DNA of 64,000 bases from Mesorhizobium huakuii (GTDB taxonomy: Bacteria; Pseudomonadota; Alphaproteobacteria; Rhizobiales; Rhizobiaceae): NCBI RefSeq assembly GCF_014189455.1, contig NZ_CP050296.1, positions 3,406,001 to 3,470,000 on the forward strand. The letters run 5' to 3'. Below, in pieces: positions 1 to 64,000 of this stretch. Position 1 is the stretch's first letter. Each line of letters starts with the position of its first letter. The translations under genes were made by a program, and so were the position numbers. The notes under the pieces are model-generated. The model worked only from the letters and a program-made list of their open reading frames with translations, had not been told where the DNA came from and searched no databases.

Positions 1-32
1 ACCACGAGCACGGCAAGCACCAGCCGACGCAT
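1..32 (-). other. possible 5' end of a truncated minus-strand CDS
   Basis: An ATG at 30-32 (complement) opens MRRLVLAVLV and runs off the window edge. The residues look like the start of a membrane or secreted protein. The same frame stays open upstream for about 20 codons towards the repeat at 103, so the start is uncertain. Too little is visible to name it. Confidence 0.2.
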
Positions 33-102
33 CTGCTGGTAATTGCCCAGCCCGTATTTGAGTTCTTTGTCCAAGGGGAATCCGATCGTCGAGGAGCCTA
101 TT

Positions 103-148
103 GCATGTCGCCCAAAAGTGGCCCCGGTTTTGGGAAGACGACGTGCAT
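103..148. repeat. palindromic intergenic repeat, 'GCATGTCG' family (module A)
   Basis: The arms GCATGTCG and CGACGTGC flank a CCCAAAAGTG / GGTTTTGGG core. Related copies lie at 8806-8855, 30266-30312 and 36641-36687, always between genes. This is a dispersed palindromic element that would fold as a hairpin in either transcript. Confidence 0.75.
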
Positions 149-187
149 AAAAACAAAGCCGGCGATCGCAGCTGTGGCCGAGAAACA

Positions 188-213
188 GGCGTCCCGCCGA
201 TCGTCGGGACGCC
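188..213. other. perfect hairpin, GGCGTCCCG arms
   Basis: Nine-base perfect arms (GGCGTCCCG / CGGGACGCC) with an 8-nt loop. There is no strong T-run on either side, so it could be a weak terminator or part of a repeat. It lies between the infC terminator and the module A repeat. Confidence 0.4.
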
Positions 214-281
214 CTGTAGCACAATTCAGGCGAAATTGGAGCGCGACGGCGGCGCCTAACCTTAACGTGATCCAGGCTCTG

Positions 282-311
282 AAAAAGTGTCCCACGGTTC
301 TGCCGTGGGAA
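282..311 (-). terminator. Rho-independent terminator of infC
   Basis: On the minus strand a CCCACGG / CCGTGGG stem with a 5-nt loop is followed by ACACTTTTT. It lies about 60 nt past the infC stop. A terminator here implies that rpmI-rplT, commonly found after infC, are not co-transcribed in this orientation. Confidence 0.75.
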
Positions 312-367
312 CCTGCGACAATCGGGAAGCTGAGCAGACGACGCCCGGCGAAGCGAGCGGAGTCTGC

Positions 368-904
368 TTAGCGCGGCGCCAGCACCATCATCATCTGGCG
401 GCCTTCGAGCTTCGGCTCCGCTTCGACTTTGGCGATGGTCGCCACTTCTTCGCGCACCTTGTTCAGAAGCTGCATGCCGAGTTCCATATGCGCCATCTCG
501 CGGCCACGGAAGCGCAGCGTCAGCTTGACCTTGTCGCCTTCCTCGAAGAAGCGCCTGACGGCCTTCATCTTGGTCTCGTAGTCATGGCTGTCGATGTTCG
601 GGCGCATCTTGATCTCCTTGATCTCGATGACCTTCTGATTCTTGCGCGCCTCGGCCGCCTTCTTCTGGTTGGCGTATTTCAACTTGCCGAGATCGAGGAT
701 CTTTACGACGGGGGGCACCGCATTGGGCGATATCTCAACGAGATCGAGCCCCGCCTCTTCGGCGAGCAGCAATGCGTCGTTGATGGAAACATCGCCGCGG
801 TTCTGGCCTTCGGCGTCGATAAGCTGGACCCGGGGAACCCGGATGTCACGGTTGGAGCGCGGCCCATCCTTGGTCGGCGCCGCTGCTTTGAAAGGTCTGC
901 GAAT
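368..904 (-). CDS. infC: translation initiation factor IF-3
   Basis: IF-3 binds the 30S subunit, prevents premature 50S joining and proofreads initiator tRNA selection. The reading frame gives 178 residues: an N-terminal domain with [13 protein letters not shown] and a C-terminal domain with [17 protein letters not shown], both typical of the family. The first ATG/GTG/TTG in frame would cut off about 44 conserved residues. The start I use is an ATT (902-904) reading [18 protein letters not shown], preceded by AAGGAG at 914-919 with 9-nt spacing. ATT/ATC/ATA starts are a known feature of infC and allow IF-3 to repress its own translation. A terminator follows. Confidence 0.93.
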
Positions 905-913
905 GGTCGTGGT

Positions 914-919
914 CTCCTT
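914..919 (-). promoter_or_regulatory. ribosome-binding site deciding the infC ATT start
   Basis: AAGGAG on the minus strand, 9 nt before the ATT codon. No in-frame ATG/GTG lies at a comparable distance from any other Shine-Dalgarno motif, so this site supports the non-canonical start. Confidence 0.7.
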
Positions 920-1079
920 GGCCGTTTCGTTCAGGATTTGTCAGTCTTGATGCGTGGACGCGCCAATGTGGTGAGCGCGCGGGCGGAGTCAATAGCACAG
1001 CATTGATAGAAAATCACCCTGATCACCGCCTGCACCAAACAAAGAAGCAGCGCGAGCACTTTTCGCCACGCCTCTGGCT

Positions 1080-1910
1080 GTGCCACAAGAACGCCGTGCC
1101 AGAAGAGGGGCCCGAGGAAAAAGCCATGACCGCCACGCCCCCGACCTTTCTCCCCCAACCTTTCTCAATGTCGATGGATCGCGCATCGCGCTGCGCCATA
1201 GCGCCGGTTTGACGCCGGGCATTGTCTGGCTCGGCGGCTACAAGTCGGACATGCTGGGCACGAAAGCGCAGACGCTGTCGGACTGGGCGGCAAAAGAGGG
1301 CCGCGCCTTCCTGCGCCATGACTATTCCGGCCATGGCGAATCCGGCGGCGCCTTTGCCGACGGCACGATTTCGACATGGCTTTCGCAAAGCCTTGCCGTG
1401 TTCCGGAAGTTTGCCAAGGGCCATCAGATCCTGGTCGGCTCCTCAATGGGCGCCTGGATCGCGCTGCGCATGGTGCAGGAATTGCGCAAGGCGGGCGACA
1501 CCAATGTCGTCGGCCTGGTGCTGCTGGCGCCGGCGCCGGATTTTACCTCTGAGCTGGTCGAACCGGCGCTGACCGCCGCGCAGAAGCGCGCCCTCGCCGA
1601 AAAGGGGTTCTTCGCCGAGCCGTCGGACTATTCCGCGGAACCTTACATCTACACGCGCGCGCTGATCGAGGACGGGCGAGCCAACCGGGTGATGACCGGG
1701 CCGATCGACACCCATTGCCCGGTCCACATCGTGCAGGGCCTGGCCGATCCGGACGTGCCGTCGAGCCACGCTCTGAAACTGGTCAGCCTGCTGCCGGCCG
1801 ACGATGTCACGCTGTCGCTCATTCCCGACGGCGATCACCGCCTGTCGCGGCCGCAGGATCTCGACATGCTGGTGCGGGCGGTCGGCGACATGGCCGGGCG
1901 GGGCAGGTGA
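1080..1910 (+). CDS. alpha/beta hydrolase, start region disrupted by a 14-bp duplication
   Basis: This is a serine hydrolase of the alpha/beta fold. It shows the nucleophile elbow GSSMGAW, a conserved GHGES motif and a C-terminal GDHR segment carrying the likely catalytic His. The substrate is unknown. The natural start looks like the ATG at 1126, which has GAGGAA just upstream and reads MTATPPTFL. That frame is thrown off by a near-perfect 14-bp tandem duplication at 1138-1165. The conserved frame (PPTFLNVDGSRIALRHS onward) is open back only to a GTG at 1080 without a recognisable RBS. The protein is therefore either made from a poor upstream start or N-terminally damaged. The next gene starts 3 nt after the stop, suggesting co-transcription. 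Confidence 0.75.
   Translation: MPQERRARRGARGKSHDRHAPDLSPPTFLNVDGSRIALRHSAGLTPGIVWLGGYKSDMLGTKAQTLSDWAAKEGRAFLRHDYSGHGESGGAFADGTISTWLSQSLAVFRKFAKGHQILVGSSMGAWIALRMVQELRKAGDTNVVGLVLLAPAPDFTSELVEPALTAAQKRALAEKGFFAEPSDYSAEPYIYTRALIEDGRANRVMTGPIDTHCPVHIVQGLADPDVPSSHALKLVSLLPADDVTLSLIPDGDHRLSRPQDLDMLVRAVGDMAGRGR
1138..1165 (+). repeat. 14-bp tandem duplication in the hydrolase 5' end
   Basis: CCCCCGACCTTTCT is followed at once by CCCCCAACCTTTCT, 13 of 14 identical. Removing one copy puts the ATG at 1126 in frame with the conserved hydrolase sequence. Confidence 0.85.
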
Positions 1911-1912
1911 CG

Positions 1913-3055
1913 ATGCGCCTTTCCATTCCGATCTCGGCCTTCGTCGCGGCCATCGTCGGCTTCGGCGGTACGCTGGCCATCGTCATTGCCGCCGCCCACG
2001 CGGTCGGCGCGACGCAAATTCAGACGGCGAGTTGGGTGACGACCATTTGCCTGGCCATGGCGATCGAGAGCCTGTGGCTGTCCTGGCGCACGAAAATGCC
2101 TGTCATCACCGCCTGGTCGACGCCGGGTCTGGCGCTGATGGCAGCCTCGACCGGCTTTTCGATCGGCGAGGCCGTCGCCGCCTTCATCGTCACCGCCATC
2201 CTGTTGATCGCCACCGGCCTATTCCGGCCGTTGACGCAATTGATCTCCAGGATACCGCCCTCGGTCGCCTCAGGCATGCTGGCCGGCATTGTCGTCACCT
2301 TCGCCCTCAATGCGGTCAAGACCATTCCCGTCGATCCCTGGCTGATCCTGCCTCTGATCGCGGCCTTCTTCTTGATCCGCCTGTTCCACCCGGCGCTGTC
2401 GGTGCTGTCGGTGCTGATCGGCGGCGGTCTGGCCGCGTTTCTCACCGGCCGTGTCGGTGGCCTGCCGACGCCGGAATTGTCGACGCTGACGCTGATCGCG
2501 CCTGATTTCACCGCCAAGGCATTGATCGGCCTCGCGCTGCCGCTCTATCTCGTCACCATGGCCTCGCAGAACCTGTCGGGCCTCGCGGTGCTGCGCGCCG
2601 CCGGCTACCACCCGGAGCCCGGCCCGCTGATCGGCGTCACCGGCCTGTTTTCCCTGCTGTCGGCGCCGTTCGGCGGCTCGACCACCAACCTGGCGGCGAT
2701 TTCGGCGGCGATCTGCACCGGGCCGGACGTCCATCCCGACCCCGCCGAGCGCTGGAAGACCGGGCCGTTCTATGCGCTCGCCTATCTCATCTTCGCGATT
2801 TTCGGCGCCTCGCTGGTGGCGATCTTCGCCGTCCTGCCGCAGAGCCTGATCGTGCTGGTGGCAGGGCTTGCGCTGATGGCGTCGCTCGCCAATGCGCTGG
2901 CGATCGCGCTGAAGGACGAGGCCGACCGCATGGCCGCCACCGTCACCTTCGTCGTCACCGCTTCGGGGCTGACCCTGTTCGGCGTCGGTGCCGCATTCTG
3001 GGGGCTGATTGCCGGGTTGGTCATGCTTTTCCTCGACAGGCTCAAAAAGCGATAA
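1913..3055 (+). CDS. BenE-family (benzoate/H+ symporter-like) membrane transporter
   Basis: A polytopic inner-membrane protein of 380 residues with about 11-12 hydrophobic segments and the BenE-family signatures TPGLALMA and PFGGSTTNLAAISAAICTG. Family members are proton-coupled importers first described for benzoate, but the true substrate here is not shown by context. The start ATG at 1913 follows GGCAGGTGA, which overlaps the hydrolase stop, so the two genes probably form an operon. The C-terminal basic tail (DRLKKR) is intact. Confidence 0.85.
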   Translation: MRLSIPISAFVAAIVGFGGTLAIVIAAAHAVGATQIQTASWVTTICLAMAIESLWLSWRTKMPVITAWSTPGLALMAASTGFSIGEAVAAFIVTAILLIATGLFRPLTQLISRIPPSVASGMLAGIVVTFALNAVKTIPVDPWLILPLIAAFFLIRLFHPALSVLSVLIGGGLAAFLTGRVGGLPTPELSTLTLIAPDFTAKALIGLALPLYLVTMASQNLSGLAVLRAAGYHPEPGPLIGVTGLFSLLSAPFGGSTTNLAAISAAICTGPDVHPDPAERWKTGPFYALAYLIFAIFGASLVAIFAVLPQSLIVLVAGLALMASLANALAIALKDEADRMAATVTFVVTASGLTLFGVGAAFWGLIAGLVMLFLDRLKKR

Positions 3056-3172
3056 TCATTTCAGACCCTTGTCCGGTTTTGGCGGACCTTGTCTTGAATC
3101 GCCGTTTTTGCCTTCCCATTTCGATTCCACGCAGCCAGTCTTGGCTGTCTCCAACCGAAGGAATGGGAGAAA

Positions 3173-3655
3173 ATGAACACATCTGCATTGATCCGCCCGG
3201 CCTGGACGCCGGCAACCATCGCGTTGATGGTGATCGGCTTCATGGTGTTCTGGCCGCTCGGCTTCGCCATGCTTGCCTACATCATCTGGGGCGACCGGCT
3301 CGACGGCTTCAAGCGTGACGTCAACCGCGCGACCGACGGCATCTTCGCCGGCTGCCGCCGCGGTTCAGACAAGGCTGCGCGCTGGGGCAATGGCTCCGCC
3401 CGCACCGGCAACGTCGCTTTCGACGACTGGCGCGAAAAGGAGCTTGAGCGCCTCGCCGAGGAACGTCGCAAGCTCGACGACATGCTGACCGAGTTCGACG
3501 ACTATGCCCGCGAACTGCGTCGCGCCAAGGACCAGGACGAGTTCGACCGCTTCATGGCGAAGCGCAACAAGTCGACCGCGCCGGCGAAGACCGATCCGAG
3601 CACCGGCACGACCCCCACCAAGCGTGGCAAGGGCTCGAATCTGCTTGACGACTGA
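3173..3655 (+). CDS. DUF2852 membrane-anchored protein
   Basis: A 160-residue protein with one strong hydrophobic segment near residues 12-40, followed by a charged, coiled-coil-prone region (DDWREKELERLAEERRKLDD, about 85-105) and a basic tail. It matches the rhizobial DUF2852 family as I remember it. No function is established. GGGAGAAA precedes the ATG. It stands alone and is followed by a terminator. Confidence 0.75.
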   Translation: MNTSALIRPAWTPATIALMVIGFMVFWPLGFAMLAYIIWGDRLDGFKRDVNRATDGIFAGCRRGSDKAARWGNGSARTGNVAFDDWREKELERLAEERRKLDDMLTEFDDYARELRRAKDQDEFDRFMAKRNKSTAPAKTDPSTGTTPTKRGKGSNLLDD

Positions 3656-3680
3656 GGCCGAGCGACAGGCCCGATCGTGA

Positions 3681-3718
3681 AAAAAACGGCGTCGCTTGAG
3701 CGGCGCCGTTTCTTTTTG
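3681..3718 (+). terminator. Rho-independent terminator after the DUF2852 gene
   Basis: AACGGCG / CGCCGTT arms followed by TCTTTTTG. An A-run on the other side could make it bidirectional. Confidence 0.8.
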
Positions 3719-3755
3719 TTCTAGTCGTTTTTCTCGAATCGCGTATCGTCCCGCC

Positions 3756-4514
3756 ATGACCATCGGATTCTTTCGCAATCTGACGAAGCCCAAGGCCACG
3801 CCCGTCGTGGAGCGCGAATATTGCGTCGCCGGCCGCACCCTGCCGCTCAAGATCGTCGAGAGCGCCAGGGCACGGCGCCTGACGCTGCGCATCGATTCCG
3901 GCGGCCAGGGCCTGCGCATCACCGTGCCACCCGGCCTGCGCCGCGGCGAGGTGGACAGGTTCCTCGACCGCCATCAGGACTGGCTGGAGCAGCGCCTGGC
4001 CAAGGTGCCGACGCGCCCGCAGGTGCGGCCGGGCATCAAGATCCCGATCCGCGGCGTGCCGCACCGCATCGTCCATGAGCCGTCAAAGCGCGGCACCGTC
4101 ACCGTGTCGCGCGACGAGCGTGGGCCACTGCTGATCGTCCATGGCGACCGGATACACCTGCCGCGCCGCATCGCCGACTTCTTGAAGCGCGAGGCCAAGA
4201 AGGAGATCGAGAAGCTGGTGATCAAACACACCGAGGCGCTCGGCAAGCGTGCCAAGGCGATCCGCTACAAGGACACGTCCAGCCGCTGGGGCTCGTGCAC
4301 CTCCGAGGGCAATCTGTCCTTTTCCTGGCGCATCATGATGGCGCCACAGCCGGTCATCAACTACCTCGTCGCGCATGAAGTGGCGCATCTCAAGGAGATG
4401 AACCACGGCCCGAAATTCTGGAAACTGTGCGAAAAACTCTGCCCCGACACCGACCGCTGCAAGGATTGGCTGAAGCGCAATGGCGGCGCGCTGCAGGCGA
4501 TCGTGTTTGAGTAG
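3756..4514 (+). CDS. YgjP/DUF45-type M48-like metal-dependent hydrolase
   Basis: A predicted zinc metallopeptidase of 252 residues. It carries the DUF45 landmarks SSRWGSCTSEGNLSFSWR and the zinc site HEVAHLKEMNHG near residues 205-216 (HExxH plus a downstream His). In other bacteria the family (E. coli YgjP) is called a UTP pyrophosphatase or SprT-like protein, but its cellular role is poorly defined. The ATG at 3756 gives the conserved N-terminus MTIGFFRNLTKPK. The longer open frame runs into the upstream terminator and is unlikely. The gene converges end-to-end with the next small gene without a gap. Confidence 0.88.
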   Translation: MTIGFFRNLTKPKATPVVEREYCVAGRTLPLKIVESARARRLTLRIDSGGQGLRITVPPGLRRGEVDRFLDRHQDWLEQRLAKVPTRPQVRPGIKIPIRGVPHRIVHEPSKRGTVTVSRDERGPLLIVHGDRIHLPRRIADFLKREAKKEIEKLVIKHTEALGKRAKAIRYKDTSSRWGSCTSEGNLSFSWRIMMAPQPVINYLVAHEVAHLKEMNHGPKFWKLCEKLCPDTDRCKDWLKRNGGALQAIVFE

Positions 4515-4733
4515 TCAGTCGTCATTCGCCGCATTGAGCTCTTCCGGCCGCAAGCCTTCATCGCCATGATGCGGCCAGGGCAAGAAATTCCGGTCGAAGT
4601 CATCGCCGCCGAAATAATCCAGCGCCCGGTGTGCTTCGGCGCCGTTGAAGGCGGCCTTGTCCATCAGATGCGCGATGACCTCGCGCGCCTGCGCGACCTT
4701 CTGCTTGAGTTCCGCAACCGTTCTGTCGGCCAT
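4515..4733 (-). CDS. conserved-looking small hypothetical protein
   Basis: 72 residues starting MADRTVAELKQKVAQAREV. The first half is a predicted amphipathic helix and the second half is acidic (FGGDDFDRN, GDEGLRPEEL). GGGAGAACGATC before the ATG supports translation. No family is recognised. It ends exactly where the preceding plus-strand gene ends. Much longer frame-open extensions upstream are rejected because they enter trpF. Confidence 0.6.
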   Translation of the reverse strand: MADRTVAELKQKVAQAREVIAHLMDKAAFNGAEAHRALDYFGGDDFDRNFLPWPHHGDEGLRPEELNAANDD

Positions 4734-4859
4734 GATCGTTCTCCCGCCCGGCATGCTGTCATTCGAATCCCGTCCATCAATAGGTAGCGCCTTTGGCGTT
4801 GCCGGCAAACAGCATGCTTTTTCTCGACTCTGTCGCGATTTCATGTCAATTCCCGCGCC

Positions 4860-5519
4860 ATGGCGCTCGACATCAAGATCTGCGGCTTGAAGACCGACCA
4901 GGCAATGGCCGCGGCGCTGACCGGCGGCGCCAGCCATGTCGGGTTTATCTTCTTTGCGAAGAGCCCTCGCTATGTCGAGCCAGTGGAAGCTGGTCGTCTG
5001 CGCGAAGCCGCGCGCGGCAAGGCCTTGGCGGTCGCCGTTACCGTCGATGCGAGTGACAGCTTCCTGGACGAGATCGTCACGGCCATGCGGCCCGATATGC
5101 TGCAACTGCATGGTTCGGAAACACCGGGGCGCGTTGCCGAGCTGAAGGCCCGCTATGGGCTGCCGGTGATGAAGGCGCTGCCGCTCAGCGAGGCTGCCGA
5201 TCTCGACCGGATCAAGCCATTCATCGGCATTGCCGACCGGTTCCTGTTCGATGCCAAGCCGCCGAAAGGCTCCGAGCTACCGGGTGGCAATGGCGTCGCC
5301 TTCGACTGGCGCATCCTTGCCGGCCTTGACGCCGGCGTCGATTACATGCTTTCCGGTGGGCTCAACGCCGCCAATATCGGCGATGCCCTTCGGCTTGCGA
5401 ACCCGCCCGGAATAGACATTTCGTCCGGTGTGGAAAGCGCGCCGGGCGTCAAGGATCCGGCGCTGATCGAACAGTTTTTCCGGGCCGTCCGGGCAGCACG
5501 TGACGACCGCGCCGCCTGA
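4860..5519 (+). CDS. trpF: phosphoribosylanthranilate isomerase
   Basis: Catalyses the Amadori rearrangement of phosphoribosylanthranilate to CdRP in tryptophan synthesis. The 219-residue TIM barrel shows the N-terminal catalytic Cys in KICGLKT, FIFFAKSPRYV, FLFDAKPP and the phosphate-binding SGGLNAANI segment. It heads the trpF-trpB-trpA cluster. Two palindromic repeats separate it from trpB, so trpB may have its own promoter. Confidence 0.95.
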   Translation: MALDIKICGLKTDQAMAAALTGGASHVGFIFFAKSPRYVEPVEAGRLREAARGKALAVAVTVDASDSFLDEIVTAMRPDMLQLHGSETPGRVAELKARYGLPVMKALPLSEAADLDRIKPFIGIADRFLFDAKPPKGSELPGGNGVAFDWRILAGLDAGVDYMLSGGLNAANIGDALRLANPPGIDISSGVESAPGVKDPALIEQFFRAVRAARDDRAA

Positions 5520-5531
5520 GTGGGCTTAACC

Positions 5532-5581
5532 AGAGCATGTCCCGGAAAAGTGGAATCCGGTTTTCCGATAAGGACATGCTC
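5532..5581. repeat. palindromic repeat, 'GAGCATGTCC' family, copy 1
   Basis: AGCATGTCC and GGACATGCT arms surround an AAAAGTGG / CCGGTTTTCC core. A second copy follows 15 bp later. Both lie between trpF and trpB. Confidence 0.8.
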
Positions 5582-5596
5582 AAGAACTAGATAGGC

Positions 5597-5643
5597 AGCA
5601 TGTCCCGGAAAAATGGGAACGGTTTTCCGACAAGGACATGCTC
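5597..5643. repeat. palindromic repeat, 'GAGCATGTCC' family, copy 2
   Basis: AGCATGTCC / GGACATGCT arms, a diverged tandem copy of the preceding element. It ends about 27 nt before the trpB start codon. Confidence 0.8.
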
Positions 5644-5669
5644 AAAACATAAGATTTAGGAGATCGGCG

Positions 5670-6919
<1,250 letters not shown>

Positions 6920-6920
<1 letters not shown>

Positions 6921-6978
6921 GCCCTTTGGACAGTTTCGACTTGGGAGTTGATTATGAGCAAAATTTGTCCAAAGGGCC
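6920..6978 (+). promoter_or_regulatory. perfect 13-bp inverted repeat in the trpB-trpA gap
   Basis: GGCCCTTTGGACA (6920-6932) is perfectly complementary to TGTCCAAAGGGCC (6966-6978), with a 33-nt loop. The 3' arm contains AAAGGG, the only RBS-like motif at the right distance from the trpA ATG at 6983. Folding would mask that site. Confidence 0.7.
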
Positions 6979-6986
6979 AGACATGA
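6954..6986 (+). CDS. possible 10-codon leader ORF overlapping the trpA start
   Basis: The frame reads [10 protein letters not shown] and stops at a TGA that overlaps the trpA ATG (ATGA). GGGAG lies 6 nt before its own ATG. Ribosomes translating it would cross the 3' arm of the inverted repeat and could open the hairpin to couple trpA translation. It contains no Trp codon, so it is not a classical attenuator peptide. Confidence 0.35.
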
Positions 6987-7822
6987 CGACCCGCATCGAC
7001 CGCCGCATGGCGAAGCTGAAGACCGAAGGCCGCCCGGCACTCGTCACCTATTTCATGGGCGGCGACCCCGACTACGACACGTCTTTGTCGATCATGAAGG
7101 CGCTTCCCGGCGCCGGCTCCGACATCATCGAACTCGGCATGCCGTTTTCCGATCCGATGGCAGATGGCCCAGCGATCCAGGCGGCGGGCCTGCGGGCGCT
7201 GAAAGGCGGCCAGACGCTGGTCAAGACGCTGAAGATGGCGTCCGAGTTCCGCGCCGGTGACAATGAAACGCCGATCGTGCTGATGGGCTACTACAACCCG
7301 ATCTACATCTACGGCGTCGACCGCTTCCTGAAAGACGCTCTGGCCAGCGGCATCGATGGGCTGATCGTCGTCGACCTGCCGCCGGAGATGGACGAGGAAC
7401 TCTGCATTCCGGCTCTGAAAGCCGGCATCAACTTCATCCGCCTGGCGACGCCGACCACCGACGACAAGCGGCTGCCGAAAGTGCTGCAGAACACGTCGGG
7501 CTTCGTCTACTACGTGTCGATGACCGGCATCACCGGCTCGGCGCTGGCCGACACCGGCAAGGTGGCGGCGGCGGTCAACCGTATCAAGGGCCACACCGAC
7601 CTGCCGGTCTGCGTCGGTTTCGGCGTCAAGACCGCCGAGCAGGCGCGTGTCATCGGCGCCAATGCCGATGGCGTCGTCGTCGGCACGGCAATCGTCAATG
7701 CGGTCGCCAATGTGCTGGGGCCGAAGGGCGAAAAGACCGCCGACCCGGCCGAGGCCGTTGCCACGCTTGTCAGCGGCCTGGCGCAAGGCGTGCGCTCGGC
7801 CCGCCTTGCTGCTGCCGAATAG
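6983..7822 (+). CDS. trpA: tryptophan synthase alpha chain
   Basis: Cleaves indole-3-glycerol phosphate to indole, which is passed to TrpB. The 279-residue barrel has the catalytic Glu in [11 protein letters not shown] and the Asp in PMADGPAIQ, plus [10 protein letters not shown] and [11 protein letters not shown]. The ATG at 6983 is close to AAAGGG, which lies within the stem described at 6920-6978. Frame-open sequence far upstream is antisense or overlapping and is not used. Confidence 0.97.
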
Positions 7823-7870
7823 TTTTCCTACCTCTTTACCCAACTCTTCGTCAGGACAGGAGCCGAAGCG

Positions 7871-8797
7871 ATGAACTGGATCACCAATTACGTTCGCCCG
7901 AAGATCAATTCGATGCTCGGCCGGCGCACCGACATGCCCGAGAATCTCTGGATCAAGGATCCGGAGACCGGCGAAATGGTGTTCCACAAGGATTTGGAAT
8001 CCAACCAGTTCGTCATCCCGTCGTCCGGCCACCACATGAAGATCTCGGCCAAGGAGCGGCTGAAATTCTTTTTCGATGACGGCAAGTACGAGACCCTGGA
8101 CAATCCCAAGGTCATGCAGGATCCGCTGAAATTCCGTGACGAGAAGCGCTATGTCGACCGGCTGAAGGATGCCAAGGCCAAGACCGGCCTCGAAGACGCG
8201 ATCATCAACGCACTGGGCACCGTCGAGGGCCTGCCGGTGGTGGTAACAGTGCAGGACTTCGCCTTCATGGGCGGCTCGCTCGGCATGGCGGCGGGCGACG
8301 CCATCGTGCATGGTTTCGAAGTCGCCTTGCAGCGCAAGCGGCCGCTGATCCTGTTCGCCGCCTCCGGCGGCGCCCGCATGCAGGAAGGTATTTTGTCCCT
8401 CATGCAGCTGCCGCGCACCACGGTCGGCGTCGACCGGCTGAAGGAAGCCGGTCTTCCCTATATCGTCGTGCTGACCAATCCGACCACCGGTGGCGTCACC
8501 GCTTCCTACGCCATGCTGGGCGACGTGCACATTGCGGAGCCTGGCGCGCTGATCGGCTTTGCCGGCCCGCGCGTCATCGAGCAGACCATCCGTGAAAAAC
8601 TGCCAGATGGCTTCCAGCGCTCCGAATATCTGATGGAGCACGGCATGGTCGACATGGTGGTGTCCAGGCTGGAGATGCGGGCCACGATCGCGCGCCTGCT
8701 GAAGATGCTGCTCAAGATGCCGGAGGCGGAAAAACCGCTGGAGCCGGAAATCCTGCCGCCGTCGGTGATCCCTGCTGAAGCCAGGCCGCAGGCCTGA
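7871..8797 (+). CDS. accD: acetyl-CoA carboxylase carboxyltransferase subunit beta
   Basis: Transfers carboxyl from carboxybiotin to acetyl-CoA together with AccA, the first step of fatty-acid synthesis. The 308-residue protein shows [32 protein letters not shown] and [16 protein letters not shown]. The N-terminal region that forms a four-cysteine zinc ribbon in E. coli AccD is present by length ([18 protein letters not shown]) but has no cysteines. AGGACAGG precedes the ATG. It is followed by folC, as in many bacteria. Confidence 0.95.
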
Positions 8798-8805
8798 CGC
8801 GACAC

Positions 8806-8855
8806 TGTGCATGTCGCCCAAAAGTGACCTCGGTTTTGGGAAAACGACATGCACA
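8806..8855. repeat. palindromic repeat, module A
   Basis: Perfect 11-bp arms TGTGCATGTCG / CGACATGCACA with the CCCAAAAGTGACC / GGTTTTGGG core. Lies just after accD. Confidence 0.8.
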
Positions 8856-8978
8856 AAACACGACTTTGACCGCCGCGAACAGTGATTGCGTCATGTCCAT
8901 GGCGCGCTGTAGCCTTTTGATTGCCATGGCCATTCCGGAATTGATTCTGGTCCCCGGGCCGTGCGCCAGGATTCTGTC

Positions 8979-10304
8979 ATGACAACGCTCGCTGCCGACC
9001 GCGAAATCGAAGCCCTCATGGCGCTTCATCCGAAAGGTTTTGACCTTTCGCTCGACCGCATCACGCGGCTCTTGGAGCGGCTGGGCAATCCGCAGGACTT
9101 GCTGCCGCCGGTCATTCATATTGCCGGCACCAACGGCAAGGGCTCCTGCGCCGCCTTTTCCCGCGCGCTGCTTGAAGCCGCTGGCCACCTTGTCCATGTC
9201 CACACCTCGCCGCATCTGGTGAACTGGGCCGAGCGCTACCGGCTGGCCGCCGAAGGCGGCGGCAAACTGGTCGACGATGAGACCTTCGCCGAGGCTATTG
9301 CCCGTGTCGCCAAGGCCAATGACGGCCAGAAGATCACCCTCTTCGAAATCCTCACCGCCGTCACCTTCATCCTGTTTTCCGAACATCCGGCCGAAGCCGC
9401 CATCATCGAGGTCGGTCTCGGCGGCCGCTTCGACGCCACCAATGTTGTCGCCAGGCCCGCCGTGTCCGTCATCATGCCGGTATCGATGGACCACGAAGCC
9501 TATCTCGGCGACCGCGTCGAACTGATCGCGGCCGAAAAAGCCGGCATCATGAAGCGCGGCTGCCCGGTGGTCATCGGCGCGCAGGAGAGCGAGACGGCGC
9601 TGCAGGTGCTGATCGAGACCGCCGAGCGGTTGGAATGCCCGACCTTCGTCTACGGCCAGGATTTCCTCGCTTTCGAGGAAAACGGCCGCATGGTCTACCA
9701 GGACGAGGACGGCCTGATGGACCTGCCGCCGCCGCGCCTGCCTGGGCGCCATCAGTTCGCCAATGCGGCGGCAGCGATCGCCGCGGTCAAGGCGGCCGGC
9801 TTCGAGATCAGCCATCGCGCCGCCGAGAAGGCGATGACTAGTGTCGCCTGGCCTGGCCGCATGCAGAAGCTGGCACAGGGCCGGCTGGCGGAGCTGGCGC
9901 CGAAGGGCGCCGACATCTGGCTCGACGGCGGCCACAATCCGGGCGCCGGCGTGGTCATCGCCGAAGCGCTGGCCGAGCAGGAGGAAAAGAACCCGCGCCC
10001 GCTCTTCCTCATCTCGGGCATGATCAACACCAAGGATCAGAGCGGCTATTTCCGCGCCTTCAAGGGCCTCGTCCGGCATGTCTACACCGTGCCGGTGAGC
10101 CTGAGCGATGCCGGCGTGCCGAACGACGAACTGGCGATCCGCGCCACGGACGCCGGGCTGACTGCCGAGCCGGTGAGTTCCGTCGCCAACGCACTGATGC
10201 TACTGCGAGACACCTGGGATGGCCCGGCGCCGCGCATCCTGATCGGCGGGTCGCTCTATCTGGCCGGGGCGGTGCTGGCCGAGAACGGCACGCCGCCGAC
10301 CTAG
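8979..10304 (+). CDS. folC: folylpolyglutamate synthase / dihydrofolate synthase
   Basis: Adds glutamate to dihydropteroate and folates. The Mur-ligase fold shows the ATP loop AGTNGKGSCAAF near residue 52, the HTSPHL motif, EVGLGGRFDATN and DGGHNPGAG. The ATG at 8979 (441 residues) has AGGA upstream; a GTG at 8961 is the alternative. The stop codon TAG is the first three bases of the repeat that follows. Confidence 0.95.
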   Translation: MTTLAADREIEALMALHPKGFDLSLDRITRLLERLGNPQDLLPPVIHIAGTNGKGSCAAFSRALLEAAGHLVHVHTSPHLVNWAERYRLAAEGGGKLVDDETFAEAIARVAKANDGQKITLFEILTAVTFILFSEHPAEAAIIEVGLGGRFDATNVVARPAVSVIMPVSMDHEAYLGDRVELIAAEKAGIMKRGCPVVIGAQESETALQVLIETAERLECPTFVYGQDFLAFEENGRMVYQDEDGLMDLPPPRLPGRHQFANAAAAIAAVKAAGFEISHRAAEKAMTSVAWPGRMQKLAQGRLAELAPKGADIWLDGGHNPGAGVVIAEALAEQEEKNPRPLFLISGMINTKDQSGYFRAFKGLVRHVYTVPVSLSDAGVPNDELAIRATDAGLTAEPVSSVANALMLLRDTWDGPAPRILIGGSLYLAGAVLAENGTPPT

Positions 10305-10404
10305 AGCAATTCCAGGAAAAGTGTGAGCGGTTTTCCGTCCGGAATTGCGTCAAAACAAAGAGTTAGAGCGGTTCGCCGTTTCCATGAAACGGTGAAACGC
10401 TCTA
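10302..10404. repeat. composite palindromic repeat, modules C+D
   Basis: TAGAGCAATTCC to GGAATTGCG (module C), then AAAACAAAGAGTT, then AGAGCGGTTCGCC to GGTGAAACGCTCTA (module D). Each module is an imperfect palindrome. It begins at the folC stop codon. Related copies occur at 10857/12143, 13437, 36741, 57442 and 61793. Confidence 0.85.
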
Positions 10405-10435
10405 AACGCTTGACGACCAACGCAGGGAGCCTGTG

Positions 10436-10855
10436 ATGATCAAGGTAAAGCAGCTCGCCCATGTCTGCATTTTCGCGCATGATCTGGAAGCGACGCGAAG
10501 CTTCTACCGCGATGTGCTCGGGCTGGACACGCGGTTCAATTTTCTGCGCGACGGCAGGATTTTTGGCTTCTACCTCGATTGCGGCGGCCGCAGCCATGTC
10601 GAGGTGTTCCAGAAGGATGCCACCACCTACAGCGAGCTCAACCAGATCAACCATTTCTGCCTGGAAGTCGAAGGCATCGACGCCGCGATCGCTCATATCA
10701 AGTCAAAGGGCATCGACGTGACCGCCAAGAAGCACGCGTGCGACGACACCTTTCAGGCCTGGATCCGCGATCCCAACGGCGTGAAGATCGAGCTGTTCGA
10801 GTACACCGACAAAAGCGCGCAGTTCATCGGCGGTGACCGGATCGCCGACTGGTGA
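10436..10855 (+). CDS. VOC (glyoxalase/dioxygenase fold) protein
   Basis: 139 residues with two beta-alpha-beta-beta-beta half-modules. Metal-ligand candidates are His in QLAHVCIF, His/Glu in RSHVEVF, His in INHFCLEV and Glu in VKIELFEY, spaced as in vicinal-oxygen-chelate enzymes. Family members include glyoxalase I, ring-cleaving dioxygenases and resistance proteins, so the substrate is unknown. CAGGGAG precedes a GTG and ATG pair and I use the ATG at 10436. Repeats flank it on both sides. Confidence 0.8.
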   Translation: MIKVKQLAHVCIFAHDLEATRSFYRDVLGLDTRFNFLRDGRIFGFYLDCGGRSHVEVFQKDATTYSELNQINHFCLEVEGIDAAIAHIKSKGIDVTAKKHACDDTFQAWIRDPNGVKIELFEYTDKSAQFIGGDRIADW

Positions 10856-10856
10856 C

Positions 10857-10889
10857 TAGAGCAATTCCAGGAAAAGTGTGAGCGGTTTT
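10857..10889. repeat. left fragment of a module C repeat, split by the IS
   Basis: TAGAGCAATTCCAGG to GAGCGGTTTT, continuing after the IS at 12143. Joining both sides restores a standard module C+D repeat. Confidence 0.85.
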
Positions 10890-10917
10890 TGGAGTGCGCC
10901 CCTCGGAGCGGACAGGA

Positions 10918-11715
10918 TCAAGCGGCAGTTTTGACCATCTTCCGGGCGTGTTGGTCTTCGAACTGTTGCGGGCTGAGATAGCCGAGCGCTGAATGCAATC
11001 GGCGGGTGTTGTAGACCTCATCAATGAAGCGGGGAAGGTCCTCAGCGACGTCGGTGAAGGTTTCATAGGCCATCGGATAGATGGCTTCGACCTTCATCGT
11101 CTTCATGAAGCTTTCCGCTTTGGCATTATCGTAGGGATTGCCGCGCCGACCCATCGATCCAATAAGATCGTGCTCGGCGAGAAGATTGCGATAGAGGAGC
11201 GCGGCATATTGCGCCCCTCGATCCGAGTGATGGACGCAGCCCGGCGGCGGCTTTCGCCGTTCGATTGCCGCCTTCAATGCTGCAACGGTCAAGCGCGCGT
11301 CGATCGAACGGCCGATGGCGTAACCAACGACCTTGCGGGACCAGGCATCCAAGATGACCGCGACGTAGACGAAGCCTGCCGCAATCGCCACGTAGGTTAT
11401 GTCGCTTACCCAAAGCCGGTTCGGGCCATCGAGTGTCACGTCCTTCGCCAGGTTCGGGAAGATCGGCAATTCATGATTGCTGTCCGTGGTGGCGATGAAG
11501 CGTCGCCTGATCCTGGGCTGCAGATCATGCTCGCGCATCAATCGTCTGATCTTCTTGTGGTTCACGACAATGCCGCTCTGCCGCAGCGCCGCCTGCATGC
11601 GGCGATAGCCGTAGGCTTCGAAGCTGTCGGAGATCTCACCCATCGTCTCGACGAGCGCTGTGTCATCCACGGCGGTTTCGGGCTGATCGTAGTAGGTTGA
11701 TCGCGCGATCCCCAT
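10918..11715 (-). CDS. IS3-family transposase OrfB (DDE integrase domain)
   Basis: 265 residues with the rve integrase core. The catalytic Asp is in WVSDITYVA, the second Asp in [10 protein letters not shown] and the Glu in [12 protein letters not shown]. An N-terminal helix-turn-helix HTH_21 segment reads [12 protein letters not shown]. The ATG overlaps the orfA stop by one base. The active transposase is probably the OrfAB fusion: a -1 slip at GAAAAG (11794-11799, complement) joins orfA Lys codons to [16 protein letters not shown], leading into this frame. Confidence 0.93.
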
Positions 11716-12065
11716 CAGCCGGCATCCTTCAGCGATGGAGACACCGCGGGGCCGGTGATCACGGATGTAGGCCCGCTTCTGGGACGTGGTGCGCTTTTCA
11801 GAGCCCCCTTTAGAAACTCGATTTCCAAGGCTTGCCGGCCTACCAGCCGCTCCAGCGCGGCGATCCGAGCCTCATAGGTCTGCATCGTCTCGGCCGCCGC
11901 TACATCCTCGTCGAAGGCGCCGGCCTCGTATTTCTGGACCCAGATACGGATCAGGTTACGCGCTAGTTCGTGCCGCCTGGCCAGACCATGAAGCGTCTCG
12001 CCGGAGAGGAACTCTTGCACTACCTGACGTTTGAACTCGATGCTGTGCGCGCGATGTGCAGTCAT
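11715..12065 (-). CDS. IS3-family transposase OrfA (HTH protein)
   Basis: About 116 residues starting [19 protein letters not shown]. It has a helix-turn-helix typical of IS3 OrfA ([20 protein letters not shown]) followed by a leucine-zipper-like heptad region ([20 protein letters not shown]). It binds the terminal repeats and supplies the N-terminus of the OrfAB fusion. An ATG 9 nt upstream is also possible. Confidence 0.88.
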
Positions 12066-12142
12066 GGCTTCCATCTTTCGAAAGCCCGGCTTCCAAGTCA
12101 ATTCTGCTTAGTCAAGCTGTCCGCTCCGAAGGGCGCATTCCA

Positions 12143-12251
12143 TTTCCCGGGAAGAGCGCGTAGCGCTTTCCCTTTGGGAATTGCGTCAAAACAAAGAGTT
12201 AGAGCGGTTCGCCGTTTCCATGAAACGGTGAAACGCTATAGACATGCTCTA
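12143..12251. repeat. right fragment of the split module C+D repeat
   Basis: TTTCCCGGGAAGAGCGC to GGAATTGCG, then module D, ending ATGCTCTAG. The final CTA (12249-12251) is the complement of the vapC stop codon. Confidence 0.85.
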
Positions 12252-12662
12252 GAAATCCCAAGGCGAGATCAGCTCAAGCTTGGCCGGAGCGAAGTCGTTG
12301 AGATTGCGCGTCGCCAGCCGGCCTCCATTCACGCGCGCTATCGCCGCGATCATGCCATCGGGAGCTGACATGCCGCGACCTTGGTGCGTCGCGGCCCCCA
12401 TGATCTCGCCGTAAGCCAAGGCAGCCTCTTCCGTCAGTCCAAAAATCCGGTCGGCAAATCGATGCCGCCATCGGGAAAGTCCCTGTCCCAGCCGATCCGC
12501 ACGCTCGTCAGGTCGTATCTTTTGAATACCGAAGGCGATTTCAGCAATCGTCACTGTGGGAAGGGCCAGTTCGGCGTCATTGCGCACAAGCCACGCCAGC
12601 ACGGCTGGGTCCGGCGTCTTCTTCAGAGACTCCGAAATCACGTTGGTATCGACGAAAATCAA
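12249..12662 (-). CDS. vapC: PIN-domain toxin, VapC/FitB type
   Basis: A 137-residue PIN ribonuclease. Acidic metal-binding residues are visible in FVDTNVISE (Asp5), TVTIAEIAFG (Glu), SAPDGMIAA (Asp) and LNDFAP (Asp). VapC toxins cut tRNA or rRNA when freed from antitoxin. The start overlaps the antitoxin stop by 4 nt (ATGA), so translation is coupled. The stop codon is supplied by the adjoining repeat. Confidence 0.88.
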   Translation of the reverse strand: MIFVDTNVISESLKKTPDPAVLAWLVRNDAELALPTVTIAEIAFGIQKIRPDERADRLGQGLSRWRHRFADRIFGLTEEAALAYGEIMGAATHQGRGMSAPDGMIAAIARVNGGRLATRNLNDFAPAKLELISPWDF

Positions 12663-12907
12663 AGCTCAATTCCTGAATGAACCTCGCGACCTCCGCGAAT
12701 AACTTTCTCCAGATCAATGTCGACGCCACTGCTTGCGGTCAGGCTGGCATAGAAGGTTGAGGCGGGTTCGCGGCCAGCTTCCCGGATCTCGTAGGATTCA
12801 AGGGCGCGTTCGACCACGTCGGCTATCGAGCGGTTCTCGCGACGAGCAAGCCTATGAGCCAGGTCACGTGCTTTAGCGCTGCGGACTGAGAGCTGTGGTT
12901 CGGCCAT
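12659..12907 (-). CDS. vapB: VapB-like antitoxin
   Basis: 82 residues. The N-terminal part (SVRSAKARDLAHRLARRENRSIADVVERALE) resembles the short DNA-binding domain of Rv0623/VapB-type antitoxins. The C-terminal tail is acidic and glycine-rich and probably wraps the toxin. AAAAGGGAG precedes the ATG. The operator-like palindromes at 12947-12990 lie directly upstream and suggest autoregulation. Confidence 0.82.
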   Translation of the reverse strand: MAEPQLSVRSAKARDLAHRLARRENRSIADVVERALESYEIREAGREPASTFYASLTASSGVDIDLEKVIRGGREVHSGIEL

Positions 12908-12946
12908 CTCAAACTCCCTTTTGGAGAGATATAGACCGATGCGTGT

Positions 12947-12990
12947 CTGCCATCAAGATGGCAGATGATGGCGTGCCATCACCGTGATGG
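12947..12990 (-). promoter_or_regulatory. cluster of three GCCATC palindromes, probable VapB operator
   Basis: CTGCCATC-AA-GATGGCAG (12947-12964), GATGGC-GT-GCCATC (12967-12980) and CCATCAC-C-GTGATGG (12976-12990) share the same half-site. They lie 40-83 nt before the antitoxin start. Antitoxin/toxin complexes usually bind such repeated operators cooperatively. Confidence 0.65.
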
Positions 12991-13024
12991 GTTTCCAGCA
13001 CCCCGATCAGCGTTCAACGGCGGA

Positions 13025-13306
13025 TCACTTCAGCTCGATCTCGATGAACGCGTATTCGCCGTCATTGGCGCTGATGACGTCGTGTTCGACGCCCTCCTTG
13101 CGGAAATAGGGCGCGCCTTTCTTCATCTCGGCAAAGGTTTCGCCGTCCTTGGTCACCAGCTTCAGCTTGCCGTCCATCAGCGGCACCACGACATAGTCGT
13201 GGCCGTGGCGATGCCAGCCGGTGTTGTCGCCCGGCTGGAAGCGGTACTCGGTGACGATGACGCGCTCATTGTCGATGAAGACGGTGGCCTTGGCGGATCC
13301 GGTCAT
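13025..13306 (-). CDS. small cupin protein
   Basis: 93 residues forming one cupin barrel. Motif 1 is GWHRHGHDYVVVPLMDGKL with two His and a downstream residue for metal binding. Motif 2 is reduced to GVEHDVISANDGE. GGGAGAG precedes the ATG at 13306. A longer frame-open start is not needed. Function unknown. Single-domain cupins bind small ligands or act as metal-dependent enzymes. Confidence 0.75.
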   Translation of the reverse strand: MTGSAKATVFIDNERVIVTEYRFQPGDNTGWHRHGHDYVVVPLMDGKLKLVTKDGETFAEMKKGAPYFRKEGVEHDVISANDGEYAFIEIELK

Positions 13307-13390
13307 GTCGCTCTCCCTGTTTCTGCTGCCAACAGAAGACATGGTGTGCCCCGATGTGAGGGCCAGAACGGGTTGGCCGATGGCGCCAAC

Positions 13391-13419
13391 AAAAAGCCCG
13401 GCGCGACGACCGGGCTTTT
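13391..13419 (-). terminator. terminator downstream of trxA
   Basis: Minus strand: AAGCCCGG / CCGGGCTT stem followed by TTTTTGTTGG. An A-rich flank on the other side means it could act in both directions. Confidence 0.7.
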
Positions 13420-13436
13420 GCAATCAGAAATTTCAA

Positions 13437-13490
13437 AGCAATTCCAAGAAAAGTGTGAAGCGGTTTTCTGTCCGGAATTGCGTCTAAACA
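13437..13490. repeat. palindromic repeat, module C
   Basis: AGCAATTCCAAGAAAAGTGTG to CGGTTTTCTGTCCGGAATTGCG. A single module without D, directly after trxA. Confidence 0.8.
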
Positions 13491-13496
13491 GATGGA

Positions 13497-13820
13497 TCAA
13501 AGGCTGCCGTTGATCCAGTGCGACAGCGCGGTCTTCGGCGCGGCGCCGACCTTCATGTCGGCCACTTCGCCGCCCTTGAAGATCATCAGCGTCGGGATCG
13601 AACGCACGCCAAACTGCGCGGCAAGCTCCGGGTTCTCGTCGATGTTGAGCTTGGCGATCTTGACCTTGCCGCCGAGCTCGTTGGCGATCTCTTCCAGCGA
13701 CGGGCCGATCATCTTGCACGGGCCGCACCATTCAGCCCAGAAATCCACCACGACCGGCTCTTTGGCGTTGAGCACGTCGGCCTGGAAATTGTTCTTGTCG
13801 ACCTTGACGGTGGCACCCAT
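13497..13820 (-). CDS. trxA: thioredoxin
   Basis: A 107-residue cytoplasmic disulfide reductase with the WCGPC active site and the cis-Pro segment [13 protein letters not shown] lies before the ATG at 13820. Longer frame-open starts lack RBS support. It is the last gene of the divL-to-trxA run and is followed by a terminator. Confidence 0.96.
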
Positions 13821-13897
13821 GCGGAAAATTCCTTTCGAGAGTTCTTTGTCGCACCAAATGTGGTGGTTGTCGTGCCCTTCTTCAAGCAGGTCTTGTG

Positions 13898-16800
13898 TCA
13901 CGCTCCTGTGAGTCGGGCAAGGGCGTCATCCATGGCCTGGGCCGGCAGTTCGATCAGCCGTGGCGCTTCGGTAAACAGCAGGGCCGCGTTGACCTCGCGC
14001 CCGGGATAAAGCGGCTGCAGCAGGGCGCGATAGAGCGCGAGCTGCAGCAGATAGGCCGGCGAGACCTCGCCCAGAGAGGCGGGCGCCGGCCGGTTGGTCT
14101 TGTAGTCGACGATCGAGACCGTGTTCGCTGTCACCGCCAACCGGTCGATCTTGCCGGAAATGGAACGCTTTTTGCCCCTGACTTCCAGGCTGCCCATGAT
14201 CGCCACCTCGGCGCGAGAAGATGGTGCGAACAATTGGCCGAGGCGAGGGTCGGCAAGGATGGCGATGACCGATGCCAAGGCCTTGTCCCGCTCTGACGGC
14301 GGCCACGCGACACCTGTTCGCGCGAAATAGCGCTCGGCTGCGCCTTGGCGTTCGTCTTCGGCAATGCCGGGCAACATCTGCAGCAGCTTGTGCAAAGCGA
14401 GCCCGCGCAGGACGGCAAAGCCGGGCTCGGCATCGGCGTCCAGCACTGGCGAAGCCTTGTCGACGACCGCTTCCTTGCCTTCGTCGATCAGCGCCGAGGC
14501 GCCGGATGGCGACAGCGGACGCGGCAGATCCTCGAAAGGCGGCAAGGGCCGGAACAGGGTCGCCGGCAACGGCTCGAAAGCATCGGCCTGCCGCGCCTGC
14601 TCGTCGGCGCTCGGCGCGACGGGCGGCAGTTTGGTGACATGGAAACGGTGCACCGGCTCGCCGCCGACGGGATGCGCACGCTGTTCGCTTTCCGGCGCGC
14701 CGATCAGCGCGCGGCTGACGATCGAATGCCAGGTGCCGGCGTTCGGCGCCCGCTTGCCGTGATAGCCGCAGACGATCAGCCGGTCCTCGGCGCGGGTCAT
14801 GCCGACATAGAGCAGCCTTCGGTATTCATCGTCGGCAAGTTCCCGTGCTCGCGCCGCCGCCGCCTTCGAAAAGCCGTTGGCGACGTCGCTGGCCGAACGC
14901 CAGAGATAGCCCTTGCCGTCCCAATGGCGGCCCGAGCCGTCGAACGGCATCAGCCGCGGTAGATGCTGGTCGCTGAACGGGGCGGAGCCGCCATCAACCA
15001 GGAACACGACCGGCGCCTCCAGGCCCTTGGCGGCGTGCACGGTCATGACGCGGACCTCGTCACGCGTCTGGTCCATCTCGCGCTTGATCTCGGGGCCGGC
15101 ATTCTCCAGCGTCGACAGGAAGGCTTCCAGACCGGGCAGGCCGGTCCGTTCCTCGGCAAGGCAGAAGCTCAGGAACTCATCGAGAATATCGCCGGCCTCC
15201 GGCCCGAGCCGCGCGATCATTTTTCTGCGCACGCCATCACGCGCCAACAGGCCGGCATAGAATTCGAACACCGGCTTGAAAGCGGCCTCGTCGGTCCAGA
15301 TGTCGAGTTGCGCGACGATCTTCGCCAAGCGTTCGTCTCCTTCGGCATGCTGGCGCAGCGACGCGGCCAGCGACAGGCCGGGCGGCCTCTGCGCGGCGAG
15401 CGTGAACAGCGCCTCCTCCGGCAGGTCGAAGATCGGGCTGCGCAGCACGGCGGCGAGCGACAGATCGTCCTGCGGCTGGATCAGCAGATGACCGAGCCCG
15501 ATCAAATCCTTGACGGCGATGTGGCCGGGCAGGCTCAGCCGGTCGGCGCCGGCGACCGGAATGTCGCGACGTTTCAAGGCGCGGGTCAGCGCATGGACAA
15601 AACTGTCGCGCTTGCGCACCAGCACCAGCACATCGCCCGGCCGCAGCCGCTGGCCACGGCCCTCGATGATCTCGCTTTTGCCGATCCAGCCGGCAATGGT
15701 CGCTGCGACGTTCTCGGCAACGCGCACCGCCGGCGCATGGGCGTGGTCGATGGCTTGCGTCCAGTCGTCGGGTTCGTCGACAACATCGGCGCCGATCGAC
15801 GGCCAGACCTCGACATAGCCCGGCGCATCGGTGCGGATCGCCTTGTGGTTCAGCGGATCGGGATCATGGCTGATGCCGCGCCGCACGATGGGGTCGGCAA
15901 AGACACGGTCGACGGCGGCGAGCACATCGTCGGTCGAGCGGAACGACCAGGTGAGCTTGAGGTCGGCAAAGGACGCTTCGGCATCGCGCACCCGGCCGGC
16001 GAACAGCAGCCGGCTGTCGGCGAAAGAGTCCGGCGCTGCGCCCTGGAAGGAATAGATCGACTGCTTTTCGTCACCGACGGCAAACACCGTGCGGTGGACC
16101 CGGTCGCGCGCGCCGAGGCCGGCGAAAAATTCTTCCGCCAGCCGCTTCACCACCTCCCATTGATCCGGGCTGGTGTCCTGCGCCTCGTCGAGCAGGATGT
16201 GGTCGATGCCCTGGTCGAGTTTGTATTGCACCCAGGGTCCAGCATCGGGTCGCGCCAAAAGGTTGACCGTGCGGGTGATCAAATCGTTGAAGTCGAGAAA
16301 GCCGCGGCCGCGCTTCAGCACTTCGTAACGGGCGATCAGCCAGTCGGCGATGGTCAGTGCCGCACGTGTGCCTTCCAGCATGCGGAACAGCGCCAGCCGG
16401 TCGACGGTTTCGATGATGGCGCTTGCCGCCGAGACATAGCGCTCGGCGAGGTCCGGCAGCCGGTCGGTCAGGGCTTTCTTGAAGGCCTTTGTCGGATCGT
16501 AGGGATCGCCGTCGGTCTTGAGGAAGGCTCTCGCGAGCAATTGCAGGCGGCGAACAGGATCGCTCTCGGCGAAAGCCTGGCGCGCATAGGGCAGGATGTT
16601 GTTCAGCACCGATCTGGCGTCGGTGGATTCGGCGGCCTGGGCGAAGCCGGCGAAATAGTCGGGCAGAAAGCCTGGCAACGGCCAGACCGATGCTGCAATC
16701 CCTTCGGCGGTCTGGCCAGGGCGGAAATGGAATTCGTCGAACAAAGGCTGGAAGCCGTCGCGCCCGACCGCGTCGAGGAAATGACGCAACCCGTCGCGCT

Positions 16801-17410
16801 TGCGCACGATTTCGCCGAGCAACGCATCGAGACCGGCCTCGCCGCCGCGCTCCAGTACGGTGGCGAAGGCGTCGGCCAGATCCGGGTTGCCGGCAGTCGT
16901 GCCGGAGATCATCTCGCGGCGCGCGGCAGCGAAAAGCGATGCCTCCATCTGGCCGTCGAGCATCTCGAAATGGGCGGGAATGTTGGCTTCCAGCGGAAAC
17001 TGGTGGAGCACCGATTCGCAGAAGGCATGAATGGTCTGGATCTTCAGCCCGCCCGGCGTTTCCAGCGCCTCGGCGAACAGGCGCCGTGCCCGGCGCATCG
17101 TGTCGCGGTCGGGCCGGCGCCCTTCGAGCGCCGCGATCTTTGCGGCCAGCTCTGCGTCGCCGAGCACCGTCCAGTCCGACAGCGTGGAAAAAACCCGGTT
17201 CGACATGTTGGCGGCGGCGGCGCGCGTATAGGTCAGGCACAGGATCTTCGACGGGTCGGTGCCGTTGAGCAGCAGCCGGATGACGCGCTGCGCCAGCACA
17301 TGGGTCTTGCCGGAGCCGGCATTGGCCGACACCCATGCGGAATTCTGGGGGTCGGCGGCGCGGGCCTGGCTGGTCGCGGTGTCGCTCGGGATGGGATAGG
17401 CCTTCTTCAT
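13898..17410 (-). CDS. addA: helicase-nuclease subunit AddA
   Basis: Double-strand break repair helicase/nuclease that works with AddB to resect ends for RecA. 1170 residues. UvrD-type motifs are visible: Walker [12 protein letters not shown] near residue 30, Walker [15 protein letters not shown], and [17 protein letters not shown]. The C-terminal RecB-like nuclease domain carries GKIDRLAV and [16 protein letters not shown] lies just before the ATG, which overlaps the addB stop (ATGA). The frame is intact throughout, unlike addB. Confidence 0.95.
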
Positions 17411-20400
17411 GCCTCCCCTCCCTCGTCGCCGGCGTCGCCGCCGGCCGACCATTCGAGGACACGGGCGAGGTGGTCGTAGTCGCCATCGGTCTCGCCCTCA
17501 CGAAACGGCAGCGCGCGCGACAGATAGCCGGTCTGCGGGTCGGCATAGTGGATCAAAAGCTTTTCCAGCCGTGCCCACGCCTCTTCGGCAAGATCGGCGG
17601 CGGTTTGCGGCTGGCGGTTGTGCTCGAGAATGGACTCCTCGAACACCTCGCCATTCGGCTTCAGCCTGATGAAGGCCAGTTGCGATGGCTCGCGCGCGCC
17701 CAAATCCTTGAAGGCGCCGCGCCGCAGCAGCGCGCCTTCAAGCGCCAGCTGCGGCGCCAGCAGCGTGTGCGCCTGTGCCTTCGAGGGCGAGGAGCCGGTC
17801 TTGTAGTCCAGTATGTCGGCCATGCCGCCGGCCAGCAAATCGACGCGGTCGGCGTAGCCGGACAGCGTCACGCCGGACTGGCCGACAACGGTCTTTCCCG
17901 CACGCTCCTCGGCATGGCGCCGGACCACCGCATCGGCGCGCGTGCGCTCCCATTCGACGATGTTGGCGGCGAGTTTTTCGAAGCGCGGCCACCACACCGC
18001 TTCGACATCGGCCGGAAGGGCGGCGTCGGCAAAGCAGGCACGGCCGGCGGCGATGAGGCCGGCCAGTGCATCGGGCGCGCGCGGATCGGCAACGCGCGAC
18101 GAGAACAGGTGCAGGATGGCGTGGAACAGCGTGCCGCGTTCGGCGGCACCGGGATCGCGGATCAACGGGTCAAGCGGCATCAGGCCGAGGATCCGTCTGG
18201 CATAGACGGCGTAGGGATCGCGGCGCAAAGTTTCGATCTCGGTGACCGAGAAATGCGTTGGGCGCACCGCCAATGGCGGCTTCGGTTGCGGTCGCGGCGC
18301 GAAATCCTGCTTCGGTGCGGTATCGAGCGTGCGTGCCCATGCGAGCAGCTCGTCGCCACGCCGGCGCAAAGCTGCCGCCTGGTCGTTGCCGATGAAGGTG
18401 AGCAGCCGCTGCAACCAGCGTGACGGCACGGCCGGTGCGTCGCCGGAACGCGCCGAGCGGGCCAGCACGACATGTCTCGCGCCCATCGCCATCTGGAAAT
18501 CATGCGCGGCGAGGCCGATGCGCCGCTCCGGCGGCTCGAGATCGATGCCGGTTTTCATCAGCCGCGACATGAAGCGGTCGCTCTCCGGCTTGCGCGGCCA
18601 GACACCTTCGTTGAGCCCGCCGATGACCAGCGTGTCGACATCCTGCAACCGCGCTTCCAGCGCGCCCCAGATGGCGATGTTCCTGTCCGTACCTTGCGCC
18701 GGTTTGACCGTCTCGGGCGCGATCAGCGCGTCCATCACATCGGGCCATTCGCTGGCAGCAAAGACAGCGGCGCCGATGCCGCGACCAGCCCGCGCAGCAG
18801 TTCGGCGAGTTTTTCACCGGCGTCACCGGCATAGAGGTCGCCCAGGCCGCCATCGGCGGAACGGCCGAGGTTCTCCAAGGCCACAACGCTGGCTTTGACC
18901 AGCGCGGCAAAGCCGGCATCCGTCTGGACGCGAAACGCCGAAAGCGGCGCCAACGCTTGGGTGAGACGTTCGAGCAAATTCCGCGCATCTTCGATGGAGC
19001 GCACGGTGAGACGGGAAAACCAGAAGGGCGGCCGGCTGTCGCCGCCGAGGCCGGTGAGCCGGGCCTCGAACAAGTCCGGCAGCGAAACGATGTCGGGGCG
19101 GCCGGTGCCGCCGCGCAGCGCCACCAGTTCGACCAGCTCCGCAGCGTGGCGCACAGCGGCGCGTTCGAGGCCGAGGCCGAGCAGCGGGTGCTTGAGCAGC
19201 GACAAAAGGCCGACGGGATCGCCCGGCCGGAACACTGCTTCGAGCGCCAGCCGGAGCAGGCTGGCCGCCGGGCTGTTGGCGAGCGGCGTGCCGCCGGAAT
19301 CGTCGGCAACGACGCCAAAGCGCTTGAGTTCGACCGAGACACGCCGCGCCAGCGCGCGGTCGCCCGTGACGAGAGCCGCCCTCTGGCCGGGCTGTTCGAC
19401 CGCTTGCTTGAGCGCGACGGCGATGGCGACGGCTTCGTCGCGTTCGCTCGCCGCCTCAAGCAGCGTCACCTCGGCAAAGGCGCCGGCAATGTCGGACGCT
19501 GAAAACCCGCTGCGCGTCTCGGCCCACAATTCGGTGGTCTCGGCCGGCCGCAGCGCCTCGCCGACAAGGGCGGCGCGTCGCGCCAGCCGCGGCTCGGCCG
19601 CGCCGACCTCCTCGACATCCGAGCGCAGCACGCCGATCTTGCCGATCAGCCGGGCCAAGCCATATTGCGGGTGGCCAAGCACGGCCGGGCGTGCGCCGGG
19701 GGCGACCAGTGCCTGGAAGGAGGCTTCGTCCAGCGTCCGGTCGAGCCCGGGCAGCACGATGGCGCCGCCGGGCAAGCGGGCGATCGCGGCAAGCAGCTCC
19801 GCCGTGGCTGGGATGGAGCCGGTGGACCCGGCGGCGATGACCGGTCCGGCAGGCGGATTGCGCCGCAGCCGCGCCGCTTCGGAGCGGATCAGCGCGCTGC
19901 GATGCGCGGCCGGATTGGAGCGGTCGCTCTCCCGGAGGAATTTCGGCCAGGCATCGGTGACGATGCCGAGGAATTCGAGCGTCACCTGCCACCAGCCGGC
20001 AAGGTTGCCGGTCACCAGATCGGCAAGCTTGGCCCAGTCGGTGCCTTCCGTCTCGATCTCATCCATCAGCCCGGCGAGATCGCGCGCCAGCCAGATCGCG
20101 TCGGCGGTGGAGGCGGGGATGACGATTTCCTCGGCGAAGAGCTTCGCCACATGCTCCGGCAGCCGGCGTTTCCACGCGCGTACCAGTGGCGTCAGCAGCA
20201 GCAGGCGTTCGGTTGCGGAAATCGGTGGCGCGAGATCGATCGCCGCCGCCGGCTCGGCGTCGAACGCGGCCTCATCCTCGTCGAACTCGCCGAGCGGACG
20301 GATGACCGGCAGGATCGCCGAACCGCCGCCGCCGCGTGCCTTCAAACTGTCGACGAAGACACCGCGCAAGGCGCGCGCGGCGCGGCGCGTCGGCACATAG

Positions 20401-20539
20401 ATGGTGACATCGGCGAGAGCGAGCGGATCGCCGTCGAAACGAAATCCCGGGACCAGGCGACCGGCAAGCAGCGCCTCGGCCAGCGTCGGCAGAAACGGCG
20501 CTCCGGGGGAATCGAGAAAACGCGGCTGGAGCCGCTCAT
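17407..20539 (-). pseudogene. addB: AddB, alphaproteobacterial type, interrupted by two frameshifts
   Basis: Partner of AddA. Three collinear pieces make one AddB. The true start ATG (20537-20539) overlaps the murU stop and reads MSGSSRVFSIPP. The frame breaks at 20501-20510, where one base is missing from a CTCC-GGGGG run. The second piece runs APFLPTLAEALLAG to the region near 18770, where the frame breaks again before AAVFAASEWPDVMDALI. The third piece carries the C-terminal nuclease motifs SGYADRVD and ILDYKTGSS. Correcting both gives about 1044 residues, normal for the family. Whether this is real inactivation or base-calling error cannot be decided here. Confidence 0.88.
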
Positions 20540-21264
20540 TGCATCTCGGCTAGCGCGCCGGCGACCGCTGCTTCCGCCTGCGGGATGGCATCGGGCGTGC
20601 CGACGGTGATCCAGTGGCCGTGCATCGGCATGCCGAACAGCCGGCCGGCGGCGATGGCTTTATCGAAATAGGCGTTGAGCGAATGCGGTTCGGCCGATGC
20701 GTCCGCGAACAGGCGCGGATGGATGATCGCCGCACCGGCATAGATCAGGCCCGCCGGATCGCCTTTTGAACGCCGCAAGGCACCATCCGGCGCAACCAGG
20801 AAGTCGGTTGACCCGCAGTGTCCTGTCGCCTGATGGAGATCCGCCAGCATCAGCAGAATATCCATTTTCGCGGCGTCCCACGCAAGGGCGAGCCGCCCGA
20901 GATTGAGCGGGCCGTGGTCGATCCAGAAGGTGTCGGCGTTGAGGATGTAGAAGGGCTTTTGACCCAGCTCCGGCAGCGCCTTGACGATGCCGCCAGCGGA
21001 ATCGAGCAGCCGGTCGCTCTCATCGGAAATGATGATGCGGGGCACATGGCGCGCCGCGACATGGGCGACGATCTGTTGGGGAAGATAGTGGACGTTGACC
21101 ACGGCCTTGGCGACGCCGGCGGCGGCGAGGCTGTCGAGGCCCCAGTCGAGCAAGGTCTTGCCAGCGATCCTGACCAGCGGCTTGGGGATCGTATCGGTGA
21201 TCGGCCGCATGCGCTTGCCAAGCCCGGCGGCGAGCACGATGGCGGTGTCCGGTCTTGCTGTCAC
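20536..21264 (-). CDS. murU: nucleotidyltransferase, MurU-type (MurNAc-1-P uridylyltransferase)
   Basis: 242 residues with the sugar-nucleotidyltransferase signature LAAGLGKRMRPITDTIPKPL and ILNADTFW. MurU makes UDP-MurNAc from MurNAc-1-phosphate in the peptidoglycan-recycling bypass known from Pseudomonas. The kinase that supplies MurNAc-1-P is AmgK, and here the immediately upstream gene is the TsaE-AmgK fusion, with a GTGA overlap. That neighbour is the main reason for the specific name. The start codon is GTG at 21264. Confidence 0.85.
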   Translation of the reverse strand: MTARPDTAIVLAAGLGKRMRPITDTIPKPLVRIAGKTLLDWGLDSLAAAGVAKAVVNVHYLPQQIVAHVAARHVPRIIISDESDRLLDSAGGIVKALPELGQKPFYILNADTFWIDHGPLNLGRLALAWDAAKMDILLMLADLHQATGHCGSTDFLVAPDGALRRSKGDPAGLIYAGAAIIHPRLFADASAEPHSLNAYFDKAIAAGRLFGMPMHGHWITVGTPDAIPQAEAAVAGALAEMQ

Positions 21265-22773
21265 AGCGTTCGTTCCTCAAGCAAGCCGTGCGTATTGTAG
21301 AAATCCCGCAGGCTGGCAAGCGCCGGGTGGGACAGCGCCCGACGCAGATAGTCGCGGATGCGCGGCAGGTGCTTCAAATAATAAGGTTTACCGTCGCGTT
21401 TTTCGAGGCGCACGAAAATGCCGAGGATCTTGGGAATTGCGCTGCGCGGCCATGATTGCATAGGCCTCCACGAAGCTTGCTTCGTCGAAAGCGCCGGCTG
21501 CATGACGCGCCGCGACATAGGCATCCAGCGTCTGCTTTTCGATCTCAGGCGCTATGGTGACGCGGGCGTCCATGGCGAGCGAAGCGACGTCATAGGCTGA
21601 GGGCCCGATCAGAGCGTCCTGGAAGTCGACGATGCCCAGCCGGTCATGGCCGGCGCGCTCGCCACGCCAGATGATGTTCGGCGAATGGAAGTCGCGTAGC
21701 ATCAGCGTGTATTCGCTGCCTTGCAGCCGGTCGAAAAGCGCGTTCCATTCCCTGGCGTAGCCAATGCGCAGATCGTCGCTGGCCGGGCCGCCCGATATCG
21801 CCGGCACATACCAGTCGACCAGCAGATCGGCTTCGATCATCATCGCATCGCGGTCGAAGGGCGGCACGTCGTGGAACCTGCCCGGGCCGGCTTCCAGGTG
21901 CTGCCGCCAGGTCTTACCATGCATCATGGCTAGCAGTTCGGCCGCCGCCGCATAGCGCTCGGCCACCGGCTCGCCGTCCTTGCCGAGAAACCCTTCGGAG
22001 CCGAGATGTTCGATGAGCAGGAAGCCTTGGTCCTGGTCCTCGGCATGGATTTCCGGAACGCTGACACCGCCGGCCTTCAAGGCGCAGTCGATCGCGATGA
22101 AAGCCGAGACCGACTGGGCAGTGTGGGCGATGACCGCATAGGGTTTGCCGCCGCGCACGGGCTGGCCGAGCACTAGCCGCGGCGAGTTCATCAGCACGCG
22201 CGGCTCCTGGCCGGCAAGCGTCACGATCTCATAGGAGCGGGCGGAGGCGTCGCCGATGAAATGGCGCCGCCTCGCTTCGCCCCAGCCGGCAGTCTCGAGG
22301 AAACCGCGCATCGCCAGCGACCGCGCCGCGCGGTCGAAGGCTGGCCCTTGTCCCGACAGCCGGGCCAGCCGGCCCTCGCCATGCTGGACGAGTTCGATCG
22401 AAAGCGTCGTCTTCGGCAGATAGCTTTCGGCCCGCTCAGGCCATTCGACCAGAGCGGCACCTTGCGTCAGCGCTTCGTCGAAGCCGAGTTCGTCGAGCTC
22501 GGCTGCCGAGGCCAGGCGGTAGAGGTCGAAATGGTGCACCGGAATGCGCGTGTCGTAGCTCTGCACCAGGGTGAAGGTCGGGCTCGGCACGTCGAGGCCG
22601 GCATCGTCCGCCAGCGCTCGGATCAGCGCCCGCGCCAATGTCGATTTGCCGGCGCCGAGATCGCCCTTGAGCGCCAGCACGTCGCCGGCACGCAGGGACA
22701 GCGCCAGATCCTCGCCCAGCCGCGAGGTCTGTGTCTCATCCGCGAGCAAACGCTCCAGCACGGGTCCCGTCAT
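21261..22773 (-). pseudogene. TsaE / AmgK-like phosphotransferase fusion, frameshifted near the 3' end
   Basis: The N-terminal ~150 residues are TsaE, the ATPase for tRNA t6A37 modification, with P-loop GDLGAGKSTLARAL and TFTLVQSY. The rest is an aminoglycoside-phosphotransferase-fold kinase with catalytic loop LMLRDFHSPNIIW and metal site GIVDFQDA, like AmgK, which phosphorylates MurNAc/GlcNAc. The long frame ends early after MAAQRNSQDP. A one-base shift at 21431-21436 (CCC in place of the expected CC) restores KILGIFVRLEKRDGKPYYL to EERTL, which overlaps murU. About 45 C-terminal residues are affected, not the active site, so the product may be partly functional. Confidence 0.85.
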
Positions 22774-22781
22774 CGAGCGCG

Positions 22782-25337
22782 CTACTCGGCCGCGGCGCGA
22801 ATGCCCGGCATGTCGGGGAAGGTGCAGATGACGGTGGTGCCCTTGTCCTTGCCGGTTTCGATGCGAACGTGGCCGCCATGCAGTTCGACGAAGCTCTTGA
22901 CGATCGACAGGCCGAGCCCGGCGCCGCGCCGGCGGCCGCCATTGGTGCGCGGTTCGAAGCGGCGGAACACTGAATCGAGCACATCCGGCGGCATGCCTGG
23001 ACCGTCGTCATGAACCGAGAACTCCACCCCGTCCGCCAGATGGCGGCAGGCGAGCCGGATGGTGCTGGCTTCCGGTGCGTAATTGGCGGCGTTGCTGAGC
23101 AGATTGTAGAGGATCTGCCGGATGCGGGTCTCGTCGCCGTGGAACGTCTTCGGCGCAGCGGCGGCATCGACCTCGAGCCGGATCGAATGTTCCTGCAGCC
23201 GGTCGGCGACGAGTTCCGCTGCCGCCGCGATGGTGCGGTCGACATGCACCTCGGAAATGTCGAGCTGCATGATGCCGGCATCGACGGTCGCGAGGTCGAG
23301 TATGTCGTTGACGATGGTCAGCAGCACCGAGGAGGATGAGCTGACATGCTCGACATATTCGCGCTGCTTTTGATTCAGTGGTCCGGTCGTCGGCACGGAA
23401 AGCAGTTCGGTGAAGCCGATGATGTTGGTCAGCGGCGAACGCAGCTCGTAGGACACGTGCTGGACGAAGTCGTTCTTGAGCTGGTCGGACTTTTCCAGCG
23501 CCTCGTTCTTGTCCTTCAGCGCGCGTTCGACATTCACGCTGTCTGTGACGTCGACGAAAGTCATCATCACTTGCCCGTTGGGCAGCGGAATCACGGCGTA
23601 GCGCAGCACGATGCCATTGTTGAGCTCGGTCTGGCCGTGGCGTTCGCGGCGTTCGTCGTCGAAACCGGTAATGGCAGCGACGAAGCCGGGCCAGGGGCTG
23701 TCGACCGCCTGCCTGTCGCTGAGATCGCGGATCGTCGAGACGTGCACATTGGGCTTGGCGGCTTCCGTGCTCAGGCCCCACAGCGTGGCAAAAGCCGGGT
23801 TCGACAGGCGGAGCCGCCCATCGGGGCCGAACACCGCCACGCCTTCGGCGAGATTGTCGAGCGTTTCGCCCTGGACTCGCACCGCGGTGCGATAGCGGCT
23901 TTCCAGGTCCATCTTCTCGGTCAGGTTCTCGAAGACCCAGGTGACGCCGCCCTTGGGCTGCGGGTTGGCGACGACGCGGATGGTCTTCCCATCTGGCAGA
24001 TGCCACCAATGTTCCTGCGATTCCACCGCGCGGTAGGCGCCGAGCAGGCCTTCTTTCCAGCGGCGCCATTCGGGCTGCTCGGCGATCTTGCCTTCGCTGC
24101 GCAGCCGGTCGAGCAAAAGCGCATTGTCGGGCGCGCTGAGCAGGAAGCCAGAGTCCAGGCCCCACAGTTTCTGGAAGGCCTGGTTGAAGAAGCGCAGCTT
24201 CTCGTCAGTGTCGAAGATGGCGACCGCGGTGTTGAGCTGGTCGAGCGTGTCGGCATGGCTGCGCACCGTCCGCTCATATTCGCCGCGAATGGTCTCGATG
24301 GCGCTGGTGTCGCAGGCAAGCCCGGCCGAACCGTCCGGGCCGGCGAAGTCGGTCACCGCGAAGACGCGGCGGTCGCCTTCGATCACCGTGGAGAGCGATT
24401 GCTCGAAGACCGGATGCGATTTGTGCTGGGTGTCGATTGCCTCACGCGCCTGGCCGCCGAGGAATTCCTTGGCGTCGCGGACCGCGGCTTCCGCGCTTTC
24501 GGCTTCGACCGCGTCGGCATAGGCCCGGTTGACCCATTTCAGGCGCCCGTGCTCGTCGCGCAGCCATGCCGGCATCTTAAGCGCCTCGAGCAGGCCGATC
24601 ATCATGTCATGGTCGGCGGCCAGCCGCTGGTTGTCGATCTTTAGCCTGGCCTGGCTGCGCTGGGTCTCGGAAAGCGAGACAAACCGCACCAGTATATGCG
24701 CGGCGCTCTTGCGGCCATGCACCTCGAGCGGAGCGCCGGCCTGCGATTCGATGACCAGGTCGAAGGGCCGGGCCTTTTCGCGCAAGCCCGCGATGGCATG
24801 CTCGAGCGCCGCCGCCGAGCGCGGCATCAGCCAGCGGCCGAAGGCCAGAAATGCCGCCCGCTCCTCGGGCGCTCCGCTTTCGACCGGCAATGTGCCGATG
24901 AGTTCGGGTTTCTTGTTTTCCGAAGCCCAGACGACCACACGCTGGTCGCGCAGATTGAGCAGCGCTTCCGAACGGCGCAGTGCCGCGTTGACGTCGGCGA
25001 CGCGGCTTCTCAGTTCGACATTTTCCGCCGAGGTACGAGCCCGTTCGCGGATGAGAACGATGGCCGACAGAAGCGCCGCGCCCGTCACGCCGACGAACAC
25101 CGCAAGCTGCATGACCTCGACTGTGCTGATCGACAGGCCGGCGGTCGCGACAGTGGCGTTCTCGGCATGCGCCACGGCGCTGGCCAGCGGATAGGCAAGT
25201 GCTGAACTGGCCAGGAACAGTCCCGCACGGGCACGCCATGAAAGGCGCCCGCCCTGGGTGGCTGAGCCGATCGGCCCCGAATCGTCGTGGCCGCCGGAAA
25301 CGGCCGATCCCGCTCCGTGCGGGTTTTGCCCCGGCAT
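22782..25337 (-). CDS. divL: DivL-type PAS sensor pseudokinase
   Basis: 851 residues: an N-terminal hydrophobic region (about 40-100), several PAS-like segments (about 240-600), a dimerisation helix and a HATPase domain (NLLSNAANYA, DDGPGMPP, GAGLGLSIVKSFV). The H-box reads QHVSYELRSPLTNIIGF, with Tyr (about residue 630) in place of the phospho-acceptor His. That substitution is the hallmark of Caulobacter DivL, which controls CckA and CtrA in the cell cycle. GGAGAGG precedes the ATG at 25337. A TTG 30 nt upstream is less likely. The fusion kinase gene starts 8 nt after its stop. Confidence 0.85.
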   Translation of the reverse strand: MPGQNPHGAGSAVSGGHDDSGPIGSATQGGRLSWRARAGLFLASSALAYPLASAVAHAENATVATAGLSISTVEVMQLAVFVGVTGAALLSAIVLIRERARTSAENVELRSRVADVNAALRRSEALLNLRDQRVVVWASENKKPELIGTLPVESGAPEERAAFLAFGRWLMPRSAAALEHAIAGLREKARPFDLVIESQAGAPLEVHGRKSAAHILVRFVSLSETQRSQARLKIDNQRLAADHDMMIGLLEALKMPAWLRDEHGRLKWVNRAYADAVEAESAEAAVRDAKEFLGGQAREAIDTQHKSHPVFEQSLSTVIEGDRRVFAVTDFAGPDGSAGLACDTSAIETIRGEYERTVRSHADTLDQLNTAVAIFDTDEKLRFFNQAFQKLWGLDSGFLLSAPDNALLLDRLRSEGKIAEQPEWRRWKEGLLGAYRAVESQEHWWHLPDGKTIRVVANPQPKGGVTWVFENLTEKMDLESRYRTAVRVQGETLDNLAEGVAVFGPDGRLRLSNPAFATLWGLSTEAAKPNVHVSTIRDLSDRQAVDSPWPGFVAAITGFDDERRERHGQTELNNGIVLRYAVIPLPNGQVMMTFVDVTDSVNVERALKDKNEALEKSDQLKNDFVQHVSYELRSPLTNIIGFTELLSVPTTGPLNQKQREYVEHVSSSSSVLLTIVNDILDLATVDAGIMQLDISEVHVDRTIAAAAELVADRLQEHSIRLEVDAAAAPKTFHGDETRIRQILYNLLSNAANYAPEASTIRLACRHLADGVEFSVHDDGPGMPPDVLDSVFRRFEPRTNGGRRRGAGLGLSIVKSFVELHGGHVRIETGKDKGTTVICTFPDMPGIRAAAE

Positions 25338-25470
25338 GTCTTGGTCCTCTCCGCCGCCTGAATGCAAGACCGCCCTGAAACGCGCCTCTCTGATCCCCTC
25401 TCGGGCCGGAAGCGTCGCGAATCACCTGACAATAAACCCTCGCCGAATCGCCGTGAAGGCTGATCGCGCG

Positions 25471-25506
25471 CAAAAATAAAGCCGGGCGAAAAGTCAATCG
25501 CCCGGC
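25471..25506 (-). terminator. terminator of ahcY
   Basis: Minus strand: GCCGGGCG / CGCCCGGC perfect 8-bp stem with a 10-nt loop, then TTTATTTTTG. It separates ahcY from divL. Confidence 0.85.
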
Positions 25507-25536
25507 CTCAATATCTGGTAGTAAATTTAGCTTTGG

Positions 25537-26937
25537 TTAATAGCGGTAGTGTTCCGGCTTGAACGGACCCTGCGGCGTGACGCCGATATAGGCGGCCTGC
25601 TCACCCGACAGTTCGGTCAGGCGGGCGCCGAGCTTGTCGAGGTGCAGGCGCGCGACCTTCTCGTCGAGATGCTTGGGCAGGACATAGACCTGGTTCTGGT
25701 ACTGCTCGCCCTTGCTGAACAGCTCGATCTGGGCCAGCACCTGGTTGGTGAAGGATGCCGACATGACGAAGCTCGGATGGCCGGTGGCGTTGCCGAGATT
25801 GAGCAGGCGGCCTTCCGACAACAGGATCATCCGCTTGCCGTCCGGGAAGGTGATCATGTCGACCTGCGGCTTGACGTTGGTCCATTTCAGATTGCGCAGC
25901 GACGCCACCTGGATCTCGTTGTCGAAGTGGCCGATATTGCCGACGATCACCATGTCCTTCATCGACCGCATATGGTCGAGGGTGACGACATCCTTGTTGC
26001 CGGTGGTGGTGATGACGATGTCGGCGGTCGGAGCCGCGTCCTCCAGCGTGACGACCTCAAAGCCGTCCATGGCCGCCTGCAGGGCGCAGATCGGGTCGAC
26101 TTCGGTGACCTTGACGCGGGCGCCGGCGCCCTTGAGCGAGGCCGACGAGCCCTTGCCGACGTCGCCATAGCCGCAGACGACCGCGACCTTGCCGGCCATC
26201 ATCGTGTCGGTGCCGCGACGGATGCCGTCGACCAGCGATTCCTTGCAGCCATACTTGTTGTCGAACTTCGACTTGGTGACGGAATCGTTGACGTTGATCG
26301 CCGGGAAGGGCAGCAGGCCCTTCTTCTGCAGCTGGTAGAGCCGGTTGACGCCGGTGGTCGTCTCTTCGGTGACGCCGCGGATCGCAGCCTTCTGCTTGGT
26401 GAAGAAGCCGGGCGAAGCCTTCAGGCGCTTCTTGACCTGGGCATAGAAATATTCCTCTTCCTCGCTCTGCGGGTTGGACAGCACGTCTTCGCCGGCCTCG
26501 GCGCGGGCGCCGATCAGGATGTACATGGTGGCGTCGCCGCCATCATCGAGGATCATGTTGGACAGGCCGCCATCGGCCCACTGGAAGATCCGGTCGGTGT
26601 AGTCCCAATACTGTTCGAGGCTCTCGCCCTTGACGGCGAAGACCGGAATGCCGGCCTCGGCGATCGCCGCCGCCGCATGGTCCTGGGTCGAGAAGATGTT
26701 GCAGGAGGCCCAGCGGATATCGGCGCCGAGCGCCTTCAGCGTCTCGATCAGCACCGCGGTCTGGATGGTCATGTGCAGCGAGCCGGTGATGCGCGCGCCC
26801 TTGAGCGGCTTCTTGACGCCGAATTCCTCGCGGCAGGCCATCAGGCCGGGCATTTCGGTTTCGGCGATATCAAGTTCCTTGCGGCCCCAGCCGGCAAGCG
26901 AGATGTCGGCGACCACATAATCCTTGCTACCCGTCAT
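25537..26937 (-). CDS. ahcY: adenosylhomocysteinase
   Basis: Hydrolyses S-adenosylhomocysteine to adenosine and homocysteine, relieving inhibition of methyltransferases. 466 residues with [20 protein letters not shown], the NAD-binding loop [20 protein letters not shown] and the C-terminal KPEHYRY. A short palindrome in the upstream region (27063-27078) resembles operators of SAM-cycle regulators. Confidence 0.97.
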
Positions 26938-27057
26938 GGCAGTGCTCCGTGCGATTTGATGTGCTTGCGAATTGGTTGCGGATGCGCCCGCGCCGGTCGG
27001 CGCGTCGAAGGGCGCGAATTGCCGGCCTGACTAGCAGATCGGTGTCGAGACGACAAT

Positions 27058-27081
27058 GGGATATAAAGAAATCTTTATCCC
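27058..27081 (-). promoter_or_regulatory. palindromic operator upstream of ahcY (SahR-like)
   Basis: ATAAAGA-AA-TCTTTAT (27063-27078) is a perfect 7-bp inverted repeat, extended to near symmetry by GGGAT / ATCCC. From memory, similar sites occur upstream of SAM-cycle genes in alphaproteobacteria and are bound by the ArsR-family regulator SahR. The assignment is an inference. Confidence 0.5.
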
Positions 27082-27119
27082 TGCATGTCCCGCAGGCATG
27101 CTTCGTGCGGCGTACGGGA

Positions 27120-27416
27120 TCAGCATTCCTCGCCGAAACGGGAGGCAACAAGCTGCTCCAGCGCGTCCATGACCTCGAGCGCCTCCGGCCCGCTGGCGGT
27201 GACGCGGATCGAGTAGCCCGGGCTGGCGGCAAGCATCATCAGGCCCATGATCGACGTGCCGCCGACCTTGAGGCCGTCCTTCTCGACATGCACCGAGGCG
27301 TCGAAGCCGCTGGCGAGCTGGACGAATTTCGCCGAGGCGCGTGCATGCAGGCCGCGCTGGTTGACGATCGGAAACTCCCGGACGATTTGGTCTTTTTCCG
27401 GGGATAGCGCGTTCAT
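27120..27416 (-). CDS. HPr-like phosphocarrier of the PTS-Ntr
   Basis: 98 residues with the phospho-acceptor His in NQRGLHARASAKFV and the regulatory Ser in GGTSIMGLMMLAAS. It accepts phosphate from EI-Ntr and passes it to EIIA proteins. In rhizobia this chain is regulatory rather than a sugar importer. The start overlaps the EIIA stop by 4 nt. The HprK-like kinase gene nearby would phosphorylate the Ser. Confidence 0.93.
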   Translation of the reverse strand: MNALSPEKDQIVREFPIVNQRGLHARASAKFVQLASGFDASVHVEKDGLKVGGTSIMGLMMLAASPGYSIRVTASGPEALEVMDALEQLVASRFGEEC

Positions 27417-27814
27417 TTGCTGCTCAGAAGCTGGCTGGCGACATTGATGTATTTGCGGCCGGCTGCCTGCGCCTCGTCGAGCGCGGCTGCCATGTTGTCG
27501 CCCTTGCGGATCGAGGACAGCTTGATGAGCATCGGCAGGTTCATGCCGGCGATCACCTCGGTGCGCCCGGACTCCATCACCGAAATGGCGAGGTTCGACG
27601 GCGTGCCGCCGAACATGTCGGTCAGCACGATGACGCCCGCTCCGGTATCGACACGGGCGACGGCGTCGACGATGTCGCGGCGACGCTGTTCCATATCGTC
27701 GTCGGCACCGATCGCCACGGTTTCGAAATTGTCTTGTGGCCCGACGACATGTTCGACGGCATGTCGGAACTCGGTGGCCAGTTGACCGTGCGTTACAAGC
27801 ACGAGTCCGATCAT
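27413..27814 (-). CDS. PTS EIIA, mannose family (ManX/PtsL-like)
   Basis: 133 residues with the phosphorylatable His in VLVTHGQLATEF and the MFGGTPSNLA segment typical of the mannose-class IIA domain. No IIB/IIC genes accompany it, which fits a regulatory output of PTS-Ntr rather than transport. It is followed by HPr with an overlap. Confidence 0.92.
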   Translation of the reverse strand: MIGLVLVTHGQLATEFRHAVEHVVGPQDNFETVAIGADDDMEQRRRDIVDAVARVDTGAGVIVLTDMFGGTPSNLAISVMESGRTEVIAGMNLPMLIKLSSIRKGDNMAAALDEAQAAGRKYINVASQLLSSK

Positions 27815-27978
27815 TCTTTGGTGGCTCCCGTCATCGCCGCTTCACAGGCGCATTTTATGCTCGCCAGCCATTCCAGGCGGCGGGAGCGCTATCTTGTCGA
27901 CGCGCGGCCCGTTGACAAGCCCAAAATTGCGCCGGCCCATGCCATTTTGACGCATTGCAGCAAAAAACTCTGACCGGA

Positions 27979-28425
27979 TCATAGAAAAGGCATGATCGAC
28001 AGCCGCGCCATCACGGCGGGCAAGGCAGCCGTGACATTGCGTTCGGCCAGTTCGATCCGCGGCACCGTGCAGCCGATGATCTCGTCGCTGGCGTCCTCCT
28101 GGAAGCGTGCGATTACGCCGGCCGGCAACAGGAGTATATGCAGGTCGACGACGCAGGCCGGTTCGAACGGCAGCTTCCGTGGCCCGAGCCCCGGCACTTC
28201 GGCAAGACCTTCTATCGTGGCGGGAGCACGGCACACCAGCCGCCCGGCATGCGCCTCGACGAAAAGCTGATCGTCGCCAATCAGCCGCGCAAACAATCCG
28301 CGCTGGCGGCAATGGTCGATAAGCGTCAGCGCCAGCGTCGTCTTGCCCGAACCGGATGCTCCGCTGAAAAGCAGGCCGCGCTCGCCGATTAGGATCGCCG
28401 TTGCGTGAATGTTTTCAGGCCGCAC
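27979..28425 (-). CDS. hprK: short HPr kinase/phosphorylase
   Basis: 148 residues, corresponding only to the C-terminal catalytic domain of the ~310-residue Firmicute enzyme. Walker A is SGASGSGKTTLAL and the GDDQLFVEA and CVVDLHILLLP segments are present. This short form is typical of alphaproteobacteria. It probably phosphorylates HPr on Ser. It sits between the EIIA gene and chvG, the usual rhizobial order. Confidence 0.92.
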   Translation of the reverse strand: MRPENIHATAILIGERGLLFSGASGSGKTTLALTLIDHCRQRGLFARLIGDDQLFVEAHAGRLVCRAPATIEGLAEVPGLGPRKLPFEPACVVDLHILLLPAGVIARFQEDASDEIIGCTVPRIELAERNVTAALPAVMARLSIMPFL

Positions 28426-28447
28426 GGCCGCACCTAAACATTTGGAA

Positions 28448-30232
28448 TCATGCTTCGGCCGGCAGCGTCACGACGAAGCGCGCGCCCTTGATCTCGCCCG
28501 GCTTGGTGCCGGGAATGTTCTCGGCGGTCAGCGTGCCGCCATGGGCCTCGACGATCTGCCTGGAGATCGACAGGCCAAGGCCCGAATTCTGGCCGAACGC
28601 CTCGCCGGCAGGCCGGTCGGTGTAGAAGCGTTCGAAGATGCGGTCGATATTGTCGGCGCGGATGCCGGGACCATTGTCGTCGACGGTCAGGATGTTGAAC
28701 TTGCCGGCGCGCGCCAGCGACAGGCTGATGTGGCCATGGTCCTCGGGAACGAAGGAGCGCGCATTCTCGATCAGATTGGTGACGACCTGGCCGATGCGCA
28801 GATCGTGGCCGGCGACGAAATAGCCTTTGACGCCTTGCGGCAGCTTGGCGACCTTGAGCTCGATCTCGACCGCTTTCTTATTGCGGGTGGTCTCGCGCGA
28901 CACGGCGACGAGGTCGGTGATGAATTTCTTCAGGTCCACCGTCCCGGCATCTTCGCGCGCCAGTTCGGCGTCGAGACGTGAGGCGTCGGAAATGTCGGTG
29001 ATCAGGCGGTCCAGCCGTCGGACGTCATGCTGGATGATGTCCATCAGCCGGCTGCGCGAATTGTCGTTCTTGGCCAGCGGCAAGGTTTCCACCGCGCTGC
29101 GCAGCGACGTCAGCGGGTTCTTCAACTCATGCGACACGTCGGCGGCGAAGCTTTCGATCGCCTCGATACGGGCATAGAGCGCGTTGGTCATGTCGCGCAC
29201 GGCGATTGACAGATTGCCGATCTCATCCTGGCGGTCGGAAAAGTCGGGGATCTCCTCGCGACTCTTGACGCCGCGCCTGACCCGCACCGCCGCCGCCGAC
29301 AGCCGGCGTAGCGGGTTGGCGATGGTCGAGGCCAAAAGCATCGACAGGATGGCGGTGACGAGTGCCGCGATGCCGAAGACGCGCAGGATCGCCTTGCGCT
29401 CGGCGGCGACGATCTTGTCGATGTCGCCGCCTTCGGTCGACAGCATCAAGACGCCGAGAACGGCGCGGAAGCGCTGGATCGGCACCGCCACCGAAACGAT
29501 CTGCTCGCCCTGTTCCGAGACGCGCACGATGGTCGATGGGCTGCCGGTCAGCGCCTTGACCACTTCCGGAAAAGCCGCGCCATTGCCGCCCGGCTGCTCG
29601 CGATAGACAGGCAAGTCGGTGTTGCGGAAGAAGTCGAAGATGAATTTCTGGACGCGCTCGACGAGATCAGGCTCTTCTTCCTCGACCGGCGGCAGGTCGT
29701 AGCGCAGGATCTGGCCGCGCGAATAGAGATGGCGCGAATCGAGCAGCAGATTGGCGTCGCGGTCATAGATGCGGGCCCGCGTTCGGGTCGGCGAGATCAG
29801 CCGTCGCAGCACCGGCGCGACACGCTCCGGATTGATCGGGAAATCGAGATTGTCGAGCTGGTCCGAGCCCGGCCCCAGGCTCTCGCCGGCCTGCAGCTCA
29901 AGCAGCTTTTCCGGGTCGATGCTGATCGAATCGGTCTCGACCGTCGCCGACGCCGCGATCGCGCCGGCGATGATCTCGCCCTGCGTCATCAGGCTTTCGA
30001 CGCGGGCATCGATCAGCCCGTCGCGGAAGGTGTTGAGGTAGAGGATGCCGGTGACCAGGACAGCCAGGCCGGCAAGGTTGAGGAACAGGATGCGCCGGGT
30101 CAGGCTGGAAAAGATGTGGTGGCCGAGGAAGCGGCGCATCGGCACCGTGATCTTCGACACGAAGGACGGCATAATGCGCGACGGCCGCCTGGCGGCGCCC
30201 GTCGGCCTTGTTCGCTGTGCTTCCACTGCCAT
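28448..30232 (-). CDS. chvG: sensor histidine kinase ChvG/ExoS
   Basis: 594-residue membrane kinase of the ChvG-ChvI acid/envelope-stress system. It has a TM1 segment (LFLNLAGLAVLVTGILYL), a periplasmic sensor domain, a TM2 segment, HAMP, the H-box ADVSHELKNPLTSLRSAVE and HATPase motifs (NLIENARSF, VDDNGPGI, GLGLSISRQIVEAHGG). In rhizobia the system regulates exopolysaccharide, motility and acid adaptation. I use the ATG at 30232; the longer frame-open start enters a palindromic repeat. Confidence 0.93.
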   Translation of the reverse strand: MAVEAQRTRPTGAARRPSRIMPSFVSKITVPMRRFLGHHIFSSLTRRILFLNLAGLAVLVTGILYLNTFRDGLIDARVESLMTQGEIIAGAIAASATVETDSISIDPEKLLELQAGESLGPGSDQLDNLDFPINPERVAPVLRRLISPTRTRARIYDRDANLLLDSRHLYSRGQILRYDLPPVEEEEPDLVERVQKFIFDFFRNTDLPVYREQPGGNGAAFPEVVKALTGSPSTIVRVSEQGEQIVSVAVPIQRFRAVLGVLMLSTEGGDIDKIVAAERKAILRVFGIAALVTAILSMLLASTIANPLRRLSAAAVRVRRGVKSREEIPDFSDRQDEIGNLSIAVRDMTNALYARIEAIESFAADVSHELKNPLTSLRSAVETLPLAKNDNSRSRLMDIIQHDVRRLDRLITDISDASRLDAELAREDAGTVDLKKFITDLVAVSRETTRNKKAVEIELKVAKLPQGVKGYFVAGHDLRIGQVVTNLIENARSFVPEDHGHISLSLARAGKFNILTVDDNGPGIRADNIDRIFERFYTDRPAGEAFGQNSGLGLSISRQIVEAHGGTLTAENIPGTKPGEIKGARFVVTLPAEA

Positions 30233-30265
30233 CGAATAGCAGTCCCTGCTTAGTCTTCGGTTCGA

Positions 30266-30312
30266 CGCATGTCGCAGCCCCAAAACCGGGACCGCTTTTG
30301 CTCGACATACAT
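30266..30312. repeat. palindromic repeat, module A variant
   Basis: GACGCATGTCG with a CCCCAAAACC / CGCTTTTG core and CGACATACATC. A diverged relative of the copies at 103, 8806 and 36641, here in the chvI-chvG gap. Confidence 0.65.
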
Positions 30313-30316
30313 CAAA

Positions 30317-31018
30317 TTACGCTTCGCGGAACCGGTATCCGACTCCGTAAAGGGTTTCGATCATCTCGAAGTCGTCGTCGACAGCCTTGAACTTCTTGCG
30401 CAGCCGCTTGATGTGGCTGTCGATCGTGCGGTCGTCGACATAGACCTGCTCATCATAGGCTGAATCCATCAGCGCATCACGGCTTTTTACGACACCGGGA
30501 CGCTGCGCCAGCGAGTGCAGGATCAGGAATTCGGTGACGGTGAGCGTCACCGGTTCGCCTTTCCAGGTGCAGGTATGGCGTTCCTGGTCCATGACCAACT
30601 GGCCGCGCTCGAGCGAGCGGGCCTGCTGGCTGGGCGCCTTTGCCGCAGCCTCGCGGGCACTGGCACGGCGCAGCACGGCGCGCACCCGCTCGACCAGCAG
30701 GCGCTGTGAGAACGGTTTGCGGATGAAATCGTCGGCGCCCATCTTGAGGCCGAACAATTCATCGATCTCGTCGTCCTTGGAGGTCAGGAAGATCACCGGC
30801 AGGTCGGACTTCTGGCGCATCCGGCGCAACAGTTCCATGCCGTCCATGCGCGGCATCTTGATGTCGAGGATGGCAAGATTCGGCGGACGTGCCGCCAGGC
30901 CTTCCAGCGCGGACGCACCATCCGTGTAGGTCTCGACGCGATATCCCTCGGATTCGAGGGCGATCGACACCGACGTCAGAATGTTGCGGTCGTCATCGAC
31001 AAGCGCGATTGTTGCCAT
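30317..31018 (-). CDS. chvI: response regulator ChvI
   Basis: 233-residue OmpR-family regulator. The receiver domain starts [12 protein letters not shown] with phospho-Asp in [13 protein letters not shown]. The C-terminal winged helix contains [13 protein letters not shown] and [18 protein letters not shown]. The start at 31018 has GAGGGAG 9 nt upstream; an ATG 18 nt earlier is possible. It precedes chvG as in other rhizobia. Confidence 0.94.
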
Positions 31019-31361
31019 TTCAAGCGGCTCCCTCATGAGCTGTCCCTTCTTTCGTAGAGAAGGGGCTTTTGCAGGACAAATTAGGTACAAAATGTGGCAT
31101 AGGCCTTGTCCGCTGTCACGCGCGGGGTGCCGCAGGCCACAATCCTACCTCGACATGGATTGGACGAACGAACAGCGCCAATCCTTTGGGCAACCGTGAA
31201 ACTTTTCGCATATATAAACGATTTAAACAACTTTCAAAATATTTAAATCGATTAATGATTTGATATCATTTGGCTTTTCTGGTTTTGACCATCTCAGCCT
31301 GCGTAGTGGGCGTGCCGGAAAGACGCCGGCAAAGATGCGGAAAATCGTAGAAGGGACACCA
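31019..31361. promoter_or_regulatory. divergent chvI / pckA promoter region
   Basis: A 343-bp intergenic space. Its 31205-31265 part is strikingly AT-rich for this genome (AAATATTTAAATCGATTAATGA), suggesting promoter melting or regulator binding for pckA or chvI. No palindromic operator stands out. The order pckA-chvI-chvG is conserved in rhizobia. Confidence 0.45.
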
Positions 31362-32972
31362 ATGTCGGAAGTCGGCAAACGCAATCCTGCTTGCCCGATC
31401 GATCGTATCGGCCTGAAAACCACCGGCATGGTGCGCTACAATTTCGGTGCGGCCGCCCTCTATGAGGAGGCGATCCGGCGCGGCGAGGCCCGGTTGACCG
31501 CGCATGGCGCGCTGGTCGCCGAGACCGGCCAGCACACAGGCCGTTCGCCCAAGGACAAGTTCGTCGTCCGCGACGCCGCCACAGAGGCGCATGTCTGGTG
31601 GGACAACAACAAGGCGATCTCGCCGGCCCAGTTCGAAACGCTGTTCGCCGATTTCCTTGCCCACGCCGCAGACAGGGATCTCTATGTTCAGGATCTGGTC
31701 GGCGGCGCCGATGCCGAGCTGAAACTGCCGACGCGCGTCATCACCGAATTTGCCTGGCACTCGCTGTTCATCCGCAATCTGCTCATCCGCCCGGACAAAG
31801 CCGAACTCGAACAGTTCGCGCCTGAGATGACGATCATCGACCTGCCGTCCTTCCGCGCCGATCCCGCCCGCCACGGCAGCCGCACCGAGACGGTGATCGC
31901 CGTCGACCTCACCCGCAAGATCGTGCTCATCGGCGGCACCTCCTATGCCGGCGAGATGAAGAAGTCGGTGTTCACCATGCTCAACTATCTCCTGCCGGAA
32001 AAGGGCGTCATGCCGATGCATTGCTCGGCCAATGAGGGGCCGGCCGGCGACGCCGCCGTCTTCTTCGGGCTTTCGGGAACCGGCAAGACGACGCTGTCGG
32101 CCGATCCGTCGCGCACGCTGATCGGCGACGATGAGCATGGCTGGGGCCCGCACGGCATCTTCAATTTCGAAGGCGGCTGCTACGCCAAGACAATTAAGCT
32201 GTCGGCCGAAGCCGAGCCGGAGATATTCGCCACCACGCAGCGCTTCGGCACGGTGCTGGAAAATGTCGTGCTCGACGCCGACGGCGTGCCGGACTTCAAC
32301 GACGGCCGCCTCACCGAAAACACACGCTGCGCCTACCCGCTCGACTTCATTCCCAATGCCTCCAAGACCGGGCGCGCCAGTCATCCGAAAAACATCATCA
32401 TGCTGACTGCCGACGCCTTCGGCGTGATGCCGCCGATCGCGCGGCTGACCCCGGCGCAGGCAATGTATCATTTCCTCTCCGGCTACACGGCCAAGGTGGC
32501 TGGAACCGAAAAGGGCGTGACCGAGCCCGAGGCGACGTTCTCGACCTGCTTCGGCGCACCGTTCATGCCGCGCCATCCGTCGGAATACGGCAATCTGCTG
32601 CGCGCGCTCATCGCCAGCCACGGCGCCGATTGCTGGCTGGTCAACACCGGCTGGACCGGCGGCGCCTATGGCACGGGCAAGCGCATGCCGATCAAGGCGA
32701 CGCGCGCTTTGCTTGCCGCCGCCCTCGACGGCTCGCTGAAGAACGGCGAGTTCCGTACCGACGCCAATTTCGGCTTCGAGGTGCCGGTGGCCGTGCCTGG
32801 CGTCGACAGCGCCATTCTCGATCCGCGCTCGACCTGGGCCGACAAGCCTGCCTATGACCGGCAAGCGGCAAGACTGGTCGGCATGTTCGCCGTCAACTTC
32901 GAGAAATTCGAGCCGCATGTCGATGCTACCGTCATGGGTGCGGCGCCCCGCATGCAGGAAGCGGCGGAGTAA
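31362..32972 (+). CDS. pckA: phosphoenolpyruvate carboxykinase (ATP)
   Basis: Converts oxaloacetate to PEP, the first step of gluconeogenesis, important for rhizobia growing on dicarboxylates. 536 residues with TGRSPKDKF, the kinase-1a loop [18 protein letters not shown], kinase-2 [10 protein letters not shown] and [21 protein letters not shown] precedes the ATG at 31362. The longer frame-open start reads an unrelated N-terminus. A terminator follows. Confidence 0.96.
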
Positions 32973-32996
32973 TAGCCACGCCGCTCAGCACCATTG

Positions 32997-33026
32997 AAGG
33001 CCCGGTTTCGATCGGGCCTTTTCTTT
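32997..33026 (+). terminator. terminator of pckA
   Basis: AAGGCCCG / CGGGCCTT stem with an 8-nt loop, followed by TTCTTT. Confidence 0.85.
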
Positions 33027-33051
33027 CACGTCGCCGCGCCATGACTGCGGC

Positions 33052-33489
33052 ATGCCGATCGACGACAACATCATCATATCGGGCGAAGCCGTGATCCACC
33101 CGGGCGACCTGCACGAGGATTTCATTCGTTCGTCCGGTCCCGGTGGCCAGAACGTCAACAAGGTGGCGACCGCCGTGCAGCTGCGCTTCGACGCCGCCAA
33201 CGCGGCCGGCCTATCGGAACGCGTGCGTGCGCGCACGATCAAGCTTGCCGGCCAGCGCGCCACCAAGGACGGCGTCATCGTCATCGAGGCCGGGCGCTTC
33301 CGCACCCAGGAGCAGAACCGCGCCGACGCCCGGGCAAGGCTCACGGCGCTGGTCGCCAAGGCCGCCGAGCCGCCGCCGCCGCCGCGCAAGAAGACGCGCC
33401 CCTCGAAAGGCGCGGTCGAGCGGCGGCTGAAGAGCAAGGCCGGACGCGGTACGATCAAAAAGCTGCGCGGCCGGGTGGAGAACGATTAA
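33052..33489 (+). CDS. arfB: alternative ribosome-rescue factor ArfB (YaeJ)
   Basis: 145-residue peptidyl-tRNA hydrolase that frees stalled ribosomes lacking a stop codon. The RF-1-like catalytic GGQ is in SSGPGGQNVNKVATAV near residues 27-42. The basic C-terminal tail (KKTRPSKGAVERRLKSKAG) enters the empty mRNA channel. Length and tail fit ArfB rather than a release factor. Confidence 0.93.
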   Translation: MPIDDNIIISGEAVIHPGDLHEDFIRSSGPGGQNVNKVATAVQLRFDAANAAGLSERVRARTIKLAGQRATKDGVIVIEAGRFRTQEQNRADARARLTALVAKAAEPPPPPRKKTRPSKGAVERRLKSKAGRGTIKKLRGRVEND

Positions 33490-33564
33490 GAACCCGGTGC
33501 GTGCTTGACCGAGTTTGACAAGGGGCATTTTGCGCGCCCAGGCGACGCGCAAACACAGCAGACC

Positions 33565-35721
33565 CTACCAGCTGCGCTTCAGCGAAGCCGTGACGTTGCG
33601 GCCCTGACCCAAATAGCAGTAGCCGCTGTTGCACACGATGGGACGTTCATCGGCAATGTTGCGGATGGCGAAGGCAGCGGAAACACCTTCATATTTCTTG
33701 TCGATGGCGCCGAAATCATAGGACGCCGAGGCATCGAGATGGACCGCGGCATCATTCTTGGCGGTGTTGGTGGTGTCGGTATAGGTCGCGCTCTGCATCC
33801 TTACACCGGCACCGACGGAAAGGCCTGAGGCGGCACTGCCCTCGTCGAACTTGTAGTTGGCCCAGAGGCTCGCGACATGCGCGGGCGTGACGGCCGGAAC
33901 CTTGCCGATCTCCGTCGAGCCGGGGGCACCGTCCGTGATCTCGGCGTGATTGTAATTATAGGCGGCGATCACATCCAGCCCGTCCGTAATGGCCGCGCGG
34001 GCCTCGAGTTCAAAGCCGTTGCTGGTGACTTCGCCGAGCGCCCGGTAGGTGCCTGTGTTGGCGTTGACGACGACCGGCTTGTTCTTCTCGACGAGATGAT
34101 AGGCGACCGCCGACAGCAGGATGTCGGTTCCCGGCGGCTGGTATTTCACCCCCAGTTCGAACTGCTCGCCCTTCGTCGGCTGGAGAATGTCGCCTGACTC
34201 GGATCGATTCGTGACCGGCTCGAACGAGGTCGCATAGCTCGCAAAGGGCGCAACGCCATTGTCGAACAGATAGAGGGCGCCGGCCTGCATGCTGAAGGCG
34301 TTCTTGTTCAAATCGTCGGAAACGCCGCCTCCATAGTCACGCGTCTGCTCGACCCATGTCTGTCGGCCACCGAGCGTGAAACGCCATCTGTCCAGTTCAA
34401 CCTGATCCAGCGCGTAAATGCCGGTCTGGCGCAGATCCGCATCGGAAGTCGTGACATTGTAATCCGGCGTCGGGCCGGAAACACCGTATGTCGGATTGGC
34501 AATGTCGAAATCATAGGCAGGATTGATGGGACCCGCGCCATAGCCGAAGGACGAGGTCAGGTTGGTGTAGTCAAGGCCGAGAAGCACAGTGTGGGCGAGC
34601 GCCCCGGTGTCGAATTTGGCCTCGATCTGGTTGTCGGCCTGGAACACGTTCATTTCGTCGCGAATCGAGCTCGCATAGCGATGCGCGACAGTGCCTGTCC
34701 AACTGGAGATGGAGAGGTAACGCGACCTCAGATCCAGATGTGAGTATCGAACATTTTGGCGCACGGTGATGCCATCGCCGAAATCGTGCTCGAACTTGTA
34801 GCCGATCTGCTGCTGCCGGATCTTCTGATAGTCGTAGTCCGGATCGCTTTCTCGCAAAGCGTGAACCTTTCCCGAGGGATCGGTGATCGCGCCGACATTG
34901 GTATCCGTCTCGTCAGCCTGCACCAGCCCGTAGATGGTGAAGGAGGTCGCGGCATCGGGATTCCAGGTCAGCGACGGCTGCAGGAAATAGCGGTCGTCGG
35001 CGATGTCGAAATTGGTGTCGCCGTTCCGCGCCAGACCGACGATCCGGTAGAGGAACTCGTCGCTGCCTTCGGTAACGGGGCCGCCGAAATCGAAGGCCGC
35101 CTGCGCCCTGTCCTTGGTGCCATAAAGCAATTGGACTTCGCGGATCCTGTCCTCGGTCGGCAGCTTGGGCACCTTGTTGACGATGCCGGCCGGCGTTCCC
35201 GCGCCATAAAGCACCGATACCGGTCCCTTGATCACCTCGACGCGTTCGAGCGAATAGGGGTCGGTGCGAAAGGTGCCGTAATTGATGTAGGGCTGGCGCA
35301 GCCCGTCCTTGTAGTCGCCCAGCGTCGTGGCGTCGTAGCCTCTGATATAAATCTGGTCGAAGCGCGGATCGAAGCCATAGGCGCCGGTGCTGACGCCCGC
35401 CGAATAGCGCACCGCCTCGATGATGTCCTGCGCGCCGCGCTCCTCGATCTCCTTGCGCGTCACCACCGAGACGGAGCGGGGCGTTTCGATGAGTGGCGTA
35501 TCCGTCTTGGTCGCGCCGGAGCTGCGCTTGGCGGCCACCGTCTTGTCGTCATCCCCGGAATTGACCCGGCCGCCCTTGCCGCTGACCGTGATCGGCTCGA
35601 GCGTGCCATCTTGTGACTGGGCGGCGGCCTGCTGCGCAAGCGCCTGATGAGCACAAAGCAGCGCCGCCAGGCACGGCGTGGCGAGCAATCCCCGGCACCA
35701 GATCCTGCCACCTCTGACCAT
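33565..35721 (-). CDS. TonB-dependent siderophore receptor
   Basis: 718 residues: a signal peptide (LLATPCLAALLCAHQALAQ), then a plug domain (TPLIETPRSVSVVTRKEIEERGAQ, IKGPVSVLYGAGTPAGIVN) and a C-terminal barrel ending NVTASLKRSW, as in the FhuA/FoxA group. It imports a ferric siderophore across the outer membrane using TonB energy. The ligand, possibly hydroxamate, is an inference. GAGGGG precedes the ATG at 35721. No siderophore synthesis or ABC import genes are adjacent. A palindrome about 105 bp upstream may be the iron-regulator site. Confidence 0.92.
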   Translation of the reverse strand: MVRGGRIWCRGLLATPCLAALLCAHQALAQQAAAQSQDGTLEPITVSGKGGRVNSGDDDKTVAAKRSSGATKTDTPLIETPRSVSVVTRKEIEERGAQDIIEAVRYSAGVSTGAYGFDPRFDQIYIRGYDATTLGDYKDGLRQPYINYGTFRTDPYSLERVEVIKGPVSVLYGAGTPAGIVNKVPKLPTEDRIREVQLLYGTKDRAQAAFDFGGPVTEGSDEFLYRIVGLARNGDTNFDIADDRYFLQPSLTWNPDAATSFTIYGLVQADETDTNVGAITDPSGKVHALRESDPDYDYQKIRQQQIGYKFEHDFGDGITVRQNVRYSHLDLRSRYLSISSWTGTVAHRYASSIRDEMNVFQADNQIEAKFDTGALAHTVLLGLDYTNLTSSFGYGAGPINPAYDFDIANPTYGVSGPTPDYNVTTSDADLRQTGIYALDQVELDRWRFTLGGRQTWVEQTRDYGGGVSDDLNKNAFSMQAGALYLFDNGVAPFASYATSFEPVTNRSESGDILQPTKGEQFELGVKYQPPGTDILLSAVAYHLVEKNKPVVVNANTGTYRALGEVTSNGFELEARAAITDGLDVIAAYNYNHAEITDGAPGSTEIGKVPAVTPAHVASLWANYKFDEGSAASGLSVGAGVRMQSATYTDTTNTAKNDAAVHLDASASYDFGAIDKKYEGVSAAFAIRNIADERPIVCNSGYCYLGQGRNVTASLKRSW

Positions 35722-35824
35722 GTTAGACCCCTCATGAAACGTCACGTCGACATGCCTCGCTCTTTGCCATTCGCTGTCGGCGACCTCTCCCTCTCGCCGG
35801 CATCCAGATTGTTGTCTAAAATAC

Positions 35825-35842
35825 TCAAGTTCAAAAACTTGA
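35825..35842. promoter_or_regulatory. 18-bp palindrome upstream of the siderophore receptor
   Basis: TCAAGTT-CAAA-AACTTGA, 7-bp perfect arms in an AT-rich stretch between the receptor (minus) and alkB-like (plus) genes. It looks like an operator. Which regulator (RirA, Fur-like, other) binds it is unknown. Confidence 0.4.
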
Positions 35843-36013
35843 CTATGGAATTCATATTTGTCCGTCAACCGCCTTTCGCGAAAGTGGGCAGCGAATTCAC
35901 CGCCCATCCTCTCCGTCGACAGCCGCCATCAGACCGCCGACGGCTTTCGGGTCGCCGTTTTCCTTCGATGGTGGCATCTTGCGGGCTCGAACCATCTCAA
36001 GGTGCGCTATTCC

Positions 36014-36631
36014 ATGCTTGTTCTGCCCAAGGGCGTCCGCCACATGCCGGCCTATCTCTCCCGCACCGTGCAGGAGGCTCTGGTCGAGGCGGTGAGGGGT
36101 ATCGTCCAGCAGGCTCCGCTGTTCGTGCCGGCCATGCCGCGCACCGGCAAGGAGATGAGCGTGCGCATGACCAATTGCGGTCCGCTCGGGTGGGTCACCG
36201 ACAAGGAACGAGGCTATCGCTACCAGCCCATGCATCCGCTGACCGGAGAGCCCTGGCCGCCGATCCCGGAGAGCCTGCTCGATCTCTGGCGGCAGGTATC
36301 GGCCTATCCGAATCCGCCGCAGGCCTGCCTGATCAATTTCTACACGGCCGACGCGAAGATGGGCCTGCACCAGGATCGCGACGAGGCCGATTTCTCGGCA
36401 CCCGTCGTCTCCGTCTCACTGGGCGACGATTGCCTGTTCAGGGTCGGTCAGGCGACGCGCGAGGGCGCCACCAAGTCGTTCAGGCTGAAGAGCGGCGACG
36501 TCGTCGTGCTCGGCGGCGAGGGCCGCCTCTGCTTCCACGGCGTCGACCGCATTTACCCATCGACCTCGGCGTTGCTCAAGAACGGCGGCAGGATCAATCT
36601 GACGCTGCGGCGGGTGACGAAAGCCGAGTGA
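36014..36631 (+). CDS. alkB: AlkB-like 2OG-Fe(II) dioxygenase
   Basis: 205 residues. The Fe(II) facial triad is visible as His and Asp in MGLHQDRDEADFSAPVVSVSLG and a distal His in RLCFHGVDRI. The 2-oxoglutarate-binding Arg is in GGRINLTLRRV. MTNCGPLGWVTDKERGYRY is the nucleotide-recognition lid of AlkB proteins. It repairs N-alkylated bases by oxidative demethylation. The start at 36014 reads MLVLPKGVRHMPAYL. The longer open frame upstream looks non-coding. Confidence 0.9.
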   Translation: MLVLPKGVRHMPAYLSRTVQEALVEAVRGIVQQAPLFVPAMPRTGKEMSVRMTNCGPLGWVTDKERGYRYQPMHPLTGEPWPPIPESLLDLWRQVSAYPNPPQACLINFYTADAKMGLHQDRDEADFSAPVVSVSLGDDCLFRVGQATREGATKSFRLKSGDVVVLGGEGRLCFHGVDRIYPSTSALLKNGGRINLTLRRVTKAE

Positions 36632-36640
36632 GCGAGCTAA

Positions 36641-36871
36641 TGCATATCGCCCAAAAGTGACCTCGGTTTTGGGAGAACGACATGCATAAAAACAAAGATC
36701 TAAAGCGCGTCGCATGAATCCGGTTCAACGCGACGCGCTTTAGAACAAATTCCAGGAAAAGTGTGAAACGGCTTTCCCGGGAAAAAGCGCATAGCGCTTT
36801 CCCCACAGGAATTGTGTCAAAACAAAGAGTTAGGGAAGATCGCCGTTTCCGTAAAATGGTGAACTGCTCTA
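36641..36871. repeat. composite mosaic repeat with four palindromic modules
   Basis: In order: module A (36641-36687), an AAAGCGCGTCGC / GCGACGCGCTTT hairpin (36701-36742), module C (AAATTCCAGG to AGGAATTGTG) and module D ending CTGCTCTA. It is the longest composite in the window. The last three bases form the stop codon of the minus-strand membrane protein. Confidence 0.8.
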
Positions 36872-38461
36872 ATGGGCGTCCGAACGCCGTGCATAGACTT
36901 CAATGTAGTCCCCGCTCGCGATTTCCTCATAGCCTTCCATCAGGGTTTGGAAATCCGCGTTCTGACGCATCCACACGATCCAGATTGGCGGAAAGTCCGC
37001 CGTGAGCGACCACGCTGACTTTTTCTTGTTCATCCGATCCATCAGGATGATATCGGGCTTGTTGTCGCGGATCAGGGAATTGACGTAGCGCGTATAATTA
37101 TCAAGGTCCTGCCGTGCGATGCGCTCGTCTTCGCCTTGATACGTACCCCGCATCAGACCCCAAAGCGCATAGGTGCCGACCCAATCATGAGCATAGGCCG
37201 ACAGCCAGCGACCATTGCTCATCCTTGTCAGCGGATTGCCGACGGAAAGATCGGAGCTGACCTGAACGATCGATGGCGAGGCGTAACGGCTCTTGATGGC
37301 ATCGACCAGGCTTTTCTCGGGCAGTTGATAGAACTGGTGGTGCGTCACCGAAAGCGCAGCGACCACGGCCAGCGCGGCTGCGGCATGGAGCTTGACGCTG
37401 GCGACCTCGGAGGCGGCCTCCGCATTTGCCAGGCCAAACGCCATTTGCCATCGTGATGCCACGGCCAGCAGCATCGCAAACACCAGCGTAGTCTGGAAAG
37501 GATACTGGTGATTGGGCCAGTATTTTCCAAGATACACCATGGAAACAAAGAGGCCGCCGGCACTCACCATCGCCAGCGCGACGTCGTCTCGCCAGACAGA
37601 TTTGCGCATCTGGAAAACCGCGAAGACGACAAAGATCGCAAAAGTCGGCAATGCGGCGACGATATTTATGTTGGCCCGCAGGCTGACATAGTAGCGCATC
37701 AGCACTTGCAGGAAGGCGCCGAGAAACTCGGGGAACCATAGATACACACTGACGAGATAGGCAGCGCAAACCGTGAAGATGACGACGTTTTCAGCCGTCA
37801 GGCACGCCATCAGCGAGCGTCTGCGCCAAGCGATAAAGAGGTACGGAAATATGATGCCGGTTGCCCAATGCGGTTTGACCAGAAGCAGCACGCTTCCAGC
37901 CAGGCCAACCGCTACGGCAAGGCCGAGAGGAACCGGCGCATGGGCACGGTTTTCAATCCGCCACATCATCAGGAACAGCATCGGCATGAACAACATCGTA
38001 CCGATATGTTCGCGCTGGCCGAAAACATTCCCAGGCATGATGAGAAGCAAAACCGCCAGCGCGGGATAGATCCATTGCGTCTTCAGATCGACAAAGATTC
38101 GGCCGCGTTCGATGACCATCGCCGACAGCGCAATCGAAACGAAGAAGACCAGATAGATGAAGCACTCGATTGCCGATTCCGGCGAGATGCCGAGCCTGTG
38201 GGACAGCCACACCGGCCCAATATAGAGGGCCACGGAGAAAGGCGGGTTGGTTTCCAGAATGTCGACATAGAGCTTCTGGCCATCAAGGACCTTTTCGCAG
38301 ATGACGATGAGCCAGCTGACGTCGGTATTGTCGCCGGCCGTCCACGGCATGAAAAAAGAGAACACCACCACGGCCGCGACAAGCCAGACCGGCGACAAGC
38401 TTCCAATCGAAGACGCAAAGCCGGTCGCGGTACTGATGTTTCGGACACTTCCCATGCTCAT
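36869..38461 (-). CDS. polytopic membrane protein, possibly a GT-C-type glycosyltransferase
   Basis: 530 residues with about 10-12 hydrophobic segments. Loop 1 between TM1 and TM2 holds GDNTDVSWLIVICEKVLDGQ, ending in acidic residues as in GT-C enzymes that use polyprenyl-linked sugars, and a soluble C-terminal domain follows. No close family is recognised. It is the last gene of the seven-gene block starting with the PqqD-like gene, 218 bp after the nucleotidyltransferase. Its TAG stop comes from the adjacent repeat. Confidence 0.7.
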   Translation of the reverse strand: MSMGSVRNISTATGFASSIGSLSPVWLVAAVVVFSFFMPWTAGDNTDVSWLIVICEKVLDGQKLYVDILETNPPFSVALYIGPVWLSHRLGISPESAIECFIYLVFFVSIALSAMVIERGRIFVDLKTQWIYPALAVLLLIMPGNVFGQREHIGTMLFMPMLFLMMWRIENRAHAPVPLGLAVAVGLAGSVLLLVKPHWATGIIFPYLFIAWRRRSLMACLTAENVVIFTVCAAYLVSVYLWFPEFLGAFLQVLMRYYVSLRANINIVAALPTFAIFVVFAVFQMRKSVWRDDVALAMVSAGGLFVSMVYLGKYWPNHQYPFQTTLVFAMLLAVASRWQMAFGLANAEAASEVASVKLHAAAALAVVAALSVTHHQFYQLPEKSLVDAIKSRYASPSIVQVSSDLSVGNPLTRMSNGRWLSAYAHDWVGTYALWGLMRGTYQGEDERIARQDLDNYTRYVNSLIRDNKPDIILMDRMNKKKSAWSLTADFPPIWIVWMRQNADFQTLMEGYEEIASGDYIEVYARRSDAH

Positions 38462-38679
38462 CGGACCGCCCCAGCAAAGATCATTTTTACGCAGTACGAC
38501 GAAATCACGGGCGGGTGCACAGCTGCGCCTGCCTGACGTCGCAAGCTAGCCGGGATTGCCTAAAGTGCAGTTAATCGCGCCGTTACAGTCTGCGATGTTC
38601 GTCGGCATCGCGTCGAGAACTTGGTTGTCCGTGCAAGACTGTTGCACAGGCCGATCGATGCTTGGTGGGTGCTTCCGTC

Positions 38680-40149
38680 TTAGCGCAGCGGCGAAAAAAT
38701 CGCCGAGATCAGATGGAAGGGCAGTGCGCCATAGGCTGCGACTGTCGCATCATCGTCCCATTGGCGGAATTGCCGGGAGGGTCGCGCCTCCAGCGTCACG
38801 GCGCGCCTTTCTCCATCAAGCGTCACCTTGCCGCGAAAATGCAGCACCCGTTCCCCGCCGGACCGGCTGATGGCCATGGCGCGCAGGCGCGCAATATGGT
38901 CGTCATCGACGTTGATCTCCATCTCGATGCGGCGGCGGACTGGTGGCACACGGATCTTGACTGTGATGTCCAGCATCATCTCGCCTGCCGTTGGCGGGCA
39001 AGGTATGGCCTGTGAGAATACCGATGGCGGCAGCGTTTGCGACGGCTCGTTGCGGGCTGGCCTGCCGCGCCAGGCCTTGGCTGGCGGCTCCTGCCGCAGC
39101 CGGCCGCTCTTGCGTCGCAGCCGCAACTGCTTGGCAAGGCCACGCGACAACCAGACCAGCCTGCCGAAATCGGTCCGCGGCTTGGCCTGCAGCACCGCCG
39201 ACCAGCGCGAGAGACCGGTGCGGTCGGCCATGTCAAGCACGCGCCCCAGCACCTTGTCCGGCACCCCCACGCCTGTTTCAAGCGCCAAATAGGAGAGCGC
39301 TACAGCAGCGGCAACGGCAAGGCCGCGTCTGGCGACAACATCGAGGAACACATCCCAGTCTACATCGCCGCCGCGAATGGCCACCGCGCAATCGACCAGC
39401 CAGTCGCTGTGCGTGTGGGCATCGAGCCCGCCATGCGCGATGGCAAGCGCGATGCGGTCGGCCGGCGACGGCACCAGCACGCCGACGCCGCTGAATTCGG
39501 CGCTATCGGCCCGTTGCCAGATGGCCAGGTCGTCTTCCTCGCTTCGCTGCGAACCGTCATAGGCGAGCTGGTGCAGGTCGATGTCGCCGAGATTGCCCTT
39601 GAAGAAGTTCATCGAGCGCAGCGACGCCAGCCTTGTCCGCAGATATTGCGGGCTGACACCCGTGGCGATCTGCCAGTCGCCGTCGCGCAGCACGTCGAAG
39701 GCCGTTTGCATGTCCTGCGGCCGCACCAATATGTCGATGTCGTGCGCCACCCGGCCGCGCTGTGCCGAGGCGTTCAAGGCAATGCGGCTGGCGCCCTTGA
39801 TGAGCATCACCTTGCATCCCGCATCGGTCATCGCCTTCAGCGCCGGTTCTGCTTCGCGCATCGCCATACGCGATTTGGTCCACAGCATCTTCTGCAGGCC
39901 GACAAGGCGCGGATAAGCGGAATGGCCGGCGAGCTTCCTGCCGAACCTATCGGAGATCGCGGCCAGCAGCCGGTGCTCGCGAAACGAGACATGATCGATA
40001 TCGTTCTCGTCCAGCCAGCGGCCGGCGCAAGCGGCTGCGGCATCCTCGTCGGGAAGAAGTGCGGCCTTGAGCAACTGGTCTAGTCCGCCCGTCGGCCATG
40101 ACCAGCCATAGTCCGGGAAGCGACGCTCGATACAGCGGATATCAGCCAT
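38680..40149 (-). CDS. nucleotidyltransferase-family protein (NTP_transf_5-like)
   Basis: 489 residues. The central region has the nucleotidyltransferase landmarks VMLIKGASRIALNA and VAHDIDILVRPQDMQ (the D-x-D pair), followed by DIDLHQLAY, as in the uncharacterised nucleotidyltransferase family PF14907. The C-terminal ~150 residues are a separate beta-rich domain. Family members often sit beside PqqD-like and HPr-kinase-like genes, as here. Transfer of a nucleotide to a sugar, peptide or protein is possible, but the substrate is unknown. It overlaps the preceding glycosyltransferase by one base. Confidence 0.75.
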   Translation of the reverse strand: MADIRCIERRFPDYGWSWPTGGLDQLLKAALLPDEDAAAACAGRWLDENDIDHVSFREHRLLAAISDRFGRKLAGHSAYPRLVGLQKMLWTKSRMAMREAEPALKAMTDAGCKVMLIKGASRIALNASAQRGRVAHDIDILVRPQDMQTAFDVLRDGDWQIATGVSPQYLRTRLASLRSMNFFKGNLGDIDLHQLAYDGSQRSEEDDLAIWQRADSAEFSGVGVLVPSPADRIALAIAHGGLDAHTHSDWLVDCAVAIRGGDVDWDVFLDVVARRGLAVAAAVALSYLALETGVGVPDKVLGRVLDMADRTGLSRWSAVLQAKPRTDFGRLVWLSRGLAKQLRLRRKSGRLRQEPPAKAWRGRPARNEPSQTLPPSVFSQAIPCPPTAGEMMLDITVKIRVPPVRRRIEMEINVDDDHIARLRAMAISRSGGERVLHFRGKVTLDGERRAVTLEARPSRQFRQWDDDATVAAYGALPFHLISAIFSPLR

Positions 40150-40826
40150 CAGCCCGGGCCGGCTTTGTTGCGGGCCCGCCGCAGCATGGCGAGCCGTGCC
40201 ACTTCGAGATAGCCGCGGTCGCGGGCCGCATCGCGTCCATAGGACAGGCTGCCCGGCCGTATGCGGCGCAGCGCCAGCGCCTCGTCCAGCATGTCGAGGG
40301 CAAGGCCCGCCTCGCGCGCCCGGGCGATCCAGTCGATCATTTCGCCACGGCCGCCCGGCGGATCGACGATCGGTCCAACCGTCTTGGCGACCTCGCGGCG
40401 GATCATCATGGTGGTCCGCGACCAGCCAGGCACGGCCGTGGCCTCGGGCGCGTCCGGCTGGTCGTTGCGGAAATTCCGCCAGTGACAGAAAACGCCCGCT
40501 GTCGCGGGACATCTCTTGAGATGCGCCAGCTGTCTCTCGATCTTGTCCGGCAGCCACAGATCGTCCGCATCGAGCGTCGCGATGAGCGGCGTCGACAACG
40601 CGGCGATACCCCTGGTCGTGGCGCTGCCAGGTCCGGCATTTGCCTGGCGCAGCAGCTGCACCGGCAGGTCTGTTCCGCCGATCGCTGAAGCCAGGTCGTC
40701 GGTCGAACCATCATCGACGATCACCACCAGGTCGGGCCGCACCGTCTGGGTGGCGACCGATCGCAGCGTCTCGCCAATCGTGCCGCTGGCGTTGAATGCC
40801 GGAATGACGACGCCGTATCCGCTCAT
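40149..40826 (-). CDS. family-2 glycosyltransferase
   Basis: 225 residues with the GT-A start GYGVVIPAFNASGTIGETL, VVIVDDGSTDD and the DxD motif LIATLDADDLWLPDKI. It transfers a sugar from a nucleotide donor. Shorter than most GT2 enzymes and without membrane segments. ATG at 40826 overlaps the stop of the upstream GT2 gene (TGATG); a GTG one codon earlier is also possible. Confidence 0.9.
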   Translation of the reverse strand: MSGYGVVIPAFNASGTIGETLRSVATQTVRPDLVVIVDDGSTDDLASAIGGTDLPVQLLRQANAGPGSATTRGIAALSTPLIATLDADDLWLPDKIERQLAHLKRCPATAGVFCHWRNFRNDQPDAPEATAVPGWSRTTMMIRREVAKTVGPIVDPPGGRGEMIDWIARAREAGLALDMLDEALALRRIRPGSLSYGRDAARDRGYLEVARLAMLRRARNKAGPG

Positions 40827-41578
40827 CACATGAACTGCCAGTCAGCGAGATCCTTGAGTTCGAAGATGCCTTCGATCCGCCGCAAGGTCGGATCTGCCTT
40901 GCGGCGGGTCATCGACTTGTAGATTGCACGCATGAATTCACGGGACTGGACATCGGTCTGCCGGGTCATGTTGCCGGGATGGCGTCTATAGTAGAGGGCC
41001 ACGGTCTCCGGCGTGACATATCTTGGTCCGCTTTCGAAGGTGCGCAAGAGGTAGTCGGTGTCCTCCGCCTGATGGAAGGCTTCGTCGAACACACCGATGC
41101 GCCCGACAAGCCGGCGCGTGAAGATCGCCGCCGACAAATGGATGCCGCGAACCGTGATACTGCGGCTGTCGGCGGCAGGCTCCAGGCGCTCGTCGTCGAT
41201 CTTGTCGACCAGCATCATCCTTGAATAGGTGAGATCCAGATTCGGATCGTTGCGGAAGAGTTCGATATCGGCCGCAAAGCGTCCGACCGGCGAAATGTCG
41301 TCCGAATCGAGAAAGGAGACAAGGTCGGTCTCCGGCTTGAGCAATCCCAGCCCGGTGTTGCGCGTCCGGGTCACACCCATATTGGGTTGTTGAAACAGGC
41401 GGATGCAGGCGTTCTCCGCCATCAGCGAGCGCACCATTTCGGCCGATCCGTCGGTCGAGCCGTCATCGATGACGATGATGTCGAGATCGGCGGCATCACG
41501 CTGCCTGAGCAGCGAGCGTAGCGCCGGGCCCACAAAGGTCTCGCGGTTATGGACCGGCATGATCACGCTCAGCCTCAT
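40826..41578 (-). CDS. family-2 glycosyltransferase, tandem paralogue B
   Basis: 250 residues beginning MRLSVIMPVHNRETFVGPAL, with DIIVIDDGSTDGSAE and the metal-binding VSFLDSDDISPVG. It is closely similar to the neighbouring gene at 41619-42374 over its whole length (shared RQRDAADLDIIVIDDGSTDG, DKIDDERLEP, QAEDTDYLLR), so the two arose by tandem duplication. Ends GIFELKDLADWQFM. Soluble, probably working at the membrane with the rest of the block. Confidence 0.9.
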   Translation of the reverse strand: MRLSVIMPVHNRETFVGPALRSLLRQRDAADLDIIVIDDGSTDGSAEMVRSLMAENACIRLFQQPNMGVTRTRNTGLGLLKPETDLVSFLDSDDISPVGRFAADIELFRNDPNLDLTYSRMMLVDKIDDERLEPAADSRSITVRGIHLSAAIFTRRLVGRIGVFDEAFHQAEDTDYLLRTFESGPRYVTPETVALYYRRHPGNMTRQTDVQSREFMRAIYKSMTRRKADPTLRRIEGIFELKDLADWQFM

Positions 41579-41618
41579 ATCAGCCCCAAGCCTGGCCTCG
41601 ATCCGACGACGTGCGGCA

Positions 41619-42374
41619 TTACATCATCCGCCAATCAGCAGATGCGCTTTTCAGCTCGAAAATACCTTGAACCTCGCGCAGCGACGGGTCGGCCTTGCGT
41701 CGTCGCATCGACTTGTGGATTGCACGCAGATGATTGCGGACCCGGCTGTCATGTTCCTTGGTGACATTCCCGGCGTGGCGCCGGTAGTAGATCGCGACGG
41801 TGTCCAGCAACTCGTAGTTCGCACCCGTTTCGAAAACCCGCAGCAGATAGTCGGTGTCCTCGGCCTGTTCGAACTCCTCGTCGAATTGGCCCGTTCGCTC
41901 GACAAGGCTCCTGCGGAACAGGGCAATGCTCAGCGAAATTCCCCGCATCGTCATGGTGCGGCTGTCGACCGCAGGCTCCAGTCTCTCGTCGTCAATCCGG
42001 TCGGCCAGCGTCATCAGCGAATAGGTCAACTCCAAGCCGGGGCTCTCGCCGAAACGCGCAAGATCGGTCTTGAAGCGCCCGGCCAGCGAGATGTCGTCGG
42101 AATCCAGGAACGAAACGAACTCGGCGTCCGCAGGCAATTGCCTCAGCCCGGCATTGCGAGTCCTGGCGACACCCATATTCTCTTGCCGGAACAGCCGGAT
42201 GCAGGGGTTCTCGACCATCATCGAACGCACGGCCTCCGCCGAACCGTCGGTCGAGCCGTCGTCGATGACGATGATGTCGAGATCGGCGGCATCGCGCTGG
42301 CGCACCAACGAGCGCAAGGCCGGAACGACATAGCGTTCGCGGTTGTAGACAGGCATGATCACGCTCAATTTCAC
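41619..42374 (-). CDS. family-2 glycosyltransferase, tandem paralogue A
   Basis: 251 residues from a GTG start (VKLSVIMPVYNRERY) overlapping the kinase stop by 4 nt. It has DIIVIDDGSTDGSAE and VSFLDSDDISLAG. Paralogue of the next gene. The open frame continues far upstream through the kinase gene but that part is a shadow frame. Donor and acceptor sugars are unknown. Confidence 0.88.
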   Translation of the reverse strand: MKLSVIMPVYNRERYVVPALRSLVRQRDAADLDIIVIDDGSTDGSAEAVRSMMVENPCIRLFRQENMGVARTRNAGLRQLPADAEFVSFLDSDDISLAGRFKTDLARFGESPGLELTYSLMTLADRIDDERLEPAVDSRTMTMRGISLSIALFRRSLVERTGQFDEEFEQAEDTDYLLRVFETGANYELLDTVAIYYRRHAGNVTKEHDSRVRNHLRAIHKSMRRRKADPSLREVQGIFELKSASADWRMM

Positions 42375-43420
42375 GAAACAACTCGCGTCAGAAAATCCGC
42401 AAGAGTGCCGGCGATCTCCTCGGGATGCGTTCCCAGGGACAGACGGTAGCTTGGCAGCTGGCGGGTAAGATCGCCGAAGAAACGGAAGCCGCTTTCGCGC
42501 TCCCCCGGCATCTGCATGATGCCCGACGGTGCCAGTGCAATCATGGCGTCTCGACGCGACACTGGCACAATCGAACTCGTCTCGCCACCGCCGATATGTG
42601 GCACCACCAGCGCAACGATGTCCAGCGCTGCAGGCACCGGCCGGGGCGCGATGTCGGCAATGTGAAACGTGTGCTTGCCCTGCCAGTTCAAGGGGCTCTC
42701 GATCATCAGTCGCTGCTGCAGGCCCAGCCGTGCGAAACCTTGCGGGTCCTGCTTCAGTGTTGAAAACAGCGGCCGCGCGGTCACGCCGCCGGCGAGATCG
42801 ATCAGCACATAGTCGTCGCCGACGCTGTCGAGCCCGTTGAGCAGGCCGGCGGCGACGGTGCCGGATTTGCCGGCGCCGCCCGCGCCGGCGAGCAGCACGC
42901 CCTTGCCATTGGCGCCGAGCGTGCCGGCATGGGTCAGCCGCATGCCGCGCGCCGCATATTCCCAGTGCAGGAAGGCACGCAGCGGTGCTGTCGGCTCCCA
43001 GGGCGGAAAAGCATCGGGCGAGGTCATCAGTTGGACGCCAATGCGGCGCTCCGGATCGTAGACCTGCCAGAAATCCAGATCGTGAAAATAGTGGCCACGC
43101 AGTTCGGCCCCGGCGAGCCGTTCGGCAAAGCCGTATTCGGTGAAATGCGCATCGCCCCATCGCGCCGGCTCAGGGATGCCGCCAATGCCGGGATGAACGG
43201 TGAAGATGCGGCATGTCGATGGCTCCGCCAGGTCGTCCTCGGCCTCCAAGAAGGCGTGGCCGAGCGCCTCGGCGAGCACACCGGGAGCGACATGCGCGAT
43301 CAGCTCCAGCCGGGGCAGGCGGATCGTCCGCGCGGCCGGATAACATGCAGCGGCATCTTCAGCGGCGGTGATGAGATGCCGGGCGTAGTCCGGCAAGGTT
43401 TCGAGCGTGACGCGCGGCAT
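42371..43420 (-). CDS. HPr-kinase-related P-loop protein
   Basis: 349 residues. The C-terminal half resembles the HprK catalytic domain, with Walker A LLAGAGGAGKSGTVAAG (about 177-193) and GDDYVLID (about 201-208). The N-terminal ~150 residues are unlike HprK and unassigned. No HPr gene is near and a genuine short hprK exists at 27979, so its target is likely different. Placement between a PqqD-like gene and glycosyltransferases matches neighbourhoods annotated elsewhere as HprK-related kinase with PqqD-family partner. It may phosphorylate a peptide or sugar. Confidence 0.78.
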   Translation of the reverse strand: MPRVTLETLPDYARHLITAAEDAAACYPAARTIRLPRLELIAHVAPGVLAEALGHAFLEAEDDLAEPSTCRIFTVHPGIGGIPEPARWGDAHFTEYGFAERLAGAELRGHYFHDLDFWQVYDPERRIGVQLMTSPDAFPPWEPTAPLRAFLHWEYAARGMRLTHAGTLGANGKGVLLAGAGGAGKSGTVAAGLLNGLDSVGDDYVLIDLAGGVTARPLFSTLKQDPQGFARLGLQQRLMIESPLNWQGKHTFHIADIAPRPVPAALDIVALVVPHIGGGETSSIVPVSRRDAMIALAPSGIMQMPGERESGFRFFGDLTRQLPSYRLSLGTHPEEIAGTLADFLTRVVS

Positions 43421-43453
43421 CCTGCGCCCTCTATCTCAGACCCACCCGGCTCG

Positions 43454-43885
43454 TCAGGATGCCTGCTTGACCGCCGGCCAGCCGAGGGGTTCCTCGACCT
43501 CGTGGATGGGGTCCACGATGATCAAATCGGCGAGGTCGTCGTGAATGCTCACATCGAGCGGCTCGCTCGTGGCGGCAAGCTCGGCAGGCAACTCGCCCGG
43601 CAGCGGTTGCGCCGCCGTTTCCGAAGGCACCAGCAAACCCAGTTCGAGCAATTGCGATATGAAGTGTTCGAGTTCAGCCGCGCCGAGTGTCGAACCGCCG
43701 GCGGTCAGCCCGATCAGGGCCCGGGCATCGATCCCGGACGCGAGCGCCTGCCAGACCCTGCTGCCGGAATCGGAAAAGCCGAAATATTTGCCGTTGGCAA
43801 GGTTGAGCACCACGGCCTCGCCATCGAAGGATTCGAAGACGATGTCCCTGCTCGCAACCGCATAGGCGTCGCAATCACGTGTCAT
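43454..43885 (-). CDS. PqqD-like peptide-binding protein
   Basis: 143 residues. The first ~95 match the PqqD/RRE fold: ESFDGEAVVLNLANGKYFGFSDSGSRVWQAL, then an ELEHFISQLLELGLLV helix. PqqD domains present precursor peptides to modifying enzymes. The ~48-residue C-terminal extension is acidic and unassigned. ATG at 43885 follows GCGGGG. The same frame is open back to 43999, so a longer form is possible. First gene of the unusual block. No PQQ genes are nearby. Confidence 0.8.
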   Translation of the reverse strand: MTRDCDAYAVASRDIVFESFDGEAVVLNLANGKYFGFSDSGSRVWQALASGIDARALIGLTAGGSTLGAAELEHFISQLLELGLLVPSETAAQPLPGELPAELAATSEPLDVSIHDDLADLIIVDPIHEVEEPLGWPAVKQAS

Positions 43886-44067
43886 TGTTGCCCCGCTTCG
43901 CAATCCCCGCCCACCCGCAGGATCGCGTCCACTGACAACGCCTGTAAACGCTCGGTTCTTCGTTGGCAAGGTAAGCGGAGCCGGCAAGACTCCAGCCATT
44001 TGGGGGCCGGCTGGGAGCGCGAGCCGATCACGCCTCTATTTCGAGCGCCGACAGCGGCTTCGAGCAA
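43882..44067 (-). CDS. possible small ORF overlapping gbcB end and pqqD-like start
   Basis: 61 codons ending GDCEAGQQ, with its TGA overlapping the PqqD-like ATG (ATGA). The length and tight coupling would suit a precursor peptide, but there is no convincing RBS, the first codons overlap gbcB, and a competing frame is also open. Listed as a candidate only. Confidence 0.2.
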   Translation of the reverse strand: MLEAAVGARNRGVIGSRSQPAPKWLESCRLRLPCQRRTERLQALSVDAILRVGGDCEAGQQ

Positions 44068-45131
44068 CAGGCGAGGATGAAGCCGTCATCGATCTCGTGA
44101 TCGAGGATGCCGCCATTGTGGCTCATCTCGACAGCGCCGGAGACTTTCTTCACCTTGCAGGTTCCGCACAGGCCGAATTCGCAGGCTGCGGGGATCCGCA
44201 CGCCCGAAGCGCGCGCCGTCTGCAGCACGGTCTGGCCGGCGACGCATTCCGCGTCGACGTCCGAAAGCGCGAAGCGGATCGGTGTTGCGGCTTCGACGGG
44301 AACAGCCACACTGTCCGGCGCAGCGAACGGCGCCGGGATTTCCTCCACCATCGGTGCGGCAAAGCTCTCCTGGTGGTATTTCGTCATGTCGAAGCCGGCG
44401 GCCTCCAGCATGCCGCGCACGGCGCGCATGAAAGGGTCCGGACCGCAGCAGAAGATTTCGCGTTCGCGGAAATCGGGCGCCAGCAGCGGCAGCCGGATGG
44501 CGTCGATGCGGCCCATATGGCCGTACCAGCCCTCGCGGCTCGACCGCTCCTCGATCATGAAGCCGAGCGACAGGCCGGGCATATGACCGCCGAGCAGTTC
44601 AAGCTCCTTGCGGAAGATGATCTCTTCGGCGCGCCGGGCGCAATTGACGAAGCCGACATCTGTCCACGGCGCGCAGTCGTTCAGCCAGCGCAGCATCGAC
44701 ATCATCGGCGTCACGCCGGAACCGGCCGAGATGAACAGATATTTGGCCGCCGGGTGGCTGTGCAGAGAAAAGTCGCCATTCGGCCCATAGGCCTTGACGT
44801 GCGAACCGGGCTTCAGGTGATCGAACATCCAGCGCGTGCCGATGCTGCCGGCCTGCGCCTTCACCGTCACCGCGATCGAGAACGGCCGCGACGGTGACGA
44901 CGACAGCGTATAGGTGCGCATCAGCGGCCCGTCCGGCGTCGGCAGTTCCAGCGTCACGAACTGGCCCGGCTTGTAGCGGAACCAGGTCTGGTTGTCGGAG
45001 CGGAAGGTGAAGGTCTTGACGTCAGGCGCTTCGTCGCTGACGCCGATCACTTCCAGCACCTGCAGCCTGTCGTTCCAGGGCGCCATCTGGTCGAGATGGC
45101 GATAGAGGCCAAGATCCGTCATCGCATTCAT
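44028..45131 (-). CDS. gbcB: glycine betaine monooxygenase, reductase subunit
   Basis: 367 residues: FAD-binding domain (MRTYTLSSSPSRPF), NAD-binding domain (FISAGSGVTPMMSML, FCCGPDPFM) and a C-terminal plant-type [2Fe-2S] ferredoxin (CEFGLCGTCKV plus a later Cys). It passes electrons from NAD(P)H to the Rieske oxygenase GbcA, which starts just upstream. Together they demethylate glycine betaine to dimethylglycine. Domain order and neighbour support the name. Confidence 0.9.
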   Translation of the reverse strand: MNAMTDLGLYRHLDQMAPWNDRLQVLEVIGVSDEAPDVKTFTFRSDNQTWFRYKPGQFVTLELPTPDGPLMRTYTLSSSPSRPFSIAVTVKAQAGSIGTRWMFDHLKPGSHVKAYGPNGDFSLHSHPAAKYLFISAGSGVTPMMSMLRWLNDCAPWTDVGFVNCARRAEEIIFRKELELLGGHMPGLSLGFMIEERSSREGWYGHMGRIDAIRLPLLAPDFREREIFCCGPDPFMRAVRGMLEAAGFDMTKYHQESFAAPMVEEIPAPFAAPDSVAVPVEAATPIRFALSDVDAECVAGQTVLQTARASGVRIPAACEFGLCGTCKVKKVSGAVEMSHNGGILDHEIDDGFILACCSKPLSALEIEA

Positions 45132-45142
45132 CCCTCAACCTC

Positions 45143-46390
45143 TCAAGCAACGCTGCGCAGCGCCGGCCTGCCGTCGTCGGCAAGGCGCGGGCCGATGAAG
45201 CGCGCATACCAGTCGACAAACTGGATCACGCCGCCCTCGTGCAACTCGGAATAGGGGCCGGGCTCATAGGCCGGCGACAGGATGCCGAAGGCGTTCTCCT
45301 CGACGATGCGGCGATCCTGGTCGTTGGTCTCGGTCCAGACATGGGTGAGCTCGGCAAGATCGTAGTCGACACCTTCGACCGCATCCTTGTGGACCAGCCA
45401 TTTGGTCGTCACCGCCGTTTCCGTCGCGCTGATCGGCAGCACGCGGAAGGTGACGGCATGGTCGATGAGGATATGGTTCCAGGTCGTCGGGTAGTGATAG
45501 TGCATCAACGTACCGATGCGGTCGGCCGACACGCTGTCGGAGAGGTTCTTCTTCACCGCCCGCTTGCCGGTCATCGTGTAGCTGACCGCGTCGCGCAGCA
45601 GCGGCGCCCTTGTGGCGCGGAATTGCCCGGCCGGGTCGATGCGGAACTTGCTCGGCAGGCCGGCCGCCTCGCATTTGGCCCAGTGCGCCAGCATCTCCGG
45701 ATCGCTGTCGGCGCCTTGCACGCCGGTCACCGTCGGGGCTTCCGGGAAGGTCTTGCACAGTTCCGGGTGATTGCCGGCGCAATGGTAGCACTCGCGGTTG
45801 TTTTCCCAGACGAGCTTCCAGTTGCCCTTCTCGACGATCGTGCTCTCGAAGGCGATCTTTGCTTCGCTCAAGCGGTGCGGCTTGAGATAGGGTTCGATCA
45901 TCGCCCGCATCGGCGCGAAGTCCGCCGCCTCCTTGGCCAGGCAGATGAAGATGTAGCCGGCCACGCTTTCGCAGGCGACCGGCTTCAGGCCGAACTGGCT
46001 CTTGTCGAAACCATCTGCCATCTGGCGGGCAAACAGTAACCTTCCGTCCAGCTCATAGGTCCACTGGTGATAGGGACAGACCAGCTTGGCGGCCATACCC
46101 TTGTCGGTGTTGCAGACGCGGCTGCCGCGATGGCGGCAGGAATTGTGGAAGGCATTGATCTTGCCCTGCTGATCGCGCACCAGCACGACCGGATAGTCGC
46201 CGATCTGCACGGTGATGAAACTGCCGGGCTTCGGCAGTTCGCAATCATGGCCGATGAACAGCCAGTCGCGATACCAGATCAGCTCCATGTCGAGCTTGAA
46301 GAAATCGGGATCCGTGTAGAAGGGCTGCTCGAGTGAGAAACCCTCTCTGCGGCTGTTCAAGAGCCTCAGCATATCGTTGCGCGCATCCAT
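45143..46390 (-). CDS. gbcA: glycine betaine monooxygenase, Rieske oxygenase subunit
   Basis: 415 residues. The Rieske cluster is CRHRGSRVCNTDKG with CPYHQWTYELDG (Cys-x-His and Cys-x2-His). The mononuclear iron site is in ENNRECYHCAGNHPELC. Family members demethylate glycine betaine or stachydrine; pairing with GbcB favours betaine, with stachydrine (Stc2) as the alternative. GAGGACAGGAC precedes the ATG. A cobalamin riboswitch begins about 125 nt upstream in the same orientation. Confidence 0.9.
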   Translation of the reverse strand: MDARNDMLRLLNSRREGFSLEQPFYTDPDFFKLDMELIWYRDWLFIGHDCELPKPGSFITVQIGDYPVVLVRDQQGKINAFHNSCRHRGSRVCNTDKGMAAKLVCPYHQWTYELDGRLLFARQMADGFDKSQFGLKPVACESVAGYIFICLAKEAADFAPMRAMIEPYLKPHRLSEAKIAFESTIVEKGNWKLVWENNRECYHCAGNHPELCKTFPEAPTVTGVQGADSDPEMLAHWAKCEAAGLPSKFRIDPAGQFRATRAPLLRDAVSYTMTGKRAVKKNLSDSVSADRIGTLMHYHYPTTWNHILIDHAVTFRVLPISATETAVTTKWLVHKDAVEGVDYDLAELTHVWTETNDQDRRIVEENAFGILSPAYEPGPYSELHEGGVIQFVDWYARFIGPRLADDGRPALRSVA

Positions 46391-46514
46391 GTCCTGTCCT
46401 CTTCGTTCAAGGACTGACTATGGTGGTGATTGAGGAAGGATCGACCGCACGCCGGCTCGCGCCGGATATGCAGCATCCGCCTCTTGACCGCCCACCGCGA
46501 TCAGTCGAGTTCAA

Positions 46515-46705
46515 CTATCTCGGGCTGGTTTCCGGGCTCTGGAGTGTCCTTGCGGACGGTCGCGACACCTTCCCAGGCTTTCGCCCAGTGGTCTCCCGTT
46601 GCGACTTGAACTCCACCACCGTTGCGGGGGCAGCGCCGGACTTTGACCGGCTTCCCAATTCTCCGCCCCGTCGTCACGAAGCGGCACCTGAGATGGCCTG
46701 ATCTA
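46515..46705 (-). promoter_or_regulatory. cobalamin (B12) riboswitch upstream of gbcA
   Basis: On the minus strand, in the right order: AGGTGCC, GGGAAGCCGGT (46646-46656), TCCGGCGCTGCC, CCCCCGCAACGG (46619-46630), CCACTGGG, CTGGGAAGG and the B12 box GAGCCCGGAAACCAGCCC (46522-46539). Together they form the conserved cobalamin aptamer core. The downstream gene in this orientation is gbcA. A CCGGC-GCGA-GCCGG hairpin (46452-46465) between aptamer and start codon may belong to the expression platform. Confidence 0.9.
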
Positions 46706-47197
46706 ATCACGACAGCGGATGCGACATCGGCATGAAAGCGACATCGCATCCATGTGGCGCGACACGCATGCGAAACGATCGGGTCAAGGCGGCAGTCACG
46801 AAAATCGTCGCGGTCACGGCTGTACCTGCTGTCAGAATCGACCCGGAACGGGCGCTAAAAAGGTTAACGGTATCGAAAAGTAACTATTAGCAGATTCTAA
46901 AATCGAACCGAACGGTTCGTTTCTGTTGACGGTGCGTGCAGGACGGTGTGAACGCTGAGGCTCCGATACAGTTGGTGATCGCAGCGCTGGTTTGCCTAAC
47001 AGTTTGATATCAAAAACAAAAATATATGGCCAGGAAGGCCTTGGCACAATTTCAAGTGGTGGATTCTTGGTCCACACGGAACAACTTCGTGATTGGAAAC
47101 GGCTGGCTGGCTTTCCCACATCGGGGCTGTCCGAACGACGCGATTTTAATCCCAAGACACGCCGCTAGACGGACAGAAAAATACTGGAGTGCCCAAA
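46706..47197. other. long intergenic region with one operator-like palindrome
   Basis: About 490 bp without a supportable gene. The only clear structure is CGAACCG-AA-CGGTTCG at 46904-46919. The rest presumably holds the promoters of the gbcA riboswitch transcript and of the DUF680 genes. Open frames here lack RBS and family features. Confidence 0.5.
46904..46919. promoter_or_regulatory. perfect palindrome CGAACCG-AA-CGGTTCG
   Basis: Seven-base perfect arms with a 2-bp centre, resembling operators of TetR/AcrR-family repressors. The likely target is the DUF680 array 280 bp downstream or the riboswitch transcript. No regulator gene is adjacent. Confidence 0.45.
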
Positions 47198-47395
47198 ATG
47201 AAAAAGATTGTTCTCACTGCCGCTGCCCTTCTGGCCATTTCCGGCAGCGCCTTCGCTGGTAGCGACCACTATGGTTCGAATGCCGCTGCAGCCGCGGCTG
47301 TCGACAGCCAGCACACCGCTTCGACCAAGAAGTCGGAACCGGCTGCTCAGGCGCCTGTTCAGGGTGCTGACCGCAACCTCTTCGGCAACAACTAA
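47198..47395 (+). CDS. DUF680-type small secreted protein 1
   Basis: 65 residues: signal peptide MKKIVLTAAALLAISGSAFA, then a short Gly/Ala/Ser-rich mature part starting GSDHYGSN and ending GADRNLFGNN. CTGGAG precedes the ATG. First of three tandem paralogues. The family is found mainly in Mesorhizobium-like genomes and has no known role; periplasmic location is predicted. Confidence 0.85.
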   Translation: MKKIVLTAAALLAISGSAFAGSDHYGSNAAAAAAVDSQHTASTKKSEPAAQAPVQGADRNLFGNN

Positions 47396-47468
47396 CAGCC
47401 GATCCCGGCCAATGGCGGGTTTTTCGCCCGCCGCTCCGGCCGACCTCAAGAAATTCAGGAGACCTAAC

Positions 47469-47678
47469 ATGAACAAGTTCATCATTGCTGCCGCCGCCGT
47501 TCTGGCCATCTCCGGCAGCGCTTTCGCCGGCAGCGACAACTATGGCTCCACCGGCGCCAACCAGGCTGCCGCTGCTTCGAACGACAGTTCGTACACCGCT
47601 TCGATCAAGAAGTCGGCTCCGGCCACTCAGGCGCCTGCTCAGCAGGGCGCTGACCGCAACCTTTTCGGCAACAACTAA
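47469..47678 (+). CDS. DUF680-type small secreted protein 2
   Basis: 69 residues, MNKFIIAAAAVLAISGSAFA signal peptide, mature start GSDNYGSTG and the same DRNLFGNN end. The upstream ATTCAGGAGAC is shared with copy 3, so the unit duplicated includes its RBS. Confidence 0.85.
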   Translation: MNKFIIAAAAVLAISGSAFAGSDNYGSTGANQAAAASNDSSYTASIKKSAPATQAPAQQGADRNLFGNN

Positions 47679-47749
47679 CAACCGGTTCGCAGCGGGACGG
47701 CGGGCATACCCGCTGTCCCGGCGAAATCCAGAAATTCAGGAGACTTGAA

Positions 47750-47989
47750 ATGAAGAAGATCATCCTTGCCGCCGCCGCCGTTCTGGCCATCTCCGGCAGT
47801 GCCTTCGCCGGCAGTGACAATTATGGCTCCAATGCCGCCAACCAGCCTGCGGCGACCTCGGTTGACAACTCGCGTACGGCTTCGATCCGCGGCAACGGCT
47901 CGCCCGTCTACAAGCTGCTCAATTCGTCGGGCGACGCGCAGAAGTCCGCGCCTCAGGGCAGCGACCGGAACCTCTTCGGCAACCACTAA
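47750..47989 (+). CDS. DUF680-type small secreted protein 3
   Basis: 79 residues with signal peptide MKKIILAAAAVLAISGSAFA, GSDNYGSN and the end GSDRNLFGNH. It carries an insertion (GNGSPVYKLLNSSGDAQK) absent in copies 1 and 2. Last of the array and followed by a strong terminator. Confidence 0.85.
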   Translation: MKKIILAAAAVLAISGSAFAGSDNYGSNAANQPAATSVDNSRTASIRGNGSPVYKLLNSSGDAQKSAPQGSDRNLFGNH

Positions 47990-48008
47990 CAGCCGAAGCT
48001 AATTTTCC

Positions 48009-48045
48009 AAAAAGAGCGGCGGGCCTGGCCCGCCGCTCTTTTTTC
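48009..48045. terminator. bidirectional terminator between the DUF680 array and aglK
   Basis: AAGAGCGGCGGGCC / CCCGCCGCTCTT, a near-perfect 13-14 bp stem with A-run and T-run on the two sides. It serves the plus-strand array and the minus-strand agl operon. Confidence 0.9.
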
Positions 48046-48056
48046 GATCCGAAGCC

Positions 48057-49169
48057 TCAGGCCGCCTTTGCTTCCGGCTTTTGCAGCGCGAAGGAATGTC
48101 CGTCCGCATCGAAGATATGCAGGTCCTCGGCATTGGCGCTCAGCCGCAATGTCGAACCGCGCTTGACCTCGACATTGCCGGGCAGCTTGGTCACCAGCGG
48201 CAGGTCGGCACGGCCGATGTCGACATAGACCAGCTGGACCTCGCCGAGCTGCTCGACATAGTCGACCGTTCCCTCGAACAGATAGTCCGCGCCGGTGGCG
48301 ACCATGAGGTCTTCCGGCCGCACGCCGAAGCTTACCGCCGCACCCTTCGCCGAGGCTGGCGTCGAGATCGGCACGGTCGCCTTGCGCCCGCCGACATGGC
48401 TGACGACAGTCGGGTTTCCGGTCTTGTCGATGGTCGCCGGCAGGATGTTCATGGCCGGCGAGCCGATGAACTGGGCAACGAACAGATTGCCGGGCTTCTT
48501 GTAGAGGTCCATCGGCGTGCCGACCTGTTCGATATGGCCGTCCTTAAGCACCACGATGCGGTCGGCCAGAGTCATTGCCTCGACCTGGTCGTGGGTGACG
48601 TAGATCATGGTCGTGGCGGGCATCGATTCCTTCAGCTTGGCGATCTCGATGCGGGTGGCAACGCGCAGGGCGGCGTCAAGGTTCGACAGCGGCTCGTCGA
48701 ACAGGAACACTTTCGGATTGCGCACGATGGCGCGGCCGATGGCGACGCGCTGGCGCTGCCCGCCCGACATCGCCTTGGGCAGCCGGTCGAGATATTTGGT
48801 CAATTGCAGGATTTCCGCCGCCTGGCGCACACGCCGGTCGATCTCGGCCTTGTTCTCCTTGCCGATCTTCATCGAGAACGCCATGTTGTCGTAGACCGTC
48901 ATGTGCGGATAGAGCGCATAGGACTGGAACACCATGGCGATGCCGCGCTTGGACGGCGGCACGTCGTTGACGACCTCACCGGCGATCTTGAGTTCGCCGG
49001 AGGTGATTTCCTCGAGCCCGGCGATCGACCGCAGCAAGGTCGACTTGCCGCAGCCCGACGGGCCGACGAAGACGATGAACTCGCCCGATTTGATATCGAG
49101 GTCGATGCCGTGGAGAATGTGCAGGTTGCCGTAGGATTTCTTCACTTGTCTCAGATTGACATCGGCCAT
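48057..49169 (-). CDS. aglK: alpha-glucoside ABC transporter, ATP-binding protein
   Basis: 370 residues of the MalK/UgpC class: Walker A GPSGCGKSTLLRS, signature MSGGQRQRVAIGRA, Walker B VFLFDEPLSNLD and a C-terminal OB-like regulatory domain. It energises import through AglF/AglG. It is the last gene of the aglEFGAK operon, 30 nt after aglA, and ends at a shared terminator. Confidence 0.93.
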   Translation of the reverse strand: MADVNLRQVKKSYGNLHILHGIDLDIKSGEFIVFVGPSGCGKSTLLRSIAGLEEITSGELKIAGEVVNDVPPSKRGIAMVFQSYALYPHMTVYDNMAFSMKIGKENKAEIDRRVRQAAEILQLTKYLDRLPKAMSGGQRQRVAIGRAIVRNPKVFLFDEPLSNLDAALRVATRIEIAKLKESMPATTMIYVTHDQVEAMTLADRIVVLKDGHIEQVGTPMDLYKKPGNLFVAQFIGSPAMNILPATIDKTGNPTVVSHVGGRKATVPISTPASAKGAAVSFGVRPEDLMVATGADYLFEGTVDYVEQLGEVQLVYVDIGRADLPLVTKLPGNVEVKRGSTLRLSANAEDLHIFDADGHSFALQKPEAKAA

Positions 49170-49198
49170 TGGTTTCCTCCCAGTGATGTCTCAAAAAC

Positions 49199-50863
49199 TC
49201 AGTCGATCCGTCCGAACCAGGCGCCGTAACCGCCGAGCTCGACCGAACCGGTGCTTGCCTGCCCGGAAAACCCGTGTCCCGGCAAAGGTTGCAGGGATCG
49301 GTTGCCAAGGTCAACCTTGGCCGGCTTGGCACCGAGGTTGAAGACACAGACGACCTGCTCATTGCCGGCGCGGCGCGTGAAGGCGACGGTGTCGCCCTCG
49401 CTTTCGATGAAGGTGATGTCGCCCTTGGCCAGAGCCGGATGGGCGCGGCGGAAGGTCAGGAAGCGCCGATAGTGCTCGAGCAGCGAAGCCTGGTCACCCT
49501 GCTGGACATTGACCGCCTGCGCCAGATGCTTGGCCGGCACCGGAAGCCAGGGCTTTGCCTGGGAGAAGCCGCCATTCTTGGCGTCGCCATCCCATACCAT
49601 CGGCGTGCGGCAGCCGTCGCGGCCCTTGAATTCCGGCCAGAAGCGGATGCCATAGGGATCCTGCAGATCCTCGAAACGCAGTTCGGCTTCGCCGAGCCCG
49701 AGCTCTTCGCCCTGATAGATGCAGACCGAGCCGCGCAAGGACATCAGCAGCGCCGAGATGACCTTGAGATAGGCGATCAGGTCGGCTTCGCCGGCCGCCC
49801 AGCGCGAGGCCGGGCGCATCACGTCGTGGTTGGAAAACGCCCAGCACGACCAGCCGTCGCTGGCGACCTTGCCGAAGGCTTCCAGCACCGAGCGGACCTT
49901 GGCCGCGCTGATCTTTTCCGGCGCCAGGAAATCGAAGGAATAGCACATATGCACGCGCTTGCCTCCGGCGGTGTAGGCCGCCACGACTTCCAGCCCGCGC
50001 TGTGAATCGCCGACCTCGCCGACAGCGGCGGTCGCCGGATATTCGTCAAGCAGGGCGCGGAAGCGTTCGAGGAAACCGAGGTTTTCCGGTCGGCTCTTGT
50101 CGTAGATATGGTCCTGGTAATTGTAGGGATTGACCGCCGGCGCGGTCTGGTCGTTGCGCTCTTCCGGCGGCAGCGGCGGATTGTTCTCCAGGCACTGGCT
50201 GTGGAAATAGAAATTGATCGTGTCGAGGCGGAAGCCGTCGACGCCGCGTTCTAGCCAGAAGCGGGTGACATCGAGCAGCGCGTCCTGGACTTCGCGGTTG
50301 TGGAAGTTGAGGTCGGGCTGCTCGGCCAGGAAATTATGCAGATAATATTGCTGGCGGCTGGTGTCCCACTGCCAAGCCGAGCCGCCGAAGATCGACAGCC
50401 AGTTGTTGGGCGGCGTGCCGTCGGGCCTGGCGTCTGCCCAGACATACCAGTCCGCCTTGGGATTGCTGCGGCTTGACCGGCTTTCCTTGAACCAGGGATG
50501 GCTGTCGGCGGTATGCGACAGCACTTCGTCGATCATCACCTTGAGGCCGAGCCTGTGCGCCTCCGCCGTCAGCGCATCGAAATCCGCCAGCGTGCCGAAC
50601 ATCGGATCGACGTCGCAATAGTCCGAGACGTCGTAGCCGAAATCCTTCATAGGCGACTTGAAGAAGGGCGAGATCCAGATGGCGTCCGCGCCGAGTGCGG
50701 CGATGTAGGGAAGCCTGCCGATAATGCCCTTGAGGTCGCCGATGCCGTCGCCGTTCGAATCCTGGTAGCTGCGCGGATAGATCTGGTAGATCACCGCGCC
50801 TCGCCACCAGTCGCGGTCGATGGCGAGGTCAGGGTTCGAACTGGCTTTCAAAGCGGATTGCAT
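49199..50863 (-). CDS. aglA: alpha-glucosidase (GH13)
   Basis: 554 residues, cytoplasmic. The GH13 motifs are KVMIDEVLSHTAD, DGFRLDTINF (nucleophile Asp), AAVGEVGD (acid/base Glu) and FSNHDVMR. It hydrolyses imported sucrose, maltose or trehalose-type alpha-glucosides. Its place between aglG and aglK is the same as in Sinorhizobium. Confidence 0.94.
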   Translation of the reverse strand: MQSALKASSNPDLAIDRDWWRGAVIYQIYPRSYQDSNGDGIGDLKGIIGRLPYIAALGADAIWISPFFKSPMKDFGYDVSDYCDVDPMFGTLADFDALTAEAHRLGLKVMIDEVLSHTADSHPWFKESRSSRSNPKADWYVWADARPDGTPPNNWLSIFGGSAWQWDTSRQQYYLHNFLAEQPDLNFHNREVQDALLDVTRFWLERGVDGFRLDTINFYFHSQCLENNPPLPPEERNDQTAPAVNPYNYQDHIYDKSRPENLGFLERFRALLDEYPATAAVGEVGDSQRGLEVVAAYTAGGKRVHMCYSFDFLAPEKISAAKVRSVLEAFGKVASDGWSCWAFSNHDVMRPASRWAAGEADLIAYLKVISALLMSLRGSVCIYQGEELGLGEAELRFEDLQDPYGIRFWPEFKGRDGCRTPMVWDGDAKNGGFSQAKPWLPVPAKHLAQAVNVQQGDQASLLEHYRRFLTFRRAHPALAKGDITFIESEGDTVAFTRRAGNEQVVCVFNLGAKPAKVDLGNRSLQPLPGHGFSGQASTGSVELGGYGAWFGRID

Positions 50864-50867
50864 TGTC

Positions 50868-52022
50868 TCAGCCTCCTTTCACCGAACCGGCAAGCAGCCC
50901 GCGGACGAAATAGCGCTGCAGCGAGAAGAACACGATCAGCGGCACGATGATGGTCACGAAGGCCGAGGTCGTCAGGATCTCCCAATCGCCGCCGCGTGAG
51001 CCAAGCAGTGCGTTGAGCTTGGCCGTCAGCACGATCTGGTCTGCTTCCGTACCAAGGAAAACCATCGCCACCAAGAGATCGTTCCATACCCACAGGAACT
51101 GGAAGATGGCGAAGGAGGCCAGCACCGGGAAGGACAGCGGCAGCACGATCTTGACGAAGATCTCGAAATCGCTGGCGCCGTCGATGCGCGCCGATTCCAT
51201 GATTTCGCGCGGCAGGCCGGCGATGTAGCTCCTGAGCAGATAGATGGCGAAGGGCAGGCCGAAACCGGTATGCGCCAGCCAGATGCCGAGATAGGTTTTC
51301 GACGGTACGCCGAAGAACGTGCCGACGCCGTTGTAGAGTTTCAACAGCGGGATCAGCGACATCTGCAACGGCACCACCAGGAGGCCGATGATCACCGCGA
51401 TCAGCAGCGCCCTGCCGGGGAAACGCATCCAGGCCAGTGCGTAGGCGGCAAAGGCGGCGATCAGGATCGGAATGACGGTCGCCGGAATGGTGACCGTCAG
51501 CGAATTCATGAACGAGCGGCCGATGCCTTCGGAAAACAGCACGGTCTTGTAGTTGTCGGGGGTGAATTTCGGCGGCGCCGACGAGGCATAGTAAACGCGC
51601 TGCCCGCGGTCGCCTTCGAACGCCTTGGGCGAAGCCATGACGAAGCTGCCGTCGGCGTTGAGCTGCAAGGTCACGCCGTCGCCGAGATCGGCCGACGTGC
51701 CGGCGGGATACTGGGTCGGTGCAGCCGACTTGACGCCGAAGGCGCTGATGTTGCGCTTGGCGCCGTCGCCGAAGATGTTGCCCTCGAGGACGAACTTGCC
51801 GTCCTTCTGGACTTGCGTCGAGGCGGCGGGCAGGCGGCCGGCTTCGGTCTGGGTGGAACTGGAGAAGGAGTTCCACCAGCCCGAGGCGATGATCTGGTCC
51901 TTGACGCGCAGCGAGGAGACCAGGATGCCCAGCGTTGGGATGGTCCAGATCGTAACGAAGACCAGCACCGCTATGTGGACGCCGAAGCGGCTGGCGAAGG
52001 ACTTTCCGGTCGCGACGGCCAT
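50868..52022 (-). CDS. aglG: alpha-glucoside ABC transporter permease AglG
   Basis: 384 residues, binding-protein-dependent permease of the MalG class with the EAA loop PREIMESARIDGASDFEIFVKI. A ~120-residue periplasmic insertion (about 40-150) between TM1 and TM2 is usual for AglG. It follows aglF with essentially no gap. Confidence 0.93.
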   Translation of the reverse strand: MAVATGKSFASRFGVHIAVLVFVTIWTIPTLGILVSSLRVKDQIIASGWWNSFSSSTQTEAGRLPAASTQVQKDGKFVLEGNIFGDGAKRNISAFGVKSAAPTQYPAGTSADLGDGVTLQLNADGSFVMASPKAFEGDRGQRVYYASSAPPKFTPDNYKTVLFSEGIGRSFMNSLTVTIPATVIPILIAAFAAYALAWMRFPGRALLIAVIIGLLVVPLQMSLIPLLKLYNGVGTFFGVPSKTYLGIWLAHTGFGLPFAIYLLRSYIAGLPREIMESARIDGASDFEIFVKIVLPLSFPVLASFAIFQFLWVWNDLLVAMVFLGTEADQIVLTAKLNALLGSRGGDWEILTTSAFVTIIVPLIVFFSLQRYFVRGLLAGSVKGG

Positions 52023-52023
52023 C

Positions 52024-53036
52024 TCAATGCCCTCCCGTTTCTTTGTTGGCCTGGCGGATGTTCCAGACCATGATCGGAATGACCGCGATCATGATGATGA
52101 TGGCGATTGTCGCGCCGCGCCGAAATCGCCGCCGCCGCGGAACATCCAGTCGAACATCAGATTGGCCAGCACCTGGCTGTTCCACTGGCCGTTGGTCATG
52201 GTCAGCACGATGTCGAACACTTTCAGCACCAGGATGGTGATCGTGGTCCAGACCACGGCGATGGTGCCCCAGATCTGCGGCACCATGATCTTCCAGAAGA
52301 TCTGGAACGGATTGGCGCCGTCGATGACGGCGGCTTCCAGCGTCTCTTCCGGAATGCCGCGCAGCGCCGAGGACAGGATGACCATGGCAAAGCCCGTCTG
52401 GATCCAGATCAGGATAATCATCAGGAAGAAATTGTTCCAGAACGGCAGCGATATCCAAACCTGCGGCTGACCGCCGAAATGCTGGATAACAGCATTCAGA
52501 ATGCCGATCTGCGTCTGGCCGTCGCCGCGATACTCGTAGATGAATTTCCAGATCACGCTGGCGCCGACGAAGGAGATGGCCAGCGGCAGGAAGATCAGGC
52601 TCTTGGCGATCGTGCCCCACCAGATCTTGTCGGTGAGCACGGCAATGATCAGGCCGAGGAAGGTGCAGGCGGCGGGCACGACAGCCAGCCACAGCACGTT
52701 GTTGAGGATCGAGTTGCGGAACTCACGGTCGCCGAAGGCCCATTGATAGTTGGCCAGGCCGACGAAGTTGACGCCACCGCGATCGAGGAACGACAGCCGC
52801 AGCGTCTCGACCACGGGGTAGATGAGATAGATGGTCAGGATGATCATCGCCGGTCCGACGAACAGCCACGGCCGGACGAGTCCTTGCCGGCGCAGATTGT
52901 CGATGGCCGCGGCGCCGGCAACGCCGCGCGACGGGAATATCAGGTCGACCAGTTTGTTGGCGCCCCAGAAATAGGCGACGCAGCCGCCGACGCCGACGAT
53001 GATGACAAATATGGCCGAGAAAATCTGAGACGCCAT
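52024..53036 (-). pseudogene. aglF: alpha-glucoside ABC transporter permease AglF, frameshifted near the C-terminus
   Basis: MalF-class permease with EAA loop PEETLEAAVIDGANPFQIFWKI. The long frame ends wrongly after MFRGGGDFG (AARQSPSSS, no stop until 52089). One missing base at 52111-52122 (GGCGCGGCG where GGCCGCGGCG is expected) would restore RGATIAIIIMIAVIPIMVW, the last TM helix, ending just before aglG. About 30 residues including that helix are affected. GGAGGAATGC precedes the ATG at 53036. Real mutation or base-calling error cannot be separated. Confidence 0.85.
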
Positions 53037-53261
53037 GCATTCCTCCCCTACGCATGACCCGGTGAGGCTTGATAACCTCGGGATCAGGCGCCGATTCAGT
53101 TGTCGGAGCGCAATCGGCCGCAAAAAAACTCACGTGCGGAAATGCGCTTCATGTCGATGCGCTCATGACGAAAAGCTGCGGCGTGGGCCGCTGTGGGATC
53201 CGGACGGCGAGGCCCGGATCCACTGCGAGAACTGTGCTCGTTCCCGAATTCGGCCAGCCGC

Positions 53262-54617
53262 CTACTTGATGGCGTCCCAGCTCTTCTGGATGTCAGTGGC
53301 GACATCTTGGGCGGACTTGCCGCCGACCAGGTCGATCATGCCGGTCCAGAACGAACCGGCGCCGATCTTGCCGGGCATCAAGTCGGAGCCGTCGAAGCGG
53401 AACGTCGAGGCGTTGGCCAGGATTTCGCCCTGTTTGCGCAGCGCGTCGCTGGCATAGGCATCCTTGTTGACCGACTTGAACGGCGTCACGAAACCGCCCT
53501 GGGCCATCCAGATTTCATGGGCAAGCGGCATCTTCAGGAATTCGATGAACGCGCGCGCACCCTTGGAGTCCTTGGTGATCATGGCCAGCGTACCGGCGCC
53601 GAGCACGGGCGTGCCGAGTTCGGGCTTGGAGGCATAGGGCGGGAAATAGAAGAAGTCCGCGTCCTGGCCAACCTTGGTGCCCTCCGGGAAGAAGGTCGGG
53701 ATGAACGACGCCTGCTTGTGCAGATAGCATTTCGGCGGGACCGAGAAGAGGCCCTTCGGGCTGTCGCGGAAATCGGTCGCCGCGACCGCCTTGGCGCCGC
53801 CATCCACCATCTTGTCGTTGGTCGCGATCTTGCCGAAGATGTCGATGGCGTTGACCACCGCCGGATCGTTGAACGGAATCTCGTTCTTCACCCATTTGTC
53901 GTAGACTTCCGGCGGCTGCGTGCGCAGCATCAGGTCTTCGACCCAGTCGGTCGCCGGCCAGCCGGTGGCGCCGCCCGAACCGAGCCCGATGCACCATGGC
54001 GTGCCGCCATCGGCGATGATCTTCTTCTCGAGGTCGGCGAGTTCTTCCTGCGTCTTCGGAACCGTGTAGCCGGCTTCCTTGAAATTATCCGGCGAGTACC
54101 AGACCAGCGATTTCACGTCGGCCTTGTAGGGGAAGGCGAAGAAGCCGGGCTTGCCGTCCTTGTCCTTGAAGGTGCCGAGGTCGACCCAGGACTGGCCGGC
54201 GCCGTAATTATCCTTGACCCATTTGGCGGTATCGTCGCCGAGCGGCGTCAACAGGCCCTTCGACGCCAGGTCCTGGATCAGGCCAGGCTGTGGCAGCACG
54301 GCGATGTTGGGCGGGCTGCCGGCCTGGGTGTCGATGACGATCTGCTGTTCGTAATTCTCCGACGAGGAGTATTTGATCTCGGCGCCTGTCGCTTCCTGGA
54401 AATATTCAAGAACCGTGCGGATCAGACCCTCGTCCTCGCCGCGCCAGGGTCCGAAGATGGTCAGGGTCTCGCCCTTGAGATCGACTTTCTTGAGCTCTTC
54501 GTAATTTGCCCAGTTGAAGCGCTTGTCCTCGCCCGGCTTGAACTTCAGTTCGGCATGCGCGGGCGCGCTCAGGGCGAACGTGGCAAACGCAGCGCCCAGC
54601 AAAAGCATTTTCTTCAT
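53262..54617 (-). CDS. aglE: alpha-glucoside ABC transporter substrate-binding protein
   Basis: 451-residue periplasmic receptor with signal peptide MKKMLLLGAAFATFALSAPAHA and the family-1 binding-protein fold (GETLTIFGPWRGEDEG, KADVKSLVWYSPDNF). It delivers alpha-glucosides to AglFG. The start at 54617 has GGGAGGGAA upstream. First gene of the operon; an AglR-type operator lies about 113 bp upstream. Confidence 0.93.
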   Translation of the reverse strand: MKKMLLLGAAFATFALSAPAHAELKFKPGEDKRFNWANYEELKKVDLKGETLTIFGPWRGEDEGLIRTVLEYFQEATGAEIKYSSSENYEQQIVIDTQAGSPPNIAVLPQPGLIQDLASKGLLTPLGDDTAKWVKDNYGAGQSWVDLGTFKDKDGKPGFFAFPYKADVKSLVWYSPDNFKEAGYTVPKTQEELADLEKKIIADGGTPWCIGLGSGGATGWPATDWVEDLMLRTQPPEVYDKWVKNEIPFNDPAVVNAIDIFGKIATNDKMVDGGAKAVAATDFRDSPKGLFSVPPKCYLHKQASFIPTFFPEGTKVGQDADFFYFPPYASKPELGTPVLGAGTLAMITKDSKGARAFIEFLKMPLAHEIWMAQGGFVTPFKSVNKDAYASDALRKQGEILANASTFRFDGSDLMPGKIGAGSFWTGMIDLVGGKSAQDVATDIQKSWDAIK

Positions 54618-54729
54618 CGGTATTCCCTCCCAGTGGGTCACATACACCGGACGGAACCTCCATTCCGCCCGCCGACGCGGCAGGACTGTGACTCAGTCGC
54701 AAGGAAACCGCAACCTTTCGAAGAGTCTT

Positions 54730-54743
54730 CCAAAGCGCTTTGG
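54730..54743. promoter_or_regulatory. AglR operator, aglE side
   Basis: Perfect 14-bp palindrome CCAAAGCGCTTTGG in the aglE promoter region. AglR binding is inferred from its LacI fold and position. Confidence 0.7.
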
Positions 54744-54954
54744 CTTTTCCGATCACGCCATTGAATCGAGCGGAAGTCAAGAGGCTCGCTTTAGCTAATC
54801 GATTTAATTCTGCGGATTCTGACGCTGAAAAGTGCAGCGCAGCATGCTTTTTTGGCAACGCAACAGCAATTTTTTGTTTCAAACCGGTCCCAACCCTGAC
54901 TATGGTCGTCCCGGTGCCGTCGCGCCCTAGTGGCGCTTGGGTCGATTCAATTTA

Positions 54955-54964
54955 AAAGCGCTTT
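54955..54964. promoter_or_regulatory. AglR operator, autoregulatory
   Basis: AAAGCGCTTT immediately before the aglR start, same core as the aglE site. Probably autorepression. Confidence 0.65.
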
Positions 54965-54970
54965 GAGGGA

Positions 54971-56005
54971 ATGGAGACCGTTGTGAACCTCAAGCAGCTC
55001 GCGCAAATGCTGGCGCTCTCCCAGACCACGGTAAGCCGGGCACTGAACGGCTACCCGGAGGTCAACGAGGAAACGCGCAGGCGTGTCATGGACGCGGCCA
55101 AGCGCCATGGTTATCGCCCCAATCCGAGCGCGCGGCGGCTGGCGACCGGCAAGTCCGGCATGATCGGCTATGTCCTGCCGACGGGCGCGGCCGTCGACAT
55201 CGATCCGCATTTCGTCGAATTCCTGTCCGGCCTCGGCGACTATGCCCGCTCGCATGAGCTCGACCTCGTTCTGTCGCCGGCCGATGCCGACGACCAGGAG
55301 ACGACTTACCGGCGCATCGTCGCCAACCGGCAGGTCGATGCCGTCTATATCTCTTCGCCGCGGCCGCAGGACAGTCGGGTGGCGCTGGTCAGCACGCTCG
55401 GCATTCCTTTCCTCGTCCATGGTCGCAGCGAAGGCTTCGATTTCGACTATCCCTATCTCGATATCGACAATGAGGGTGCCTTCCACGAGGCGGCGCGGCT
55501 GCTGGTGCAGCTCGGCCACCGGCGGCTGGCGCTGATCAATGGCGACGACCGTGAGACCTTCGCCATCCACCGCGAGCGCGGCGTGCGCCGGGCGCTTGCC
55601 GCAAGCGGGCTGACCTTGGGCGAACGCCACGTCTGCTCCGTGGTCATGACCGAGGAGAACGGCTATCGCGCCACCAGGCGTCTGCTCGAGGCGGGCGACG
55701 CGCCGACGGCGATCGCCTGCTCCAGCCTGATCATGGCGCTGGGCGTCGTGCGCGCGGTGCGCGACCTCGGCCTGACGATTCCCGGCGATGTCTCGCTGAT
55801 CGCCCATGACGACGTCTTTCCCTGGCTGAAGCCGGAGAATTTTTCCGTGCCGCTGTCGACGACACGCTCGTCGATCCGTCTCGCCGGCGCCCGCGTCGCC
55901 GAACGGCTGGCGGCGCGGATATCGGGGCTGGAAGAAGGCGCCCGCGGCGAGGTCTGGCCGGTCGACCTGGTGGTGCGAGGCTCGGTCGCCGGAGCGCCGG
56001 GGTAG
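54971..56005 (+). CDS. aglR: LacI-family repressor of the agl operon
   Basis: 344 residues: N-terminal helix-turn-helix LKQLAQMLALSQTTVSRALNGYPEVNE, hinge GYRPNPSARRLATG and a periplasmic-binding-like effector domain. It represses aglEFGAK until alpha-glucoside binds. The ATG at 54971 has the RBS too close; the GTG at 54983 (VNLKQLAQ) with GGAG 6 nt upstream may be the real start. Confidence 0.93.
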   Translation: METVVNLKQLAQMLALSQTTVSRALNGYPEVNEETRRRVMDAAKRHGYRPNPSARRLATGKSGMIGYVLPTGAAVDIDPHFVEFLSGLGDYARSHELDLVLSPADADDQETTYRRIVANRQVDAVYISSPRPQDSRVALVSTLGIPFLVHGRSEGFDFDYPYLDIDNEGAFHEAARLLVQLGHRRLALINGDDRETFAIHRERGVRRALAASGLTLGERHVCSVVMTEENGYRATRRLLEAGDAPTAIACSSLIMALGVVRAVRDLGLTIPGDVSLIAHDDVFPWLKPENFSVPLSTTRSSIRLAGARVAERLAARISGLEEGARGEVWPVDLVVRGSVAGAPG

Positions 56006-56031
56006 CTAGGCAGGCTGATAGCGGCAGACAA

Positions 56032-57603
56032 CTACTTCGCCGCTTCCGCCGCCTTGAGGTCCAGCAGCCCATAGCCGAAATCATTGTCGCGCCCTTTCGG
56101 GCCGAGATCTTTCGCCGTTGCCGCCAACGCTTTCTCGATGTCGTTGGCCGAGCGGTCGGGCGAAGCATGGAGGAGATTGGCGATGGCGCCGCTCACGATC
56201 GCCGCGGCGAACGAGGTGCCGGTGACGACATCGGAGCCGGCGCCGCTCGGTGCCACCATCTCGACGCCGGGGGCCGAGATGAAGACATAGGCGCCGCGAT
56301 TTGCCTGCGGCATCAGCCCGTCCTTGGCGTCGGTCGCGGTCACCGCGATGACGCCGTCGAAGGCCGCCGGATAGCCATAGGGCGCCTTCGGGCCGTTGTT
56401 GCCGGCGGCGGCGACCAGCACCATGCCGAGCGCGCGGGCATTGCGGCAGGCGGCGCCGAGCAGATCATTCTTCGGCCCGACGAAGCTCATATTGATGATG
56501 CTGACATTCTGCTCCGCCGCCCAGTCGAGCGCCGACAGGATGACGTCCATGGTCGACTTGCCGCCTTCGAAGGCGCGGGCGTGATAGATCCTGGCGCCGG
56601 GCGCCATGCCTTCCAGCGCGCCGACGCCGGCGATCAGCCCGTCGACCGAAGTGCCGTGATCGCGCTTTTCGATCGGCACGTCAGGCATGGCGTCGAACTG
56701 CGCGGCGATGACGCCGGCCAGCGCCGGATTGGCGTCGTCGATGCCGGTATCGATGACGGCAACCCTGACGTTCTCGCCGCTCGCCTGCTTGGAATCGAGT
56801 TCGATGCGGCCGAAGGCATAGTTCACGATGCCCGCGGCCTGCTGCAGTGTATAGATATGGTTGGGCTCGCGCCGCTGGGTGCGGCCATCGGCGGCAAGCT
56901 GCGCCAGCACGACGCCGACGGGACGGCCGTCGGGAATGCCGAAGCGCACCAATGTGGTGCCGAGCAGCCGGGACTGGCGCTGCGAGCGCACTTCGAGGCC
57001 GAAGGAAGCAGCGATCTGCTGCACGGCGCCGGCATCGCCGTCAACCGTCACCAGCACCTCGTCGGGTACGAACTCGCCGGCCACCGCGCGCGGCGGCAGA
57101 ACGGCGATGAGATCGGTCGGTGAGATGATCGGTCCGCCGGCCGGCGGGCCGGCTTGATTGTTGCCGGGTGGCGTCGCCGGTTCCGGTCGTGGCGCCGGCA
57201 CCGGTTCCGGAGGCGCGACCGGATTGGGAAACAGGTCGACGATCAGAGCGGGCAGAAAGACTGCGCCGGCTTGGGCAGGACCCGCACCACCGGCATTGTC
57301 GTTGGCGCCGCCGCCGTCCTTTGCGCAGTCGGCGCCGGCCGCATTGGTGCCGTTGCGGCAGTCTATTTTCGTCTGGTCGCTTGTGGCGGCATTGGTCTGT
57401 GCCGACGCAGGCACGGCGGCGATTGTCATCGCCGCCGCCAAAGCAATTCCAAGAAAAGTGCGTAGCGGTTTTCTCGGGAAAAGCGCAAAGCGCTTTCCCT
57501 TGGGAATTGCGTCAAAACAGGAACATTGAGCGGGTCGGTGTTTCCGTGAAACGCCGACCCGCTCAAGGATTGCCGCAAATCGAAGGGCCGCCTCAGCCGC
57601 CAT
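56032..57603 (-). CDS. subtilisin-like (S8) serine protease
   Basis: 523 residues as annotated. The catalytic triad is Asp285 (AVIDTGIDD), His316 (DHGTSVDGLIAG) and Ser464 (GTSFAAAIVSG), with oxyanion Asn402. Pro-rich linker 125-160, then a propeptide-like domain. The likely signal peptide RKPLRTFLGIALAAAM to PASAQ (44-69) is partly encoded by an intergenic repeat (57442-57566). The ATG at 57603 overlaps the anti-sigma stop. Third gene of the ECF sigma operon, so probably an envelope-stress protease. Confidence 0.88.
   Translation of the reverse strand: MAAEAALRFAAILERVGVSRKHRPAQCSCFDAIPKGKRFALFPRKPLRTFLGIALAAAMTIAAVPASAQTNAATSDQTKIDCRNGTNAAGADCAKDGGGANDNAGGAGPAQAGAVFLPALIVDLFPNPVAPPEPVPAPRPEPATPPGNNQAGPPAGGPIISPTDLIAVLPPRAVAGEFVPDEVLVTVDGDAGAVQQIAASFGLEVRSQRQSRLLGTTLVRFGIPDGRPVGVVLAQLAADGRTQRREPNHIYTLQQAAGIVNYAFGRIELDSKQASGENVRVAVIDTGIDDANPALAGVIAAQFDAMPDVPIEKRDHGTSVDGLIAGVGALEGMAPGARIYHARAFEGGKSTMDVILSALDWAAEQNVSIINMSFVGPKNDLLGAACRNARALGMVLVAAAGNNGPKAPYGYPAAFDGVIAVTATDAKDGLMPQANRGAYVFISAPGVEMVAPSGAGSDVVTGTSFAAAIVSGAIANLLHASPDRSANDIEKALAATAKDLGPKGRDNDFGYGLLDLKAAEAAK
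57442..57566. repeat. composite repeat (modules C+D) inside the protease 5' end
   Basis: AGCAATTCCAAGAAAAGTG to GGGAATTGCG, then ACCGACCCGC arms. Same family as the copies at 10302 and 36741. It is read through in the protease frame without a stop. Confidence 0.85.
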
Positions 57604-58261
57604 CAGCCGGTTTCCTTCCCTCGATCACAGTGTCCGCGAAAGGCTGGGCAGCAATAAGGCTAAGCTGCTTGGCGTAGTCGGCGGCGTTGGTGGCGGGGAT
57701 GGCCAGCCGGAAGACGCCGTCGGCGGTCGGTCCGCCGATGATTTTCAGCCCGTTGCTGCCGAGGAATGCCGAAATGTCCGACATCTTCGCATCCGGCTTG
57801 AACTTGACCAGGGCGAACGGCATTTTCGCCAGATCGTCTTGCGCACCGGCAATCTCGAAGTCCTTGCCCTTGCCGCCGGGCTGAACCAGGGACTGCACCG
57901 CGATCAGCGCCAGCAGGACCGCCGCCGCCGCCCAGGCGACGCCAACCGGCACCGCCATGAAGCGGCCCCAGGCCTGCGCCAGCCAGGATGAGCCGGCCGG
58001 CTTGCGTGCGGGGCCGGCCTCGGCATCGAGCGCTTTGGCGAAGCGGCTGAGCGCATCGGCGGGCGGGCGGATCGCTTCATTGGCGGCGGATGTGCCGGAG
58101 AATTCGGCCTCGGCCTCGCCAAGGGCTGCCATTGCCGCCGGATCGGTCGCCAGCCATTCCTCGACAGCTTCGAGGTCGGAGCCTTCCAGCGAGCCGTTCA
58201 GGTAGAACGGCAGCAGCGTTTCCATTTCGTCGCGGCGCGACATCTTTTCAGCGGCGCTCAT
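57593..58261 (-). CDS. anti-sigma factor (membrane-anchored)
   Basis: 222 residues. The N-terminal cytoplasmic part (RRDEMETLLPFYLNGSLEGSDLEAVEEWL) has a short anti-sigma-like fold; one TM segment lies at about 112-130 (GVAWAAAAVLLALIAVQSLV) and the C-terminal periplasmic domain ends EGRKPADGG. No HxxxCxxC zinc motif is present. It overlaps the sigma-factor gene by 4 nt, the usual sigma/anti-sigma arrangement. Confidence 0.85.
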   Translation of the reverse strand: MSAAEKMSRRDEMETLLPFYLNGSLEGSDLEAVEEWLATDPAAMAALGEAEAEFSGTSAANEAIRPPADALSRFAKALDAEAGPARKPAGSSWLAQAWGRFMAVPVGVAWAAAAVLLALIAVQSLVQPGGKGKDFEIAGAQDDLAKMPFALVKFKPDAKMSDISAFLGSNGLKIIGGPTADGVFRLAIPATNAADYAKQLSLIAAQPFADTVIEGRKPADGG

Positions 58262-58824
58262 GGCCACCCCCTGTCGTAACCGGCGGCCTTGAGGGCCTCG
58301 CCGAGTTTCTTGCGGGCGTAGAACATCCGGGTCTTGACCGTCGCGACCGGGATGGCGAGCACCTCGCCGATCTCGGTCACCGATTGTCCATGATAATAGG
58401 CAAGATCGATCACCGTGCGGTGTTCTTCGGGCAAGGCGTCGATGAAGCGGCGCAAGGCGGCGGCCTTGTCCTCTTTCATGGTGACGACCTCCGGCGTGTC
58501 GGCGCCGTCGGGCACCGCGGCGGCGGCCTCGTCGTCGATCCAGTCTTCCTTCTTTTTGCGCAGCAGCGACAGCGCCTTGAACCGGGCGATGCCGAGCAGC
58601 CATGTCGAGACTTCGGAGCGCCCTTCGAAGCCTGGCGCCTGGCGCCACAGTTCGAGAAACACTTCGTTCGCGATATCGTCAGCCATCATTTCCGATCCCG
58701 TCTGGCGCGCCACGAAGCGGTAGACCCGCGCGTGGTGACGCATAAACAGAAGCCGCACGGCGGCACGGTCGCCCTTCGCGACCCGGTCGACAAGCGCGCG
58801 ATCGGTCTCCGTCGCTGCCGTCAT
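58258..58824 (-). CDS. ECF-type RNA polymerase sigma factor
   Basis: 188 residues: sigma-2 region (YRFVARQTGSEMMADDIANEVFLELWRQ) and sigma-4 region (LPEEHRTVIDLAYYHGQSVTEIGEVLAIPVATVK). It recruits RNA polymerase to stress promoters and is held by the anti-sigma factor encoded next. I use the ATG at 58824; the open frame before it contains a repeat. The signal sensed is unknown. Confidence 0.92.
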   Translation of the reverse strand: MTAATETDRALVDRVAKGDRAAVRLLFMRHHARVYRFVARQTGSEMMADDIANEVFLELWRQAPGFEGRSEVSTWLLGIARFKALSLLRKKKEDWIDDEAAAAVPDGADTPEVVTMKEDKAAALRRFIDALPEEHRTVIDLAYYHGQSVTEIGEVLAIPVATVKTRMFYARKKLGEALKAAGYDRGWP

Positions 58825-58942
58825 GGCCGGTCGAGCCGCCTGGCTCCTGTCTGCTCTGTCGCTGATCGGTCCAAAAGGTTCATCCTCCGCCAAGGAATTT
58901 GCGGAGGCTAACTGAAGAAAGGGGAGGTTGCCAGTGGCGCGT

Positions 58943-59135
58943 CTTCCCTTCTCCCCTTGTGGGAGAAGGTGGCCTCGCGAAGCGAGGTCGGATGAGGGGT
59001 GTGCGAAGGATCTCTGCTTTACAGAATTAAGCGCTTCAGATCCTTCCATCTTTTCACGCCGCGCTCCGTCACCCACCCCTCAACCGTCTCGGCGCTACGC
59101 GCCGATCCACCTTCTCCCACAAGGGGAGAAGGAAG
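58943..59135. repeat. large inverted repeat, BIME-like
   Basis: Left arm CTTCTCCCCTTGTGGGAGAAGGTGG (58947-58971) reappears inverted at 59109-59132, with further inverted GAGGGGTG / CACCCCTC parts. The arms themselves contain local hairpins. It fills the space between the ECF sigma gene and the phosphodiesterase gene and could form a long cruciform or transcript hairpin. Confidence 0.8.
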
Positions 59136-59143
59136 AGCCGCGC

Positions 59144-59983
59144 TCAACTCAAGAAAGACTTAGCCTTCATCGTCGCCGGCACCGGCACGCCGAGCCGGCT
59201 CAGCACCGTCGGCGCCAACTGCAACTGGTCGAGCAGCGTATCGTCCTCGGGACCTTTCGCAGGACCGAAATAATACAGCGCGAAATCCTGCATCTCGTCG
59301 TCATGGCCGCCATGGTGACCGCGGTCGGTCTGGCCGTGATCGGCGGTGACCATCACCTCGTAGCCTGCCGCGATCCAGCCCGGCAGGAAGGCGGCCAGCA
59401 TGCCGTCCATCGCATAGACGGCATGGTCCATCTCATGGCAGTCATGGCCGAAGCGATGGCCCATCGAGTCCAGTGTGCAAGTGTGCAGGATGCCGTAGTC
59501 GATGCCGTGGCGTTTCGTCAGCATGGTCAGCGTCGCGAACAGGTCGACATCGCTCGGCGTCATCTGGTTGCGGGCGTTGTAGCCGGTCATGGTGTGGAAC
59601 CGGCCATGCGTGATCGGCCCGCCGGGCTCGTCATATTCCATGTCCTCGACCAGATCGAACGGGTAGGACCGGAAGAATTCCGACCAGTAGGAATGGGTTA
59701 CCGCCCCGGTCTTGCCGCCGGCCTTGCTGACTTCCGAGAAGATGTCGGGCTGCCCGACGCGAAAGCGGTTCTCGTTGGAAAGGATGCCGTGCACCTGCGG
59801 CGACACGCCGGTGTGGATCGAGGCGTAGCAGCAGGCCGAGGTCGACGGCAGCACCGAGCGCATCTTCCAGACCCGCGCTTCGCCCGATTGTACCCAACCC
59901 TCGAGATTGCCCATCAGCCGGCGCCAGTTCCGATAGGGCACGCCATCGAGGATGATCAGCAGAAGCTTGGATTTGAGCGCCAC
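59144..59983 (-). CDS. alkaline-phosphatase-fold phosphodiesterase / nucleotide pyrophosphatase-like
   Basis: 279 residues. Metal ligands are visible: Asp in LLIILDGVPY, nucleophile Ser/Thr in LPSTSACCYASIHTG, HTCTLDSMGHRFGHD and TADHGQTDRG. The fold is that of type-I phosphodiesterases and nucleotide pyrophosphatases. No signal peptide, so it acts in the cytoplasm. It ends an operon-like run with a peptide-type ABC importer, suggesting it processes an imported phosphodiester. Confidence 0.85.
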   Translation of the reverse strand: MALKSKLLLIILDGVPYRNWRRLMGNLEGWVQSGEARVWKMRSVLPSTSACCYASIHTGVSPQVHGILSNENRFRVGQPDIFSEVSKAGGKTGAVTHSYWSEFFRSYPFDLVEDMEYDEPGGPITHGRFHTMTGYNARNQMTPSDVDLFATLTMLTKRHGIDYGILHTCTLDSMGHRFGHDCHEMDHAVYAMDGMLAAFLPGWIAAGYEVMVTADHGQTDRGHHGGHDDEMQDFALYYFGPAKGPEDDTLLDQLQLAPTVLSRLGVPVPATMKAKSFLS

Positions 59984-60004
59984 GGGCTACTCCATGATGT
60001 CTAG

Positions 60005-60050
60005 CAGTTAAAACGGGAACGCCGCATGCCGTTTCGGGCACACGGCGTTC
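60005..60050 (-). terminator. possible terminator after the binding-protein gene
   Basis: Minus strand: AACGCCGTGTGCC / GGCATGCGGCGTT stem with a short loop, then CCCGTTTT. It lies between the substrate-binding protein and the phosphodiesterase gene and may reduce read-through. Confidence 0.55.
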
Positions 60051-60097
60051 TTACACGTGAATCAGACGGGCACGTGAATCAAACAGGCAGGGTTCGG

Positions 60098-61687
60098 CTA
60101 AGCGTTGAGCCAGCACTCAGCCAACGCATAGCCATCCATCATTTCGCCATTCGGGTTCTTGACGTAGCCGCTGATCTTGTTGGTGGCGGCGGCGTCGATG
60201 AACTGGTTGAAGAACGGCACGATCAGCCCGCCTTCGTCGCGCATCAGCACCGCCATGTCATGGTAGATCGCCTTGCGCTTGGCCTGGTCGAGTTCGGCGC
60301 GGGCGGTGAACAGCATCTTGTCGAATTCCGGCCGCTTGAAGCGGGTGTCGTTCCAGTCGGCGGTCGAGACATAGCCGGTGGAATACATCTGGTCCTGCGT
60401 CGGCCGGCCGCCCCAGTAGGAGAGCGAGAAGGGCTGCTTGTTCCAGACTTCCGACCAGTAGCCGTCGCCGGGCTCGCGCTTGATCTCGATCTTGATGCCG
60501 GCCTTGGCGGCGCTCTGCTGGTAAAGCTGGGCGGCATCGACGGCGCCCGGGAAAGCGACGTCCGAGGTGCGCAGCAGGATCGAACCGCTATGGCCAGACT
60601 TCTTGTAGGCCGCGGCCGCCTTTTCCGGATCGAACTTGCGTTGCTCGATATCGGTGGAAAACAGCGGGTAAGCTTCGTTGATCGGGAAGTCGTTGCCGAC
60701 CGAACCATAGCCGCGCAGGATCTTCTCCAACAGCTCGTCGCGGTCCATGGCGAGCTTCAGCGCCATTCTGAGGTCATTGTTGTCGAACGGTGCCGTGTCG
60801 CAGAACATGTTGAACGGATAGTAGCCACGGCCCGAGACGTTCTCGATGCTGACGCCGGGGATGCGCTTGACCAGGTCGACGACCTTCGGCTCGACACGGT
60901 TGATCATCTGCACCTGGCCGCCCTGCAGCGCGGCCAGCCGCGCCGTCGCGTCATTGATGACGACGATCTCGATCTGGTCGGCATGGCCCGCCTTGTCGCC
61001 GCGCCAGTAATTTGCGAAGCGCTCGCCGCCATGACGCACACCGGGCTGGTTGACTGTGACCTTGTAGGGGCCGGCGCTGATGCCGGCATTCGGATTGTCC
61101 TTGCCGCCATTCGGCTGGATGACGAGATGGTAGTCGGCCATCAGATAGGGGAAGTCGGCATCGGCGTCGCCCAGCGTGACGACCACTTCCTCGCCATTCG
61201 GCTTGATGCCTTTGATGTTCTTCAGCACGCCCAGCGCGCCCGACTTCGACTTCTCGTCGGCGTGACGTTCGAGCGTCGCCGCGACGTCGTCGGCGGTCAC
61301 GGTCTTGCCATTGTGGAATTCAATGCCGTCGCGCACCTTGATCGTCCAAGTCTTGGCGTCGGCGGAAGCGCCGATCTCCTCGGCGATGAGGTTCTCCACG
61401 CCACCATCCGGCTTGAGGCGAACCAGAAATTCGCCCCACTGCTTGCAGAAACTGAAAGTGACCTGGCTGAGGTTCAGCGCCGGGTCGAGGCTGTTGGTCG
61501 ACTCGCCGCCCTGCAGGCCGGCCTTGAGGATGCCGCCCTTGACCGGCGTCTGTGCGAAGGCTTTCCCGGCCAGCGTCGTTGCCAGCGCCGCCGACACACC
61601 CAGTGCCGCGGTGCGGCCAAGGAAGTCGCGACGCGATATCCGGCCCTGGCCGGCGAGATCAGCGAGATGGTCGAGTTCAGTCTTCAT
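60098..61687 (-). CDS. ABC transporter substrate-binding protein, family 5 (oligopeptide type)
   Basis: 529 residues with a Tat signal (SRRDFLGRTAALGVSAALA) and the DppA/OppA-class fold (SLDPALNLSQVTF, VRDGIEFHNGKTVTADDV). It binds peptides or other amphipathic solutes; the adjacent phosphodiesterase hints at a phosphorylated ligand. AAGGGGTAGG precedes the ATG. Tat export suggests folding before secretion. Confidence 0.9.
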   Translation of the reverse strand: MKTELDHLADLAGQGRISRRDFLGRTAALGVSAALATTLAGKAFAQTPVKGGILKAGLQGGESTNSLDPALNLSQVTFSFCKQWGEFLVRLKPDGGVENLIAEEIGASADAKTWTIKVRDGIEFHNGKTVTADDVAATLERHADEKSKSGALGVLKNIKGIKPNGEEVVVTLGDADADFPYLMADYHLVIQPNGGKDNPNAGISAGPYKVTVNQPGVRHGGERFANYWRGDKAGHADQIEIVVINDATARLAALQGGQVQMINRVEPKVVDLVKRIPGVSIENVSGRGYYPFNMFCDTAPFDNNDLRMALKLAMDRDELLEKILRGYGSVGNDFPINEAYPLFSTDIEQRKFDPEKAAAAYKKSGHSGSILLRTSDVAFPGAVDAAQLYQQSAAKAGIKIEIKREPGDGYWSEVWNKQPFSLSYWGGRPTQDQMYSTGYVSTADWNDTRFKRPEFDKMLFTARAELDQAKRKAIYHDMAVLMRDEGGLIVPFFNQFIDAAATNKISGYVKNPNGEMMDGYALAECWLNA

Positions 61688-61792
61688 GTCCTACCCCTTG
61701 TTGAAAACAACGTCACGCGCAGCGCCCGTCCGCAAGGACGTGTGGCGCTTTAGTGTTGCATACCGATGACGACAGTCGCCCCAGCCCGGCGG

Positions 61793-61854
61793 TTCGAGCT
61801 ATTCCGTTGCCTGACGCAATTCCGGAAGGTTCGCACTTTCCCTGGAATTGCTCA
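61793..61854. repeat. palindromic repeat, module C variant
   Basis: GAGCTATTCC to GGAATTGCTCA. Its last bases TCA are the complement of the stop codon of the ATPase gene. Confidence 0.75.
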
Positions 61855-63510
61855 GTTCCCCGCGCTGGCCATGCGCCGCCCCTTGATCGCCTTTTCCAGC
61901 CAGCCGATCTCCATCTCGGGAACCGAGGAAAGCAGAAGATCGGTATAGGCATCGAAGGGCGGGGTCAGTACCGTGCTCTTCGGCCCATAGCGCACCACCT
62001 CTCCGCGATACATCACCGCGATCGAATCGGCGATCGACTTCACCGTCGCCAGATCGTGGGTGATGAACAGATAGGCGACGTTCTCCTCTTTCTGCAACTC
62101 GAGCAGGAGCTCTAGGATGCCGTGAGCGACCAGCGGGTCGAGCGCCGACGTTACCTCGTCGCAGATGATCAGCTTGGGCTTGGCGGCGAGCGAACGGGCA
62201 ATGCAGACACGCTGCTTCTGGCCGCCGGAAAGCTCGGCCGGGTAGCGGTCGAAAAAGCCCTTGCCCATCTCGATCTTGTCGAGCAGCTCGGCGACGCGCC
62301 GGTCGCGTTCCTTGCCGCGTATGCCGAAATAGAATTCGAGCGGCCGGCCGATGATGGTGCCGACCGTCTGGCGCGGGTTCATCGCCACGTCCGCCATCTG
62401 ATAGATCATCTGCAACTGGCGCAGATCTTCTTTCGGCCGGTCGGCCAGCCGGTTGGCCAGCGGACGTCCGTCAAAGGTGACGGTGCCTTCCTCTGGCGGC
62501 AGCAAACCGGTGATGGCGCGCGCCAGCGTCGACTTTCCGGAGCCGGACTCACCCACCACGGCCAGCGTCTGGCCGGGATAGATGTCGACCGAAACGTTCT
62601 TCAGCACCTTGATGTGGCTGCGGCCATAGGCAGCGGTGACATTCTTGACCGACAGGAACGGCGTCGTGCCGGGTTTCTGTTCGGCGTGCTCGATCTCGTG
62701 CACCGAGACCAGCGCATTGGTGTATTCCTGGCGCGGTTCCTTGATGATCTGGCGGGTGCCGCCCCATTCGACCAGCCGGCCATGGCGCAGCACCATGATC
62801 TCGTCAGAGACCTGGGCGACAACGGCAAGGTCGTGGGTGATGTACAGCGCCGCCACATGCGTATCGCGGATGGCATCCTTGATCGCCGCCAGTACGTCGA
62901 TCTGCGTCGTCACGTCGAGCGCCGTGGTCGGCTCGTCGAAGACGATCAGGTCCGGCTCCGAGCACAGCGCCATTGCCGTCATCACGCGCTGCAGCTGGCC
63001 GCCCGAGACCTGGTGCGGAAAGCGCTCGCCGATGGTTTCGGGGTTTGGCAGGCTGAGCTTCTTGAACAGCGCAACGGCGCGCTTCTCGGCCTCGGCGCGT
63101 GTCGCCGTGCCGTGCAGCAGAGTGGCTTCCACCACCTGATCCATCAGCCTGTGCGCCGGGTTGAAGGCCGCCGCCGCCGATTGCGCGACATAGCAGACCT
63201 CGCGGCCGCGCAGCTTGCGGAAACCTTCCTTCCCACCCTTGAGGATATCGCGGCCGTTTAGGATCACCTCACCACCGGTGATGCGCACGCCGCCGCGGCC
63301 ATAGCCCATCGACGACAGGCCGATGGTCGACTTGCCGGCGCCGGATTCGCCGATCAGGCCCAGCACCTTGCCCTTTTCCAGCGTCAACGAGACGTCATGC
63401 ACCAGCACGATGTTCTTCGGCGGCTCGCCGGGCGGGTAGACGGTGGCCTCGATGCGCAAATTGCGGATGTCGAGGAGCAGGCCAGGCTTCGCTTTGCTGT
63501 CGGCCATCAC
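61852..63510 (-). CDS. fused ABC ATPase (DppD-DppF type)
   Basis: 552 residues with two full ABC domains. First: GESGAGKSTIGLSSMGY and SGGQLQRVMTAMAL. Second: GESGSGKSTLARAI and SGGQKQRVCIARSL. DppD and DppF are usually separate; fused versions are common in rhizobia. It energises import with the permease downstream in the window edge. Starts with ATGA overlap to the permease stop. Confidence 0.93.
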   Translation of the reverse strand: MMADSKAKPGLLLDIRNLRIEATVYPPGEPPKNIVLVHDVSLTLEKGKVLGLIGESGAGKSTIGLSSMGYGRGGVRITGGEVILNGRDILKGGKEGFRKLRGREVCYVAQSAAAAFNPAHRLMDQVVEATLLHGTATRAEAEKRAVALFKKLSLPNPETIGERFPHQVSGGQLQRVMTAMALCSEPDLIVFDEPTTALDVTTQIDVLAAIKDAIRDTHVAALYITHDLAVVAQVSDEIMVLRHGRLVEWGGTRQIIKEPRQEYTNALVSVHEIEHAEQKPGTTPFLSVKNVTAAYGRSHIKVLKNVSVDIYPGQTLAVVGESGSGKSTLARAITGLLPPEEGTVTFDGRPLANRLADRPKEDLRQLQMIYQMADVAMNPRQTVGTIIGRPLEFYFGIRGKERDRRVAELLDKIEMGKGFFDRYPAELSGGQKQRVCIARSLAAKPKLIICDEVTSALDPLVAHGILELLLELQKEENVAYLFITHDLATVKSIADSIAVMYRGEVVRYGPKSTVLTPPFDAYTDLLLSSVPEMEIGWLEKAIKGRRMASAGN

Positions 63511-64000
63511 CCGCGTCCTCCCTTCAGGCTGGTCGTACGGTTAAGCACCCAGTCGGCGACGAGGTTGACCGAGATCGCCAGCATGGCGATCGCCGCCGCC
63601 GGGATCAGTGCCGCCCCGATGCCGAAGACGATGCCGTCCTTGTTTTCCTTGACCATGCCGCCCCAGTCGGCATCCGGTGGCTGCACGCCAAGACCGAGGA
63701 AGGACAGCGTCGACAGAAACAGCACCGCATAGATGAAGCGCAGGCCGAGTTCCGAAACCAGCGGCGACAGCGCATTGGGCAGGATTTCGCGGAAGATGAT
63801 CCAGGCGCTGCCTTCGCCACGCAGCTTGGCGGCTTCGACATAGTCCATGACATTGATGTCGACGGCCACCGCTCGCGACAGGCGATAGACGCGTGTCGAA
63901 TCGAGAATGCCCATCACCATAATCAGCGTCACCAGGTTGGTCGGAAGCACCGACAACACGACCAGGCCCATGATCAGCGTCGGGATCGACATCAGGAGGT
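63507..64000 (-). CDS. ABC transporter permease (DppC type), truncated by window end
   Basis: The visible C-terminal ~165 residues contain the EAA loop VEAAKLRGEGSAWIIFREILPNALSPL and the LGLGVQPPDADWGGMV segment of the DppC/OppC family. The N-terminus and any partner DppB lie beyond position 64000. The frame stays open to the edge, so the ATG near 63992 need not be the real start. Confidence 0.9.
   Translation of the reverse strand, partial: LLMSIPTLIMGLVVLSVLPTNLVTLIMVMGILDSTRVYRLSRAVAVDINVMDYVEAAKLRGEGSAWIIFREILPNALSPLVSELGLRFIYAVLFLSTLSFLGLGVQPPDADWGGMVKENKDGIVFGIGAALIPAAAIAMLAISVNLVADWVLNRTTSLKGGRG

Follow-up and report, generated by a model that had tools for sequence, protein, structure and literature searches.

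MetE and NrdAB are examples of B12-independent isozymes whose expression is switched by cobalamin. Cobalamin riboswitches mostly control genes for B12 synthesis and transport, for the uptake of cobalt and for such isozymes; a comparative survey that included 15 Rhizobiales genomes treats isozymes of B12-dependent enzymes as an established target category (PMC3766115), and a metE switch of Mesorhizobium loti is given in Table 2 of PMC5948670. The main text of that survey contains neither "betaine" nor "Rieske" (PMC3766115), and we recognised no report in the openly licensed literature that links a cobalamin riboswitch to a betaine or Rieske demethylase; a prior mention elsewhere is possible. 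To an earlier, sequence-only reading of the DNA analysed here, a Rieske betaine monooxygenase was unfamiliar as a target of a B12 riboswitch.

In Ruegeria pomeroyi, a B12-dependent route of betaine breakdown, MtgBCD, has been demonstrated; growth on betaine and the production of methionine both require mtgC and mtgD, and proteins of the MtgB type are induced (PMC12478193). The same paper mentions GbcAB as the route that other bacteria use instead, contains the word "riboswitch" in its text once, in the title of a reference, and discusses the work of Barra et al. (2006), according to which Sinorhizobium meliloti must possess another system for demethylating betaine in addition to Bmt (PMC12478193). 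Group Vb of the Rieske oxygenases is recognised by homology to GbcA and Stc2, by an Asn that replaces an aromatic residue of group Va and by a Cys pair by the mononuclear iron (PMC7948474, PMC10952381).

In the 64-kb stretch of DNA analysed here (the window), a cobalamin riboswitch precedes a gbcAB-like gene pair (Table 1). We estimate the probability at about three in four that it acts as a translational OFF switch before a B12-independent isozyme, a reading in which we infer the ligand, the direction of switching, occlusion of the Shine-Dalgarno sequence in vivo, the substrate and functional replacement. The locus resembles the cobalamin switches of metE and nrdAB in its RNA family and in having a B12-free target enzyme with a putative B12-dependent counterpart in the genome, but its target is a catabolic Rieske demethylase pair rather than methionine synthase or ribonucleotide reductase; we judge the build to be that of an ordinary riboswitch and the target to be new for a known riboswitch class. 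The oxygenase and reductase are homologous to the GbcAB pair of Pseudomonas and Chromohalobacter, but they score under the curated cut-offs, and the Pseudomonas-type loci L197–L199 have no cobalamin riboswitch and lie in genomes without MttB. MtgBCD(E) of R. pomeroyi corresponds to the proposed B12-dependent partner, for which the window genome has a similar gene set, and is the counterpart, not the switched gene. Stc2 of S. meliloti is a Rieske demethylase that also falls in group Vb and matches the window protein with 533 bits, but it belongs to a separate, supported clade.

A search of the whole window against Rfam 15 (cmscan) returned a single match over the gathering score, RF00174 (Cobalamin), which is full length (model positions 1–189 of 189) and scores 103.9 bits (E 6.4e-25) against a gathering score of 31.5 bits. 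The aptamer ends 115 nt before the ATG of the gbcA-like gene (46390) with no gene in between; an 82-aa ORF that overlies the aptamer (46749–46501) has no NCBIfam match. The sequence-only reading had placed a full aptamer on the minus strand, with gbcA as the next gene on that strand, and had suggested a covariance-model search as a check. The strong RF00174 match bears out the aptamer, the span 46391–46705 is correct for aptamer plus expression platform, and the gene order stands; the gene name does not, as the GbcA and GbcB scores lie under the equivalog cut-offs. The oxygenase and reductase genes are separated by 11 nt, and the reductase gene is probably the operon partner of the oxygenase gene; the gene calls of 61 of 80 relatives include a member of its protein cluster.

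Table 1. Features of the riboswitch leader and the gene pair downstream of it, in window coordinates
Feature	Position	Strand	Basis
Cobalamin riboswitch aptamer (5' end at 46706)	46506..46706	-	cmscan, RF00174
Loop L5 (TGCCCC) of the aptamer core, predicted to kiss L13	46627..46632	-	invariant in 34/34 aligned leaders
P13 hairpin (GATC-loop-GGTC), loop GGTGGGC as likely L13 kissing element	46486..46502	-	pairing counts, 34 leaders
Candidate anti-sequestor, 5' arm (GACTGA....GGTGG), overlaps P13	46492..46506	-	pairs with 46426-46412
Candidate anti-sequestor, 3' arm (CCACC....TCAGTC), overlaps sequestor	46412..46426	-	leader alignment
Shine-Dalgarno sequestering hairpin (GTCCT ... AGGAC), holds GAGGA before the gbcA start	46396..46414	-	predicted structures and alignment
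gbcA-like gene, 415-aa Rieske oxygenase of the quaternary-ammonium demethylase group (Vb)	45143..46390	-	NF058607, 520 bits; PDB relatives
gbcB-like gene, 367-aa FAD/NAD and 2Fe-2S ferredoxin reductase	44028..45131	-	NF058606, 351 bits

The best curated models of the two proteins are GbcA (NF058607), with an equivalog cut-off of 670 bits, and GbcB (NF058606), with a cut-off of 500 bits; since both scores fall under these values, the name should read gbcAB-like. The PDB relatives of the oxygenase (3n0q, 3vca and 4qup) score 533–548 bits and Stc2, compared directly, 533 bits, and on the GbcA model the aligned stretches of Stc2 and 3n0q reach 494 and 496 bits beside the 520 bits of the window protein, which is about equally close to stachydrine demethylase and to GbcA. 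The group Vb signature WENNRECYHC is kept in the alignment to 3vca and 4qup, with the diagnostic Asn chosen by its position in the motif. The tree separates the window clade from Stc2 with support of 98/97, and the Pseudomonas-type proteins L197 and L198, which are over the GbcA cut-off (810 and 800 bits), are each 50% identical to the window protein. Our best guess for the substrate, from these comparisons, is glycine betaine, with proline betaine as a live rival; the logic of the switch would be identical for both.

The expression platform was examined in an alignment of 34 leaders. The P13 stem behind the aptamer consists of standard pairs in 135 of 136 cells, 10 of them with changes on both sides, and slid controls gave at most 57% pairing. 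The GGGC of the L13 loop and the L5 letters are invariant across the aligned leaders, and the P13 loop is largely complementary to L5; from this complementarity and the known architecture we predict an L5–L13 kissing interaction. In position and shape, this hairpin matches the P13/L13 of known cobalamin riboswitches. Mesorhizobium-type leaders have a second conserved set of elements, CCACC...TCAGTC just 5' of the start codon and GTCCT/AGGAC over the Shine-Dalgarno sequence. The candidate anti-sequestor helix is paired in 84.9% of cells, with changes on both sides in five pairs, and the Shine-Dalgarno sequestor forms all 5 of its pairs in 21 of 34 leaders; the two pairings exclude each other, as is usual in translational control. 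Of the 17 leaders computable for both folds, 15 have a more stable computed fold with P13 and the sequestor than with the anti-sequestor, so the anti-sequestor stays a candidate for the ON structure. Free folds did not give the anti-sequestor as the ground state, and thermodynamic proof of the switching structures was accordingly set aside.

The sequestor has at most 3 of its 5 pairs in 10 of 34 leaders, nine of which are of the Rhizobium type, and P13 is kept in all ten, complete with its 4 pairs everywhere except in L073, which forms 3 of them. In eight Rhizobium-type leaders (L074, L077, L082, L083, L086, L088, L091 and L092), the aptamer and P13 are kept and the Mesorhizobium-type sequestor and anti-sequestor letters are missing or poor; another expression platform may therefore act there. 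An intrinsic-terminator platform was rejected, as the search of 46300–47100 found no terminator on the coding strand; the one terminator-like site, at 46904–46919, lies on the opposite strand upstream of the aptamer, and this number equals the chance expectation. No sigma-70-like promoter was found in the same region.

The mechanism that we propose would run as follows. When (adenosyl)cobalamin is plentiful, it would occupy the aptamer and the P13/L13 hairpin would dock on L5; in this ligand-bound leader the gbcA Shine-Dalgarno sequence would stay paired and GbcAB would not be made. Betaine would then be demethylated by the corrinoid route, in which an MtgB-type methyltransferase and the MtgC corrinoid protein would pass the methyl group to tetrahydrofolate. 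Under B12 scarcity, the corrinoid proteins would be without cofactor, the aptamer would be empty and the leader would open; the O2-dependent Rieske pair would then act on glycine betaine, or on a closely related quaternary ammonium compound, and yield dimethylglycine and formaldehyde.

Named genomes were sampled as the best 80 of 593 loci that encode relatives, the closest being that of Mesorhizobium erdmanii (98% protein identity). A riboswitch core lies at most 800 nt upstream of gbcA in 58 of these 80 loci; all 23 of the 58 on which cmscan was run were confirmed, and the other 35 rest on the 13-nt core together with a second motif. For the remaining 22 loci, cmscan of the whole fetched stretch, about 13 kb each, found no Rfam family at all. 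The comparison of upstream regions within Mesorhizobium that the sequence-only reading had suggested gave an aptamer core, the only element scored, in all 29 further loci of the genus that were examined, which are the highest-scoring among the 84 other genomes of the genus with a match; ten minus-strand loci had first been reoriented and, for L131, the start also shifted. At the class level, 19 of 385 genomes have a strong homologue, and the switch is present in 7 of the 18 besides the window genome (cmscan); at the phylum level it is present in 5 of 20 further loci (cmscan), these being the best-scoring new ones from outside the genus among 49 genomes with a match. Absence of the switch in both samples rests on cmscan of the fetched stretches, and some species are perhaps counted twice, once in the named and once in the unnamed set.

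The distance from core to ATG is nearly constant, mostly 229–259 nt, with five loci at 280–347 nt. The switched genes of L149–L151 are sister to Pseudomonas-type proteins, of which the two scanned (L197 and L198) are over the GbcA cut-off, and those of L186 and L188 fall inside the clade that contains Stc2; the pairing is therefore distributed over a large part of the family and is no oddity of Mesorhizobium. Judged from these sequence comparisons, the pairing of switch and gbcA is old and is present in distant alphaproteobacterial families.

If GbcAB replaces a B12-dependent enzyme, that enzyme is expected in every genome with a switched gbcA. The partner family sought was that of the MttB/MtgB corrinoid methyltransferases (PF06253), counted without the 29 other same-genus loci and without L080. 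Among the named genomes (79 of 80 searched), PF06253 occurs in 57 of 57 switched vs. 1 of 22 unswitched genomes; the corresponding counts are 7 of 7 vs. 6 of 11 in the class sample, where the base rate of the family is 83 of 385, and 5 of 5 vs. 2 of 15 in the phylum sample. With the window genome included, the family is present in 70 of 70 switched vs. 9 of 48 unswitched genomes. A two-way rule, in which absence of an MttB gene would be equivalent to absence of the switch, was rejected, as its reverse fails in these nine unswitched genomes with MttB genes: L097, L144 and L148 (beside Stc2), L191 and L192 (one genus), and L152, L153, L154 and L157, which have distant homologues at 48–50% identity. 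In Ciceribacter lividus (L097), gbcA has no switch upstream of 6001 and the MtgB-type gene is kept, while its close kin L077 and L082 are switched; this genome would represent a natural loss of the switch and a good test case.

These raw counts are inflated by near relatives, and the Fisher p of 6.5e-23 for the co-occurrence ignores kinship and is not usable. One clade holds 20 of the 22 unswitched named rows, and the first tree (81 rows) has three changes of the switch, two in line with MttB and one without a difference (L097). The tree with the class sample (99 rows) has 5 contrasts, with a mean of 3.1 in line, 0 opposed and 1.9 without a difference. The widened tree (57 rows: 56 of 119 gbcA-type rows, plus Stc2 without traits) has 7 supported contrasts, with a mean of 5.1 concordant, 0 discordant and 1.9 without a difference; the sign test on these gives a median p of 0.0625. 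The independence of the association is thus not very high, with few independent evolutionary events behind it.

The search of the window genome for MttB-family genes, also suggested by the sequence-only reading, gave nine matches, one of them in a cluster of MtgB/MtgC/MtgE/DUF1638/MTHFR type. The MtgB-like protein of this cluster (C1:7097118-7098788) is encoded with a homocysteine S-methyltransferase (PF02574), a corrinoid-binding protein (PF02310, PF02607), a DUF1638 protein and an MTHFR C-terminal domain, and the core of the cluster is common to eight of the loci examined. Its PDB relatives are the close homologue 4yyc (970 bits), 2qne (422 bits) and the glycine betaine methyltransferase 9yce (421 bits), and it scores at most 135 bits against the trimethylamine methyltransferases 7xcl/7xcm. 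In a tree of the MttB family, for which 18 loci were fetched, all five rows from genomes with a single MttB gene fall in the clade of this protein (support 98); seven single-copy loci had been fetched, two of which (L159 and L165) are without a row. What a B12-independent isozyme would be paired with, an MtgB-type gene and its cluster, is found in the same genome, the common substrate being putative. Two of the nine matches are overlapping pieces, in different frames, of one split gene (C1:5493411-5494899), which is probably a pseudogene or a sequencing error because of the change of frame.

In a few genomes, switched genes for other isozymes lie close to gbcAB. NrdAB and MetE are textbook B12-independent isozymes under cobalamin riboswitches, so that in these genomes gbcAB keeps isozyme company. 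In L062 (1073–11440) and L064 (1169–11124), nrdAB, gbcAB and metE each have a cobalamin riboswitch of their own, all three within about 10 kb, and this trio is a compact B12-scarcity island. In L065, nrdAB and gbcAB each have their own switch; the gene names rest on Pfam for nrdA and nrdB of L064, on NCBIfam for nrdA of L065 and on clustering with these for the others. Divergent switches stand before glutaredoxin-like nrdH and nrdI in L186 and before the gene for a ribonucleotide reductase large subunit in L143, and metH is close by in L054 and L056. The proposal of the sequence-only reading that GbcAB would be the B12-independent route in a pair parallel to metE/metH, with an MttB/MtgB enzyme as the partner, gains support from the 70/70 vs. 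9/48 distribution and from these isozyme neighbours, within the bounds of few independent events and a putative substrate.

The alternatives differ in what GbcAB would be for and in what it would act on. The gene could belong to the biosynthesis regulon rather than to the isozymes: low B12 would turn GbcAB on, and betaine would supply glycine for 5-aminolevulinate as well as one-carbon units or methyl groups for the corrin. Such a supply role would suit the company of the window switch in its own genome, where the other four of five cobalamin riboswitches seem, from ORFs read by eye, to precede a cob operon, a binding-protein ABC transporter, a cbtA/cobU-type cluster and bluB, the window switch being on this reading the only one before a gene outside synthesis and uptake. 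It would also suit industrial B12 fermentation, in which betaine feeding reportedly increases ALA, glycine and methionine (PMC9699165) and betaine is a component of media (PMC5948670, PMC9157374), and the neighbours of gbcAB in some relatives: a cobF-like gene adjoins the pair in L054, L059, L068 and L069 (for the single member run, that of L068, Pfam names tetrapyrrole methylase only), and switched btuB-like receptor genes, both under the BtuB cut-offs, lie nearby in L069 and L056. We nevertheless consider it improbable, for all 24 that were examined of the 48 unswitched genomes have cobalamin riboswitches at other places and yet none before this gene, and 39 of the 48 are without MttB; moreover, nrdAB, metE and nrdHI are isozyme genes rather than biosynthesis genes.

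A change of substrate would leave the logic of the switch intact, with proline betaine (stachydrine) or another quaternary ammonium compound as the target and an MtpB-like member of the MttB family, instead of MtgB, as the partner. The GbcA score below its cut-off, the 533 bits to Stc2, the place of switched L186 and L188 among the relatives of Stc2 and the many MttB paralogues of the window genome are all consistent with this, and it is unlikely rather than far-fetched. It is opposed by the separation of the window clade from Stc2, by the sister position of switched L149–L151 to proteins that include L197 and L198, and by the MttB tree, in which the clade of all five single-copy rows also holds the MtgB-like protein of the window genome, which is far nearer to the glycine betaine than to the trimethylamine methyltransferase. 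That the riboswitch is merely left over from a rearranged cob gene and leaves gbcA uncontrolled is very improbable: riboswitches do stand divergently beside unrelated genes, but here the orientation is the same and the core-to-ATG distance nearly constant in dozens of species with different flanks, and the platform elements are conserved up to the start codon. An example of the divergent arrangement is a shortened Rieske oxygenase gene in the window genome (C1:47264-47947; L019:11264-11947, plus strand), which lies beside the cobalamin riboswitch of the cbtA/cobU-type cluster; its frame of 227–243 aa shares 38% identity with the window protein across 196 residues, and the gene looks broken.

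A translational OFF switch of a B12-independent GbcAB-like pair would add a catabolic target to the list of cobalamin-riboswitch targets, and it predicts that many rhizobia have two interchangeable routes of betaine demethylation between which B12 status chooses. We lean, with some reserve, toward the broader proposal that in the Alphaproteobacteria an ancient cobalamin-riboswitch module decides the fate of betaine methyl groups, which would go to methyl-tetrahydrofolate through MtgBCD where B12 is present and to formaldehyde through the switched GbcAB-like Rieske enzyme where it is absent, so that GbcAB would be the third recurrent class of switched isozymes after MetE and NrdAB, in places sharing an island with them, and betaine breakdown, methionine synthesis and B12 status would be linked in rhizobia. 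The finding bears on the puzzle of the extra betaine-demethylating system of S. meliloti, opens to experiment the connection, long used in practice, between betaine supply and B12 production, and gives genome annotation an extra clue to the role of otherwise similar Rieske demethylases.

Two minor observations concern the surroundings of these genes. The Pseudomonas-type locus L198 encodes the sRNA CrcZ near gbcA (815–1209, minus strand), from which we infer that L197–L199 come from Pseudomonas. In the window, several glycosyltransferase-like ORFs, identified by eye, adjoin a weakly PqqD-like protein at 43454–43999 (24.3 bits on the PqqD model of Pfam, cut-off 23.4; 30 bits on the lasso PqqD model, cut-off 80), and the region 38680–43999 is perhaps a peptide or polysaccharide cluster.
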